A stretch of 64,000 bases of DNA from Actinobacteria bacterium HGW-Actinobacteria-4 (GTDB lineage Bacteria; Actinomycetota; Actinomycetes; Actinomycetales; Demequinaceae). The notes under the pieces were generated by a model, which ran no database searches, was not told the origin of the DNA, and saw only the letters and a program-made list of their open reading frames with translations. A program made the translations under genes and the position numbers. Location of the stretch: positions 178,887 to 242,886 of the forward strand of contig PHEW01000002.1 in NCBI GenBank assembly GCA_002841315.1, read 5' to 3'. Within the stretch, counting starts at the first letter, position 1. Each line of letters starts with the position of its first letter. Below, one piece after another: positions 1 to 64,000 of the stretch.

Positions 1-3000
1 CTCCAGCACCTGGGTGAGCCATTGGGGTAGCGCACTCTCGTAGCTGAGAGTCAGCGAAGCACCCACACGCAAGCCAGCGGCGAGCGCGCGAAGCAGCAGT
101 TCGGGCGCCGGCCGGCTCGCTCGCACCGTCACGGGCACCGCTTGGTAGCGCAGTGCATTGCGCTCGTACTCCAGTCCCGTGGCATCCACCACTGCCCCGT
201 AACGTTGCGCAAACTCGTGTTCGTCCGTGGCGAGCGCTGCGGCAAGCCAGTCCAGGCCTGCGTCCTCAAGACCCGCCGCGCGGGCCGCGGCCAGGACCTC
301 CTGCGTCAGGGCGTCGCCCAACGCACCCTCGCCGTCACCGCGCCTGGGCGGCGCATCGACCCACCTTCCTAGGCCCGCGACGTAGTGGGGTCCGCCCGCC
401 TTCGTGCCTGTGCCCACCGTGGACCGCTTCCACCCTCCAAACGGCTGACGTTGCACGATCGCCCCGGTGATACCCCGGTTGACGTACAGGTTCCCCGCCT
501 CCACCCGCGCCAGCCAGCGCGCGATCTCCGCGTCATCGAGGCTGTGCAGACCTGAGGTCAGGCCAAACTCCACTTCGTTGACCATACGGATCGCATCATC
601 GAGCGTGGCCGCCTCCATCACGCCCAGCACCGGCCCAAAGTATTCGGTGAGGTGAGACTCGTCTCCCGGCTTCACGCCCTCGCGGATCCCGGGCGACCAC
701 AGCGTCCCTTCCGCGCTCGGCTTGCCGTCCGCGTTCAGGCAGCGCGGCTCGAGCAGCCACGACTGCCCCGGTTCAAGCGTGGTGAGCGCGTGGGCGAGCT
801 TGCCGTGAGGCTTCTCGATCACCGGCCCCACCTGACTCGACTCGAGCTCAGGTGAACCCACGCGCAAAGACGCCGCAGCGTCGGCCAATTGCCTGCGAAA
901 CCTTCGCGAGCTCGCGACTGAGCCCACCAGGATCACGAGCGATGCGGCCGAGCACTTCTGGCCCGCATGCCCGAACGCCGACGCCACCACGTCTTTGGCA
1001 GCGAGCTCCAGGTCAGCGCTAGGCGTCACGATGATCGCGTTCTTGCCGCTGGTTTCCGCGAACAACCGCAACTCCGGCGTGAAGGACAGGAACAGCTGGG
1101 CGGTCTCGTAGCCTCCCGTGAGGATCACCTGGTCGGTGTGCGGGTGAGAGATGAGTGCGCGGCCCAGTTCCCTCTCCGCGACGCCCACGAGCTGGAGCAC
1201 GTCGCGCGGGACGCCCGCCGACCACAGCGCCTCCGCGACCACTGCTCCACAGCGTCGCGCGAGCTCCGCGGGTTTGAGCACCACCGCCGAACCGGCCGCG
1301 AGCGCCGCGAGCACTCCCCCGGCTGGAATCGCCACCGGGAAGTTCCACGGCGGGGTCACCACGGTCACCTGCACGGGCTCGAACCGAGCGCCGTCGACCT
1401 GGTCCAGCTGCTCAGCGCTGGCCGCGTAGTAGTTCGCGAAGTCGATGGCCTCAGAGACCTCGGGGTCGGATTGCTCCACCACCTTGCCGCACTCGGAGCC
1501 CATCACCTCCATGAGCTCGGCGCGGCGCCTCGCCAGTTCCGCGCCCGCGCGGCGCAGTATCCCCGCACGTTCTGCTGCCGGAGTCGCGCCCCACCGCATC
1601 CCAGCCCTGCGAGCGGTGTCCATGACGGCATCGAGATCGGCCGCGCTGGCCACCCGCGCCGCGTCGGCAGTGTCAGTTCCTGCGGCCGATGCTGGGATAC
1701 GGTCGCGAACTGACGTCGCCCACGCGAGGTTGTCGGGTACGGAGGGGTCGGTGTCGGGCGTATTGGCGAACACGCCTTCCGCGGGGGTCGGGTGCTCGGC
1801 GGCACGGTTCTGCGTGCGGTGAGGTCCGGGGATCCGCGTGGGCATCAAGGGCACTGACGCGCGGAACCGTTCGCACTCACGCTCGAACAGGGCAGGGTCA
1901 TGGAGATCGAACACTGCCGACATGAAGTTGTCTTGAGACGCACCTTCGTCAAGCCGACGGATCAGGTACGCGATAGCGGTGTCGAACTCGGGCGGACTGA
2001 CCACCGGCGTGTACAGCAGCAGGCTTCCCACCGTGTCACGCACGGCCGCCGCCTGCTGGGGCGCCATGCCCAAGAGCATCTCGACATCCATGGCGTCCCA
2101 GACGCCGCGCGCTCCGGCCAGTTCCCATGCGAGCGCGATGTCGAACAGGTTGTGGCCCGCCACGCCCACGCCCACGTTCGCGACCCGTTCTGGGCGCAGG
2201 GCGTAGGCGAGCAGCGCCTTGTAGTTGGCGTCGGTCTCGACCTTGGAGTTCCACGTTGCAAGGGGCCAGTCATGGAGGTCGGCGTCAACGCGCTCCATCG
2301 GCAGGTTGGCGCCCTTGACTATCCGCACCTTGATGGGCGCGCCGCCGCTCGCCACTCGCTGCGCTGCCCACTCCTGCAATCGGATCATCGCGGATAGGGC
2401 ATCGGGCAAGTACGCCTGAAGAGCGATGCCCGCTCGGAATCCTCGTAGGTCTGGATCGTCGAGCAACGTCGTGAACACCTCGAGAGTGAGCGCGAGGTCC
2501 CGGTACTCCTCCATGTCGAGGTTGATAAAGGTGGGTCCGCCTGGGGTGTTCGCGGCCTCGACGTAGAGGGGCTTGAGTGCGGCGACCGCCTCGCTCACCG
2601 CGTGGTCGAAGGACCACGGCGAGTGCGGGGCCACGGCGGCCGAGGCCTTGACCGACACGTAGTCGACGTCTGCCCGGGCGATCAGGCTCCGGACGCCGCG
2701 CAGTCGACGCTGGGCTTCGGCGTCACCCAACACGGCCTCACCGAGCAGGTTGATATTGAGCCTCACGCCGCCTGGTGCGCTACCTCTGAGCCGTCGGATC
2801 GCGCGGCCCAACGGGCGCGGGCGCGCGTCAATGATGAGGTGGCGCACCATCGAGCGCAGTACCCGGCGCGCGATAGGGACCACTACCGGAGGTGCGATTG
2901 GCGCGAGTGCGCCACCCACACGCACCGCGAGGCGCATCGGCCACGACAAGAACGCTGGGGCGGATCTCGACAGCGCCCGCAGGTTCCGCGCCGCGACCAT

Positions 3001-3222
3001 GCGATCCTCGGGACGAACCACGCCGTCCACAAAGCCCACCGTGAAGGCTAGTCCGTGTTGATCGCGCAGGAGGCTCGCGAGGCGCGCCGCCGCGATGTCG
3101 GGCTTGACCGCCGTGCTCGCGTCCACCCAAGTGCGCGCCTGTTCAATCGCGGCGCTCTCGAGGCTCGCCACCTCCCTTGCGTTCTGCTGCGCCTCGGCAT
3201 GGAAGTCGTCGGTGGCGCTCAT
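1..3222 (-). CDS. putA: Bifunctional proline dehydrogenase / L-glutamate gamma-semialdehyde dehydrogenase (PutA-like), 3' end truncated by window edge
   Basis: Open minus-strand frame from ATG at 3222 (RBS ggcaggagg upstream) running off the window, so absent from the ORF track. Translation MSATDDFHAEAQQNAREVASLESAAIEQARTWV... contains PRODH-like YVSVKASA, RIVKGANLPMERV and VAGHNLFDIALA, followed by aldehyde-dehydrogenase-like sequence. Confidence 0.88.
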   Translation of the reverse strand, partial: MSATDDFHAEAQQNAREVASLESAAIEQARTWVDASTAVKPDIAAARLASLLRDQHGLAFTVGFVDGVVRPEDRMVAARNLRALSRSAPAFLSWPMRLAVRVGGALAPIAPPVVVPIARRVLRSMVRHLIIDARPRPLGRAIRRLRGSAPGGVRLNINLLGEAVLGDAEAQRRLRGVRSLIARADVDYVSVKASAAVAPHSPWSFDHAVSEAVAALKPLYVEAANTPGGPTFINLDMEEYRDLALTLEVFTTLLDDPDLRGFRAGIALQAYLPDALSAMIRLQEWAAQRVASGGAPIKVRIVKGANLPMERVDADLHDWPLATWNSKVETDANYKALLAYALRPERVANVGVGVAGHNLFDIALAWELAGARGVWDAMDVEMLLGMAPQQAAAVRDTVGSLLLYTPVVSPPEFDTAIAYLIRRLDEGASQDNFMSAVFDLHDPALFERECERFRASVPLMPTRIPGPHRTQNRAAEHPTPAEGVFANTPDTDPSVPDNLAWATSVRDRIPASAAGTDTADAARVASAADLDAVMDTARRAGMRWGATPAAERAGILRRAGAELARRRAELMEVMGSECGKVVEQSDPEVSEAIDFANYYAASAEQLDQVDGARFEPVQVTVVTPPWNFPVAIPAGGVLAALAAGSAVVLKPAELARRCGAVVAEALWSAGVPRDVLQLVGVAERELGRALISHPHTDQVILTGGYETAQLFLSFTPELRLFAETSGKNAIIVTPSADLELAAKDVVASAFGHAGQKCSAASLVILVGSVASSRRFRRQLADAAASLRVGSPELESSQVGPVIEKPHGKLAHALTTLEPGQSWLLEPRCLNADGKPSAEGTLWSPGIREGVKPGDESHLTEYFGPVLGVMEAATLDDAIRMVNEVEFGLTSGLHSLDDAEIARWLARVEAGNLYVNRGITGAIVQRQPFGGWKRSTVGTGTKAGGPHYVAGLGRWVDAPPRRGDGEGALGDALTQEVLAAARAAGLEDAGLDWLAAALATDEHEFAQRYGAVVDATGLEYERNALRYQAVPVTVRASRPAPELLLRALAAGLRVGASLTLSYESALPQWLTQVLE

Positions 3223-3415
3223 GTCTTGCCTCCTGCCGAGTGAGAAGCGGGCCTGCCCCCAGTCTGCGCGCCCGCGCCTGCGCGCGCAAAGCCCCAGACG
3301 GCTTGCCGTCCGCACGGTCGAGATTGACTGTTCACCGAGCCATCCGCCAGGTAACGATTTCGCAACCCGCAAGGAGTGCACCCAACCATCCCACCGTGCC
3401 AAACGTCCCCCTAGT

Positions 3416-4381
3416 ATGAGCACCATGAGCACAGACGCGCAGGTAGCACCTCGCCGAGCCATTCGCGGCGGCATCATCTCCTCACTCGTCGCCGCGATCG
3501 TGGTGCTATCAGGGTGTGCCGCGGCAGGTGAAGCGTCCCCCGCGGCCAATTACGACATGGCGTACGCCGAGGGCGCGGACTACACCGACGGCGGCGGATT
3601 CGCCAACGAGGCACCCACGGAGAGTTTCCGGTCAGCCACTGACAACCGGTCCGTGATCGTCACTGGCGAGATGTACATCACTGTCGAGGACCCGATTGTG
3701 GCTGCAGACCGGGCAGCGGGCATCGTGAAGAACGCAGGCGGACGCATCGACGCGCGCAGCGAGACCGCGCCCGGCGATAACTACCGGGGCTCGGCGGCAC
3801 TCACGTTGCGGATTCCTGCGGATCGCCTGGACGCAGTGGTCGATGACCTGCGCGAACTTGGCACGGTGGACCAGTTCAGCACGAACTCCTACGATGTCAC
3901 GAACGAAGTCACGGATCTGGCGGCCAAGATCTCGACATTGCGCGCCTCGACGGCACGCATCGAGGGCCTGCTGCTGGACGCCAAGGACATCACCGACATC
4001 ATCAAGCTCGAGAACGAGTTGGACAGCCGCCAGGCGCAACTCGAAGGACTTGAGGCGCGTCAGCGTGGCCTCACCGACCAGGTGTCGATGTCCACGATTG
4101 AACTGTCTCTCACCACCGAGCCAGTGGTGATCCTCGTGGACGACGAATCACCTCAGAACTTCTGGGAGGGCTTGCTGTCCGGCTGGGACTCGCTGGTGGG
4201 CTTCCTCTCCGGTACGGCGATCGTGCTTGGACTGATCTTGCCCTGGCTCGCGGTGCTGATTCTCATCGCGCTGGCAATCATTGTCCCGGTCCGAGTCAAG
4301 AGGTCGCAGTACGCCCGCAGGGACGCCATGCCTCGCGAGTCGGCGGCACCGCCGCCCAACGTCCCGGCACCCCCGAAGTAG
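3416..4381 (+). CDS. DUF4349 domain-containing putative lipoprotein with C-terminal TM segment
   Basis: ORF 3095..4381 with likely start at 3416 or 3425; lipobox-like VVLSGC; coiled-coil region with LENELDSRQAQLEGLEARQ; C-terminal hydrophobic helix. Confidence 0.75.
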   Translation: MSTMSTDAQVAPRRAIRGGIISSLVAAIVVLSGCAAAGEASPAANYDMAYAEGADYTDGGGFANEAPTESFRSATDNRSVIVTGEMYITVEDPIVAADRAAGIVKNAGGRIDARSETAPGDNYRGSAALTLRIPADRLDAVVDDLRELGTVDQFSTNSYDVTNEVTDLAAKISTLRASTARIEGLLLDAKDITDIIKLENELDSRQAQLEGLEARQRGLTDQVSMSTIELSLTTEPVVILVDDESPQNFWEGLLSGWDSLVGFLSGTAIVLGLILPWLAVLILIALAIIVPVRVKRSQYARRDAMPRESAAPPPNVPAPPK

Positions 4382-4516
4382 GCACCGCCTCCAGATCCGC
4401 CCCCGCGTGCGCCGTCCGCACGGCGCCGTGGGTCGCTCATCGGCGTGTTGTGGAAAAGCTACGGGCGAAACGCCGAGTACACACCCAATCTGCCGTGCGG
4501 ACGGCAGACATGGCGA

Positions 4517-4544
4517 CGCCCCGCCGTAGATCCACGGCGGGGCG
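4517..4544. terminator. Perfect 11-bp GC-rich hairpin CGCCCCGCCGT-agatcc-ACGGCGGGGCG just 3' of the GH94 gene
   Basis: Direct inverted repeat in the sequence, 15 nt past the minus-strand stop codon; no clear U-tract. Confidence 0.6.
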
Positions 4545-4558
4545 AACGCACTACACCG

Positions 4559-6982
4559 TCACGTAGTCGCAGTGACCTTCACGGTTGCACCCTCGGGAGC
4601 GTAGGGAACCGTGTTGCCCTCGATCTCAGCGCCATCCACCGTGAGCTTCGCGGTACCGCCGCCGGAGTTCTTCACCGTGATCTCGTAGGTGGCACCGCGG
4701 ATCTGACGCGTGACCGTGAAGTCGGTGACCTCAGCGCCGATGCGCGGGTCCACCACGAGCCCGTCCCAGTCGGCGCGCACGCCCAGCAGGTACTGCGACA
4801 CGGTCACGAAGTTCCAGGACGCGGTCCCGGTGAGCCACGAGTTCTTCGCCTCGCCGTGACGCGACGCATCCTTGCCCGCAATCATCTGGGCGTAGACGTA
4901 CGGCTCGAGCTTGTGGATCTCGGAGATCTCTTCGCGGTACGCGGGAGTGATCTGCTTGTAGTACTCCCAGGCGTACTCGTTGCGGCCCACCATGGTCTCC
5001 GCGATGATGATCCACGGGTTGTTGTGGCAGAAGATGCCGGCGTTCTCTTTGTAGCCCTGCGGGTACGTCGACACCTCGCCGTACTCGATCTTGTACTCCG
5101 TGAACGCGGGGTTCAGCAGCACGATGCCGTGGGGCGTGTTCAGGCGTTCGCGCACCGAGTCCAGCGCCTTGATGGCCTTACCGTCCTCGAGCCCAATGCC
5201 GCCCATGATGCAGTAACCCTGCGGCTCAATCCAGATCTTGGCCTCGTCGTTGTCCTTGGAGCCAATGACGTTGCCGTAGTAGTCGTACGCGCGACGGAAC
5301 CACTCGCCGTCCCAACCGTGGTCGAGCACCGCCTGCTTCATGTCGGCGATTGCCTTCTCGGCGCGTTGCGCCTCGGCCTCGTCGCCGCGACGGCGCACAA
5401 TCTCCACATAATCTGGCCCGATGGCCGCGAACATGCCCGCGATGAACACCGACTCGGCGACACCGCCAGCCTGGTTCTCGGTGGTCTGGAAGGACTCGCC
5501 AGGAGTGTTGGAGAAGCAGTTCAGGTTGAGGCAGTCGTTCCAGTCGGCACGCCCGATCAGCGGCAGACCGTGGGGGCCCATGTTGTTGAGCGGGTGGTCG
5601 AAGGACCGCTTGAGGTGGTCGAGCAGGGGCGTCGCCTTCGACTCGTCGTTGTCGAACGGCGTCATGACGTCGAGGATCGAGTCGTCACCCGTCTCCTTGA
5701 TGTAGGCGGCGGTGCCCAGGATCAGCCACAGGGGGTCGTCGTTGAAGCCAGAGCCCACGGCGTTGTTGCCGCGCTTGGTGAGCGGCTGGTACTGGTGGTA
5801 CGCGCTGCCGTCCTCGAACTGCGTAGACGCGATGTCGATGATGCGCTCCCTGGCGCGCTCGGGCACCAGGTGCACAAAGCCCAGGAGGTCCTGGTTCGAG
5901 TCGCGGAAGCCCATTCCTCGGCCAATCCCCGTCTCAAAGTAGGACGCCGATCGCGACATGTTGTAGGTCACCATCGACTGGTACTGGTTCCAGATGTTGA
6001 CCATCCGGTCCAGCTTGTCGTCGGTGGACTTCACCGTGTACGAACCCAGCAGGTGGTCCCAGTAGTCGCCCAACTTGGCAAACTCAGCGTCGGTCTTCTC
6101 GGTGGTGTTGAACTTCTCGAGCAGCGCAAGTGCCGGCTTCTTGTTGATGACCGCCTTGGACTCCCACTTCTCATCCTGCGGGTTCTCCAAGTAACCAAGG
6201 GTGAAGGTGTAGGTCTTGGACTCGCCGGGAGCAAGTTCCACATCCAGCGAGTGCGAGCCGATCGGGTACCAGCCGGATGCGACCGAGTTGGCTGACTTGC
6301 CCGCAGCGGGAACCTCCGCCTCCCAGAAGCCGTTCTGGTGACCCAAGTAGGTGTCGCGGTCGGTGTCGAAACCCGCGATGGGCGCGTTGACGCCATAGAC
6401 CGCGTAGTGGTCGCGACGCTCGCGGTACTCGGTCTTGTGATAGATGTTGCCGTCCACCACTTCCACTTCGCCGATGCTCAGGTTGCGCTGGTAGTTGGTC
6501 TGGTCGTCTTCCGCATTCCAGAGGCAGAACTCAACGAAAGAAAACAGCGTGACTGACTTGGCAGCATCGGACTCATTGGTGACAGTGACGTGGTGGATCT
6601 CCGCGTTGATGTCCACCGGCACAAAGAACAGCGTTGACACCTTGACGCCGCCGCGAGCGCCAGTGATACGCGAGTAACCCATGCCGTGGCGGGTCTCGAA
6701 GAAGTCAAGGTCCTTCTTGTAGGGGAAGAAGCCGGGGCTCCACACATCGCCACCATCGTTGATGGTGAAGATGCGGCCGCCAGCGTCCACAGGGGTGTTG
6801 TTGTAGCGGTAGCGGGTGAGACGACGCATCTTGGCGTCGCGATAGAAGCTGTAGCCGCCGCCTGTGTGCGAAATCAGTCCAAAGAACTCTTGCGAGCCCA
6901 GGTAGTTGATCCACGGATACGGCGTATGAGGGGTCTCAATGACGTACTCGCGGGCTTCGTCGTCGAAGTGTCCAAACTGCAT
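4559..6982 (-). CDS. GH94 cellobiose phosphorylase
   Basis: Start at [29 protein letters not shown]; closely resembles recalled Cellulomonas (Cellvibrio) gilvus cellobiose phosphorylase ([49 protein letters not shown]). Confidence 0.93.
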
Positions 6983-7315
6983 GGTGATGGTGCCTTCCGG
7001 TGCGCTCGAATGTGCCGCGATAAGCCTAGCCCGGCCCGGCGATCCGCGCGTCCGCCGCAGGTCCCAGGGTGAGTCCGGGAGCCGATGGCGCCCAAACGGG
7101 AGCCGCGAGCAGAAATTGCGGCACGCCCTGGGGGTTGAAGGACATCCGCGCCTCATTGGCTTCGGCTCGTGCGGAGACGCACTCCGTGTGGCCCGCACAT
7201 GGGACGCTTGCCGCGATTTCTGCACATCTGTGGCTTCCGTCACCGCGACCGTGCTCACGGCGAGAAAAGCGGCCGATGCTGGGCACCAGCAGGCGCGGAG
7301 CGGTACCGTGGCGTC

Positions 7316-7891
7316 ATGCTTCTTTCAGATCGCGACATCCGCGCCGAGCTCGACTCCGGCCGCGTGACCCTCACGCCCTACGACGAAGGCATGATCCAGC
7401 CGTCATCCATCGACGTGCGGCTTGACAAGTTCTTCCGCGTCTTCGACAACCACAAGTACGCCGCCATCGACCCATCGATCGAGCAGCCAGACCTGACCCG
7501 CCTGGTTGAGGTAGAGCCCGACGCGCCATTCATCCTCCACCCCGGCGAGTTCGTGCTGGGCTCCACCTACGAGTCCGTCGCGCTGCCAGACGACATCGCC
7601 GCGCGCCTTGAGGGCAAGTCCTCGCTAGGCCGCCTTGGCCTGCTCACTCACTCGACCGCAGGCTTCATCGACCCCGGCTTCGAGGGCAACGTCACGCTCG
7701 AGCTCAGTAACACGGCCACGCTGCCCATCAACTTGTGGCCCGGCATGAAGATCGGCCAGTTGTGCTTCTTTCGGCTGAGCTCGCCAGCAGAGCACCCTTA
7801 CGGTTCCGACAAGTACGGCTCGCGTTACCGCGGCCAGCGCGGGCCCACTGCGTCCAAGAGCTTCGCTAACTTCCACCGCACCGAGCTCTAG
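7316..7891 (+). CDS. dcd: dCTP deaminase
   Basis: [36 protein letters not shown]... and [20 protein letters not shown]; canonical Dcd motifs. Confidence 0.94.
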
Positions 7892-7900
7892 CACGGTGCC

Positions 7901-8557
7901 ATGACCGCGCGGCCGCTTAAGCGCGACCTGCGGCACGATCGCCGCGAGAGGCGACTCGCACACGTGGCGGGCGTCGCGATGGTGCTCGTGCCCATCGCGC
8001 TCATCGTCATTGCCCTCTGGGCCATCACCAACTGGTTCACTGGGACGGACCACGCTCCCGAGCCTCAGGCTGCAGCACCCGCCTTCGAGTTCACGCCACC
8101 TGCCGCCTGGGTGGACGCCACCGACGAGGCGCTGCGTGAAGCGTCGTCATCCAGGACCGAGCCCGTCGCGGCCTTCTGGATCGCGGACGGTTCCGGTTCG
8201 GTCGCCGAGGCGCAGGCGGTCGCAAGTGTCACACTCGTGCGCGCCCTTGACCGCGCCGTCGACGATGAAGCATCTCAGACGGGAACGGAACTGCTGGCGC
8301 TGTGGGTCGATGACCTCGACGCCGCGACCACCCGCAACCCACAAACGTTCACCACGCCCGCGCAGTACTCCGGCTGGTGGGGCGGCGTGGACGGGACCTA
8401 CGAGGGCCAGTCGATGAGCATCGCCGTGATGGTGCTGACCGACGGAGACGTCACGGCAAGGTTCGCCATCCAGATGTCCCCCGAGCACGCCGGGCAAGTA
8501 CTGGCTCTTCGCGAAGCCCTCGATTCCTTCCGGTTTGTGGAGCGCCCCCAGGATTAG
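7901..8557 (+). CDS. Hypothetical single-TM secreted-domain protein (possible PsbP/DcrB/LpqN-like fold)
   Basis: N-terminal TM (VAGVAMVLVPIALIVIALWAITNWF) followed by FEFTPPAAW... compact domain. Confidence 0.6.
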   Translation: MTARPLKRDLRHDRRERRLAHVAGVAMVLVPIALIVIALWAITNWFTGTDHAPEPQAAAPAFEFTPPAAWVDATDEALREASSSRTEPVAAFWIADGSGSVAEAQAVASVTLVRALDRAVDDEASQTGTELLALWVDDLDAATTRNPQTFTTPAQYSGWWGGVDGTYEGQSMSIAVMVLTDGDVTARFAIQMSPEHAGQVLALREALDSFRFVERPQD

Positions 8558-8591
8558 CCTTGAGCACCGCTGGGCGCGTTATAGTGGGCGG

Positions 8592-8698
8592 ACGACAGGG
8601 GAGCGCTTCCCGCAAGGGGCCAGAGCGCTGAGAGTGCGGACCATCCGCAGACCCTCGAACCTGATCCGGTTTGCACCGGCGTAGGGAGTCGAGACTCG
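8592..8698 (+). ncRNA. TPP riboswitch (THI element)
   Basis: Conserved caggggagc...gcTGAGAgtgcgg...ccgcagACCCTcGAACCTGATCcggtttgcACCGGCGtAGGGAgtcg directly upstream of a thiB-like ABC operon. Confidence 0.95.
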
Positions 8699-8723
8699 TC
8701 CCCTCCTATCCAGGAGGATCACT

Positions 8724-9797
8724 ATGTTCCACCCTATTTCCCGTTCCACTTTGGCCGCCACTGCGGTCGCAACGCTCGCGCTTGCGGGTTGCTCGACCGA
8801 CGCCCCGGTTACCACGCCCACGGGCGAAACCACCGCACCACTGACAGCCGTCACGGTGGTGACCCACGACAGCTTTGCGGTTCCGGACCAAGTGCTGGCA
8901 GACTTCGAAGCACGCTCCGGCCTCACTGTGACGTTCGTGGCTCCGGGCGACGCCGGCTCGCTAGTCAACCAGCTCATCTTGACCAAGGACGCCCCGCTGG
9001 GCGACGTGGTCTACGGAGTCGACAACACGTTCGCATCCCGCGCTGGGTCTGAAGGCGTCTTCGCGCCTTACGAGTCGGCGGCTCCAGCAGCGGCCGATGC
9101 TCTGGCTTACCAAGCAGCAGGACTCGAGGGTCTCTTGACGGCCATTGATTTCTCCGACGTCTGCATCAACATTGATCACACCTGGTTTGCCGACGCCGGC
9201 CTCGACGAGCCGACCACACTCGACGATCTCACCGACCCGGCCTACAGCGGCCTGCTCTCGGTACCCAACCCCGCGACGTCGTCCCCCGGCCTGGCCTTCC
9301 TGATGGCGACCATTGCCGCGCAAGGCGACAACTGGGTGTCGTACTGGAGCGACCTTCGCAGCAACGATGTCCGCGTGGTCGCCGGCTGGTCCGACGCCTA
9401 CTATTCGGACTTCTCGGGACCCTCGAGCGGCGGAGACTACCCACTCGTGGTCAGCTACGCCTCCTCCCCGCCCTTCGAGGTGGGCGACGATGGCGTCTCA
9501 ACTACGAGTGCCCTGCTGGACACGTGCTTCCGCCAGGTCGAGTACGCGGGTGTGCTCGCGGGCGCGCAGAACCCTGACGGCGCAGCCATGGTCATCGACT
9601 GGATGCTCTCCGACGAGTTCCAGGCGAGCCTGCCGGAGAACATGTACGTCTACCCTGTGTCGAGTTCTGTCGCGATTCCCGATTACTGGGCAGAGCACGG
9701 GCCCCTCGCTACCAACCCGTGGAGCCTTGCTCCCAGCGAGATCGACGCCAACCGCGACGACTGGATCAACCAGTGGACCGCGACTGTGATCGACTAG
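8724..9797 (+). CDS. thiB: Thiamine ABC transporter substrate-binding protein (lipoprotein)
   Basis: Lipobox LALAGC; TbpA/ThiB-like VTHDSFAVPDQVLADFEARSGLTVTFVAPGDAGSLVNQLILTKDAPLGDVVYGVDNTFASRA; preceded by TPP riboswitch. Confidence 0.92.
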   Translation: MFHPISRSTLAATAVATLALAGCSTDAPVTTPTGETTAPLTAVTVVTHDSFAVPDQVLADFEARSGLTVTFVAPGDAGSLVNQLILTKDAPLGDVVYGVDNTFASRAGSEGVFAPYESAAPAAADALAYQAAGLEGLLTAIDFSDVCINIDHTWFADAGLDEPTTLDDLTDPAYSGLLSVPNPATSSPGLAFLMATIAAQGDNWVSYWSDLRSNDVRVVAGWSDAYYSDFSGPSSGGDYPLVVSYASSPPFEVGDDGVSTTSALLDTCFRQVEYAGVLAGAQNPDGAAMVIDWMLSDEFQASLPENMYVYPVSSSVAIPDYWAEHGPLATNPWSLAPSEIDANRDDWINQWTATVID

Positions 9798-9804
9798 CGA
9801 AGCC

Positions 9805-11460
9805 ATGAGGACCCGCGGGCGCATCGCCGGGCTGCGTCACCACGTCGCGTGGTGGGCGCTCGCGGCGGTGCCCGTGGGCTTCTTGGCGCTGTTCTTTGTG
9901 TGGCCGTTGGGGACGATGCTGGGGCGCGGCTTGATCGCAGACGGCGGGATTGACGTCGCTGGGGTGTGGAACGTCCTCACAGCAACCCGCACCGGCACCG
10001 TGGTGCGCAGCACAGTCGAGCTCGCGGCCATGGGCACGGCGGGCGCACTCGCGCTGGGGCTGCCGAGCGCGTATGTGCTCTACCGGTTGCGGTGGCGCGG
10101 GCAGTCAGCGGTGCGCGCACTGGTCGCGGTTCCCTTTGTCTTGCCTACCGTGGTGGTAGCCGCTGCGTTCACCGCACTGCTGGGCAGGCAGGGTCTGCTG
10201 GGCGGCTTGGGACTCGACCAATCGGTTGCAGCAATCGTGTTGGCGCTCGTGTTCTACAACGTGACGGTCGTGGTGAGGATCGTGGGTGGCACGTGGGCCG
10301 GGCTCGATCCGTCCGCTGTAAGCGCCGCGCGCACGCTTGGCGCCTCGCCCCGCCGTGCCTTTGTCGCGGTGACACTGCCGATGCTTGCCCCCGCCATAGC
10401 ATCGGCCGCGGCTGTGGTCTTTCTCTTCTGCTCTACCGCCTTCGGAGTGGTCCTCGTCCTTGGAGGAACACGCATTCGCACCATCGAGACAGAGATGTAC
10501 CTTCAGGTCAATCAGTTCTTGAACCTGCGGGCGGCGGCGGTGCTTGCCTTGGTGCAGCTCGTGTTCGTGGGGCTGACGCTTGCTGCGGCGGCATGGGCCC
10601 GGCGGCGGCGCGAGAACACCCAGGGGAGCAAGCGCATTGACGGCACGCGAGCCGCGACCCGCCGTGACGCCCCCGTGGTGGCTGGCGTGCTGGGCGTGCT
10701 GGCGGTGCTGCTCGTCACACCCATGATCGCGCTGGCCGAGAGGTCCCTGCGCACCCACGATGGTCACGGCTTTGATCACTACGTGGCCCTACTGGAGCCG
10801 CCAACCCGGACGGTACTTGCGGTGCCCGTGTGGCAAGCCGGACTGAACTCGCTGACGACCGCGCTCGTCGCTGCGGCGTTGGCCTCGACTCTGGGCCTGA
10901 TGGTTGCGCACTTGGTGACTCACCGTAGCCGCCGCAGCGCCGCGTTGGACTCGTTCGTAATGCTGCCGCTGGGCGTGAGTGCAGTCATGGTGGGGCTTGG
11001 TCTGCTGCTGACCATGCACCAAGGCGCCCTCGGGGTGAACCTGCGTGGCAGTTGGTGGCTGATTCCCGTCGCACAATCGGTGGTCGCTCTGCCGCTGGTG
11101 GTTCGCACCCTGGTGCCGTCGGCGCGCGGCATCGATCCCGGCCTGCGCAGGGCCGCGGCCACGCTGGGGGCCGGGCCGCTACGGGTATGGCGGGAAGTGG
11201 ACTGGCCGCTGCTGCGGCGGCCGTTCGGCCTCGCCGTGGGATTCGCCTTCGCGATCTCTCTAGGGGAGTTCGGCGCAACCAGTTTCCTGGCCCGCCCCGA
11301 CCGCCCCACGTTGCCTACCGCGATCTTCAGGTTGCTAGGCCGCCCCGGCATCGACAACGTGGGGATGGCATTCGCGACGGCCGTGGTCCTGGCACTGGTC
11401 ACGGCCGCTGTCATGATGGCCTCGGAACGCATGCGCACCCAAGTAGGAGCTGATCTATGA
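9805..11460 (+). CDS. thiP: Thiamine ABC transporter permease (duplicated binding-protein-dependent permease domains)
   Basis: Multi-TM 551 aa with two permease EAA-like regions (DPSAVSAARTLGASPRRAFVAVTLPML; DPGLRRAAATLGAGPLRVWREVDWPLL). Confidence 0.88.
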   Translation: MRTRGRIAGLRHHVAWWALAAVPVGFLALFFVWPLGTMLGRGLIADGGIDVAGVWNVLTATRTGTVVRSTVELAAMGTAGALALGLPSAYVLYRLRWRGQSAVRALVAVPFVLPTVVVAAAFTALLGRQGLLGGLGLDQSVAAIVLALVFYNVTVVVRIVGGTWAGLDPSAVSAARTLGASPRRAFVAVTLPMLAPAIASAAAVVFLFCSTAFGVVLVLGGTRIRTIETEMYLQVNQFLNLRAAAVLALVQLVFVGLTLAAAAWARRRRENTQGSKRIDGTRAATRRDAPVVAGVLGVLAVLLVTPMIALAERSLRTHDGHGFDHYVALLEPPTRTVLAVPVWQAGLNSLTTALVAAALASTLGLMVAHLVTHRSRRSAALDSFVMLPLGVSAVMVGLGLLLTMHQGALGVNLRGSWWLIPVAQSVVALPLVVRTLVPSARGIDPGLRRAAATLGAGPLRVWREVDWPLLRRPFGLAVGFAFAISLGEFGATSFLARPDRPTLPTAIFRLLGRPGIDNVGMAFATAVVLALVTAAVMMASERMRTQVGADL

Positions 11461-12119
11461 GCGGGCTAGACGTCGTGGAGCTGAGTGTCACCTACCCGGG
11501 ATCACCGCCGGTGAAGGCTGTCGACCACGTATCGCTGAGCATCGACCGCGGCGAGATCGTCGCGCTGGTTGGCCCATCTGGGTGTGGCAAGTCGTCGCTG
11601 TTGGGCGCCATCGTGGGGACCATCGCGCCTGCCGCCGGCGCCGTCATGTGGGACGGCGTCGACGTCACCTCCACGCCGGTGCACCTACGCGGCTTCGGCA
11701 TGGTCTTCCAGGACGGCCAGTTGTTCCCCCATAGGTCGGTGGCAAGAAACATTGCGTTTGGACTCGAGATGGCGGGAATGGATAGGGCCCTGCGTGCACA
11801 GAGAGTGACCGAACTTCTCGAGCTCGTGGGCCTGTCTGACCTTGGCGCGCGCGCTGTGTCCGAGTTGTCAGGCGGAGAGAGACAGCGGGTTGCACTCGCG
11901 AGATCGCTTGCTCCACGCCCGCGCCTGCTCGCTCTCGATGAGCCGCTGTCTTCCCTCGATGCCGAACTGCGCGGCAGGCTTGCGACCGAGGTGCGAGACA
12001 TTCTGCGCGCCGCAGGAACCACCGCCATCGTCGTGACACACGACCACGACGAAGCGCGGGCGATGGCGACCCGGCTCATCGACATGGCGAATGGAAGAAT
12101 CGTGGCCAGCTCAGGTTAG
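11457..12119 (+). CDS. thiQ: Thiamine ABC transporter ATP-binding protein
   Basis: Walker A GPSGCGKSS, signature LSGGERQRVALARSLAPRP, Walker B LLALDEPLSSLD; ATGA overlap with thiP. Confidence 0.88.
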   Translation: MSGLDVVELSVTYPGSPPVKAVDHVSLSIDRGEIVALVGPSGCGKSSLLGAIVGTIAPAAGAVMWDGVDVTSTPVHLRGFGMVFQDGQLFPHRSVARNIAFGLEMAGMDRALRAQRVTELLELVGLSDLGARAVSELSGGERQRVALARSLAPRPRLLALDEPLSSLDAELRGRLATEVRDILRAAGTTAIVVTHDHDEARAMATRLIDMANGRIVASSG

Positions 12120-12155
12120 GGTGGAACGTCCGTTTCCCAGAGCCAAGAGGTTGCC

Positions 12156-12833
12156 ATGTTCCGCACCACGTCACTTCGCACCGTCGTCGTAGCGGTCGCT
12201 CTGTCCTTCGGTGCAGTGTGGATCGCGGGATGCTCCGCGGATCCAGACACGTCGCCAAGCGTGAGCCCTCCGCCTACCGTGAACGCGACGCCGGATCCCA
12301 GTCAGGACTTTGCGGACCAAGGCGGGACCATGCCGGACCCCACCGCGACGGGCGTCACCCGCACAGACTCGCTCGCTGGCCGGCTGTCAGCCGACATCCC
12401 CAATGCATGGGGTCTGTTCCCACCCGCAACTGCACAACAAGCCCTCGAGGACCCGTCGGTGACGGACGTCCTGGGACTGTGGGTCGCTGGTATCACTCCA
12501 GAGACCCAGCACAACATCGTGGTGATGGGGCAGGTGCAGGACGACCCCCCGCTCGGCGCCCAGGAGTACTTCGACCTGTACTTCGCGGAGTTTGATGAAC
12601 CCGCGATCGCGATGGCCTATGAGATCTTCACCTCCTCCACTGGCCGCGAGGTCCTGTTCGTTGATCTGACGTCCGAACCTGGGTCGGGATTCTCCGAGGA
12701 GAGCGTGTTCTTTGTGTTCACCGAGTACGAGGTGGTGGTGGGTCTGGTCAGCTCCCCCGACAGGATGGACCAAGGTGTGCGCGACGCGGTGCGCGTCGTC
12801 GCCGACACCTTGGCGATCGCCGATCTCAGCTAG
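12156..12833 (+). CDS. Hypothetical lipoprotein
   Basis: Signal peptide with lipobox IAGC, then about 200-aa domain; stop shared as CTAG with the convergent gene. Confidence 0.65.
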   Translation: MFRTTSLRTVVVAVALSFGAVWIAGCSADPDTSPSVSPPPTVNATPDPSQDFADQGGTMPDPTATGVTRTDSLAGRLSADIPNAWGLFPPATAQQALEDPSVTDVLGLWVAGITPETQHNIVVMGQVQDDPPLGAQEYFDLYFAEFDEPAIAMAYEIFTSSTGREVLFVDLTSEPGSGFSEESVFFVFTEYEVVVGLVSSPDRMDQGVRDAVRVVADTLAIADLS

Positions 12834-13273
12834 CAGTCGCAGTCGATGCGCCCGCCGCCCACCGGCACCGGGGCGGTGAGCGGGTCAGGTGCCCGCGTGA
12901 TGTCACCACCGACACCGTCGACAGGCAGACCTTCGCGTGCCCAGTACTCGAAGCCGCCCAGCATCTCTTTGACGGCATAGCCCATGGTGGCGAGCTCGAG
13001 GGCGCTGCGCGTCGCCCCGTTGCAAGCAGGGCCCCAGCAGTAGACCACAAACTCCGTGCCGAGTGGGTACTCGGCGGGAACGCGTGAAGCCAGGTCCGCG
13101 CGCGGGATGTGGGTAGCAGGGCGCGCGTGACCCTGCCTCCACGCCTCGGCCGAACGCGTGTCGATGAGGACGAACGACGCCTCTGCGCTCTCGAAGGCGG
13201 CGTGGACATCGGAGGGGTCGGTCTCGAAGGCGAGTTTGGTGGCAAAGTAGTGCGCGGCATCGGCTGCAGTCAT
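12830..13273 (-). CDS. Rhodanese-like domain protein
   Basis: FVLIDTRSAEAWRQGHARPATHIPRADLA and FVVYCWGPACNGATRSALELATMGY; CxxxxC(N)G active-site-type loop. Confidence 0.85.
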   Translation of the reverse strand: MTAADAAHYFATKLAFETDPSDVHAAFESAEASFVLIDTRSAEAWRQGHARPATHIPRADLASRVPAEYPLGTEFVVYCWGPACNGATRSALELATMGYAVKEMLGGFEYWAREGLPVDGVGGDITRAPDPLTAPVPVGGGRIDCDC

Positions 13274-13365
13274 GCATCCAGGCTAGGCAACGCTGCCGGT
13301 TTGCAGAAGTGGCATCCTGCGGCATTGTCCTTGTTTCGCAACGAATCCCACGGAACAATGGGGCC

Positions 13366-13821
13366 ATGGCCACAGAAATCACCCTCGATGGCACCGACCG
13401 CGCCATCCTTGCCGCGCTGCAACTCGACGGGCGTTTGTCCATGACGGACCTCGCGCGGAAGGTCGCGATGTCGCCCAGCGCGACGACCGAACGCGTCCGG
13501 CGTCTCGAGGAGGCCGGCGTGATCGGGGGCTACGCCGCGCGGGTGGTTCCCGCAAGGGTTGGCCACGCGATCATGGCCTTCATCCGTTTGCGGTACCCGA
13601 GCACCAAGTATCAGCCCTTCTATGACCTCATTGAGGCAGTTCCCGAGATCCTCGAGGTGCACCACGTCACCGGCGAAGACTGTTTCATCATCAAGACCGT
13701 GGCGCCGTCAATGGGGGCGCTCGAAGAGGTGGCGGGGCGCATCGGCCAGTTGGGCGCGATCACCACGAACATCGTCTATTCGAGCCCGTTGCCCGAACGT
13801 GCGGTCACACCCGCGCCCTAG
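13366..13821 (+). CDS. Lrp/AsnC family transcriptional regulator
   Basis: LDGTDRAILAALQLDGRLSMTDLARKVAMSPSATTERVRRLEEAGVIGGY winged HTH plus RAM-like domain. Confidence 0.92.
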   Translation: MATEITLDGTDRAILAALQLDGRLSMTDLARKVAMSPSATTERVRRLEEAGVIGGYAARVVPARVGHAIMAFIRLRYPSTKYQPFYDLIEAVPEILEVHHVTGEDCFIIKTVAPSMGALEEVAGRIGQLGAITTNIVYSSPLPERAVTPAP

Positions 13822-13846
13822 GCGGTCCGTGGCCCCTCGCACACCA

Positions 13847-14593
13847 CTAGCCCTCGAACTCGCGCAGGTACCTATAGATCTCGGCGTGATTGCGCGCGGA
13901 TGCCATGTCGGCAGCAGTGAGTCCGTCGGGGCCGGACCAGGTTGGATCGGCTCCCCACATCAGCAAGAGGTCCACGGCGTCGAGGTGCCCGCCGAATGCC
14001 GCTGCGCCCAGTGGTTGGAGCGTGTAGCGACCGCTCGTCAGCACCACGTCAGTGCGTGCTCCTGACTGGAGAAGAACGTCCATCACCTCGATGTTGCCTT
14101 GCGTAGCGGCGGTGAATAGCGGACCGCCATAGCTGAGTTCGTTGCCTTCCGCGTCGGTGAACGAGACGCCGTTGGGGTCAGCGCCAGTGTTGAGGATGGC
14201 CTGCGCGACCGAACCGCCAGCAAACTGTGCCGCGAGCCCCAGCATGGCGAAGCCGAACTCCTCGAACTCGACCTCCGCGCCGCCAGCGATCAGCAGTTCC
14301 ACCATCGCCACATCGTTGCGGGTGATCGCGAGGCTCAGCGGGTTGTTGCTGGTGGCCTCGTCCAGCAGGTTGGGATCGGCGCCCGCCTCAAGAGCTGTAG
14401 CAGCAAGGTCAAGGTCTGACGTCAGCACCGCGTCCGCGAGTTGCTCTTGCGGGGTGCGCTCATCGAGGGCGACCGTTCCTGACGATGCCGTGGGAGCAAC
14501 CGATGGGGTAGGCACCGGGCTATCGGGCACACACGCGGCGAGCGCCAAAGCGCCCGCGACGATGAACGCTATTCGCGCAACGTTGGATGTCAT
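13847..14593 (-). CDS. Ankyrin-repeat lipoprotein
   Basis: Lipobox LALAAC; repeats such as NPLSLAITRNDVAMVELLIAGGAEV, GGPLFTAATQGNIEVMDVLLQSGA, LGAAAFGGHLDAVDLLLMWGADP. Confidence 0.85.
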   Translation of the reverse strand: MTSNVARIAFIVAGALALAACVPDSPVPTPSVAPTASSGTVALDERTPQEQLADAVLTSDLDLAATALEAGADPNLLDEATSNNPLSLAITRNDVAMVELLIAGGAEVEFEEFGFAMLGLAAQFAGGSVAQAILNTGADPNGVSFTDAEGNELSYGGPLFTAATQGNIEVMDVLLQSGARTDVVLTSGRYTLQPLGAAAFGGHLDAVDLLLMWGADPTWSGPDGLTAADMASARNHAEIYRYLREFEG

Positions 14594-14671
14594 GGTCACA
14601 CCATAACTGGATGCCCTAGCCACATGCACCCAACCTCCGCTACAGTGCTTTCACCTCAACTGGGAGACACC

Positions 14672-15556
14672 ATGACTACTCCAACGCCGGCACCTGGCTG
14701 GTATGCCGACCCTAACGGCCAAGCAGGATTGCGCTATTGGGACGGCACCGCGTGGACCAACCAAACCAATGCTTCGCCCGCCTCACCGGGTTCAACCGAC
14801 TCGTGGGCTCGTCCCGCTCCAGCGGTCTCGGCGTACTCCAGCGGTGACCCCTTTGCGGGCTCTGGTACCTCGAGCACGCGGGGCGGCATGCCCCCGTGGG
14901 CGTGGGCTGCCATTGCGCTCGTCGTGGTCGGAGTGGGTGTGGTGGTGGCACTCGGGGTTGGTGCGGCAACACAGGGGCTCAGCGCCGCAGATCGCGGTCA
15001 AGACGCGGCGCCTGTTGCGACGGGTGCTCCTGGACCGGCAGATCCCTCTGATGACGATGCCACGGGAACAGAGACGTGGATCACGCCGCAACGCCTTGCG
15101 AGCTTCGAGGTTGACAGGTCATGGCGTGAGGACATGGACACCGTGCTCGATCACACTCCCACGCTCAGGCGTGATCTTGCTGGCTCGTGGAACCTCGACG
15201 GGCTCTCGTTCATCAGGACGCGGCACTTCATGTATGTGTGGGAATACGCGAACGTGCCCGACGAGGGCCTGAGCGTCGAGGAAGCAGGCGAGGAGTACTA
15301 CTCAAACTTGCACTTCTTCGATGACATTGAGGTGCTCAGCCGAGCAACGGAAACCTTCACCACGTCGAACGGTTACGAGGTTTGGGTCGAAATCCTTCAG
15401 TTCATCGACGCCGATGGTGTCACTCTGGATACCTACATCGCGGTGACCACGGACGGCAACGACTGGCTTGTCTTCGACATCACGTCGACTACCGCTGGAG
15501 ACCGTCAGGACGAGATCGACTTCATGATCGATACTCTGGTGTTCCTGGAAGATTGA
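14672..15556 (+). CDS. DUF2510 domain-containing membrane protein
   Basis: N-terminal PAPGWYADPNGQAGLRYWDGTAWTNQT; central TM; C-terminal secreted domain. Confidence 0.85.
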   Translation: MTTPTPAPGWYADPNGQAGLRYWDGTAWTNQTNASPASPGSTDSWARPAPAVSAYSSGDPFAGSGTSSTRGGMPPWAWAAIALVVVGVGVVVALGVGAATQGLSAADRGQDAAPVATGAPGPADPSDDDATGTETWITPQRLASFEVDRSWREDMDTVLDHTPTLRRDLAGSWNLDGLSFIRTRHFMYVWEYANVPDEGLSVEEAGEEYYSNLHFFDDIEVLSRATETFTTSNGYEVWVEILQFIDADGVTLDTYIAVTTDGNDWLVFDITSTTAGDRQDEIDFMIDTLVFLED

Positions 15557-15572
15557 GCGTCCCCCACTCAAC
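15552..15572. promoter_or_regulatory. Imperfect HAIR-like site ATTGAGC-N7-ACTCAAC
   Basis: Matches HAIR architecture CTTGAGT-N7-ACTCAAG imperfectly; overlaps the stop codon of the upstream gene. Confidence 0.5.
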
Positions 15573-15587
15573 TCTGACGCTTGCGGC

Positions 15588-15615
15588 TTGACAACCGACG
15601 CTCAAGGTGGATACT
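15588..15615 (+). promoter_or_regulatory. Putative dnaK promoter (TTGACA -16- GATACT)
   Basis: Consensus -35 TTGACA with GATACT at about 16 bp spacing, the -10 abutting the perfect HAIR. Confidence 0.6.
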
Positions 15616-15634
15616 TGAGCGTAGGAGGCTCAAG
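15614..15634. promoter_or_regulatory. HAIR element (HspR operator) CTTGAGC-GTAGGAG-GCTCAAG
   Basis: Perfect 7-7-7 inverted repeat matching HspR HAIR consensus, upstream of dnaK; hspR is the last gene of the operon. Confidence 0.92.
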
Positions 15635-15685
15635 TCTGAGAGCCGCAATCGGAGCGTGGCACGTGCCGCGCCAGGAGGAATCACC

Positions 15686-17545
15686 ATGGCACGAGCAGTA
15701 GGCATTGACCTGGGCACCACCAACTCAGTGGTGTCGGTACTTGAAGGCGGCGAGCCTTCCGTGATCGCGAACGCCGAAGGCGCCCGCACCACCCCTTCGG
15801 TGGTTGCCTTCTCGAAGACCGGCGAGGTTCTGGTTGGCGAGATTGCCAAGCGCCAGGCCGTTACCAACGTTGACCGCACCATCGCGTCCGTGAAGCGCCA
15901 CATGGGCACCGACTGGTCCCATGAGATCGATGACAAGAAGTACAACGCGCAAGAGATCTCCGCACGCATCCTGGGCAAGCTCAAGCGCGACGCCGAGGAG
16001 TACCTGGGTGAGAAGGTGACCGACGCCGTCATCACGGTGCCCGCATACTTCAACGACGCCGAGCGTCAGGCCACCAAGGACGCGGGTGAGATCGCCGGCC
16101 TCAACGTGCTCCGCATTGTCAACGAGCCCACCGCAGCGGCCCTCGCCTATGGGCTGGATCGCGGCAAGGAGGATGAACTGATCTTGGTATTCGACCTGGG
16201 CGGAGGCACGTTCGATGTCTCCTTGCTCGAGGTCGGCAAGGACGAAGACGACTTCTCCACCATTCAGGTGCGCGCCACCGCAGGAGACAACCGCCTGGGC
16301 GGCGACGACTGGGACCAGCGCATCGTCGACCACCTCATTAAGGAGGTCAAGAACGCCGAGGGCGTCGACCTCGCCAAAGACAAGTCGGCTGTTCAACGTC
16401 TCCGCGAGGCCGCCGAACAGGCCAAGAAGGAACTGTCCAGCGCCACCAGCACGAACATCTCGCTCCAGTACCTCTCCATTGGCGAGAACGGCCCGGTTCA
16501 CCTTGACAGCAAGCTCACCCGCGCGCAGTTCCAGGAAATGACCAAGGACTTGCTGGACCGCACCAAGGCACCCTTCAAGCAGGTCATCAAGGACGCGGGC
16601 GTTGAACTCAGCGAGATTGACCACGTGGTGCTCGTGGGTGGTTCCACCCGCATGCCCGCTGTCGCCGATCTCGTCAAGGAGCTCACGGGTGGCAAGGAAG
16701 CAAACAAGGGCGTCAACCCGGACGAGGTGGTCGCCGTGGGCGCGGCCCTCCAGGCGGGCGTCATCAAGGGTGAGCGCAAGGACGTGCTACTCATCGACGT
16801 CACTCCGCTCAGCCTCGGTATCGAAACCAAGGGTGGCGTGATGACTAAGCTCATCGAGCGCAACACCGCCATTCCGACAAAGTCCTCTGAGGTGTTCTCG
16901 ACAGCCGAAGACAACCAGCCTTCCGTGCTGGTGCAGGTGTATCAAGGCGAACGCGACTTCGCGCGTGACAACAAGATGCTCGGCACGTTCGAGCTGGGCG
17001 GCATCGCGCCGGCCCCGCGCGGCGTCCCTCAGATCGAGGTCACGTTCGACATCGACGCCAACGGCATTGTGCACGTTCACGCGAAGGACCGCGGCACTGG
17101 CAAGGAGCAGTCGATCACCGTTACGGGTGGTTCGGCACTATCCAAGGAAGACATCGAACGGATGGTGAAGGACGCCGAAGAGCACGCTGAAGAAGACAAG
17201 AAGCGGCGCGAAGAGGCAGAGACCCGCAACAACGCCGAGACGTTCGCGTACTCCACGGAGAAGATCCTGAGCGAGAACGAAGACAAGGTCCCGGCCGAGG
17301 TTGCCGACGACGTCAAGGAAGCCATCGCCGCGGTGAAGGCCGCCCTCGAAGGCGATGACGCCGCCGCCGTCAAGACCGCGCACGAGGCGCTGGTCGAGAA
17401 GGCACAGAAGATTGGCGAAGCCGTCTACGCCGCATCACAAGCCGAAGAGGCAGCCGGTTCGAACGCGTCCGGCACCGACGAGGCCACCGATGACGATGTG
17501 GTTGACGCCGAGATCGTTGACGAAGAGGAAACCGACAAGAAGTAG
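15686..17545 (+). CDS. dnaK: Molecular chaperone DnaK (Hsp70)
   Basis: [42 protein letters not shown]. Confidence 0.98.
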
Positions 17546-17551
17546 CCCGCT

Positions 17552-17585
17552 CGTGGGCGGTCCCGGCACGTCCGGGCCGCCCACG
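17552..17585 (+). other. Strong intercistronic hairpin between dnaK and grpE
   Basis: CGTGGGCGG-t-CCCGG-cacgt-CCGGG-CCGCCCACG: 14 paired bp with one T bulge and 5-nt loop; no following U-tract. Confidence 0.85.
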
Positions 17586-17610
17586 CACCGAACACGCTAC
17601 GGAGGCGATC

Positions 17611-18222
17611 GTGACCAACCCGAACCAAGAACCCCAACACCAGCCCGACGATAGCGACAACGCCGCTACTCAGGCTGATGCGATGGAACAAGCTGACGCG
17701 ATTATCGCGGAGGCCATCGCGCGCGACGCCACGACCGGCGACGACGGTTCCATTGGCGACGCTGAGGCCGACGAGGCCGGTGCCGATGACGCTCTCACTC
17801 AAGCAGAACAGAAGGCGGCCGAACACCTCGAGGACTTGCAGCGACTCCAAGCCGAGTACGTGAACTACCGCAAGCGGGTGGACCGCGACCGCGCCGCCGC
17901 GGGGGACGTCGCGACTGCCCGACTGATCGAGTCCCTCATTCCCGTGCTCGACGACATCGCGGCGGCTCGCGAACACGGCGACCTCACCGAGGGTCCCTTC
18001 GCGGCCATCGCAGACAAGCTCGAAGAGGCGCTACGCCGCTCAGGATGGGAGCGCTACGGCGAGGTGGGCGAAGCGTTCGACCCGTCCAAGCACGACGCCC
18101 TCATGTCACAACCGAGTCCCGACGTCACCGAACCCACCGTAGCGACGGTAGCTCAACCCGGCCATAGCATCGGCGACAAAGTGATTCGCGCGGCGCGTGT
18201 TGTAGTGTCGCAACCGGAGTAG
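17611..18222 (+). CDS. grpE: Nucleotide exchange factor GrpE (GTG start)
   Basis: EHLEDLQRLQAEYVNYRKRVDRDR...LIESLIPVLDDIAAAREHGDL; position in dnaK operon. Confidence 0.95.
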   Translation: MTNPNQEPQHQPDDSDNAATQADAMEQADAIIAEAIARDATTGDDGSIGDAEADEAGADDALTQAEQKAAEHLEDLQRLQAEYVNYRKRVDRDRAAAGDVATARLIESLIPVLDDIAAAREHGDLTEGPFAAIADKLEEALRRSGWERYGEVGEAFDPSKHDALMSQPSPDVTEPTVATVAQPGHSIGDKVIRAARVVVSQPE

Positions 18223-18224
18223 CG

Positions 18225-19160
18225 ATGACGAGCCAGGACTGGTTTACCAAGGACTTCTACGCGGCGCTTGGTGTTCCCAAGAGCGCTGACGCGGCAGCGA
18301 TCAAGAAGGCCTACCGCAAGCTCGCCAAGGACTTGCACCCCGACCGTCACCCTGGCGACAAGGCCGCCGAGGCCCGCTTTAAAGAGGTAGGCGAGGCCTA
18401 CGGAGTGCTGTCAGACAAGGACCAGCGCCAGAAGTACGACGCGATCCGTACGATGGGCGGCGGCGGTCCCCGGTTCCAAGCCGGCAGCGGCGGTGGAGCT
18501 GGCTTCGAGGACGTTATGGGCGGCATGTTCGGCAACGGACCCGTGCGCGGCCAGGGCTTCGAGGACATGCTGGGTAACTTGTTCGGCGGCGGCTTCCGGC
18601 AGGGTCCCGCCAAGGGGTCCGATGTTGCGGCGGCTACCGAGGTTACGTTCCGGCAGGCTGCCGAAGGGGCCACGGTCTCACTATCGCTCGACGGGCGAAC
18701 GGTGACCACTCGACTTCCCGTTGGCGTCAAGAGCGGGCAACGGATCCGCATCGCCGGCAAGGGGCGTCCAGGCGTTGCAGGCGGACCTGCGGGCGACCTC
18801 TTGCTCACTGTGCACGTAGGAAAGCATCCGGTGTTCGCGACCGAAGGCCAGAACCTCCGCGTCAAGCTCCCGGTCAGCTTCGATGAGGCGGTGCTCGGGG
18901 CGTCCATCGACGTGCCCACGTTGGACGGCTCCAAAGTGCGGGTGAAGATCCCCGCTGGCACCTCATCCGGGCAAACGCTGCGCGTCAAGGGCCGGGGACT
19001 CACCGGCCGTTCGAGCACCGGCGACCTCCTTGTCACTGTCGACGTACAGGTCCCGACCAAGCTGTCCAAGGCAGCGCGCGAGGCACTGCAAGCCTTCGCT
19101 CTCGAGACGGCTGCCGACGATCCCCGCGCAACGTTCTACCAGGATGCGTCCCGGAACTAA
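18225..19160 (+). CDS. dnaJ: DnaJ-family chaperone (CbpA-like, no zinc-finger region)
   Basis: J domain DFYAALGVPKSADAAAIKKAYRKLAKDLHPDRHPGDKAAEARFKEVGEAYGVLSD with HPD; C-terminal DnaJ domain; CxxCxGxG repeats absent. Confidence 0.93.
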   Translation: MTSQDWFTKDFYAALGVPKSADAAAIKKAYRKLAKDLHPDRHPGDKAAEARFKEVGEAYGVLSDKDQRQKYDAIRTMGGGGPRFQAGSGGGAGFEDVMGGMFGNGPVRGQGFEDMLGNLFGGGFRQGPAKGSDVAAATEVTFRQAAEGATVSLSLDGRTVTTRLPVGVKSGQRIRIAGKGRPGVAGGPAGDLLLTVHVGKHPVFATEGQNLRVKLPVSFDEAVLGASIDVPTLDGSKVRVKIPAGTSSGQTLRVKGRGLTGRSSTGDLLVTVDVQVPTKLSKAAREALQAFALETAADDPRATFYQDASRN

Positions 19161-19201
19161 CAGGAACGACCTGCCATAATCGACTCTCAAGGAGGTGCAC
19201 C

Positions 19202-19618
19202 GTGGAGCGACCTGACGTAGACGAGCCGGTGTTCCCCATCTCTGCTGCGGCTGAGCTCGCCGACATGCACGCGCAGACCCTGCGCCAATATGACCGCCTA
19301 GGCCTGGTGGTCCCGCGCAGGCGCGCCGGGGGCGGCCGGCGCTACTCGTTGCGAGATGTCGCGACCCTGAGGCAGATTCAACGCATGAGCCAAGACGAGG
19401 GAATCAACCTCGAGGGCATCAAGCGCATTCTCGCGTTGCAGATGAAGGTGGACCGGCTGGAAGCTGACGTCGAGCGACTGCGCCACCGGGCAGACCCTGG
19501 TGCACGGGTCTTCACCTCGGGACCATCCGGCAAGGTGGTCATCGTGGAACGCGGGCAGCGTGTGAGCCGCGACGAGGGCCGGTCGCTGATCCTCTGGCGG
19601 GAGCGACGTCAGCCCTGA
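19202..19618 (+). CDS. hspR: MerR-family heat-shock repressor HspR (GTG start)
   Basis: VFPISAAAELADMHAQTLRQYDRLGLVVPRRRAGGGRRYSLRDVATLRQIQRMSQDEGINLEGIKRIL. Confidence 0.94.
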   Translation: MERPDVDEPVFPISAAAELADMHAQTLRQYDRLGLVVPRRRAGGGRRYSLRDVATLRQIQRMSQDEGINLEGIKRILALQMKVDRLEADVERLRHRADPGARVFTSGPSGKVVIVERGQRVSRDEGRSLILWRERRQP

Positions 19619-19695
19619 GGATCAGGGTTTCGCGGCAGGAGAAATCCGCCGCAGGAATGATTCCGAATGTCAGTGGCTGCACGTACGCTCTTCCC

Positions 19696-20673
19696 ATGTC
19701 CTCAGAGAACGCAGTCGAGGCTCACGGCCTCGTCAAGAACTTCAAAGAAACCAAAGCACTGCGCGGGGTCGACTTCGCGGTACCGCGCGGCACAGTCCTA
19801 GGCGTACTTGGGCCCAACGGTGCCGGCAAGACCACAGCAGTGCGCATCCTTGCCACTTTGCTGAGGCCGGATGCTGGCCACGCGATGGTCGCGGGTTTCG
19901 ACGTCGCAAAGCACCCCAGTGAAGTCCGTAAGCGCGTAGGACTTACCGGCCAGTACGCGTCGATTGACGAGGAACTGACAGGGCGCGAGAACCTCATCAT
20001 GATCGGCTCACTGCTCAATATGACCGGGACCAACGCGAAGGCACGCGCGAAGGAACTCCTGGAGTGGTTCGATCTCACCGAGGCCGCTGACCGCATGGCC
20101 AAGACGTACTCCGGAGGCATGCGACGGCGCCTCGACCTCGCCGCCTCGCTGACCGGACACCCGGAGATCGTGTTCCTCGACGAGCCCACCACGGGACTTG
20201 ACCCCGCTAAGCGTGAGGACATGTGGGACGTGGTCCGGGACATCGTGGCGCGCGGCACGTCAGTGTTGCTCACCACCCAGTACCTCGAAGAGGCTGACGC
20301 CCTTGCGGATGACATCGTGGTGATCAACCATGGTGAGGTCATCGCTCACGACACTGCCGAGAACCTCAAACGTGTCGTGGGATCGCAAACGCTCCGCGTG
20401 CGGCCCTCCGACCCTGCCGACGCTGCCGCAGTGTCGGTAATTTTGAGTGAAGTCTCGGCGGGAGCCGCTGTGGACCAGCCCCGCAAGGGCGAGCTCGCGG
20501 TGCCAGTGGTTGGCGACAAAGCACTGACCTCGGTTGTCAAGAAGCTCGCCACGCAGAAGATCTCCGTCACTGAGCTTTCCTTGATGTTGCCCAGTCTTGA
20601 CGAGGTGTTCTTCAACCTCACAGGCGAACGCCAGAAGCCCGAACTCACCCCGGAAGAGGAGCTGTCCGCATGA
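19696..20673 (+). CDS. DrrA-like ABC exporter ATP-binding protein
   Basis: Walker A GPNGAGKTT, signature YSGGMRRRLDLAASL, FLDEPTTGLDP. Confidence 0.9.
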   Translation: MSSENAVEAHGLVKNFKETKALRGVDFAVPRGTVLGVLGPNGAGKTTAVRILATLLRPDAGHAMVAGFDVAKHPSEVRKRVGLTGQYASIDEELTGRENLIMIGSLLNMTGTNAKARAKELLEWFDLTEAADRMAKTYSGGMRRRLDLAASLTGHPEIVFLDEPTTGLDPAKREDMWDVVRDIVARGTSVLLTTQYLEEADALADDIVVINHGEVIAHDTAENLKRVVGSQTLRVRPSDPADAAAVSVILSEVSAGAAVDQPRKGELAVPVVGDKALTSVVKKLATQKISVTELSLMLPSLDEVFFNLTGERQKPELTPEEELSA

Positions 20674-21479
20674 GCGCCACAGCGGTCACTCACGACCTTG
20701 CCGCCGTCAAGCACGGCCCGTTCGACGTCATTCGCCACTCGTGGGTCCTCGCCAAGCGCTCACTCGTCAAGACGTGGCGCACGCCCGAAGGGCTCATTGA
20801 CGTCACGCTTTCGCCCATCATGTTCACCTTGTTGTTCACCTTCATCTTTGGCGGGGCGATTGCCAATAGCCCAGGCCAGTACCTCGTGTTCCTCCTTCCC
20901 GGCATCATCGGGCAGAACATCGCGTTTGCGTCGGTTGGGATCGGCATCCAGCTCAATGCGGACATGGAGAAGGGCATCTTTGACCGCTTCCGGGCTTTGC
21001 CGATCTCGCGCATAGCTCCATTGCTGGGTGCTGCCCTAGGCGACATCGTGCGCTACGTGTTGCTGTTCGGCATCATGCTCGCCACTGGATACGCGCTCGG
21101 TTACCGCATCACGACCACGCCAGTTCATGTGCTTGGGGCGCTGCTGTTGATCATTGTGTTCGCGTTGTCGCTCGCGTGGGCGCCGATGCTTGTAGGCCTG
21201 TTGGCACGCTCGCAGCGCGCGGTTCAGGGCATCGTGTTCATGACGTTGTTCCCGTTGACGTTCGCATCGAATGCGTTTGTCCCCACCGAGACGATGCCCG
21301 CATGGTTAGCCTCGTTCGCGGAGGCCAACCCGCTCTCGCACCTCATCAATGCGATTCGCGCACTCCTGACTGAAACGGGTCCGTGGCAGGGACCGGTCGT
21401 TGCCACGTTGATCTGGAGTGCCGTGTTCGTCGTGATCTTCGCGCCCTTGGCGATCCGCACCTACAACCGAAAGTCGTAG
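20670..21479 (+). CDS. DrrB-like ABC-2 type permease
   Basis: Six-TM ABC-2 permease pattern, ATGA overlap with ATPase gene. Confidence 0.88.
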   Translation: MSATAVTHDLAAVKHGPFDVIRHSWVLAKRSLVKTWRTPEGLIDVTLSPIMFTLLFTFIFGGAIANSPGQYLVFLLPGIIGQNIAFASVGIGIQLNADMEKGIFDRFRALPISRIAPLLGAALGDIVRYVLLFGIMLATGYALGYRITTTPVHVLGALLLIIVFALSLAWAPMLVGLLARSQRAVQGIVFMTLFPLTFASNAFVPTETMPAWLASFAEANPLSHLINAIRALLTETGPWQGPVVATLIWSAVFVVIFAPLAIRTYNRKS

Positions 21480-21537
21480 GCCTCGCCGGTCGCAGGCACA
21501 CTGCAGCGGCACTTCAACCGACTTGGGAGAGGAAGAC

Positions 21538-22311
21538 CTACCGCTGCAGCGAGTCGAGCAGCTCCGTCGCGTACATGTGGGAGGCCGGCAAGGACTCGAT
21601 CCACACTCGCGGAGGCTGACGCATGAGGTTACCGACGCGCATCGCAAGCGCGCGGTCGGAGATGTGATCACGAAGATGCGCGATGCCAGTGCCGAGACTC
21701 TGGCCCCGCTCAACAAGCACGGCGTACAGTCCGTCGCCCATGCGCGCCATCGGGTGGCCTTCGCCGTAGGCGCCCTTGAGGGCCTGGCCGACGGCGGCGT
21801 TGCGTGCCATCCGTTGCCACGGGTCGTTCTCGGCGACAGTCACATCAATCATGACCAACGCGTGTGTGTCGGTGACGGACTTGCCGTGACGTTGCGACGC
21901 CCCGTAGACCTCAGCGAGACGCTGAGTGAGGTACTCGGTGGTACCCAAACCGGACTCGGCGTCGGTCATTGACGGAGCGTTGGGGGCTGATGTCGAGCCT
22001 TCGGTCCAGCCCTCGCACAAAGCCCGGATCGAGCGAATTGGGGCTGACTCGAAGCCTGCGGCGCGGAAGAGAACCGCCATATCGTCGATGGCTTCCGTGA
22101 TGCCGACCCCAGCGGCGGACCGTGCTTGCCCCAAGCGGAATGCGGCGGGGGCGGTATCCAAACGCGCCTCAAGGGCCTCGACCAGCGCCTCGGCGGCTGG
22201 GGTGTACCAGTCTCCTGGCCGCAACCAGACCGTGTCGATACTCGCGGTCTCCCAGGTTCGAAGAAGAGCAGGATCTGTAGTGGCTGTTGGCACGTTTACA
22301 TCGCTCGTCAT
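21538..22311 (-). CDS. Hypothetical protein with degenerate GGDEF-like C-terminal domain
   Basis: ESGLGTTEYLTQRLAEVYGASQRHG...ALVMIDV...PMARMGDGLYAVLVERG aligns by eye with DxLTGLxNR...RxGGDEF but catalytic residues replaced. Confidence 0.5.
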   Translation of the reverse strand: MTSDVNVPTATTDPALLRTWETASIDTVWLRPGDWYTPAAEALVEALEARLDTAPAAFRLGQARSAAGVGITEAIDDMAVLFRAAGFESAPIRSIRALCEGWTEGSTSAPNAPSMTDAESGLGTTEYLTQRLAEVYGASQRHGKSVTDTHALVMIDVTVAENDPWQRMARNAAVGQALKGAYGEGHPMARMGDGLYAVLVERGQSLGTGIAHLRDHISDRALAMRVGNLMRQPPRVWIESLPASHMYATELLDSLQR

Positions 22312-22481
22312 ACGCAATGAGACGCACCGCAAGGTAGGTTATGACGCGAGTACGTCAACGTTTCGCGAAGGGTCTCGCCTCGCAGTGTGACGAATCCGGC
22401 ATCGGCGTCCTTGCGCGCTAGCCGTCAACACGCGACGATAGAGGGACCAACGATCTTGTCCTGGGAAGTGACAGACGACAT

Positions 22482-25457
22482 ATGAGTTCAGATGCCATCT
22501 CGCTGTGGACAGAAACATCCAGCGACCCGGAGCTGATCGCGGGCGTGCGCGCCGGTGACACAGCGGCATTTGGCGTGCTCTATGAGCGCCACGTCGATGC
22601 AGCGCGCAAGGTCGCCGCGATGTACACCAACACGGCCGCAGACATCGATGACGTCGTCTCCGAATCCTTCTCTCGGGTGCTCCGTGCACTGCAGCGAGGT
22701 GACGGTCCGGATCTGGCATTCCGTGCTTACCTGTTCACTATCGTGCGCCGCACGGGCATGGACATCATTAACAAGGGGATCCGCACCAAACCGCGCGATG
22801 ACATGGGCGAATACGAGTCCAACATGGGCTACGGAGCGTCCTCAGATGAGCCTGCCATTGAGGGTTTCGAGCATGGCATGGTCGCCGATGCCTTCAAGTC
22901 ACTTCCCGAACGCTGGCAGGCCGTGCTGTGGTACACCGAGGTGGAGAAGAAGAGCCCTCGCGAGATCGCGCCTTTGTTGGGCCTGAGCGCCAACGGCGTG
23001 GCGGCTCTGTCATATCGCGCACGCGAAGCCCTTCGGCAGGCATACCTCCAGCAACACCTCAACGCTGCAGACACCGTCAGTTGCCTCGAAGCCAACGCTC
23101 AACTGGGAGCCTACGTACGCGGAGGCCTCAATAAGCGAGAGCAGTCTCAGGTAGGCAGCCACGTCGAAACCTGCGAGCGCTGTGCTGCTCTGGTGGCTGA
23201 ACTTGAAGACGTCAACCGCGGGATGCGCGGAATCATCGCACCACTCGTCTTGGGTGTCGCCGGGATGGCAGCGCTCGAGGGCGGGCTTCCGATCGGTGGT
23301 GCCTTTGGTCCCGGAGTGGCAGAGGGTGCCGGGGCCGCCGGTTCGAGCACGGGCGCAGGCGCCGGAACCAGTGTTACTACCGGAGCGAGCGCAGGCGGAT
23401 CCGTCGCCGCTGGTGGCATTGCGACTGGGTCGGCCGCAGCGGGCGGGACCACCGCCGGAGGAGCCACCGTTGCTGGCGCCTCTGCGGCAGGAGGGCTAGG
23501 TGCGGGTGGTCTCGCCACTGGTTCCGGCGCGGCCGCGGGAGGATTCGCTGCCGGCGGATCAGTCGCCGGACTGGTGTCCGGCTTCGCAGGCATTGCGCTA
23601 CCCGCCGTCGCTGTAGTCGCGATCGTCGCCCTCGCGGTCAACGCGGCCGGCGCTCTAGGACTCATTGGCGACAGCGCTGACGCTGGCCAAAGCGATGAGG
23701 TTGCGGCGATTGAAGCAAAGGCCTTTGAATCGGGCAAGAAGGCCGAAGGTCCCACGAACGATCCTGGAGCGGAGCCGGGCCCAGCGCCTGAGCTTCCTGT
23801 CCTTCCTGGTGCTACCCCACCACCGCCACCTTCGCCGGGAGACAACTCCAGCACGCCCGCAACGGGCGCAGGCGGCGGCTCGAACACTGGGGCCGGTAGT
23901 GGAACCGGAACCGGTGGTTCCACCGCGCCCCCCGGTTCAACTACCCCCATTCCCGGTCCCACGACGCCTCCTGTTGACCCGACTGTGCCCCCCACGGACC
24001 CGGATGACACCCCCCCGCCACCACCGCCTACCTTCGCTCTCTTGAGCATCGGCCAGGCACCTCTCGACTATCTCGAGATTCTCAGGAACTCGCCGGTCAT
24101 GAGCATGACTGTGACCAACAAGGGTGACGGCGTCGCCGACGACGTCACTGCTGCCATCACGGTGCCTCAAGGCCTCGAGTTCTCCGCACCCAGCGGTGGC
24201 GGAGCTCCTTTCGCCGTGATCCAGGCTGCTCGAATTGGCGCGTATCTCCAATTCGCCACCACCGGCACCTTCGATGCGGGTGGCTGGACCTGTGAACTGG
24301 AGAACGAGGCGACTGTCGCGGTCTGCTCGCTCCCCGATCTCGCGGCCGGTGCCACGACCACCCTGAGTCTGGGCCTCGATGTGACGACGCAGGGCGCCCT
24401 CGCGGATGACGCGGTGACTCACTTCTCCGTTACCTACGGCGACATCACCGAGTCATACTCCGTGCGCACCGGGCTCCAGGATGTTCAAGAGGAACTTGAC
24501 CTGCGATACGCGGCATCGGGCCAGGTGGCCGCCACTCAGGTTGGCGCACCGCTGATGTCGTGCGACCTCGCCTTGGGCGACTGCAGAAACGTCATGGCCT
24601 TCGCTGGAAGTGCTACTCAGAACTTGTACAACAACAACTACTGGTCGATGATCCCGCTCAATGAGGCTGGCGGCGAGGCCAACTCGGCCACCACCAACCT
24701 CACCTTGCCTGCAGGCGCTCAGGTGCTCTACGCGTCGCTCGAGTGGTCGGCGAACGCAGGCGCCACGGACGTGTTTGACGGTCCGCTCACCACGGCGAGA
24801 ATCAAGGCACCCGGGCAGAGCTCGTACATCGACATCGCCGCTGACGGCCCCGCAGCGCTCTCCACTGATGGCGGCGGATCACGCCAGTACTACCAATCAC
24901 AGGTCGATATCACGGACCTCGTTCAGCAGTTCGGTGCTGGCCAATGGTCGGTGGCGGATATCGCCCTGAGCGCGACACGCCAGGACCCCGACCCCAGCTA
25001 CTACGGCGGCTTCGCGATCACCGTGATCTACTCGCACGCATCGCTTCCCGACTCTCGTGTGGCGCTCTTTGACGGCACCGACTGGGTCAAGACCGGCGAC
25101 AGCACGAGCTTCACCTTCGTCACTGATGCCGCCGCGGACGTCACGGTTGGCTGGGTGGCTTGGGAAGGCGACCGTGGCCTCGCGGGAGATCGAGTGGACA
25201 TCAATGGCGACAACGTGGTGCCGCTGCGCTGGAACCCAGGCGGGAACTGGCCTCAGGCGTCAACTCCCACGGGAGACTCCGGCAATGCCGCGGATTCGAC
25301 CGCCTTTGGCTCCAAGTACGCCAACTCCCTTGGGGTTGACGCGAAGCCGTTCCGCACCGTGACTCTCGCTGCTGGTACCCACGTGCTCACCGCGGGAACC
25401 TCGACCGATCAGTACTTGATCGGTGCGCTCACGGTAACGATCGCCTACAACGACTAG
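22482..25457 (+). CDS. ECF-type sigma-70 factor fused to ZAS/zf-HC2 anti-sigma zinc finger, Gly/Ala-rich linker, TM segment, Pro-rich linker and large predicted extracellular region
   Basis: Sigma-2/sigma-4 sequence (FGVLYERHVDAARKVAAMYTNTAADIDDVVSESFSRVLRAL; LPERWQAVLWYTEVEKKSPREIAPLLGLSANGVAALSYRAREALRQAY), ZAS HVETCERCAAL, TM VSGFAGIALPAVAVVAIVALAVNAAGALGLIG, PTTPPVDPTVPPTDPDDTPPPPPP linker, Ig/DUF11-like beta-rich C-terminus. Confidence 0.88.
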   Translation: MSSDAISLWTETSSDPELIAGVRAGDTAAFGVLYERHVDAARKVAAMYTNTAADIDDVVSESFSRVLRALQRGDGPDLAFRAYLFTIVRRTGMDIINKGIRTKPRDDMGEYESNMGYGASSDEPAIEGFEHGMVADAFKSLPERWQAVLWYTEVEKKSPREIAPLLGLSANGVAALSYRAREALRQAYLQQHLNAADTVSCLEANAQLGAYVRGGLNKREQSQVGSHVETCERCAALVAELEDVNRGMRGIIAPLVLGVAGMAALEGGLPIGGAFGPGVAEGAGAAGSSTGAGAGTSVTTGASAGGSVAAGGIATGSAAAGGTTAGGATVAGASAAGGLGAGGLATGSGAAAGGFAAGGSVAGLVSGFAGIALPAVAVVAIVALAVNAAGALGLIGDSADAGQSDEVAAIEAKAFESGKKAEGPTNDPGAEPGPAPELPVLPGATPPPPPSPGDNSSTPATGAGGGSNTGAGSGTGTGGSTAPPGSTTPIPGPTTPPVDPTVPPTDPDDTPPPPPPTFALLSIGQAPLDYLEILRNSPVMSMTVTNKGDGVADDVTAAITVPQGLEFSAPSGGGAPFAVIQAARIGAYLQFATTGTFDAGGWTCELENEATVAVCSLPDLAAGATTTLSLGLDVTTQGALADDAVTHFSVTYGDITESYSVRTGLQDVQEELDLRYAASGQVAATQVGAPLMSCDLALGDCRNVMAFAGSATQNLYNNNYWSMIPLNEAGGEANSATTNLTLPAGAQVLYASLEWSANAGATDVFDGPLTTARIKAPGQSSYIDIAADGPAALSTDGGGSRQYYQSQVDITDLVQQFGAGQWSVADIALSATRQDPDPSYYGGFAITVIYSHASLPDSRVALFDGTDWVKTGDSTSFTFVTDAAADVTVGWVAWEGDRGLAGDRVDINGDNVVPLRWNPGGNWPQASTPTGDSGNAADSTAFGSKYANSLGVDAKPFRTVTLAAGTHVLTAGTSTDQYLIGALTVTIAYND
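23280..23590 (+). repeat. Low-complexity Gly/Ala/Ser-rich coding tract inside the sigma fusion protein
   Basis: Translation GAGAAGSSTGAGAGTSVTTGASAGGSVAAGGIATGSAAAGGTTAGGATVAGASAAGG... Confidence 0.8.
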
Positions 25458-25530
25458 GCGCGGCGAGCACTGACGGTGAACACCGCGGTGTCGCCCATTG
25501 CCTCACGGTCCGTGCCAGCAGGGGATTGGA

Positions 25531-26151
25531 CTACTCTCGGTTTCCGGCTGGGTCCCAGGGCAGGTCGAGTTGTCGTGCCGTGCGCTCAGCAATCTCGAGT
25601 CCGTGCAACCTGCGCACCACGTGTAGTGCCATGTGAAGTCCCGACGTCAGGCCGCCACTGGTGATGACGGGCCCGTTGTCTACCCACCGCGCTGCGCTCG
25701 ACGCTGAAGCCACGGCTCCTTGCTCCGCCAGAAGTTCGACGTCTTCCCAGTGCGTGGTCGCGGGAAGGCCATCGAGAACGCCAGCGTCGCTCAAAAGGAA
25801 TGCCCCGGTACACACCGACGTCACCAATGTCGATCCCGCCGCCAACGCACGAACAGCCGCCATGATCTGGGCGTCACCTCGAGCGTCATCGAGGGCAATG
25901 AGGCCTGGAATCACCACCACGTCAAGTCGCCCAACATCGGCCACCGGCACTGTTCCGGTGATCGTCATGCCGCCGTAGGCGACGGCGTCTGCTCCGTCAG
26001 GAGAGATCAACACCACGTCGTATATAGGCGGCCCGCCATCTCGCTCAACCAACCGTGACGCGGTCAGGAATACCTCGTAGGGCCCGCCCGCGTCGATCAG
26101 GTCGAACTGATCGAACAGCAAGATGCCTACCCGGGTAGCGCGATCGCTCAC
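25531..26151 (-). CDS. DJ-1/PfpI (class I GATase-like) family protein
   Basis: RVGILLFDQFDLIDAGGPYEVF, LVTSVCTGAFLLSDAGVLDGLPATTHW nucleophile-elbow Cys motif. Confidence 0.85.
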   Translation of the reverse strand: MSDRATRVGILLFDQFDLIDAGGPYEVFLTASRLVERDGGPPIYDVVLISPDGADAVAYGGMTITGTVPVADVGRLDVVVIPGLIALDDARGDAQIMAAVRALAAGSTLVTSVCTGAFLLSDAGVLDGLPATTHWEDVELLAEQGAVASASSAARWVDNGPVITSGGLTSGLHMALHVVRRLHGLEIAERTARQLDLPWDPAGNRE

Positions 26152-26177
26152 GACGCTCCCTCCACTGCGCCGGGGCC

Positions 26178-27164
26178 CTACTTCTTGGTGGCCTGCGCGT
26201 TGACTTCGTATGAGGTGTTCGTTGCCTCGAAGAAGTTCACGAGCTGCAAGGTGTCGTTTGCCGTCGCCATCCACTTCGCGGGGTTGGAGACGTTGTAGTG
26301 AGGATCGAAGCCCAGTTCCTCGAGACGACGGTCCGCCAGGTACTTGACGTACTGGTTGACGTAGTCCGAGTTAAGTCCCAGGATTCCCGTGGGGAGCAGG
26401 TCGCGGTTGTAGTGCTCCTCCATCTCGACAGCGCCGATGATCATCTGGCGGATCTCTTCTGCAAACTCTGGGTCCTGCAGGTCCTCGTTTTCGTCAAGCA
26501 CCGTGAGGATGAGGTTGATGCCGAACTGAAGGTGCAGCGACTCGTCGCGAATCACCCAGTCCATGAGCGACCCGAAGTTGCGTAGTAGGTTGCGCTGGCG
26601 GAAACTCAAGGCGACCATGAAGCCGCTGTAGAACCAGATGCCCTCAAGGATGATGTTGTAGGCGACCAGGTTGCGGACAAAGTCCTTCTTGCCCTCGGTG
26701 GTCTTGATATCAAGGGTCTCTTCCGTCATTCGCTTGATGAATCTGACCTCGAACTCCTCTTTCGCTGCCATCGACGGCACGTCGACGTGGGAGTTGTAGG
26801 CGGCCTCACGGTCCAGCGGGAAGGTCTCCAGCACGTACTCGAAGGACATGCAGTGGTTGGCTTCTTCCCACATCTGCTTTGCCAAGTAGAGGTGGCATTC
26901 TGGAGCGTTGATGTAGGGGTAGACACCGAACGCGAGCGCCTTGTTGACCAGCAACTCGTTGGGGTTGAAGTAGGACATCAAGAAGGTGATGGCGTGCTTT
27001 TCTTCGTCCGTCATCTTCTTGAAGTCGGCGAGGTCCTCGCCTAACTGGATCTCGTTGGGGAACCAGGTGTTGGCAACGGCCTGGTCGTAAAGTTCCATTG
27101 CCCACGGGTAGGTCACGGGCTTGAGAAGCAGTCCGTCTTGAATTCCGGTGCCAAGAATGGCCAT
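26178..27164 (-). CDS. nrdB: Class I ribonucleotide reductase beta subunit
   Basis: MAILGTGIQDGLLLKPVTYPWAMELYDQAVANTWFPNEIQL; diiron ligand motifs EANHCMSFEYV and DESLHLQFG. Confidence 0.94.
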   Translation of the reverse strand: MAILGTGIQDGLLLKPVTYPWAMELYDQAVANTWFPNEIQLGEDLADFKKMTDEEKHAITFLMSYFNPNELLVNKALAFGVYPYINAPECHLYLAKQMWEEANHCMSFEYVLETFPLDREAAYNSHVDVPSMAAKEEFEVRFIKRMTEETLDIKTTEGKKDFVRNLVAYNIILEGIWFYSGFMVALSFRQRNLLRNFGSLMDWVIRDESLHLQFGINLILTVLDENEDLQDPEFAEEIRQMIIGAVEMEEHYNRDLLPTGILGLNSDYVNQYVKYLADRRLEELGFDPHYNVSNPAKWMATANDTLQLVNFFEATNTSYEVNAQATKK

Positions 27165-27193
27165 GTCGATCTCCTTCTAACCTTGGGTGCCAA

Positions 27194-30103
27194 CTACTGG
27201 CAGGACTCGCATTGCAGCCGTTCCATGGGGTCCACGGGGCACGCGACGCCATCGATCATCTCCGTATCGCCGTCCAGCGCGTCGTACGTGTGGTCAACCA
27301 CATCGAGTACTGTCGCTCCTTCCGGTGCTGCGGCCGATGCTTCGGTGGCCTCGGGTTCCGCGGCGGGGGTTGGCAGGGACGTGGGCGGAACTGGAGGCTG
27401 CTCTTTTGGTGGCGTCGCAAATGCCTTAGTGGCAACCTCCGACATCACCGATGACGGCGCGGTCGCAACAGCTCCGAAGCCCTTCTTGGCAGGAGCCTCA
27501 ACGGCCGCAACAGGAGCCGAGGCGAGGGGGACAGAGTCTCCGTCATCGGTGACCTCGACGGCCGGAGCAACGCTCGCCGTCGCGGCACCCTTGGAAGCCC
27601 CAAATCCCTTGCGTGCGCCGAACCCAGCGCGCGACGGGCCACTGGCACCGGCGGCCGCGCCGGTACTGGCCGACTTCTGGTTGAGTTTCTCGGTCTTGTT
27701 GACGCGCACCGTTGACTGCTCGGCAGTGTGGCGGGGCTTAACGTGCAGGTAGTACGTGGTCTTGACGCCACGCTCCCACGCTGCCGAGTAGAGCGCCATC
27801 ATCTCGTCCACGTCGCGCGAAGCGAGGTAGATGTTGCGGCTGATCGCCTGGTCGATCCACTTCTGCGCACGCGCCGCGACCTCGATGAACGAGTAGGGCG
27901 ACAACTGGAAAGAGGTCTTGTACACCTCCTGAATGTGCGCGGGAACCTCGTCGATCTGGCTGAGGTCGCCTTGCACTTCGAGCAAGCGGTCGCGGACGTC
28001 TTCCCAGATACCTTCCGCCTGCAAGGCGCGAACGAGGTTGCGGTTGACCTCGAGGAACTTGCCGGAGGACGTGGCTCGGGAGAAGATCTGCGAGAACTGA
28101 GGGTCGAAGCCGGGAGTGGTGCCTGCGACGAGTCCGATCGAGGCGGTGGGCGCGACGGCCATCAGGGTGGCGTTACGGATACCGCCCTTGACCTTCTCGC
28201 GTAGGGGTTCCCAGTCCATCCGCATGGTGCGGTTGACGTCAATCTTGACGCCGCGGTCCGCCTCGGTCTCGGCGATCGTGTCGAAAGGAACCTTGCCCTG
28301 CGACCAGCCAGAGCCTTCAAAGTTGTTGTAGGACCCACGCTCACGCGCCAGATCAGCGGAGGCGTCGATCGAGTGATACGACACGAACTCCATGATCTGG
28401 TCGATGAGGTCATAGGATTCCTCGGATTCGTACGCGAGGCCCAACCGCTCGGTGACATCGGTGAAGCCCATGACCCCCAGGCCAATGGCCCGGTTTTCTT
28501 TGTTGGCGAACTCAGACTCCTTGACGGAACTGAGCGTGATGTCCACGAGATTGTCGAGTTGGCGTACCGCGAGGCGCACGGACTTCTCCATGCGGTCCCA
28601 GTCGATCTGCATGTCCTCGGTGAGGTGCTCGGCGAGGTTCACCGACGCCAGGTTGCACACCGCAATGTTCTCGCGGTCCTGTGGCAAGCAGATCTCCGTG
28701 CAGAGGTTGGACAGGTGAATGGTGCCGGTGTTCGTGTTGAGGGCACGGTTGTTGATGGTGTCTTTCCAGGTGAGCCACGGGTGCGAGGTGGTCTGCAGGA
28801 CCACAAGGATCGACTTGTACTGCTCGCGTGCGCGCATCTTCTTGAAGCTACGGATCTTTCCCTGTTGGGCCATCGCGATCAGCTCGGCGTAGCGCGCGGA
28901 GAACGCGGACCCGGTGAGTTCCACGAGGTCGGGAGCTTCAGCGGGGTCAAACAGGTACCAGTCATCATCGGCAGCGACGCGCTTCATGAACTCGTCGGAG
29001 ATCCACACCGCAGTATTGGCGGTACGCGTGCGACGGTAGGGGTCGCCTGAGTTCTGGCGCAGGTCCAGGAACTGGGCAAAGTCCATGTGCCAGTTCTCCA
29101 TGTAGAAGCACAGCGCACCAAACTTCTTGCCACCCCGGGACACGGCGCGCAGCGTCGAGTCAATGGTGTGCATGAACGGGATGGGCCCAGTCGAGGTGGT
29201 GTTGTTCGACTTGATGGGCGAGCCTTCGGAGCGCAACTTGGTGACAGACAGGCCGATGCCGCCGGTGCCCTTGGTGAGCCACATCACGTCACGCACCGAC
29301 TTGGCGATGTGCTCGATGTCGTCTTCCATCTGCATCACGAAGCAGTTGGACAGCTGCGGGTACGAGGTGCCGGCGTTGACCAGCGTGGAACCTGCGGGAA
29401 GGTAGTCGAGCTTCGAGATCTTCTCGTAGAACTGAAGAGCCATCGCGGTGGGGTCGGCCTCATTGAGCGACAAGCCCATCGACACGCGCATCCAGAAATA
29501 CTGGGGAACTTCCAGTGACTTTCCGTGGCGATCCGTGATCATGTAGCGGTTGCGCATGGTCACAGTGCCGATGTACTTCAGAAGATCATCGCGCTCGTGA
29601 TCGATCGCCGCCGCTAGCGCGTCAAGGTCGAACAGCGTCTCGAGGCGCTCGTCGAGCAGCCCCTCCTCGACTGCGTCCCGAATGTAGCCAGGGAACCGCG
29701 CCTGGTGGAGTAGCGCCAGTTCGAGGGAGGTGTCAAAGCCGCCAAGCACGCGCTTGTAAATGACCTTGCGCAGCAACCGCGCAGCAATGGTGTCGAAGTC
29801 AGGGTCCTCTTTGACGTTCTGTACCGCCACGCCGATCGCGGCTTCATCGAGCTGCTCCGTGGTGATGCCGTCGAACAGCGTAATGCCCAGCTCGGTTGCG
29901 ATCTGCGTGACCTTCGAGATCTGGTCTTCGAGGCCCTCGGCGGCGCGCTCGATCGCCTTGTTGATGCGGTCGGCGTTATAGGGCTCACGTGTCCCGTCGC
30001 GCTTGGTGACCTGGATCCCTGCGCGAGGCGGGTTGACTTCTGCTGCAGCGGCACCGACGTCGCCGTTGACGCCTGCCTGTGCTGTGTTCTCGGTGATGGT
30101 CAC
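27194..30103 (-). CDS. nrdA: Class I ribonucleotide reductase alpha subunit with ATP-cone and extended C-terminal linker (GTG start proposed)
   Basis: ATP-cone IQVTKRDGTREPYNADRINKAIERAAEGL, catalytic-domain sequence NLCTEICLPQDRENIAVCNLASVNLAEHL, C-terminal redox CESCQ; RBS aaggggag before GTG at 30103. Confidence 0.94.
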   Translation of the reverse strand: MTITENTAQAGVNGDVGAAAAEVNPPRAGIQVTKRDGTREPYNADRINKAIERAAEGLEDQISKVTQIATELGITLFDGITTEQLDEAAIGVAVQNVKEDPDFDTIAARLLRKVIYKRVLGGFDTSLELALLHQARFPGYIRDAVEEGLLDERLETLFDLDALAAAIDHERDDLLKYIGTVTMRNRYMITDRHGKSLEVPQYFWMRVSMGLSLNEADPTAMALQFYEKISKLDYLPAGSTLVNAGTSYPQLSNCFVMQMEDDIEHIAKSVRDVMWLTKGTGGIGLSVTKLRSEGSPIKSNNTTSTGPIPFMHTIDSTLRAVSRGGKKFGALCFYMENWHMDFAQFLDLRQNSGDPYRRTRTANTAVWISDEFMKRVAADDDWYLFDPAEAPDLVELTGSAFSARYAELIAMAQQGKIRSFKKMRAREQYKSILVVLQTTSHPWLTWKDTINNRALNTNTGTIHLSNLCTEICLPQDRENIAVCNLASVNLAEHLTEDMQIDWDRMEKSVRLAVRQLDNLVDITLSSVKESEFANKENRAIGLGVMGFTDVTERLGLAYESEESYDLIDQIMEFVSYHSIDASADLARERGSYNNFEGSGWSQGKVPFDTIAETEADRGVKIDVNRTMRMDWEPLREKVKGGIRNATLMAVAPTASIGLVAGTTPGFDPQFSQIFSRATSSGKFLEVNRNLVRALQAEGIWEDVRDRLLEVQGDLSQIDEVPAHIQEVYKTSFQLSPYSFIEVAARAQKWIDQAISRNIYLASRDVDEMMALYSAAWERGVKTTYYLHVKPRHTAEQSTVRVNKTEKLNQKSASTGAAAGASGPSRAGFGARKGFGASKGAATASVAPAVEVTDDGDSVPLASAPVAAVEAPAKKGFGAVATAPSSVMSEVATKAFATPPKEQPPVPPTSLPTPAAEPEATEASAAAPEGATVLDVVDHTYDALDGDTEMIDGVACPVDPMERLQCESCQ

Positions 30104-30253
30104 GAGGTCTCCCCTTGCAAGTACTGACGTTAGTGGCGCTGAGGCCATGACGGTGCTGATAATTTGGCGGCATTCGTGCCCGAGCAACGTCCTCGAGGGA
30201 CACATCGCTGGGGACGAACTGCGTCTTATGAATCTAGACCCAAACCTCCCAAA

Positions 30254-30269
30254 CCGCAACATCTAGGGG
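30254..30269. promoter_or_regulatory. NrdR box 1 (ccgCaAcATcTaGggg)
   Basis: Matches NrdR-box core C-w-A-n-A-T-n-T-w-G upstream of nrdA. Confidence 0.75.
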
Positions 30270-30285
30270 TGTGTTTCTTCACACA

Positions 30286-30301
30286 CCACTAGATGTTGTG
30301 T
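30286..30301. promoter_or_regulatory. NrdR box 2 (ccaCtAgATgTtGtgt)
   Basis: Matches acaCwAtATaTwGtgt closely; 32 bp from box 1. Confidence 0.82.
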
Positions 30302-30502
30302 CCGTGTGCATAACTTTGTGCAGAACCTGTGCACAACGCGGCGTGTCGTCCACAAAACTCTGCCAAACCTGGGGAACACTCCGCCGCCACGAAGCTTCTC
30401 CAGTGTTCTCACTGTCTCACGAGGGTCTGACAATGCGGCCGATGCTGTCGCAAGAAGGCCCGCGGTACGGGCTTAGGCGGGGGTGACGGAGGCGTCGGCC
30501 GC

Positions 30503-31138
30503 CTAGACGACCCCGTAGAGCCGGTCGCCCGCGTCGCCAAGTCCGGGCACAATGAAGCCCACGTCGTTGAGATTCTCGTCCACCTTCGCCACCACAACGG
30601 AGACATCGGCCCGTTCACCCACGGCAGCTGACACCCGCTCAATACCTTCCGGGGCCGCAAGTAGGCACACACACGTGACATCGGTTGCTCCGCGCGTCAG
30701 CACGTACTCAATCGCGGCAATGAGCGATCCACCGGTCGCGAGCATCGGGTCCAGGATGAACACCTGGCGTCCGGTGAGGTCGTCGGGCAGTCGATTCGCA
30801 TACGTGATCGCCTCGAGCGTCTCCTCATCGCGCCGCAGCCCCAGGAATCCCACTTCCGCACTCGGCAGCAGCCGCGTCATGCCGTCGAGCATTCCGAGTC
30901 CGGCGCGCAGGATCGGCACAATAATGGGCGCCGGCGAGGCGATGTGCGTGCCCATGGTCTTCTGCAGCGGCGTCTCGACCTCGCGCTGCTCCACACGAAC
31001 GTGCCGCGTTGCCTCGTAGGCCAGCAGAGTCACGAGCTCATCGACCAGCAAGCGGAACGTTGGGGAAGGCGTGTTCTTGTCCCGCAACACAGTGACCTTG
31101 TGGGCAATCAGCGGGTGATCCGCAACGTGGAGGCGCAT
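30503..31138 (-). CDS. upp: Uracil phosphoribosyltransferase
   Basis: [49 protein letters not shown] motif [14 protein letters not shown]. Confidence 0.95.
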
Positions 31139-31190
31139 AGGACCACCGTAGTACCTCCGCGCGCTCGAGCGACAGGTCTACCCTGGTCAC

Positions 31191-31646
31191 ATGAGCGCCC
31201 CTTTCGCCGATGCCATGGTTGAGGCTCTCTCTGAGGCGCGCCTCGCGCTCGCAGCGGGTGACGTGCCCGTGGGGGCAGTGGTGATCGACGCCCAGGGTGC
31301 CATTATTGGCCGGGGCCACAACCAGCGGGAAGCAACCCACGATCCCACCGCCCATGCCGAGGTGCTCGCCCTACGCGAGGCAGCATCGGCCGCACACACG
31401 TGGCGTCTCGACGGGTGCACCCTAGTGGTGACCCTTGAGCCCTGTGTGATGTGCGCGGGCGCTCTGCTCGCGGCGCGCATTCCGCGGCTCGTGATCGGTG
31501 CCTGGGATCCCAAGGCCGGAGCGACAGGTAGCCAATGGGATGTGGTGAGGGATGCGCGCATTGGCGCCAAGGTGGAAGTCATTGCTGGCGTAGGCGAAGC
31601 AGAGTCGGCGGCGATGCTGACGGAGTTCTTCGCTGCGAAGCGCTAG
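31191..31646 (+). CDS. tadA: tRNA-specific adenosine-34 deaminase / nucleoside deaminase
   Basis: HAEVLALREA and PCVMCAGAL zinc deaminase motifs. Confidence 0.9.
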   Translation: MSAPFADAMVEALSEARLALAAGDVPVGAVVIDAQGAIIGRGHNQREATHDPTAHAEVLALREAASAAHTWRLDGCTLVVTLEPCVMCAGALLAARIPRLVIGAWDPKAGATGSQWDVVRDARIGAKVEVIAGVGEAESAAMLTEFFAAKR

Positions 31647-31726
31647 AACGATACAGCCAGGTACATATCCTCCCCTGCCTGGGCGTCCTGGCTCCTGGTG
31701 TGGATGGTGACGCTTCGAGAATCCCG

Positions 31727-32551
31727 CTACTTCACTGCACCCAACGTCAGGCCATTGCGCAATAGGCGGTAGGAAGCGATGTAAAGGATGAACACCGGGA
31801 TAACCGCGATCACGCCGAACGCCATCATGCCTGGCCAGTTGATTCCGTAGAGGCCCGACTGTTGCGCGATCAACGCGCTCATGGGGTAGTTGCGCGGGCT
31901 CAACATGAAGGTGACGCCATAGAGGAACTCACCCCACGAAACCAACAGAATCACTGACGTCACGACCAACACGCCGTTGCGCGCCAACGGGAGCGCGACG
32001 GCGAAGAACGCCCGCAGTGTCCGGGCCCCATCGAGGAGGGAAGCCTCTTCGATCGAGATGGGAATCCGCGCGAAGAAGGGTCTCATCAGCAGGATTGCCC
32101 AGGGCAGGAACAAGGTGGAGTCAGCCAAGATCAGGCCCACGTTCGTGTCGAGCAGTCTGGTCGAGTTGAGGAGCCAATACAACGGGATGAGGCTCGCTGT
32201 CTGAGGGATCATCTGCAGGAGCACAAGCACCGCGAGCCCTCCGACAACCAAGCGGGTCTTTGCCCGAGCAAGAGCGTACGCGGCGGGCACCGCGCAGAAC
32301 AGGACCAGCGAGGTGGTGCCAACGGCGATGATCGCGGATTGCCTCATGGAGCTTGCGAGCGCAGGGTCCGCCAGGGCCGTGGAGTACGCCTCAAGAGTCG
32401 GTGTGAAGAACACGGTGGCCTGCGAGGTGAAGATGTCACGCGAACTCTTAAGTGAGGTCAGCACTATCCACAGCAGCGGCACTCCGTACAGCGCGTAGAG
32501 CACCACTCGAATGGCAAAGGCGACAGGTTCACGACGTTTGCGCGGATACAT
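31727..32551 (-). CDS. CUT1 carbohydrate ABC transporter permease
   Basis: EAA-type loop EEASLLDGARTLRAFFAVALPLARNG; six-TM pattern. Confidence 0.88.
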   Translation of the reverse strand: MYPRKRREPVAFAIRVVLYALYGVPLLWIVLTSLKSSRDIFTSQATVFFTPTLEAYSTALADPALASSMRQSAIIAVGTTSLVLFCAVPAAYALARAKTRLVVGGLAVLVLLQMIPQTASLIPLYWLLNSTRLLDTNVGLILADSTLFLPWAILLMRPFFARIPISIEEASLLDGARTLRAFFAVALPLARNGVLVVTSVILLVSWGEFLYGVTFMLSPRNYPMSALIAQQSGLYGINWPGMMAFGVIAVIPVFILYIASYRLLRNGLTLGAVK

Positions 32552-32554
32552 GGC

Positions 32555-33568
32555 CTAGTCCTCCGGTTCCCCGCGACGCAGGTCGCGCACATACACATAA
32601 GCGAAGATCACGACGATGAGAAGCGCGAGGATGGCGGTTGCGGCGCCGCCAGCAATGTCTCGGTTCACGAGGGCTTCGACGTACGCGAAGTAGGGAAGGG
32701 TGGTGGATGCGGTCCCGGGGCCACCAGCCGTCATGATGTAGATGTAGTCGAAGCTGCGGAACGCGTACACGACCGTGAGCACGGTCAGCACCATCGTGGA
32801 CGGCCTGACGCTCGCGATGAACACGTAGCGGATGCGCTGCCACGCCCCCGCCCCGTCCATCTCAGCCGCCTCGATGAGGTTGGGATCGATGCCCAAGATC
32901 GCGGCGCGGAAGATCAACGCGTTGAAGGGGATCACCGCCCATGCGTTGACGAGCGCTACTGACCACAAGGCAAGGTCCTTGTCGAACAGAAACCCCACCC
33001 GTTCGGAGAACCCGATGTTCAGCAGGATGGTGTTGACGAGGCCGTCTCCGCTCAGCAAGAACTTCCAGATCGACGCGACCACGACGGGAGGCATGGCCCA
33101 GAGGAAGACCATCAGGCCCAGCAGGAACGATGCGCCACGCTTCTGTGGCGATACCGCCACTGCCGCCGCGAAGCCGCCCACCAGTCCCAGCGCGGTCACC
33201 ACGACCACAAAGGCCAAGGTATTGCCGAGGATCTTCCAGAAGTCAGGATGCGCAAACAACTCTTGGTACTTCCGCAGGCCCACGAAGTCCCAATCGTGCG
33301 TCAGCGTTGCGAGCGTGACATCGTGCAGGCTCATGTTCGCAAGCTGGATGATCGGGAAGATAGACAACGCAAGAATGAGCGCTGCGGCCGGAATCACCAG
33401 CGCTAGCCGACGGTCGCCGCGATAGGTGTACTGCGGTTGGCGGCGGCGAAGGGGTCGGCTCGCCCCCAACAGACTTTCGCCTGTCAGGGGCGAGCCAACG
33501 GGGTGCGCCTGGCCCCGCGCTCCCAAGGAGGGTGGAGCGTGCTTCTCACGGCTGGGGCCAGACACCAT
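32555..33568 (-). CDS. CUT1 carbohydrate ABC transporter permease
   Basis: EAAEMDGAGAWQRIRYVFIASVRPS EAA loop; TM helices. Confidence 0.88.
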   Translation of the reverse strand: MVSGPSREKHAPPSLGARGQAHPVGSPLTGESLLGASRPLRRRQPQYTYRGDRRLALVIPAAALILALSIFPIIQLANMSLHDVTLATLTHDWDFVGLRKYQELFAHPDFWKILGNTLAFVVVVTALGLVGGFAAAVAVSPQKRGASFLLGLMVFLWAMPPVVVASIWKFLLSGDGLVNTILLNIGFSERVGFLFDKDLALWSVALVNAWAVIPFNALIFRAAILGIDPNLIEAAEMDGAGAWQRIRYVFIASVRPSTMVLTVLTVVYAFRSFDYIYIMTAGGPGTASTTLPYFAYVEALVNRDIAGGAATAILALLIVVIFAYVYVRDLRRGEPED

Positions 33569-33575
33569 TGCCTCC

Positions 33576-34850
33576 CTAGTCCTCGAGCAAGGGCAGCAAC
33601 TGGGCGATCAGATCCGCCGCAAGCCCACGGGGATCGCCGTCTCGGGCAATCGCGCGGCTCCAGTAGTTGCCCACCAGGTTCTCGACTTCATTGACGCTCG
33701 CCGATGGCACTTCAGGGCTAGGCGATGGCCGTCCCTGCTGCTGCACGATGGCGACAAAGCCGCTCAGGATGGGGTTGTCGCCAATCAGCGGCGAGGCTGC
33801 GGCATCCCCGCGAGCAGGGATCGTGCCGAAGTTCTCGAGCAACAGCAACTGTCCCTCGGCCGAGAAGAACGTCATCTCGACAAACTCCCGTGCAAGGTCG
33901 GGGTGCTCGGAGAAGGCTCCGATGTTCTGCAACTCGCCACCCAACAACACGCCACCGTTGGCGCTCAACGGCAAGGGTGCGACCGAGTTAGCGAACTCGA
34001 CTTCACTCGCTGCACCCACCTGCCAGTTGCCGTTTACAGAGAACGGCGCCGACCCCGCCAGAAAGTGCTGGAAGGACGTGTGCTGGTCCCATGTGCTGGC
34101 TTCTGCCGACAGGTAGCCCTTCGCGACCCAGTCCTGCAGCATCGTGAAGGTATCCTCCATCGCCGTAGCCTGGGGGTCGCCATAACTGAACCCGTGCGAC
34201 GTGAACCATGGGAAGCCCTGCCACTGGCTCTCCACGCCGGGTACGCCAGTCAAGGTGATGCCGTTGATTCCTTCCGCGACGGCCCTATCCATCACGGCCT
34301 CAAGTTCGGGGATCGTGGTGGGAAGGTCGACGCCCCAGTCACTGAGCATGTCTTCGTTGTACCAGAGCCCAATCAGGTTGACGTAGGCGGCCACGGCGTA
34401 GATGTCACCGTCGATCCGGTGGATGACACCGTCAGAGAACTGGTCTTGGTCGGCGTAGCCGGACCACCAGTCGTCCATCGGAAGGATGGCTCCTGACGAC
34501 GCCATGTCGTAGAGACCCGATGCTCCGAAGAGCAGCACGTCAGGTCCAGTGCCCGCGCTTGCGGCGGTGACGACGCGAGTGGTGAGTTGCTCGACCGGAA
34601 TGAAGACGAACTCGAGCTCCACATTCGGATGACGATCGGTAAACGGAGCCGCGAGGTCATCAAGAACTGCTTGGCCGTCGGCGCTGTAGTAGTGCCAAAC
34701 GGTCAACGTGACGGGCTCGTCGTTGCCCGGTGGTGGGCTTGCGGTGACGTCGGTGTCGCCGCCAGCGCACGCGCCGAGCGCAAGGGAAGCGACTGCTCCC
34801 CATGCGGCAAGGCCCGCGAGCCGGCCGCGGCGATTGGGTGTGGATTCCAT
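33576..34850 (-). CDS. Carbohydrate ABC transporter extracellular solute-binding protein
   Basis: Lipobox LALGAC; VTLTVWHYYSADGQAVLDDLAAPFTDRHPNVELEFVFIPVEQL. Confidence 0.9.
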   Translation of the reverse strand: MESTPNRRGRLAGLAAWGAVASLALGACAGGDTDVTASPPPGNDEPVTLTVWHYYSADGQAVLDDLAAPFTDRHPNVELEFVFIPVEQLTTRVVTAASAGTGPDVLLFGASGLYDMASSGAILPMDDWWSGYADQDQFSDGVIHRIDGDIYAVAAYVNLIGLWYNEDMLSDWGVDLPTTIPELEAVMDRAVAEGINGITLTGVPGVESQWQGFPWFTSHGFSYGDPQATAMEDTFTMLQDWVAKGYLSAEASTWDQHTSFQHFLAGSAPFSVNGNWQVGAASEVEFANSVAPLPLSANGGVLLGGELQNIGAFSEHPDLAREFVEMTFFSAEGQLLLLENFGTIPARGDAAASPLIGDNPILSGFVAIVQQQGRPSPSPEVPSASVNEVENLVGNYWSRAIARDGDPRGLAADLIAQLLPLLED

Positions 34851-34925
34851 GGGACTTCTGCCTCTCTCAAACTAGGTAGATCGTGGTGGAGCGATCACGA
34901 TCGTCCGTAGTCCTGTCCATCTGGT

Positions 34926-34937
34926 TTCATCGATGAA
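34926..34937. promoter_or_regulatory. Putative LacI-type operator TTCATCGATGAA
   Basis: Perfect 12-bp palindrome in the divergent SBP/GH51 intergenic region. Confidence 0.6.
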
Positions 34938-35068
34938 CTATCGGGCAACCTTGACCGTGTCCGCCATTCTGCCCAGGCGGAGGAGGCTTGTCAAGCATGA
35001 ATTCGGAACTTTCTCCGTAGTCGGTGGGGTTGACACCACACACAACCGACACGTAGCGTCACGTTTAT

Positions 35069-35080
35069 TTCCACGATGAA
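35069..35080. promoter_or_regulatory. Putative second operator copy TTCCACGATGAA
   Basis: 10/12 match to TTCATCGATGAA, just upstream of the GH51 gene. Confidence 0.5.
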
Positions 35081-35107
35081 CCAATATGCGAAGAGAGCGG
35101 AGCCGCA

Positions 35108-36625
35108 GTGAACCACATCGTTACCTCGACGGAAGCGTCGAGCGATTCGCGCCCGACCACAACTGACATCCGGGTTGGAGCGGTGGTTGGAACCGCAGAC
35201 CCAAGGCTCTTTGGAAGCTTTGTGGAACACCTTGGGCGCGGCGTCTACGGCGGTATCTACGAGCCCGGCCATCCCAGTGCGACGAGCGCCGGCTTTCGTG
35301 GCGACGTCTTGGATCTCGTCAAGGAACTCGGGGTCACCGTGGTGCGTTACCCCGGCGGCAACTTTGTGTCCGGCTATGACTGGCGAGACGGAGTTGGGCC
35401 ACGCGCTGATCGCCCACGGAGGCTTGATCTCGCCTGGCGATCGATTGAGTCCAACGCCTTCGGAACCGACGAGTTCATCGAGTGGTGCCGTGCTGCGGAC
35501 ATTGAGCCGATGCTCGCAGTCAACATGGGGCTCGGAGACATTCGCTCCGTGCTGCATCTGCTCGAGTACTGCAACTACGAGTCAGGTACCACCTTGTCCG
35601 ACGCACGCGCACGCAACGGTTCCGTTGCGCCGCACCAAGTACAGCTCTGGTGTCTCGGCAACGAAATCGACGGACCCTGGCAGTTGGGCCATCGAACGGC
35701 AGAGGAGTACGCGCGCGACGCCAACACTGCCGCCACTGCGATGCGACTCCTCGATCCCGACGTCGAGCTAGTCGCCGTGGGTAGTTCACACGCGGAGATG
35801 GCAACGCTCGGCGAGTGGGAGGCCACCGTAGTGAGGGCTACCGCAAACCAGATCGACCACATCTCCTGCCACATCTACTTCTTCGACGAAGGAGACCTGA
35901 CCGCGTATCTACGGTCCAAGGAGAAGCTCGACGGGTTCCTCGACACGATCGCTGCCGCGATACGCCACGCCCAGAACATCTCGCCTAGTTCACGCACTGT
36001 CAAGATCAGTCTGGACGAGTGGAACGTCTGGAACTACCGCGACTATGACCCAACGAGAGCCGCGTCGGGATTTGTCGAAGCGCCACGGCTACTCGAACAG
36101 GACTACACGGCAGTCGACGCGATCGTAGTGGGATCTCTGCTACAAAGCATCCTCGCCCACGCCGACGTCGTCTCCATTGCGGCACTGGCACAACTGGTCA
36201 ATGCGATCGGTGCGATCCGTACCGAGCCGGGCGGCCCGGCATGGCGTCAATCCATCTTTCATCCGTTTGCCCTCGCCGCGCAGAGTGCCGGGCACACAGT
36301 TCATCACGCCGAAGTCAGCGGTGCCGACGACGCTGTGATCGCCACGATCACGCGCAACCCGCTCGGAACAGTCGCACGCGTGTACCTCACGCACCGAGGC
36401 GTAGACGTCGCGAGAACCGTGACGCTCGACCTCAGTGCGCTGGGAGGCACGGTTATCACCTCCGCACAGGTGATTCATCACCCGAACCCGCGAGCAGTGA
36501 ACAGCGCCGAACGGCCCATGGAAGTTGCTCCCAAAGTCATCCCTGTGGCGACCGCTGACGGGAAGTTCACGGTGGTACTGCCGCCGATGTCGTGGACTGC
36601 TCTGAGCTTCGAGCTCACAAGATAG
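35108..36625 (+). CDS. GH51 alpha-L-arabinofuranosidase
   Basis: DPRLFGSFVEHLGRGVYGGIYEPGHPSA; acid/base LGNEIDGPWQ and nucleophile LDEWNVW motifs. Confidence 0.94.
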   Translation: MNHIVTSTEASSDSRPTTTDIRVGAVVGTADPRLFGSFVEHLGRGVYGGIYEPGHPSATSAGFRGDVLDLVKELGVTVVRYPGGNFVSGYDWRDGVGPRADRPRRLDLAWRSIESNAFGTDEFIEWCRAADIEPMLAVNMGLGDIRSVLHLLEYCNYESGTTLSDARARNGSVAPHQVQLWCLGNEIDGPWQLGHRTAEEYARDANTAATAMRLLDPDVELVAVGSSHAEMATLGEWEATVVRATANQIDHISCHIYFFDEGDLTAYLRSKEKLDGFLDTIAAAIRHAQNISPSSRTVKISLDEWNVWNYRDYDPTRAASGFVEAPRLLEQDYTAVDAIVVGSLLQSILAHADVVSIAALAQLVNAIGAIRTEPGGPAWRQSIFHPFALAAQSAGHTVHHAEVSGADDAVIATITRNPLGTVARVYLTHRGVDVARTVTLDLSALGGTVITSAQVIHHPNPRAVNSAERPMEVAPKVIPVATADGKFTVVLPPMSWTALSFELTR

Positions 36626-36634
36626 GATGCTCGC

Positions 36635-37651
36635 GTGACGAAACGCTCGCAGAGTGTCACCATGGCTGACGTCGGCGCACGCGCTGGCGTCACTGCGCGC
36701 ACGGTTTCCAACGTGCTTTCGAGCAACGCCCCGGTCAAGCCAGAGACTCGCGAGCGTGTGCTGCGCGCTGTCGACGAACTCGGATATCGCATGAACAACT
36801 CTGCCCGAGGACTCCGCACCGGCCGTACGGGCACCATCGCACTCGCTATCCCGAATATTGGGATCGAGTACTTCGCCGAGTTAGCTCGGCTCATCATGGA
36901 CGAGGCTGCGCGGCACGATTGGGCAGTCGTACTGCAACAGACGGGTGCTCGGCGTCGCACGGAGATTGACATCTTGTCCGGTGCGCGGCGTGAGCATACC
37001 GACGGGCTCATCTTTCAACCTCACGCCCTTGGTCCTGGGGACGAACGCTACCTTGCCGGCAACGACCGGCTTGTGATCCTCGGCGACAGGATCTTCAACG
37101 GTCCCGTCGATCACGTGGTGATGAAAAACGTCGAGTCTGCACGCACGGCGACCGAGTACCTCATTGATCGCGGCAGGAGACGAATCGCCGCTATCGGTGC
37201 GAGCTCGCAAGAGCACGTCGTTAGTGCGGCGTCGCTACGCCTGCGCGGCTACCAGGAAGCGCTTCGCGCTGCCGGCCTCGAGATCGCAAGCGAGCGAGTA
37301 ATGGTTGTGGACGAGTGGTTCATGGCCGACGGTGCCGCCGCGATGAACCGCCTGCTCGATCAACCGCATCCACCAGACGCAGTGTTCTGTTTCAACGACT
37401 CGATGGCGATCGGCGCCTTGCATGCAATCGCTAGTCGTGGCCAACGAGCACCCGATGATGTTGCTGTGATCGGCTTTGACAACATTCCGGCCGCCCAGTA
37501 CACGAACCCTTCTTTGACGACAGTCGAGCCCGGCACCGCCCAAGTGGCGAAGTATGCAGTGGACGCACTCGCCGCAAGGGTGAGTGGGAGCCACGAGCCT
37601 CCGCGCGAGATCTTCACTGCGTACTCACTCGTGGTGCGCCGCTCAGCCTAG
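36635..37651 (+). CDS. LacI-family transcriptional regulator
   Basis: SVTMADVGARAGVTARTVSNVLSSNAPVKPETRERVLRAVDELGY HTH and periplasmic-binding-like domain. Confidence 0.93.
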   Translation: MTKRSQSVTMADVGARAGVTARTVSNVLSSNAPVKPETRERVLRAVDELGYRMNNSARGLRTGRTGTIALAIPNIGIEYFAELARLIMDEAARHDWAVVLQQTGARRRTEIDILSGARREHTDGLIFQPHALGPGDERYLAGNDRLVILGDRIFNGPVDHVVMKNVESARTATEYLIDRGRRRIAAIGASSQEHVVSAASLRLRGYQEALRAAGLEIASERVMVVDEWFMADGAAAMNRLLDQPHPPDAVFCFNDSMAIGALHAIASRGQRAPDDVAVIGFDNIPAAQYTNPSLTTVEPGTAQVAKYAVDALAARVSGSHEPPREIFTAYSLVVRRSA

Positions 37652-37733
37652 GCAACCACACCCCTCCTTCGCTCAAAGCCCGGCATTGACTCTGGTGCTT
37701 GTCGCTGCTATGGTCTGGACCAACGAAAACCTT

Positions 37734-37747
37734 TTCGGAGTTTTCGG
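37734..37747. promoter_or_regulatory. Putative operator CGAAAACCTTTTCG upstream of the second SBP operon
   Basis: Near-perfect palindrome; extended sequence AAAACCTTTTCGGAGTTTTCGGAT recurs near 44220 in inverse orientation. Confidence 0.65.
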
Positions 37748-37914
37748 ATGTCGCATGGTGTGGGCACCGAAGTCTCCGATCTGATGATCGTGGCGACGAG
37801 GCCAGCACTGGCGATCGACGTCGGCGAGCGAACAGGTCTCTGTGAGCTCGCCACCCGAATCCTGCGGCACCGAGCCGCGATTCGCTCAAAGGAGAGCAGG
37901 AGGAAAGTCTCACC

Positions 37915-39231
37915 ATGTCCACCACACAGAAGCGCGGCATGACATCGGCGATCGTCGCCACCATTGCCGCAGGACTCATCACGCTCAGCGCGTGTTCAAC
38001 GAACCCCGCTGACACCACCAGCCCAGATCCGGGCAACACCGACAGTCCCGATCTGGCCGCCGGTGTCGACGACGGCACCGAACTCACGCTCTGGTCGCGT
38101 GCAGCGACGGAGCAGGTCACCCGTGCGTTCGTTGACGCGTACAACGCAACACACCAGAACCAAGTCAATCTCACCATCATTCCGACTGACGACTTCGTCA
38201 CGACAGTCGGCGGTGCAGCTGGATCCAACACACTCCCCGATCTGCTTTCTGCGGACATCGTGTTCGTTCCGAACTGGACGTCGCAGGGCTTGTTTGCGGA
38301 CATCACCGACCGCATTGAGGCCCTGCCGTTTGGCGGTCAGGTAGCGGACGCCCACGTCCAAGCCGGCGTCTGGGATGGCAAGAAGCACGTTGTGCCGCAC
38401 ACGATGGACCTATCGGTCATCTTCTGGAACAAGGACCTCTACGCACAGGCCGGGCTTGACCCCGACCAGGGTCCGCGAACCTTGGAAGAACTCGCCGAGC
38501 ACGCTCGAGCAGTCAACGCCGTGCCGGGAGACCACGCGGGGACCTACTTTGGGGGCAACTGCGGTGGATGCTTGGTGTTCACGTGGTTCCCGTCTATCTG
38601 GGCTGCAGGCGCCGAGGTGATGAACGAGGCCGGAACCGAGGCCAACTTCACGAGCCCCCAGGCGAAGGCAGTACTCGACATCTATCGTGGGCTCGTTCAA
38701 GACGGCATCGTCCTCGACGGCACGCGTGAAGAGACGGGAGCTACGTGGGTAGCGCCGTTCATCGACGGCAAGGTCGGAGTCATGCCGATGCCCAACACCA
38801 TGCTGCCCGCTGCACTGGAGGCAGACTTCGAGACCGGCGTGATCGGAATCCCCGGTCCCGGCGGTGGCGACTCCACCTTTGTCGGTGGGGACGGACTCGG
38901 CATCAGCAAGGACAGCAAGAACGTCGATGCAGCGTGGCACTTCCTGGCGTGGACGCTCACTGAAGAGGCGCAACTTGACGTGCTTGCCGCGAACGGCTTC
39001 GCTGTCGCTCGCACTGACCTAGTTGACAACGAGTTCGCGGCTGCGGACGCGCGCTTGGTCACCATCAACGAGGTCGCTGGCAAGGGAAAGACTCCCTTCG
39101 CCCAGAACTTCAATGCAGCATTCAACGCCCCGTCTAGCCCGTGGATTGAGCTGTTCCGCAACTACGTATTCGGCGATGGCAGCACGCTCGAAAGCGACAA
39201 CGCAGCGGTCACCGCAGAACTGGCGCGCTAG
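37915..39231 (+). CDS. Carbohydrate ABC transporter extracellular solute-binding protein
   Basis: Lipobox LITLSAC; TELTLWSRAATEQVTRAFVDAYNATHQ. Confidence 0.9.
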   Translation: MSTTQKRGMTSAIVATIAAGLITLSACSTNPADTTSPDPGNTDSPDLAAGVDDGTELTLWSRAATEQVTRAFVDAYNATHQNQVNLTIIPTDDFVTTVGGAAGSNTLPDLLSADIVFVPNWTSQGLFADITDRIEALPFGGQVADAHVQAGVWDGKKHVVPHTMDLSVIFWNKDLYAQAGLDPDQGPRTLEELAEHARAVNAVPGDHAGTYFGGNCGGCLVFTWFPSIWAAGAEVMNEAGTEANFTSPQAKAVLDIYRGLVQDGIVLDGTREETGATWVAPFIDGKVGVMPMPNTMLPAALEADFETGVIGIPGPGGGDSTFVGGDGLGISKDSKNVDAAWHFLAWTLTEEAQLDVLAANGFAVARTDLVDNEFAAADARLVTINEVAGKGKTPFAQNFNAAFNAPSSPWIELFRNYVFGDGSTLESDNAAVTAELAR

Positions 39232-39261
39232 ACCCACTAGCGCTTCACACCACAAACACCA

Positions 39262-39298
39262 GCGGTCTGGGTGCGGGTTAGGCCCGCACCCAGACCGC
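39262..39298 (+). other. Perfect 16-bp-stem intercistronic hairpin between SBP and permease genes
   Basis: GCGGTCTGGGTGCGGG-ttagg-CCCGCACCCAGACCGC; no U-tract. Confidence 0.9.
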
Positions 39299-39317
39299 AA
39301 CAATCGAAAGGTCAATC

Positions 39318-40310
39318 ATGACTGCCCCGTCGCACCCCGCGGTGCCTCCGCCGTCCGCCGCACCCGGTGCCAGCGCCCGCGGCGGCACCTTGACCCCTCA
39401 AGCGCCACGGCGCAGACGCTGGCGCCAGACTCGCTCCGCGAAGGGCGTGCTCTTCGCGGCGCCTCTTGCGGCCTTCATCGTGCTCTTCTTCATCGTTCCT
39501 CTCATCACCGTGATGACGATGTCTGCGAGCGACTGGCCACTGATCCGGGGCTATAGCGGCTCTAACTTCCCTGACAACTTCAGTGCACCCCCAGCGACTC
39601 CCGGCGCGCCCGCGTATGGCGTTCTCAATGACCCCAGCCTGTGGCCCGCAGTGGTCTTCACCGTGAAGTACACAGTCATCGTCACCGTGGTGATGCTGGC
39701 ACTCGCACTCGGGCTCGCACTGCTCGTGCAGGAAGTCACGCGCTGGAACTCCCTGCTACGCACCGCCTTCCTGATCCCGAGCGCGGTAGGTCTCGCGACG
39801 GCCTCGCTCTTGTTCTATGGGTTCTACACACCCGCCTTCGGCCCGGTGAATCCGCTGCTGGTCTCACTGGGACTTCCCCGGATTGAGTTCCTCGGAAGTC
39901 AAGACGGCATCCTGTGGTCCACCGTGGTGCTGATTATCTGGCGCTTCACCGGCTTCTTCATGCTCATCATCATGGTTGGCCTACAGGGCATATCCCACGA
40001 CGTGTACGAAGCCGCCAGAGTCGACGGCGCCAACGCAGCGCAGATGTTTCGCCGCATCACGCTTCCCCTCTTGCGACCTTCCCTCGTGCTCTGCCTCGTG
40101 ATCTGCGTGACGGGCTCGCTGTTGGCATTCGACCACTTCTACATCATCTCGAAGGGAGCAGAGGGAACGTCGACCATCGTGATGTTGATCTTCGCCGAAG
40201 CGTTCACCCGGTTCGACCTGGGAACGGCGGCCGCTCTCAGCGTGCTGGTCCTCGTCGCGCTGGTCTTCATCAATGTGTTCCAACTACGCGTGCTTCGAGC
40301 ACGGGACTGA
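39318..40310 (+). CDS. CUT1 carbohydrate ABC transporter permease
   Basis: EAARVDGANAAQMFRRITLPLLRPS EAA loop; six TM. Confidence 0.9.
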   Translation: MTAPSHPAVPPPSAAPGASARGGTLTPQAPRRRRWRQTRSAKGVLFAAPLAAFIVLFFIVPLITVMTMSASDWPLIRGYSGSNFPDNFSAPPATPGAPAYGVLNDPSLWPAVVFTVKYTVIVTVVMLALALGLALLVQEVTRWNSLLRTAFLIPSAVGLATASLLFYGFYTPAFGPVNPLLVSLGLPRIEFLGSQDGILWSTVVLIIWRFTGFFMLIIMVGLQGISHDVYEAARVDGANAAQMFRRITLPLLRPSLVLCLVICVTGSLLAFDHFYIISKGAEGTSTIVMLIFAEAFTRFDLGTAAALSVLVLVALVFINVFQLRVLRARD

Positions 40311-40321
40311 GGTCTGTCATC

Positions 40322-41155
40322 GTGAATCTCAAGCAGATTGCCATACGCACCCCGTACTACGTGGTGACCGGTGGACTCGCGATCATCTTTCTCACACCGC
40401 TGGTGTGGAGCGCGGTGGCGTCGGTGTCCCCTCACCCAAGCACGAACCAGCGCGATGGTTACGGTTTCGGCAACTTCGAGACCTTGGCCAGCGGCGGCGG
40501 CATCGGCGCGACGCTACCCCAGTTCGTGATGAACAGCCTGACGGTCTCGGCCATGACAGTAGTGTTCACGCTGTTCCTCGCAGTGTTCGCGGGCTATGCC
40601 TTCGCGAGGTTCCAGTTCCCTGGGAAGAATGCGCTCTTTCTGATGGTTCTCGCCATCTTGATGATCCCACCGGCCACGCTGCTAGTCCCGATGTATGCCC
40701 TCATGAACCTGGTGGGGTTGTCCAACTCCCTTGTTGGCGTCAGCGTCTTCATCACCTTGTTCCAGTTGCCCTTCGCGATCTTCATGATGCGCATCGCGTT
40801 CGAAGCGATACCCGTTGAACTCGAAGAGTCGGCGCTTGTGGACGGATGCACCTTCTTCGGTGCGCTCCGGCGTGTCATGCTCCCCGCCGCAGTTCCTGGA
40901 CTCGTCACGGTTGGGTTGTTCTCCTTTCTCGCGGCGTGGAATGACCTGCTCGCGCCACTGATGATCCTGCGGGATCCCGCCACCTACGTGCTTCCGCAAG
41001 CCGTCACCATTCTGAGGCAAGGCGTCATGGGAACGGTGGACTTCGGCATCACCCAGGCGGGCGTGATGATTCTGGCGCTACCGTGCGTCTTCCTCTTCCT
41101 CACCTTGCAGCGGTACTACGTCAAGGGATTCATGTCCGGCGCTCTGAAGGGATAG
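40322..41155 (+). CDS. CUT1 carbohydrate ABC transporter permease (GTG start)
   Basis: EESALVDGCTFFGALRRVMLPAAVPG EAA loop; six TM. Confidence 0.9.
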   Translation: MNLKQIAIRTPYYVVTGGLAIIFLTPLVWSAVASVSPHPSTNQRDGYGFGNFETLASGGGIGATLPQFVMNSLTVSAMTVVFTLFLAVFAGYAFARFQFPGKNALFLMVLAILMIPPATLLVPMYALMNLVGLSNSLVGVSVFITLFQLPFAIFMMRIAFEAIPVELEESALVDGCTFFGALRRVMLPAAVPGLVTVGLFSFLAAWNDLLAPLMILRDPATYVLPQAVTILRQGVMGTVDFGITQAGVMILALPCVFLFLTLQRYYVKGFMSGALKG

Positions 41156-41163
41156 TCACAGTC

Positions 41164-43131
41164 ATGCTCAACAAGCCTCAACCCGGCGTTCAAGCGCCCG
41201 CCGTGCCGACAAGGGACACCGTGCTCACCCCGCTGGGTGTCGATAGCGTTCACCTGCACGGGACGGGGTTCTGGCCCCACCGGCAACTCGTCAACAGCAC
41301 CAACTCACTGGCCCATTGTTACTCCTGGCTGGAACGAGCCGGCTGGACTCGGAACTTCGAGCTCGCAGCTCAGGGCCGGCTCGCCCATCAGCGTAGCGGT
41401 CGAGAGTTCTCAGACTCTGAGGTCTACAAGGTGCTCGAAGCCCACGCATGGGAGGTGGCCCGCGGCGAGAGTGATCCTGCGGTCGAGGCACGCATGCAAC
41501 GCCTGCTCTCAGTCGTCATGGCTGCGCAAGAACAGGACGGCTACCTCAATACAGCGTTCGGGCGGGAGGGGCAACCCGCTCGCTACAGCGACCTCGAGTG
41601 GGGCCACGAGCTCTACTGTTACGGCCACCTCCTGCAAGCTGCGGTGGCAGTTGGGCGCGCATTGGGAACGGACCATCCGTTCATGCGCACTGCCGTTCGG
41701 GTTGCTGATCATATCTGCACGGAGTTCGGGATGGGAGCGCGCGAAGGCATCTGCGGCCATCCCGAAGTGGAACTGGGGCTCGTCGAGTTTGGGCGATTGC
41801 TAGCCGAGCCGCGATATGTCCAGCAAGCGCTCGCCTTTCTCGACAGGCGTGGCCTCGGCACGCTGGGAGAGATCGAGTACGAGCCCGAGTACTTTCAGGA
41901 CGACCAGCCCATCCGTGAGGCAACGGTGTTGCGAGGTCACGCTGTGCGCGCGTTGTACCTGTCGGCCGCCGCGGTCGATATCGCGGTAGAGGCAGCCGAT
42001 CATGAGCTGCTATGGATCCTCGAGCGGCAATGGTCAAACACCGTCGCCAAGCGCACGTACATCACCGGCGGCATGGGATCTCGCCATCACGGCGAGGCAT
42101 TTGGGCTCGATTGGGAGCTCCCTCCAGACGGCGCCTACTGCGAGACCTGCGCGGGCGTCGGCGCGCTGATGTTCAGTTGGCGATTGCTCCTCGCGACCGG
42201 GAATCCGCGCTACGGGGACTTCATCGAAAGGGTTCTGTACAACATCATTGCGACGTCTCCTGCAGAGGACGGCCGGGCCTTCTTCTACGCGAACCCCTTG
42301 CACCAGAGGGTCGCGCCTGCAGTGTTACCCGCGCCTGACAAGATTCAGTCGCGAGTCTCCTCCGGGATGCGAGCACCATGGTTTGGCGTGTCGTGTTGCC
42401 CGCCCAACGTTGCTCGAACGTTGGCTTCGCTGGGCGCGTACATGGCGACGTCGACTGCCTTGGGCATCCAGATGCATCAGTATTGGTCAGCCCAGGTCAC
42501 TGCCCAAGTTCCCGGTGGAACCGCGACCCTCAATGTTGAGACGGGGTATCCTCGTGATGGCGAGATCGTGGTCACCATTGTCGAGACGCCACTCTCTCAG
42601 TGGGATCTCCAGTTTCGGATTCCCGAATGGGCACACGGTGCGACCATCCAGCACAACGATCAGCCCGTTGTCGCAGCCACACCTGGCAGTGCCGCGATCT
42701 CAGCGGTATTCGCCCCCGGAGACACGGTGGTTCTCCACTTGCCTATGCAGCCCCGCTTCACCTACCCGTCTCCAAGCATCGATGCGGTTCGGGGCACGGT
42801 CGCCGTTGAACGGGGCCCAGAAGTCTTCTGCCTCGAGTCGGTCGACCTGCCCGAGAACACTGGAGTGGACGAGATCTGGCTTGACCCAAGTCGCCCTCTC
42901 TCCGACGACTCCGTCGACCGCAATCGGGTGGTCGCGCAGGGCGTGCATAGCGTCTACGAGCCTGGGGCCTGGCCCTACCAAACTCACCCCGAGACCCCCG
43001 TCGACGACACAGTAGAGATTCCATTGATCCCGTACCGAACCTGGGCGAATCGAGGCCCGTCGTCGATGCGCGTATGGCTGCCGCACGTGGCGGACTCCGC
43101 CACACGTGACGGGCCAGCGGAAAAGCATTAG
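41164..43131 (+). CDS. GH127-family beta-L-arabinofuranosidase
   Basis: Family pattern GFWPHRQLVNSTNSLAHCYSWLERAG; Zn/catalytic motifs AYCETCAGVG and GVSCCPPNVAR. Confidence 0.9.
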   Translation: MLNKPQPGVQAPAVPTRDTVLTPLGVDSVHLHGTGFWPHRQLVNSTNSLAHCYSWLERAGWTRNFELAAQGRLAHQRSGREFSDSEVYKVLEAHAWEVARGESDPAVEARMQRLLSVVMAAQEQDGYLNTAFGREGQPARYSDLEWGHELYCYGHLLQAAVAVGRALGTDHPFMRTAVRVADHICTEFGMGAREGICGHPEVELGLVEFGRLLAEPRYVQQALAFLDRRGLGTLGEIEYEPEYFQDDQPIREATVLRGHAVRALYLSAAAVDIAVEAADHELLWILERQWSNTVAKRTYITGGMGSRHHGEAFGLDWELPPDGAYCETCAGVGALMFSWRLLLATGNPRYGDFIERVLYNIIATSPAEDGRAFFYANPLHQRVAPAVLPAPDKIQSRVSSGMRAPWFGVSCCPPNVARTLASLGAYMATSTALGIQMHQYWSAQVTAQVPGGTATLNVETGYPRDGEIVVTIVETPLSQWDLQFRIPEWAHGATIQHNDQPVVAATPGSAAISAVFAPGDTVVLHLPMQPRFTYPSPSIDAVRGTVAVERGPEVFCLESVDLPENTGVDEIWLDPSRPLSDDSVDRNRVVAQGVHSVYEPGAWPYQTHPETPVDDTVEIPLIPYRTWANRGPSSMRVWLPHVADSATRDGPAEKH

Positions 43132-43205
43132 GGTGCACTAGGAGCATCCTCGGCACGCCCCCAGGGTCGAGGGCACGCCACGACGACTTGCGGCGAAGGA
43201 GAACA

Positions 43206-44213
43206 GTGAGAAAGGCAACCACTCTTCACGACGTCGCTGAACTGGCTGGCGTATCTATCGCAACGGTGTCGAAGGCCCTCAACGGCAAGGCTCACGTGCG
43301 AGCGGAAACCCGTCTCAAAGTGGAACGTGCCGCAGCGGAGCTGAACTTCAGCCCCAACCCGGCCGCTCGGCACCTGCTGAAGGGCCGCACGGGCACCGTG
43401 GGCCTGCTGACCAATGACCTTGAAGGACGGTTCTCGCTTCCGGTCCTCATGGGAGCTGAAGACGCATTTGGGGCGGACAGCACGTCCGTGCTGCTGTGTG
43501 ACGCACGCGGTGACTCGATTCGCGAGCAACACCACCTCAAGTCATTGCTCGGTCGCCGTGTTGATGGCTTGATCGTGGTGGGTGACAAGACGGACGCACG
43601 CCCGAGTCTGGGGCCCTTGCCGATTCCCGTTGTCTACGCCTACGCGCCTTCAGTCGATGATGCGGATGTCTCGGTGGTGAGTGACAACGTCGGTGCGGGA
43701 CAACTCGCGATTCAGCACCTCGCGCAGCTCGGCCGCCGGCGCATCGGCTATGTCACCGGCGATCGCACCTATCAAGCCGCCCGTGATCGTGCCGAGGGCG
43801 CACTCGTGGCACTGCAGTCGCACTCATTGAGCATGGTGGGTGGCGAGCCGTTGTACGGTTCCTGGACCGAAGGCTGGGGTCGAGCCGCGGCGAGGATCCT
43901 GCTCGACCTCGATCCGGAGATCGACGCGATTTCGTGTGGAAGCGACCAGATCGCGCGGGGCGTCATTGACGCTCTCCGGGAGAACGGGAAGGACGTTCCC
44001 AGCCAGGTGGCAGTCACGGGGCACGACAACTGGGAACCCATTGCCACTCAATCACGCCCACCATTAACGACAATCGACATCAACCTTGAGGTCATTGGGC
44101 GGGTGGCCGCTCAAGTGCTCTCGCGAGCCATGGCAGGCGACCCAGAGCGGGGCGGCGTGACTGCCATTGCCTGCCGGCTCGTCGCTCGAGGTTCCACGAT
44201 TGCAGATTCCTGA
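43206..44213 (+). CDS. LacI-family transcriptional regulator (GTG start)
   Basis: TTLHDVAELAGVSIATVSKALNGKAHVRAETRLKVERAAAELNF. Confidence 0.93.
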   Translation: MRKATTLHDVAELAGVSIATVSKALNGKAHVRAETRLKVERAAAELNFSPNPAARHLLKGRTGTVGLLTNDLEGRFSLPVLMGAEDAFGADSTSVLLCDARGDSIREQHHLKSLLGRRVDGLIVVGDKTDARPSLGPLPIPVVYAYAPSVDDADVSVVSDNVGAGQLAIQHLAQLGRRRIGYVTGDRTYQAARDRAEGALVALQSHSLSMVGGEPLYGSWTEGWGRAAARILLDLDPEIDAISCGSDQIARGVIDALRENGKDVPSQVAVTGHDNWEPIATQSRPPLTTIDINLEVIGRVAAQVLSRAMAGDPERGGVTAIACRLVARGSTIADS

Positions 44214-44219
44214 AAATTC

Positions 44220-44233
44220 CGAAAAGGTTTTAC
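44220..44233. promoter_or_regulatory. Putative operator CGAAAAGGTTTTAC upstream of the aldo/keto reductase
   Basis: Reverse-complement match to the site at 37734, including flanks. Confidence 0.6.
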
Positions 44234-44264
44234 ATTCAGATGACTTGTTGGCTACGATTGCCGC

Positions 44265-45110
44265 ATGAACTCACGTGACTTGAGGTCCCCGCACCTCACG
44301 ACGAACAACGGACTGCGCATACCCCAACTGGGATTCGGGGTGTGGCAGATCGAGGACCACGCCGAAGAAGTCATCCTCGACGCCATCGAGGTGGGCTATC
44401 GACACCTTGACACAGCGATGATCTATCACAATGAACGCGAAGTGGGCCGAGCGGTAACGTCCTGCGGAGTGCCCCGTAAGGAGCTCTTTGTGACCACGAA
44501 GTTGTTCAACACAGACCACGGCACCGACGAGGCCTTCGCGGCGTTCGACGCAAGCTTGGACAGACTCGCGCTGGACTACGTAGATCTCTACCTGATTCAC
44601 TGGCCCATGCCCGGTGTTGACCGCTACGTCGAGAGTTGGAAGGCGCTCGAACGAATCGCGGACAGCGGGCGCGCCAAAGCCATTGGAGTGTCGAACTTCA
44701 TGCCGGATCACCTCGAGCGTCTGGCAGCCGAAACGGGAACCGTACCCGCCGTGAACCAGATCGAGCTTCACCCCGAACACCAACAGGCGGTCGTGAGCTC
44801 CTATAACTCGAACCACGGAATCCTCACCGAGGCATACAGCCCGCTCGCCAACGGCAGAGTCCTCGATCACCCCTCCCTAGCCGCCATCGCCACGAAGCAC
44901 GGCAAGTCCGTCCCGCAGGTGCTGTTGAGGTGGCACATGGACAAAGGCAACGTCGCGATTCCCAAGACCTCGACGCGCGCGCGGATGGTCGAGAACCTCA
45001 ACATCTTCGACTTCTCACTCGACGCCGCTGAGATTGACGCGATTGACGCCTTTGAGCGTGGGCCTGCCGCGCGCGTGGGCAACGACCCCTACGAGGTCAA
45101 TGGGCCGTAG
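44265..45110 (+). CDS. Aldo/keto reductase
   Basis: LGFGVWQIEDHAEEVILDAIEVGYRHLDTAMIYHNEREVG; YLIHWPMPG; GVSNFMPDHLERL; IPKTST. Confidence 0.93.
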   Translation: MNSRDLRSPHLTTNNGLRIPQLGFGVWQIEDHAEEVILDAIEVGYRHLDTAMIYHNEREVGRAVTSCGVPRKELFVTTKLFNTDHGTDEAFAAFDASLDRLALDYVDLYLIHWPMPGVDRYVESWKALERIADSGRAKAIGVSNFMPDHLERLAAETGTVPAVNQIELHPEHQQAVVSSYNSNHGILTEAYSPLANGRVLDHPSLAAIATKHGKSVPQVLLRWHMDKGNVAIPKTSTRARMVENLNIFDFSLDAAEIDAIDAFERGPAARVGNDPYEVNGP

Positions 45111-45187
45111 AACGGTGAGGGCCCCGCCCGCCTCGCCCGGTCCCGCCGATTAGGTCACGTTGGCACCAACCGGGTATCCTCGCTCAC

Positions 45188-45278
45188 GGTGACGTGTCCG
45201 AGCGGCCGAAGGTGCAGCACTCGAAATGCTGTGTACGGTAACCCCGTACCGTGGGTTCAAATCCCACCGTCACCGCCA
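45188..45278 (+). tRNA. tRNA-Ser (anticodon CGA)
   Basis: GGTGACG...CGTCACC acceptor pairing, long variable arm, anticodon loop CTCGAAA, T-loop GTTCAAATC, encoded CCA. Confidence 0.95.
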
Positions 45279-45342
45279 CTCAATCCCGGTGCAGATCCTA
45301 GTGATCAGCGCCGGGATTCGTCGTTTCGGCGAGTGCGCGAGA

Positions 45343-45756
45343 TCAGTAGGTGGAGGTTGACGCCGCTGCGAAGACAAACACGAAGAACGCGATGTACGCC
45401 AGGAAGAACAGGCCCCAGAGAACCAGGCCCGCGTAGCCCACGATCAAGCCCGCCTTCGCCATGCCTTCGCCCTGCTCGCCTGTTTGAGCTATCTGCTTCT
45501 TCGCGATGTGGCCCATGATGATGCCCGCAATCGACGCAATGATGGGCAGCATGATGACACCCAAGATCGACGTGATCATCGACACGATGGCGAGCACGTT
45601 GGTGGGAGCGCTGGGTGGCCCATAGTAGCCAGCAGGCGTTTGCGGGTTCCCCGGAGCGGCGTACTGAGGCGCCGCGTACTGAGGAGCTGCGTACTGCGGA
45701 CCGCCCGCCTGCGAGGACGGGTCCGGAGGGGGCGTTGGGATGGAGGAGTCGCTCAT
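45343..45756 (-). CDS. DUF4190 domain-containing membrane protein with N-terminal Pro/Ala/Tyr repeats
   Basis: PQYAAPQYAAPQYAAPG repeats followed by two hydrophobic helices AIVSMITSILGVIMLPIIASIAGIIMGHIAKKQI. Confidence 0.85.
   Translation of the reverse strand: MSDSSIPTPPPDPSSQAGGPQYAAPQYAAPQYAAPGNPQTPAGYYGPPSAPTNVLAIVSMITSILGVIMLPIIASIAGIIMGHIAKKQIAQTGEQGEGMAKAGLIVGYAGLVLWGLFFLAYIAFFVFVFAAASTSTY
45661..45705. repeat. Three tandem 15-bp coding repeats (GTACTGAGGCGCCGC-like) encoding PQYAA
   Basis: gtactgaggcgccgc / gtactgaggagctgc / gtactgcggaccgcc. Confidence 0.85.
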
Positions 45757-45803
45757 GAGTTCAGCCTATTGCCCTCGGGACAGGTTCGCTAGTAGCCGGG
45801 CAA

Positions 45804-46529
45804 CTAGTCGGTGATCGAGTCCTCAGCTGCAACGTCCGCGTCCCCTGGTGACGGGGTTGGAGACGGTTCGATCGTGAAGGGGTCGTCGGGCACGATGCGC
45901 GGTGCTGGCTCGGGCTCCACCAGTCGTAGCGGCAGGCACGGCGCGTTCTCGGTCAAGAGGATGTCTGGCTGAAGCTCTGGCGCGAGCAATGGGCGAATGC
46001 CAGTCACATCGCTGAACGCTTCGCCAATCAACACATCGACGGTGGTGTTGGTCCGGTTGTCCAAGACCAGTTCGTAGTTCGAGAACTGATTCGCGAGCGT
46101 GTACGCCTGCACGAGCCCTTCGGGCCCAAAGGAGATCCGCACATGACCGTCGTACTTACGTGACGAGTTGCCAACGCCCACCGGCACGAATCCGCGGCCC
46201 TCGAGCGTCTTGGACACCTCGCCCGCAAGCCCTGCGCGATCGGTCGCGTTCAAGACCCGGTACGGCACCTCACCCACGTTCATTGGCAGCGTGTCCGGGG
46301 GTGGGCATGGCAACTTGATGTCGCTGAAGAAGTCCCCTGCAGGCGTGACAAAGGGAGCGGAGAACGGGCCCTCCGCCTCGCCGCTGTACACGGAGTAGGA
46401 GGCGAAGCCCACAGCGCCGAGCGCGATGGCAGCGACGCCAAAGACAATCACCTGGCGCTCGCGACGACGGCGCCGCAAGATCTCGCGGCGCGTGCGCAAC
46501 GTACCTGTCGACTTCTGGTTCACGGACAC
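45804..46529 (-). CDS. LytR C-terminal domain-containing membrane protein
   Basis: Single N-terminal TM, then VPYRVLNATDRAGLAGEVSKTLEGRGFVPVGVGNSSRKYDGHVRISFG typical LytR_C. Confidence 0.8.
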   Translation of the reverse strand: MSVNQKSTGTLRTRREILRRRRRERQVIVFGVAAIALGAVGFASYSVYSGEAEGPFSAPFVTPAGDFFSDIKLPCPPPDTLPMNVGEVPYRVLNATDRAGLAGEVSKTLEGRGFVPVGVGNSSRKYDGHVRISFGPEGLVQAYTLANQFSNYELVLDNRTNTTVDVLIGEAFSDVTGIRPLLAPELQPDILLTENAPCLPLRLVEPEPAPRIVPDDPFTIEPSPTPSPGDADVAAEDSITD

Positions 46530-46553
46530 CACTCTAAGGGAGAGAAACGATAC

Positions 46554-46641
46554 TGGCGGAGGATAGGGGATTCGAACCCCTGAGGGCTTGCACCCAACAC
46601 GCTTTCCAAGCGTGCGCCATAGGCCACTAGGCGAATCCTCC
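46554..46641 (-). tRNA. tRNA-Ser (anticodon GGA)
   Basis: Reverse complement GGAGGATTCGCCTAGTGGCC...GCTTGGAAAGC...GGGGTTCGAATCCCCTATCCTCCGCCA. Confidence 0.95.
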
Positions 46642-46715
46642 AAACTCGGCAATGGTACCGGACTGTGCGCCCCAGCACTAAACGCGTCACCCCGCGGCGG
46701 CTGTGGGTAAACTGG

Positions 46716-46808
46716 TGGGGACCCCTCACGTGGCGATATCTCGCCCAACTCCCCCAGGGCAGAAATGCAGCAAGGGTAAGCGGGCTCTGTTGGGTGCGTG
46801 GGGGGTCC
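46716..46808 (+). ncRNA. ffs: Bacterial small SRP RNA (4.5S)
   Basis: Core cagggcagaaatgcagcaagggtaag and closing stem GGACCCCTCACG/CGTGGGGGGTCC; upstream of dnaX. Confidence 0.92.
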
Positions 46809-46864
46809 TTTCGTTTTCCGCAGGCCCGGTGCGCGCGTCAGGCGCGGCCAGTAGAGTCGTGTCT

Positions 46865-48739
46865 GTGACCGTTGCCCTCTACCGCCGCTATCGCCCCGAC
46901 ACCTTCGCGGACGTCGTGGGGCAGAGCCACGTGACCGAGCCGCTCATGCAGGCCTTGCGCTCGGACAAGGTGGGGCACGCGTACTTGTTCTCGGGACCGC
47001 GCGGCTGTGGAAAGACCACCTCGGCGCGAATTCTGGCCAGGTGCCTCAACTGCGCAGAAGGTCCAACCGATACCCCCTGCGGAAAGTGCGCATCGTGCGT
47101 CGAGTTGGCCCGTGGGGGCTCCGGTTCCGTGGACATGGTTGAGATTGACGCCGCTTCGCACAACGGTGTGGACGATGCCAGGGAGCTTCGCGAACGCGCA
47201 GCCTTTGCCCCGGCACGCGACCGCTACAAGATCTTCATCCTTGACGAGGCCCACATGGTGACCACGCAAGGGTTCAATGCGCTCCTCAAGCTCGTGGAGG
47301 AACCTCCACCCCACGTGCGCTTCATCTTCGCGACAACGGAGCCCGAGAAGGTCATTGGGACCATCAGGTCTCGCACCCACCACTACCCATTCCGTCTTGT
47401 GCCTCCAGGCATGCTTACCGACTACCTGGGAACGCTGTGCGCCTCCGAAGGCGTGGAGGTGGCTGGCGGTGTGCTTCCACTCGTAGTGCGCGCTGGCGGT
47501 GGCTCTGTGCGCGACTCGCTGTCCGTGCTTGACCAGCTGATGGCGGGATCAGGCGAGGGCGGCGTCACCTACGAGCGCGCCATCTCTCTCCTGGGATTCA
47601 CGGACGCGACGCTGCTCGACGACGCCGTCGACGCCCTTGCCGCCGCCGATGGCGCCTCGCTGTTTGACGTGGTGGGCCGCGTGATGGCTACGGGTCACGA
47701 GCCGCGGCGGTTTGTCGAGGACCTGCTGGAGCGGCTACGCGACCTGCTGATTCTGGCGGCCTCGGGCGAGGCTGGCGCCAAGGCGCTTGGCGAAGTTCCG
47801 GAGGATCAGCTTGACCGCATGAAGGACCAGTCGCGCCGGCTGGGACTTGAGCGTGGATCGCGTGCGGGAGATCTCGTGAACGACGCCCTTAGCCACATGA
47901 TCGGCGCGACCGCTCCGCGGCTCCACCTTGAGTTGCTCTGCGCCCGGCTCATCGCGGCCGATGCCGGGGCTGGGGCCCGCGGGGAAACAACAGTGGGGCG
48001 CGCACAGGTTCCAACGACGTCTGTAGACCGACCACCCGACGCCCACAGGGCACCCGCCGGCCCTGAGCCAGCATCGGCGCCCCGGCAGCCCGCCGCTTCG
48101 GAGCCAGAGCCCACCCGGGCCAAGCGGGCCACGGCGGCCGCTAGCGCCACGCCGTCTCATGAGACTCCGCCCGCAGTCACCTCTGAGCCAAGCGAGACCG
48201 TCCCGCTGACCGCGAGCGCTGGAGGGCCCGAGGATACTGAGTTGGTGCGGCGCCGTTGGGCCGAGGTACTCGGCACCCTCGAGCGCAGGCGCGTCACCTG
48301 GGCGATGGTGAGCCAGAGCGCACAGGTGGCGAAGGTAGACGCGGGCGTGCTTACTCTCGCGTTCGACAACCAAGCTCTCGCTGGGCGGTTCGGCGCAGGC
48401 CCGCACGCGGAGAATGTGGCGCTGGCGGTCCGGGAGACGCTTGGGCTCGCCATCCGCGTCGAGGGTGCCGTTGGACCCGTGCAGGCGCCGGTCGGTGGTT
48501 CGATCGCAAGCGCCACCACAGCGCCCCAGATCAGTCAGGGAACACCGTCCGGTGGGACGTCTACCGGAACGACGGCACCCGCCGCGCACACCGCGAGCAC
48601 CACGAACGCTCCCCCGCCGGAGACAGAACCTCCACTCGACGATGAGACCAGCCCCGATGACGCCGCCGCGCCGGACTCGAAGCTCTCGGGCGCCGACGTC
48701 ATCGCCCAAATGCTGGGCGGCACGGTCGTCAAGGACTGA
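46865..48739 (+). CDS. dnaX: DNA polymerase III subunit gamma/tau (GTG start)
   Basis: VALYRRYRPDTFADVVGQSHVTEPLMQALRSDKVGHAYLFSGPRGCGKTTSARILARCLNC. Confidence 0.96.
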   Translation: MTVALYRRYRPDTFADVVGQSHVTEPLMQALRSDKVGHAYLFSGPRGCGKTTSARILARCLNCAEGPTDTPCGKCASCVELARGGSGSVDMVEIDAASHNGVDDARELRERAAFAPARDRYKIFILDEAHMVTTQGFNALLKLVEEPPPHVRFIFATTEPEKVIGTIRSRTHHYPFRLVPPGMLTDYLGTLCASEGVEVAGGVLPLVVRAGGGSVRDSLSVLDQLMAGSGEGGVTYERAISLLGFTDATLLDDAVDALAAADGASLFDVVGRVMATGHEPRRFVEDLLERLRDLLILAASGEAGAKALGEVPEDQLDRMKDQSRRLGLERGSRAGDLVNDALSHMIGATAPRLHLELLCARLIAADAGAGARGETTVGRAQVPTTSVDRPPDAHRAPAGPEPASAPRQPAASEPEPTRAKRATAAASATPSHETPPAVTSEPSETVPLTASAGGPEDTELVRRRWAEVLGTLERRRVTWAMVSQSAQVAKVDAGVLTLAFDNQALAGRFGAGPHAENVALAVRETLGLAIRVEGAVGPVQAPVGGSIASATTAPQISQGTPSGGTSTGTTAPAAHTASTTNAPPPETEPPLDDETSPDDAAAPDSKLSGADVIAQMLGGTVVKD

Positions 48740-48795
48740 CGGGTTCGTGACGCGCCTGTGCTGCGCTCCCGTTGCGCGCGCCTACGCTGGAGGGT

Positions 48796-49392
48796 ATGTA
48801 TGACGGCGCTGTGCAAGACCTCATTGACGAACTCGGTCATCTTCCCGGCGTAGGGCCCAAGAGCGCACAGCGGATCGCGTTCCACCTGCTCGCGCAAGAC
48901 GCCGTGGACGTCAAGCGTCTCGCCGACACCATCACCACGGTCAAAGAGAAGGTCCGCTTCTGCGAGACCTGCGGCAACATCGCCGAATCCGAACAGTGCC
49001 GCATCTGCGCGGATCCCCGCCGGGCAGACGACGTCCTGTGCGTGGTCGAGGAACCCAAGGACGTGGTGGTCATTGAGCGAACCCGCGAATTCCGTGGGCG
49101 CTATCACGTGCTTGGCGGCGCAATCGATCCCATGAACGGCGTAGGGCCAGACGACCTCCGCATCAGGGAACTGATGGCCCGCCTGAGTTCGAGCACCATT
49201 CAGGAAGTCATTATCGCCACCGATCCCAACATTGAGGGCGAAGCGACGGCCACGTACCTGACCCGCATGCTGGTGCCGCTGGGCATGGTCATCTCACGGC
49301 TCGCGTCGGGTCTGCCCGTGGGCGGTGACCTGGAGTACGCCGACGAGGTCACGCTAGGCCGTGCCTTCGAGGGCCGTCGCCAAGTGACCTAG
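48796..49392 (+). CDS. recR: Recombination mediator RecR
   Basis: [32 protein letters not shown]; zinc motif [22 protein letters not shown]. Confidence 0.97.
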
Positions 49393-50855
49393 GCGCGGCT
49401 CGGCGCAGCAACGACAGTCGCGCTCGCAGAGCCGACGTCTCGTGGCACCCCACGCACCATACCGATCGCGATGAACACCACCATCACTGGCACCACCTCG
49501 ATGAACATGCGGATCAGCGAATCGAACGACCCCCCGTGGTACCGCCCATCTCGCGCATACGCGAGTACCAGAGCCAGCACAACGAAGGTGCTCCAGGGAT
49601 AGCGCAACACCCGTTGATGGATGAACCGCATGCGCCACAACACCAATAGCGAGGCTGCGTAGAACGCGAACAGTGACCCGCCCCACGCGGTTTCGATAGG
49701 TGTGTACATTGCGAGGATGGCCGGCGCGCTCTCAAGGAAGATCTCTGCATCGTGCACCACAAGCGCGAGCAGTCCTAGCCACAGGCTCGCCTCGAATGCG
49801 CCGGGCAGCCAGGGCACGAGCGGAGTTGACCAGCCAGCAGCAACGAGCAGGCCCACCGCCACGACGCCTGCACCCACCACCGCATAGGCGAGCGATGTCG
49901 CAGGCGTGTGGTCAAAGAGTCGCGCTTGCGCAACTGCGGCATATCCGTGCCAAGTGCTGACCGCAAGGCCCAGTGCGAGCAGTGTGAGCGCACGGTGGCG
50001 CCTTGTCACGCCATCACTCACCACAAACGACACCAAGGCGAGCCCTGCGAGGAGACCGCCCTCAGGGCGGGTCACGACCAGCCCTGCCGATGCTGCCATC
50101 ACCACCGCGATCAACGCTGGCTCGGGGACGCCAGCGCTGTCTAGGTACAGCCACGCACACCCCACGAGGGCCACCAGGAACGTTGCCGCCAGCAGGTGGC
50201 CGTTGAGGTAGAGCGCGTGAAACTGAAACCGATTGGTCAGCGCAAGGGCAAGGCCAGCCAGCACTGGCACCACCCATCCAAGACGCTGCCCAAGACTCCC
50301 GCGAACGCCTTGATGCACCACCCACACCACGATGGTCAGGCACGCGATACCTACCAGGGGAGTCACCGATCGTAGGTACCACTCATCCCACCAGAGAGCA
50401 GGAGCGTGCATCATAGGGACCCCGAGCAATCGCTTGTCGAGGGCGTCGATGAACGTCCCGTCGTCCAGGTGACCCTGGGTCATGAGGGCTGCAACTTTGA
50501 AGTACTCAAAGGTGTCGACGTGCCAGCGCACGATGTGCACCGTGCGCGTCACCATCACCACAGCGGCGATGCCCGCCCCCGCGACCGCACCGCTACGCCA
50601 GTGAGGCAAGGCGTCGCGCAGACGTGGCGCCCGCCAGCAAGCGAAGGCCGCTGCGGCCGCAAGTGTCCCTGCGTATGCGACAGCAGGGTGGTCGGGCAGC
50701 GGGGTGGCGACCTGAAGAGCCCCTAGAGAGAAGTACAACGCCAGTCCAGTCACCAGTCCCAGCGGCCACACCGACCAGTCCCGGAGGCCGACTGAATGCA
50801 GCATGACCGCACCGGCGATCGTCCACCCGGAGACCACCAGGAACTCAGCGATCAC
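49389..50855 (-). CDS. Multi-spanning integral membrane protein, unknown function (GT-C-like topology possible)
   Basis: 488 aa with roughly a dozen hydrophobic helices; stop shared CTAG with recR. Confidence 0.6.
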
Positions 50856-51499
50856 GGCAGTACCTGATCGCCTTCAAGGCCAACCACCGAGGACTCGACC
50901 AAGACGTTTGTGTAGTAGTAATCGGAGTCCGGGTGCTGCACCATGGCCACGAGCCACCACCACTCACGTGGCTCAGGCAACACTGGCGTGGCCGCGGTTC
51001 CCGTGAGGACTCCGTGGAGGTCAAGGAGCGGGCCACCGCGATCTCGACCATTCTCCCCATCGACAAGGATGACCCACGGCGCACCGTGCGAGCCGCCCGC
51101 ACCACTCGCGACCAACACTCCTTGGCTTAGCGCAAGTTCGCCCAGGCCGCGAGCATCTACTCTGGTCTCCACCACCTCATCGACAGCCCCAAACGAGTAC
51201 AAGCGGGACACCGAGCGACTGGTGCGCGCTTCTCCATGGTCCGGAATCAGGACCACCGAATCCGGCGCAATCTCAGCCAGTGCCACATACACGTCATAGC
51301 GAGTACGCGCATTGGGGTCCTCCTCCAAGGCAGCCGCGAACACATCGGGATGGTCGTAGCGGTGCCATGCGTTGGCCAAGGTGAACTGCCCATAGTCGGC
51401 GGCGTCCACCTGAATCCCATTCATCGCGACCAACGCACCCAGGGTCGCGACGGCGGTTGCGCCCGGGTGCCGCCAGAACTCTCGCCATGCTCGCTTCAC
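50852..51499 (-). CDS. Hypothetical membrane-anchored protein, translationally coupled to the downstream gene
   Basis: N-terminal hydrophobic helix TAVATLGALVAMNGI; ATGA overlap with 49389..50855. Confidence 0.6.
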   Translation of the reverse strand: MKRAWREFWRHPGATAVATLGALVAMNGIQVDAADYGQFTLANAWHRYDHPDVFAAALEEDPNARTRYDVYVALAEIAPDSVVLIPDHGEARTSRSVSRLYSFGAVDEVVETRVDARGLGELALSQGVLVASGAGGSHGAPWVILVDGENGRDRGGPLLDLHGVLTGTAATPVLPEPREWWWLVAMVQHPDSDYYYTNVLVESSVVGLEGDQVLP

Positions 51500-51679
51500 C
51501 GCAGCCCCCTCCGACTACCTAGCAGGATGAACGCGAGCCGACGCTACCACGCCATCGATGAAGAGTCACGGCACGCGCATCAGGATCCGTGCGATGGCGT
51601 GCACGCGCGAGCGACGAAGCCGTGACGGACCAAGGTCCTCCCGCGGAAGTCCGCGGCCCATGACAGTGTTGACCCTGCC

Positions 51680-52777
51680 ATGCCTCGCGCCAACAAAGCT
51701 CTCTCCGAGCGCCTCCAGAGCGTCATCTCCGACCGCCGCGTGCCCGGAGCGGGCGTGGTGCTGTTCGGCCTTGATCGCGAGACTCGGATCGGCGTCGCGG
51801 GTCTGCGGCGCTCCGGCAAAGCGGACCGCGTCAAGGCAGGAGATTTCTGGCACCTCGGATCCGTCGGTAAGTCCATGACCGCCACCATGATGTTGCGACT
51901 CCACGAGCGCGGCGTGCTCGATCTATGCGAGACGGTGATGAGCGGGCTCGCGGGCACCGAGGCGGGACGCCTCGTCGACGCACGACACTTCAGCTCCGTC
52001 ACGATCGCTGATCTCCTCAGCCATCGATCAGGAATCCGGGCCAACCCCACCTATGCGGTGTTCTCGCGTTATGTGCTGTTCGGCGAGGCGAGACAGAGGA
52101 TCAATCGCGCTGCGATTCGGCAGTCGCTGACCCGCGGAATCGGACCAGCGAGCGAGTACCAGTACTCGAACTCCGGCTACGGAATCGCGGGACTCATCGC
52201 CGCGCACCGGACCGGGAGGACGTGGCAGGAGCTTATCCAGGAGCATGTAGCCGAACCCGCAGACCTGCCCTCGCTGGGGTTCGGCAGGCCAGAGTGGCAC
52301 GGCGAGAATCCCTGGGGCCACCGGCGCACCTACACGGGGCGCGGCTTCACCGAGTTCAAGATCACCAAGCGCGGCCTGGACCTTGAACTCATGCAGCCCG
52401 CTGGCGACGTGTTCCTCTCCCTCGCGGATCTCGCCACCTACGGCAACACCCACCTTGAACTGCTCTCAGGCGAGCCGCACGCGCTCCTTGAGCCGGCATC
52501 GGCCGCACGAATGTTTGATCCTGTGGGAGACGTCATGGACCCGATCCGGGGCGGGCGCTACGCGCTGGGCTGGCACGTGGAAGACGCCGCACCCGACTTT
52601 GGTGGCCAGCGCCTCATCTGGCACAACGGTTCCGACCTGTTCTCGTTCGCCATGATCGGACTGTTGCCGGAATCGCGCATGGGTTTCGCGCTGGTCACGA
52701 ATGCCCTACAGAAGCGGTGGCGTGAAGACCAGTCACTCGTGTGGAAGCCGGTCGCGGAGTTCGCCGCCTTGGACTAG
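51680..52777 (+). CDS. Serine hydrolase / class C beta-lactamase-related family protein
   Basis: WHLGSVGKSMTATMML (SxxK), YQYSNSGYGIAG (YxN), HNGSDLF (H-x-G-like). Confidence 0.88.
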   Translation: MPRANKALSERLQSVISDRRVPGAGVVLFGLDRETRIGVAGLRRSGKADRVKAGDFWHLGSVGKSMTATMMLRLHERGVLDLCETVMSGLAGTEAGRLVDARHFSSVTIADLLSHRSGIRANPTYAVFSRYVLFGEARQRINRAAIRQSLTRGIGPASEYQYSNSGYGIAGLIAAHRTGRTWQELIQEHVAEPADLPSLGFGRPEWHGENPWGHRRTYTGRGFTEFKITKRGLDLELMQPAGDVFLSLADLATYGNTHLELLSGEPHALLEPASAARMFDPVGDVMDPIRGGRYALGWHVEDAAPDFGGQRLIWHNGSDLFSFAMIGLLPESRMGFALVTNALQKRWREDQSLVWKPVAEFAALD

Positions 52778-52802
52778 GCCCCGCTACCCATGGCCCCTTT
52801 GG

Positions 52803-53975
52803 CTATGCGACGCGCGTGCCAGTCGACAGTTTGCCGTAGGGCACGGTGAGCCTTCGCACCGCGAGCACCACAGACCCCACTGACAGCAGCAGGTGCGCGC
52901 CGAGACCAAAGGGCCACACCGCGCTCAACTCGCGGAGACTTTCGCGGCGCTTGAGTTCTTCCGGCAGCAGGTGATCGTCGTCCACGTAGCAGTAGTTGCG
53001 CACGGTCTCCGGTCCAAGGCGCAGCTCGCGCACCGCGTACTTGATGCTGCCCAGCATGGTCTCGTTGTAGTAGCGCTCTTCGAGCACGTCGTCGTTGCTG
53101 GGAGCGGCGTCCGCGACAATCACAAACGGGTTGAGTGCAAGCATCCACCAGACGAGGTCCGTGCGGGGCACGGTCTCCGTGGTTTCCTCCCAGTAGCAAG
53201 GTACGGCGTCGTCAGGGCGATCCCAGGGGTCGGGCCACACGCCGTGCTCGTTGTAGTAGTCATCGTCGTAGGAGTAGTCGTACTGGTAGGTCCTCACCTT
53301 GACGTCACTCGTGACGACCACCGCAGACAGCCCAAAGAACACCAAGGTGAGCACCGAAAGCGTCGCAACGCTCACGAAGGTCAGCACCGCGGATGCAGGG
53401 GTGCGCGACGTCAGTGCCGACCACCCCAGGCCGATCGCGCACACCACCAGCAACTCGCCTGCGAGCACCAAGACCGTCACGACCACCGCCGCGATGGGCG
53501 GGTCCGAGGCTATGTACGAATACAAGATGAACGGCATCGCGGTTGCCAGGAAGGCCAACGAGGCTATCCAGGCGCCCAACAACTTGCCCAGCACGATATC
53601 GATTGCGCTCAGGGCTGTTGCCTGGAGCGGCGCCAGGGTGCCCTCTTTGCTGTCGCCGTTGATGGACGTCGCGCTCAGAGTGGGAGACACGAGCAGCCCC
53701 AAGAACAACACGAAGAACACCACAAACCCAAAGATGACGTCACCCGAACCGCTGCCGTAGGGATCGGTGCCGACGGCCCAGGCGAGGAGGAAGGTCACCG
53801 CGCCCACCACCGCGAAGAAGGCTGCGAGGGCCCATTTCCACTTGGTGGACCTCACGCGCTGCTTGAGTTCGAGCGCTGCGATGAGCCACACGCCGCGCGC
53901 ACTCCCATGCCACGGTCCAGTACGGTGAGGCTTCGCCACTGGCATGGGCGTGGGGTTGGTCTGCGCCGTGGTCAT
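52803..53975 (-). CDS. ABC-2 type permease with large acidic/aromatic extracytoplasmic loop
   Basis: TM helices flanking a loop with YQYDYSYDDDYYNEHGVWPDPWDRPDDAVPCYWEE; ATGA overlap with upstream ATPase. Confidence 0.8.
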   Translation of the reverse strand: MTTAQTNPTPMPVAKPHRTGPWHGSARGVWLIAALELKQRVRSTKWKWALAAFFAVVGAVTFLLAWAVGTDPYGSGSGDVIFGFVVFFVLFLGLLVSPTLSATSINGDSKEGTLAPLQATALSAIDIVLGKLLGAWIASLAFLATAMPFILYSYIASDPPIAAVVVTVLVLAGELLVVCAIGLGWSALTSRTPASAVLTFVSVATLSVLTLVFFGLSAVVVTSDVKVRTYQYDYSYDDDYYNEHGVWPDPWDRPDDAVPCYWEETTETVPRTDLVWWMLALNPFVIVADAAPSNDDVLEERYYNETMLGSIKYAVRELRLGPETVRNYCYVDDDHLLPEELKRRESLRELSAVWPFGLGAHLLLSVGSVVLAVRRLTVPYGKLSTGTRVA

Positions 53976-54916
53976 CGCCGGTCCTCGTCCATCGATAGGT
54001 ACACCTGCTCGAGCGCGCTGCCCACCGGCCCAAAGGTCGTGACCTTGACGCCCTTCTTCACCAGCGCCGCGAGTAGGGCCGCGGCATCCTCTGCGTCCTT
54101 GACGTGCACCACGGCCGATGCCGCGGTTGCCTCCAGCGTGGGCGACCAGTCGCGCTTGGCTTGCGATAGCGCGGCGTGAACGTCGTGCCCTGGCAGCGCC
54201 TCGACCTTCCAGCGCTGGCGAGCCGCCGCGACCAGGGCGTCAGACTCCGCGCCCATGGTGACGCCTCGTGACATGAACACGGCTTCGTCCACCATCTCGT
54301 CGAGTTCGGCGAGCACGTGCGAACTGATGAGAATCGACTTGCCCTCGGCCGCCAGGTCACGGACTAGTTCGCGAAGCTCGATGCGCGAGCGCGGGTCGAG
54401 TCCCGACGCTGGCTCGTCAAGGATCAGCACCTGCGGGTTGTGCACCATCGCGCGGGCTAGTGAGAGCCGCTGCTTCTGACCGCGACTCAGCACTCGAGCT
54501 GGCTGGTTCGCGTACTCGGCCAAGTGCACCCGCTGAAGGAGGGTGAAGGAGGTAGACCGAGCATCGTCTGTGGCACGGCCGTAAGCACGGCCAAACGTGG
54601 TCAGCGTCTCTTCACAGGTCAGCGAGTCCCAGGTGCCGAGCACGTCAGGCATCCAGCCGATGGCCGTACGGGCACTGGAGCCGTCCATTGCGGGGTCGAG
54701 CCCAGCAATGCGGATGTGGCCGGCGTCAGGGCGCAACAGGCCAGCGAGCATGAGCATCAACGTGGTCTTGCCGCAGCCGTTGGGACCGATCAGCGCCGTG
54801 ACCCGTCCCGGCGCGACCGTGAGGCTCGCGTCCACCACTGCTTGGACCGCGCCAAACGCGCGGCGAACCCCATAGGCCTCGAGGGCGTGTGTCCGTGCAG
54901 GTTGCGCGGTATCCAT
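53972..54916 (-). CDS. ABC transporter ATP-binding protein
   Basis: Walker A GPNGCGKTT, signature LSRGQKQRLSLARAM, Walker B VLILDEPASGLDP. Confidence 0.9.
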   Translation of the reverse strand: MDTAQPARTHALEAYGVRRAFGAVQAVVDASLTVAPGRVTALIGPNGCGKTTLMLMLAGLLRPDAGHIRIAGLDPAMDGSSARTAIGWMPDVLGTWDSLTCEETLTTFGRAYGRATDDARSTSFTLLQRVHLAEYANQPARVLSRGQKQRLSLARAMVHNPQVLILDEPASGLDPRSRIELRELVRDLAAEGKSILISSHVLAELDEMVDEAVFMSRGVTMGAESDALVAAARQRWKVEALPGHDVHAALSQAKRDWSPTLEATAASAVVHVKDAEDAAALLAALVKKGVKVTTFGPVGSALEQVYLSMDEDRR

Positions 54917-55182
54917 ACCAGTCACAACGCTCAGCGTAGAGGCAATGGTTGGGATTGGTGCGGTAAGCCACGAACGTGCGTAGAGGGGCCACTCAGCAAC
55001 CACCCCGGACTCGAGCTCCGGGGGCTCGTGCTCAGAGGTTTGGCGGCACCTCCTCATGGCGGCGATTCGGGTTGCTGAGCGGCCCCTGCCCGCGGGCGAA
55101 CTATGTCCACGCGCCGCAACGGTCTAGAATCAGTTGCCGTGCCGGGTCGCTGGCGCAATCCCATCTTTCCTGGAGTTTTCGC

Positions 55183-57494
<2,312 letters not shown>

Positions 57495-57509
57495 CACCTC
57501 CAGGGGTCG

Positions 57510-58262
57510 CTAATCGCTCAGCGTGAGCAGCAATTTTGCTGCAGCGATCACCAGCACTACCGCGAGTAGCCGGTAGATCACCTTGGTGCGCGTGACCCGT
57601 GAGCCGTATCGGGAGCCCACGTACCCGCCAGCCAACGCCAGCGGCACCCACACGGTAAGCGCGACCCACGGCACGGCGCTCACACTCGAGGCTTGACCCG
57701 CGAGCCCCGCTGACGAGTTGAGCAGAATGAACGCGGAAGCAACGCCCGAGGTCTTGAGCGTCGAGGACCAGCCCTTGAACAGCAGCAGCGGGCTCAAGAA
57801 GATGCCGCCGCCAATTCCGGTGAGCCCGGCGAGCAGTCCCATGCCACCACCGGCTGCGAGGGCGGGAGCGACGGTGGGTTGCAACTCGGGGTCGTCATTC
57901 GGAACCGAGCGCGGAGAGAAGAGGTAGAACGCGGAGTACAGCAGCACCACGGCAAGGAGCGGCTTGTAGTAGATCCCCGGCAAGGTCACTTGACCGCCGA
58001 TGAACGCCAACGGCACCGCCGTCAGCGCGAATGGCCACAGCACCGCCCACGAGAACGCCCCGCGCCGGTAGTACGTCCATGTGGCCACCGAGGCAACCGC
58101 AATGTTGAGAACCAACGCCGCCGGCCGCATCACCTCAGGCGAGACGGCAAACAGCGCCATGATGGCCAGGTACCCGGAACCTCCGCCGTGGCCGACCGAC
58201 GAGTAAAGCACTGCGGAGGCGAGGATGAGGACTCCGATGACCAGCGCAAGGTCGAGCGCCAT
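57510..58262 (-). CDS. Sulfite exporter TauE/SafE family protein
   Basis: Multi-TM, VGHGGGSGYLAIMALF and GMGLLAGLTGIGGGIFLSPLLL motifs. Confidence 0.9.
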   Translation of the reverse strand: MALDLALVIGVLILASAVLYSSVGHGGGSGYLAIMALFAVSPEVMRPAALVLNIAVASVATWTYYRRGAFSWAVLWPFALTAVPLAFIGGQVTLPGIYYKPLLAVVLLYSAFYLFSPRSVPNDDPELQPTVAPALAAGGGMGLLAGLTGIGGGIFLSPLLLFKGWSSTLKTSGVASAFILLNSSAGLAGQASSVSAVPWVALTVWVPLALAGGYVGSRYGSRVTRTKVIYRLLAVVLVIAAAKLLLTLSD

Positions 58263-58344
58263 AGGTCAGGCAGCGTCCGGATCGCCGTGCGAGGTCATCC
58301 CAGGACTCTAGACGGCGCAGATTGCGTCGGTGTTTCGCCCCGCG

Positions 58345-59928
58345 CTAGGAGATGAGCAGTGCGTAGAGCCCAGCGACGAGCATCGCGACCAGCGCCACCG
58401 GAAGCGTGCGCTTGAGCACCTCTCCCTCGCGTCCTGACAACCCCACCGTGGCCGCCGCCGCCACCACATTGTGCGGACAGATCACACTGCCAATAGCCGC
58501 GCCGGAGTTCTGCGCTCCCAGCAGCGGCAACTGTTCCAGCCCGATCTCGGTGGCCGTGCGGTCCTGGAACTCCGTAAACAGAATGTTCGACGCTGTGGCT
58601 GAGCCAGTGATGAACGTACCGAGCGCGCCGATCGCCGGGGCGAACAGCGGCCACGCGGCACCGGATCCGGCAGCGGTCAAGGCAAGTTGATCAGTCATGC
58701 CCGAGTAGGACATCGAGAACGCCACCGTCACCATGGCCACCAGCGCAATCGACACCGGAACCAGTTGACGGGTTGCCTTCACGAAGGCATGCTTGAGCCC
58801 GTCGTTTCCCGCCGCCTGAATCAAGCCACCCCCAATGAAGGCGATGAGGAGCAGCAGCCCGGGGTGATAGAACGGTTCGATGTCTCCGGAGAACTCGCCA
58901 AACACCTCCCATCGGACGCTCACAGATCGCGCCGCGTCCTGCAGAGGCGGGACCAGCCGTGTGACGAGCACCAGAGCTACCAGGAGCAAGTAGGGGGCGC
59001 CCGCCCGCAGCATGCTCATGGACGCTGGCATCCGGGCCTCGAGGTCCTCTTCCGCGTGTTCGAGTGCGGCGGACGCGGGCAGGTCCTCCCTAGCCACAAC
59101 GGGTTCGTGCGCTCGCAACCTTCTGCGCTGCACGAGTTGCACCAGCGCCACGAACGCCAGGGCTCCCACCAGGGCACCACCCAGGCCCGGGAGCTCCGGC
59201 CCCACGAATCGCGCAATCAAGGTGAACGGCACAAAGAACAGCACGTAGGCGATGGCCATCCACGCCCAAGGCGCACCGTGCGTGGGGATGAGGGTGCCGA
59301 GCAGTCGCGCCACTACTATCGCGAGCACTACCCCCACCACCACTTGGTAAGGTGCCGCTGCCCAGGCGAGCTCGGCCGGGCTGTAGTCGGAGGTAGCGGC
59401 CTGCGCAAGCGTGGGCGTTCCCACGGCGCCAAAGGTGACCGCACCCGTGTGACCCACAATCGCGGCTGTCACCGCGGCCACGGGCTTGAAGCCGGCCGCG
59501 ACCAGGAATGGTGCCGCGAGCGCGACCGGGGTCCCAAACCCCGCCGCGCCCTCGATGAACAGCGTGAAGAACCACACAATCAAGAGCGCAGCCACGCGGG
59601 GGTCCGGCGTGATGCGGGCAAGACCTGCCTCGAGTCGCAGGGTAGCGCCCGTGCGCTGCTGGAGGTGGTGGATCCCCAGCGCGGGCCCAATGATCAGGAT
59701 CACGGTGAATGCCACCCACGCCGCCCGTGCGAGCACACCCGCGACGCCTTCCACAGGTGTGAACGGATCGCCGTCTCCACCAAAGTCATAAACGGTCAGC
59801 GCGGCGACGAGCGCGATCAGTCCAGCAATGATTCCCGCGCGCGCGGCGGACCACTTGACGGCGACCATAAGGACCAACACCACCACGATGGGGAGCGCGG
59901 CGACCATAGTCAGAACAGCGGGATTCAT
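58345..59928 (-). CDS. L-lactate permease family transporter
   Basis: FIEGAAGFGTPVALAAPFLVAAGFKPVAAVTAAIVGHTGAVTFGAVGTP; multi-TM LctP pattern. Confidence 0.9.
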   Translation of the reverse strand: MNPAVLTMVAALPIVVVLVLMVAVKWSAARAGIIAGLIALVAALTVYDFGGDGDPFTPVEGVAGVLARAAWVAFTVILIIGPALGIHHLQQRTGATLRLEAGLARITPDPRVAALLIVWFFTLFIEGAAGFGTPVALAAPFLVAAGFKPVAAVTAAIVGHTGAVTFGAVGTPTLAQAATSDYSPAELAWAAAPYQVVVGVVLAIVVARLLGTLIPTHGAPWAWMAIAYVLFFVPFTLIARFVGPELPGLGGALVGALAFVALVQLVQRRRLRAHEPVVAREDLPASAALEHAEEDLEARMPASMSMLRAGAPYLLLVALVLVTRLVPPLQDAARSVSVRWEVFGEFSGDIEPFYHPGLLLLIAFIGGGLIQAAGNDGLKHAFVKATRQLVPVSIALVAMVTVAFSMSYSGMTDQLALTAAGSGAAWPLFAPAIGALGTFITGSATASNILFTEFQDRTATEIGLEQLPLLGAQNSGAAIGSVICPHNVVAAAATVGLSGREGEVLKRTLPVALVAMLVAGLYALLIS

Positions 59929-61109
59929 GTGCCCGAGGCTACCCCAACCGGGTCCTGGAGCAACGCCGCGAACGCCAACTCTGCAGCGCCCACCATCAAC
60001 AGGTTTTCGCCCAACTGGGCACGCTCGATACGGACATGGTCTGCCAAGGGTGCGAAGGCATCGGCTGCTACGGCTTGCGCGATACGCTCCGGCCGCGCCT
60101 CGTAGAGCGCACTCAAGAAGCCACCGAGCACCACTGCCTCCGGATTGAACACCGAGATGAGGTTTGCGATGCCGTGACCCAGGACGTCGGCTTGCCGGTC
60201 GAGTTCTGCGTGGAGCGCCGTCGATCCGTTGGCCGGGAAGTGTTCCAGGTACTGTCCGCCGTGATCTGGTTCGCCGGTGACGGCGAGGATACGCTGCAGG
60301 TTCACCTCGGTCTCAAGACATCCGCGGCGCCCGCAGTGGCACGCGATTCCGTCGCTGTTGACGAGGGTGTGCCCCAGTTCTCCGGCGTAGCCATCGGCAC
60401 CACGCAGCGAAGCTCCGCCAACGAGGGCGGCGCCACCGATGCCCGATGCTGAACCGTTCAAATACACCAGGTCAGTGACGCCTCTCCCTGCCCCAAAGAC
60501 GGACTCGGCGATCATCGCAACCCCGGCGTCGTTACCCACCTGCGTCGGGAGTCCGGTGCGAGTGGCGATGAGGTCGCGCAATGCGACGTCCGTCCATTCG
60601 AGGTGTGGCGCGCGGGTCACGGTGCCGTCGGTGCTGCGCACCAGCCCTGGGACGGCGACTCCTACTCCCATGACCAGGCACTCGCGCGCCATCGACGCGT
60701 GCAACTGGCCGATGCCGGCTTCAGTAGCGTCGAGGGCCTGGGTCACGCTGAGGTCGCCTTGGGCCGCGATGCGCACCCGTCCGTGGACCACGCCACCCAA
60801 TCCCACCACGCCCACCACCACGGCGTCGATGTCAGGGTTGATCGCGAACGCGACCACGTGGGGATTGGCGGTCACGAGCGGGCTTGGCCGGCCCACACTC
60901 CTGCTCGCTGGCGCGTCGGTCTCCGCCACCAGGTCGAGCGCAACTAGTTCACCCACGAGCGCGCCTACTGTTGACCGGTTGAGCCCAGTGGCTCGCGTGA
61001 GTTCCGCGCGTGTCATGGATCCGCGCTGATGAACCATCGTGAGCATGGCGGAGAGGTTACGGCGATGCGTGTGCTCGTTGCGGCTACCAGCGGTGCGTGA
61101 GGCGGTCAC
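59925..61109 (-). CDS. ROK-family transcriptional regulator (XylR/NagC-like), GTG start
   Basis: N-terminal w[36 protein letters not shown] zinc motif [11 protein letters not shown]. Confidence 0.92.
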
Positions 61110-61163
61110 GGTACTCAGTTCCCCCTTCAGACTCAGGTGCTGGGCGGTGGAGACGTCTTCCCG

Positions 61164-61192
61164 TTGACAATACCCGACATCAGGCATAAGTT
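61164..61192 (+). promoter_or_regulatory. Putative xylAB promoter (TTGACA -17- TAAGTT)
   Basis: Consensus -35 with 17-bp spacer to a weak -10, 41 bp upstream of xylA start. Confidence 0.45.
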
Positions 61193-61232
61193 GGGGACTA
61201 CAACATTTCCATCAATGGTGATCGGAGCCATC

Positions 61233-62429
61233 ATGTCAGTACCCACCCCCACTCCCGCAGACAAGTTCACGTTTGGTCTGTGGACCTTCGGCTGGCAGGC
61301 CCAGGACCCATTCGGTTCCGCGACCCGTTCAGCTGTCGACACCGTCGAGTCGATGCACAAGCTCAAGGAGCTGGGTGCGTACGGCATGACGTTCCACGAC
61401 GATGACCTCTTTCCCTTTGGCTCAAACGACGCCGACCGCCAGAAGGCCATCGACGCGCTCAAGAACGCATGCGAGCAAACGGGTCTCAAGATCCCGATGA
61501 TCACCACCAACCTGTTCACCCACCCGGTGTTCAAGGACGGTGGTTTCACCTCCAACGACCGAGCCGTGCGTCGGTTCGCACTCCGCAAGGTGCTGCGCAA
61601 CATCGACCTTGCCGCAGAGGTTGGTGCCACGACGTTCGTGATGTGGGGCGGCCGCGAAGGCGCCGAGTACGACAGCGCCAAGGACGTCCAGGCCGCGCTT
61701 GAGCGCTACCGCGAGGCCGTCAACCTTTTGGGCGACTACGTCACCGACAAGGGCTACGACCTCAAGTTCGCGATCGAGCCCAAGCCCAACGAGCCACGGG
61801 GCGACATCCTGTTGCCCACAGTTGGCCACGCCCTCGCCTTCATCAACTCGCTCGAGCGCCCCGAACTGGTGGGCCTCAACCCTGAAGTGGGCCACGAGCA
61901 GATGGCCGGACTGAACTTCACGGCAGGCATCGCGCAAGCACTCTTCCACGGCAAGCTGTTCCACATCGACCTCAACGGCCAGCGTGGCATCAAGTTCGAT
62001 CAGGACCTCGTATTCGGTCACGGCGACCTGCACAACGCGTTCTCGCTTGTGGACCTGCTTGAACACGGCGGCCCGAACGGCGGCCCGGCATACGACGGAC
62101 CGCGGCACTTCGACTACAAGCCCTCACGCACCGAGGACTCGGTGGGCGTGTGGCACTCGGCCGAGGCAAACATGCGCATGTACCTGATGCTGAAAGAACG
62201 GGCGCAGGCCTTCCGCGCTGACCCCGAAGTTCAGGAAGCGCTCAAGACGGCCAAGGTTGCGGAACTTGCGCAGCCCACGCTATCCAAGGGCGAAAGCTAC
62301 GACGACCTGCTCGCCGACAAGGGCGCGTACGAAGACTTCAACGCCGATGCCTACTTTGACGGCAAGGGCTTCGGGTTCGTGCGGTTGCACCAACTTGCCA
62401 CCGAACACCTGATGGGCGCCCGCGGCTAG
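61233..62429 (+). CDS. xylA: Xylose isomerase
   Basis: [63 protein letters not shown]. Confidence 0.97.
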
Positions 62430-62462
62430 CGGGTTCTTGCGACAACGGGAAGAGTGACCTCT

Positions 62463-63878
62463 ATGACGCTCGTAGCTGGAGTAGATTCATCGACCCAGAG
62501 TTGCAAGGTGGTGGTCCGCGACCTCACCACGGGATCCGTGGTGAGGTCCGGACGCGCCTCACACCCCGACGGCACCGCAGTGGACCCCCAAGCGTGGTGG
62601 GATGCCTTGCGCACTGCGCTCGACGACGCTGGCGGTCTCGCTGACGTTGATGCGATCTCGATCGGGGGGCAGCAGCACGGCATGGTGGTGCTGGACAACG
62701 ACGGGCGGGTGATCCGTGATGCACTGCTGTGGAACGACACGCGTTCAGCGCAGGCGGCGGCGGATCTCATCGCAGAGTTTGGCGCCGACGCACTGGCCGA
62801 CCGGACCGGCCTGGTGCCCGTTGCCTCGTTCACGTCAACCAAGCTGAGGTGGCTGCGCGACAACGAGCCCTCCAACGCTGAGCGTGTGGCCGCCGTCGCC
62901 CTCCCCCACGACTGGTTGACGTGGCGCCTCCGAGGTTATGGGCCGGCCGACGACAGCCCATTGGGGCCGGACCTGTCCGAACTGACCACCGACCGGTCCG
63001 ACGCCTCTGGCACGGGGTACTGGAACCCAACCACGGGCGACTACGACCGCGAGCTTCTGATCGCGGCACTCGGCCACGACGCGGTGTTGCCTCGCGTACT
63101 CGGGCCCTCGGAGGTTGTCACGACCTCCATCAGCGGCTTCATCTCACGCGAGATCGTGGTGGGACCAGGCGCTGGCGACAACGCAGCATCGGCCCTCGGC
63201 GTTGGAGCTCGAGAAGGCGACGTGGTGGTCTCGATCGGCACCTCAGGCACCGTGTTCGCCGTAACCGAGCAGCCCGTGCGGGACGCGAGTGGCACGGTCG
63301 CGGGATTTGCCGATGCTTCAGGCGCGTACCTGCCGCTAGTTGCAACGCTCAATGCCGCGCGCGTCCTTGACGCCATGACACGAATCCTCGGCGTGGACCA
63401 CGCCGGGTTGGGCGAACTCGCACTCGAGGCGAGCCCCGGAGCGGACGGCGTGGTGCTCGTTCCCTACTTCGAAGGCGAGCGCACCCCGAACCTTCCCGAC
63501 GCCACCGCGTCACTCGTAGGGCTCACGCTCGCCTCTACCACGCGCGAGAACTTCGCTCGTGGGGCCATTGAAGGCATGCTGTGCGGCCTTGCCGACGGAC
63601 TCGACGCCATCCGGTCCCAGGGGCTCACTCCGCAGCGCGTGCTGCTGGTAGGCGGCGCTGCCCAGAACATGGCCGTCGCGTTCGTGGCAGCACAAGTGTT
63701 CGATGTCCCGATCGAGGTACCCGAGCCGGGCGAGTACGTCGCGCTTGGCGCGTGCGTCCAGGCAGCCTGGTGCCTCACCGGTGAGCGACCCACGTGGCCG
63801 GTCACCAGCATCGATACACCGCAAGCGTCCGCGGTGGCGGTGATCCGCGACCAGTACGCGATAGCGCGTCAACGCTAG
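62463..63878 (+). CDS. xylB: Xylulokinase
   Basis: [45 protein letters not shown]-family. Confidence 0.95.
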
Positions 63879-64000
63879 CGGTGCCAGCCGCACGGAACAC
63901 CCTCCGAGAACTCCAACTCGACCCCACACGCGACTACCAACCCACCGGCAGACCCCCAGGACCCACACCAAGACGCAAAAACGGGCCGAACCCATAGGTT

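Follow-up and report, generated by a model that had tools for sequence, protein, structure and literature searches.

Background

ECF sigma factors that carry their own zinc-finger anti-sigma (ZAS) domain and a transmembrane (TM) segment on the same chain are a published class, represented by ECF48, ECF52 and ECF53 (PMC8999054, PMC5826349). SCO4117 of Streptomyces coelicolor, an ECF52 member, joins in one chain an ECF sigma factor, a zinc finger, a TM helix, a Pro-rich extension and an extracytoplasmic module (PMC5826349). It positively controls differentiation genes and has a published putative motif, CSGYN-17bp-SRHA (PMC5826349); in the S. coelicolor SCO4117 mutant, differentiation genes such as ssgB are lowered. 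For the actinobacterial groups ECF48 and ECF53, C-terminal ZAS-TM fusions are predicted and release by proteolysis is assumed (PMC8999054); we compared these groups with our protein by description. Thus far, most knowledge of fused ECF receptors comes from descriptions of groups and from one Streptomyces gene with an unsettled promoter (PMC5826349).

Two other systems share single features with the protein described here. IutY of Pseudomonas putida (ECF243) has sigma factor and membrane anti-sigma on one chain and is activated by regulated proteolysis (PMC8999054). However, it belongs to Gram-negative iron-siderophore cell-surface signalling and, as described, does not combine a zinc finger with a large DUF11/DUF3344-like sensor. 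In SigH-RshA of Mycobacterium tuberculosis a ZAS domain holds the sigma factor, but in two separate proteins rather than one chain.

Here we analysed a fused ECF sigma factor in a 64,000-nucleotide stretch of an actinobacterial genome (the window), which named relatives place in the genus Demequina. A sequence-only reading had put it forward as an under-described system. That holds for its ectodomain type, its partner gene orf264, its promoter and its target set, none of which was found in the open-licence literature searched, but not for the architecture, which is that of the ECF48/52/53 class. As far as found, what is new beside the known fusions is the sensor, the conserved partner gene, the probable promoter code and the target genes, including bldC.

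Domain architecture and conservation of the fusion

The protein is encoded by one ORF of 991 aa at 22482-25457 on the + strand, as are all its domains, with an ATG start and no interruption; the opposite strand, in register, is closed by stops. Pfam matched sigma region 2 at aa 33-94 (22578-22763; PF04542, Sigma70_r2, 1.3e-11) and sigma region 4 at aa 134-184 (22881-23033; PF08281, Sigma70_r4_2, 2.2e-5, just under gathering). There is no sigma3, as in ECF factors, and the NCBIfam ECF model TIGR02937 gave 64.8 bits against a cut-off of 42.9. Next comes the zinc finger at aa 201-235 (23082-23186; PF13490, zf-HC2, 4.9e-6, above gathering), whose ligands C201, H227, C231 and C234 are invariant in an alignment of 26 Demequina proteins. 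By the zf-HC2 match and these conserved Cys/His ligands it is assigned to the ZAS (class I) anti-sigma domains, with predicted zinc binding. Thus, both the single sigma2/sigma4-ZAS-ectodomain frame and the ZAS finger after sigma4, as read from the letters, were confirmed by the ORF and the profile matches.

A long helix, seen in alignment and model, follows at aa 232-266 (23175-23279) and ends in a strongly conserved hydrophobic R-x-I-I-A-P-L segment. It leads into a Gly/Ala/Ser spacer of variable length at aa 267-364 (23280-23573), and then into the main TM helix at aa 367-394 (23580-23663), which hydropathy indicates in all relatives and the model gives as a low-confidence helix at 375-391. 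Beyond a Pro/Thr/Gly-rich linker at aa 424-516 (23751-24029), the ectodomain consists of a DUF11-like Ig-type domain (24042-24485), with the invariant Cys pair C604/C615, and a DUF3344-like C-terminal beta domain (24486-25454), with the invariant pair C694/C701. These four and the three cysteine ligands of the zinc finger are the only cysteines of the protein, seven in total.

The zinc finger, TM helix and Pro-rich extension after the sigma domains are all features of ECF52. The ECF52 module is NPCBM, whereas that of our protein is DUF11/DUF3344-like; Pfam found NPCBM in Streptomyces-type relatives and none in our protein, which on this feature should not be filed under ECF52.

The ectodomain gene is present in all 44 Demequina genomes, and 31 of the 35 named Demequina loci carry sigma-ZAS and ectodomain in one in-frame ORF. 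Two of the four exceptions are cut by contig ends. The other two, from D. sediminis and D. litorisediminis, have several frameshifts in otherwise conserved sequence; assembly error is likely there, since these genomes score 92% and 50% complete. A frameshift or stop between sigma factor and ectodomain in homologues had been named as what would overturn the fusion; the 31 intact loci uphold it and rule out a frameshift or assembly artefact as its source. Identity across Demequina is 70-87% in sigma-ZAS and 36-52% in the ectodomain.

The locus is syntenic in Demequina, in the order hspR (with or without an ABC pair), orf264(-), sigma(+), a DJ-1-like gene(-) and usually then nrdB-nrdA(-). The DJ-1/PfpI-family gene (25531-26274, -), between the sigma gene and nrdB, is kept in nearly all Demequina loci, and the ABC drug-type transporter pair (19657-21479, +), between hspR and orf264, holds this position in only some species. 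Another genus of the family has a 250-aa paralogue with sigma and ZAS only (L202, G044:C7, 5331-6095); it lacks a TM segment, which shows that the membrane part is not always retained.

Membrane topology

The sequence-only reading spoke of a TM helix, and the span at 367-394 stood; the singular did not, since there is a second hydrophobic stretch at about 250-266. On the Hessa scale this first segment scores 3.7-6.2 in nearly all Demequina proteins, whereas the main span scores -0.4 to 3.1. In the full AlphaFold model aa 232-266 form one helix from the ZAS domain into the conserved hydrophobic segment, in a model whose region 253-495 is of low confidence (membrane-proximal pLDDT about 24-65). 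We regard this segment as probably anti-sigma helix 4, or membrane-proximal, and not clearly a span.

The topology that we favour has one span and the C-terminus outside. One span is preferred because the first segment is weakly hydrophobic on the Hessa scale. The C-terminus is placed outside on three grounds: its domain type recurs in family f26 proteins that appear to have signal peptides, it is also found in one protein whose tail resembles LPxTG, and in relatives its position is taken by NPCBM or ricin-B lectin. Both stretches could instead cross the membrane as a hairpin, with the Gly/Ala loop as the sole outside part and the DUF11/DUF3344-like domain in the cytoplasm. The conservation of the segment at 250-266 agrees with such a hairpin, as does, by the positive-inside rule, a spacer free of Lys and Arg in 31 of 31 relatives. 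However, the marginal Hessa values of the first segment in Demequina, the four invariant ectodomain cysteines, and the secreted homologues and lectin modules at the same position make it highly improbable.

The ectodomain and its exchange among relatives

The ectodomain, of about 470 aa, was modelled by AlphaFold almost entirely as beta strands (pLDDT 91), in agreement with its first description as beta-rich. The DUF11/Ig-like character proposed for it was upheld for the Ig-type fold and in orthologues, where 15 of 23 ectodomains gave a DUF11 match (E up to 0.1); the query's own DUF11 match is sub-threshold (0.021, Pfam). DUF3344 (PF11824) matched 3 of the 23 Demequina ectodomains (best 6e-5); the query itself lies below the gathering score, and one relative (L127) above it (30.9 vs 27.2). 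The number of ectodomain cysteines is even in 31/31 aligned proteins, and the two conserved pairs probably form two disulfides that would stiffen the domain.

Neither PDB sequence search nor Foldseek returned a solved structure close to the ectodomain. Foldseek matched only generic tandem Ig-like adhesins and integrins, at TM-scores of at most 0.25, and we therefore inferred no ligand. The label adhesin-like is thus apt in a generic sense only.

Sigma-ZAS-TM fusions are spread through the class, in other actinobacterial families besides that of Demequina. Families f24, f28 and f35 share the DUF11/DUF3344-like ectodomain, f5 and f9 have Ig-like versions, and f26 (Streptomyces-like) has NPCBM and ricin-B versions. 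As judged from their domains, the relatives keep sigma-ZAS-TM, while the predicted sensor is exchanged for NPCBM, ricin-B lectin or Ig-like modules. A tree built on the sigma domains set all 38 fused proteins apart (91/85) from 29 further members of the sigma family, drawn from two genomes; in it the Demequina and NPCBM proteins, the latter of the SCO4117 type, fell in different sub-branches of the same broad clade. A single origin of the fused set is suggested, but not proven, because its members were collected for their similarity to the query, a procedure biased towards one clade.

We also observed three large secreted DUF11-repeat-like proteins of about 1600 to over 5000 aa (L130, L132 and L136), in which the query's C-terminal domain type lies close to the N-terminus. 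One of them, L132, has an LPxTG-like anchor at its end, read by eye.

Partner gene and promoter-like element

Divergent from the sigma gene lies orf264 (21538-22311, -), with a predicted leaderless start at ATG 22311. It adjoins the fused sigma gene throughout Demequina and in f1, f9, f24, f28, f34, f35 and f47, that is, in at least seven families, and is divergent wherever the layout was checked. No Pfam or NCBIfam model matched it. Its C-terminal half shows a D-P-L-T-G-L motif in relatives, and the top seven matches of its profile against the PDB were GGDEF-domain proteins, including FimX, at a weak E of 0.002-0.15. The GGDEF/GGEEF active-site motif is missing. These matches suggest a GGDEF-like fold, and we describe orf264 as a putative degenerate GGDEF-like protein.

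Six bases before the orf264 start codon is a predicted ECF-type promoter, GCGTCAT-N17-GTCTCA (22318-22347, -). Of the Demequina sequences examined, all except L173 have GCGTCAT upstream of orf264; a spacer of 17 bases then leads to (G/C)TCTCA, or to a sequence close to it, and the start codon typically stands six or seven bases on. A first promoter reading, with GAAA as -35 and GCGTCAT as -10, was dropped once the (G/C)TCTCA block was seen exactly 17 bases on and six bases before the leaderless ATG. An A-rich block upstream of GCGTCAT may be an UP-like element. The string GCGTCAT was not found together with sigma factors in the open-licence papers searched.

Outside Demequina, counting 11 or 12 of 12 positions as a match, the element was present at 27 of 68 sigma/orf264 loci, against 0.55 for the permuted consensus. 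These 27 matches came with the 17-base spacer; other spacings gave at most 6. In f5 the element lies 46-82 bases before the sigma gene itself, at six loci, which looks like autoregulation. SCO4117-type loci differ: neither orf264 at the NPCBM-type loci inspected nor the element at f26 (Streptomyces-type NPCBM) loci was found, and the element is also absent from f27 loci. We used only locus-anchored matches because a class-wide scan with a shorter promoter pattern was noisy, with matches in 178/296 genomes, many of them apparently coding.

The link between the fused sigma factor and GCGTCAT-N17-STCTC is inferred from genome context, and the element could be read by another sigma factor, or be another type of regulatory site, and merely control neighbours of the fused gene. 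A Demequina genome has about 20 other sigma-family matches from which such a factor could come. In Demequina, moreover, the fused sigma gene itself is without the element and hence not simply autoregulated. However, the element tracks the fused sigma locus through eight families and in two arrangements, and stands directly before the sigma gene in f5; we hold a different reader to be rather unlikely.

Proposed mechanism

Recognition by the fused sigma factor is part of the reading that we consider probable: a self-inhibited, membrane-anchored ECF sigma receptor that a signal would release to drive GCGTCAT-N17-(G/C)TCTC promoters. The ZAS domain on the same chain would clamp the sigma domains at the inner membrane face, while the DUF11/DUF3344-like ectodomain, on its Pro-rich stalk, would sense a wall- or surface-associated cue. 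The signal would free the sigma domains, most likely through cleavage near the membrane, and these would direct RNA polymerase to the promoters. In Demequina the putative targets are orf264, bldC, an LRV-repeat protein, a NIT-HAMP-HATPase sensor and small secreted proteins; EAL and PilT genes are rare among them. A one-polypeptide transmembrane transducer had been proposed from the sequence; as a prediction it is supported by the conserved fusion, the ZAS ligands, the four invariant ectodomain cysteines and the homologous secreted domains.

IutY and SCO4117 make release by proteolysis plausible by analogy (PMC8999054, PMC5826349). The same receptor might also respond by a change in conformation or at the zinc finger that leaves the sigma factor uncleaved and tethered to the membrane. 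Some ECF factors with C-terminal extensions do act by conformational change (PMC8999054), and no intramembrane protease is evident among the identified neighbours. Nevertheless, where there is evidence on how membrane-bound ECF fusions work, as for IutY and, in part, SCO4117, it points to proteolysis, and we consider activation without cleavage unlikely.

Putative target genes in Demequina

A 13-position form of the element occurs in 44/44 Demequina genomes, with one to six sites per genome and none for the reversed control. We inspected 97 sites, most of those found, and 94 matched about ten recurring gene families. The LRV-repeat protein accounted for 24 sites, orf264 for 18, bldC for 17 and the NIT-HAMP-HATPase sensor for 14; smaller sets were a small secreted protein (7), a Tat-type surface protein (5) and LRV116 (4), and the rarest were EAL (2), a 397-aa protein (L306, 2) and a repeat protein (1). 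The two L306 matches may be spurious. For one of them the offset of -514 is impossible, and it is probably the PilT site of L294 (Pfam/NCBIfam identity).

The distance from element to start codon is consistent in the larger target sets, and BldC scored above its NCBIfam cut-off (103 vs 77 bits). The genome of the window has four sites, before orf264, bldC, an LRV protein and a secreted List_Bact_rpt/DUF11 protein. Since the representatives of the target families were themselves drawn from the element sites, the strength of the assignment lies in its recurrence across species. Sites from other families gave no match to the Demequina target proteins except weak low-complexity ones, so the wider regulon is shown for Demequina only.

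BldC is a developmental regulator studied in Streptomyces (PMC6428758), and here a putative surface sensor would be tied to its gene in bacteria without a Streptomyces-like life cycle. The effect of the SCO4117 mutant is compatible with a shared role of the Demequina protein, but is no proof of it. We see an even chance that the whole represents a previously unrecognised actinobacterial module, in which a one-piece ECF receptor with interchangeable sensors, a degenerate GGDEF-like partner and its own promoter code would link a surface signal to bldC and to other regulatory, cell-surface and c-di-GMP-type genes. With its exact 17-base spacer, short target list and conserved partner gene, the pathway can be tested directly.

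Finally, at one locus of family f35 (L433, G073:C88) the element stands before an SsgA/SsgB-like gene, recognised by eye only.
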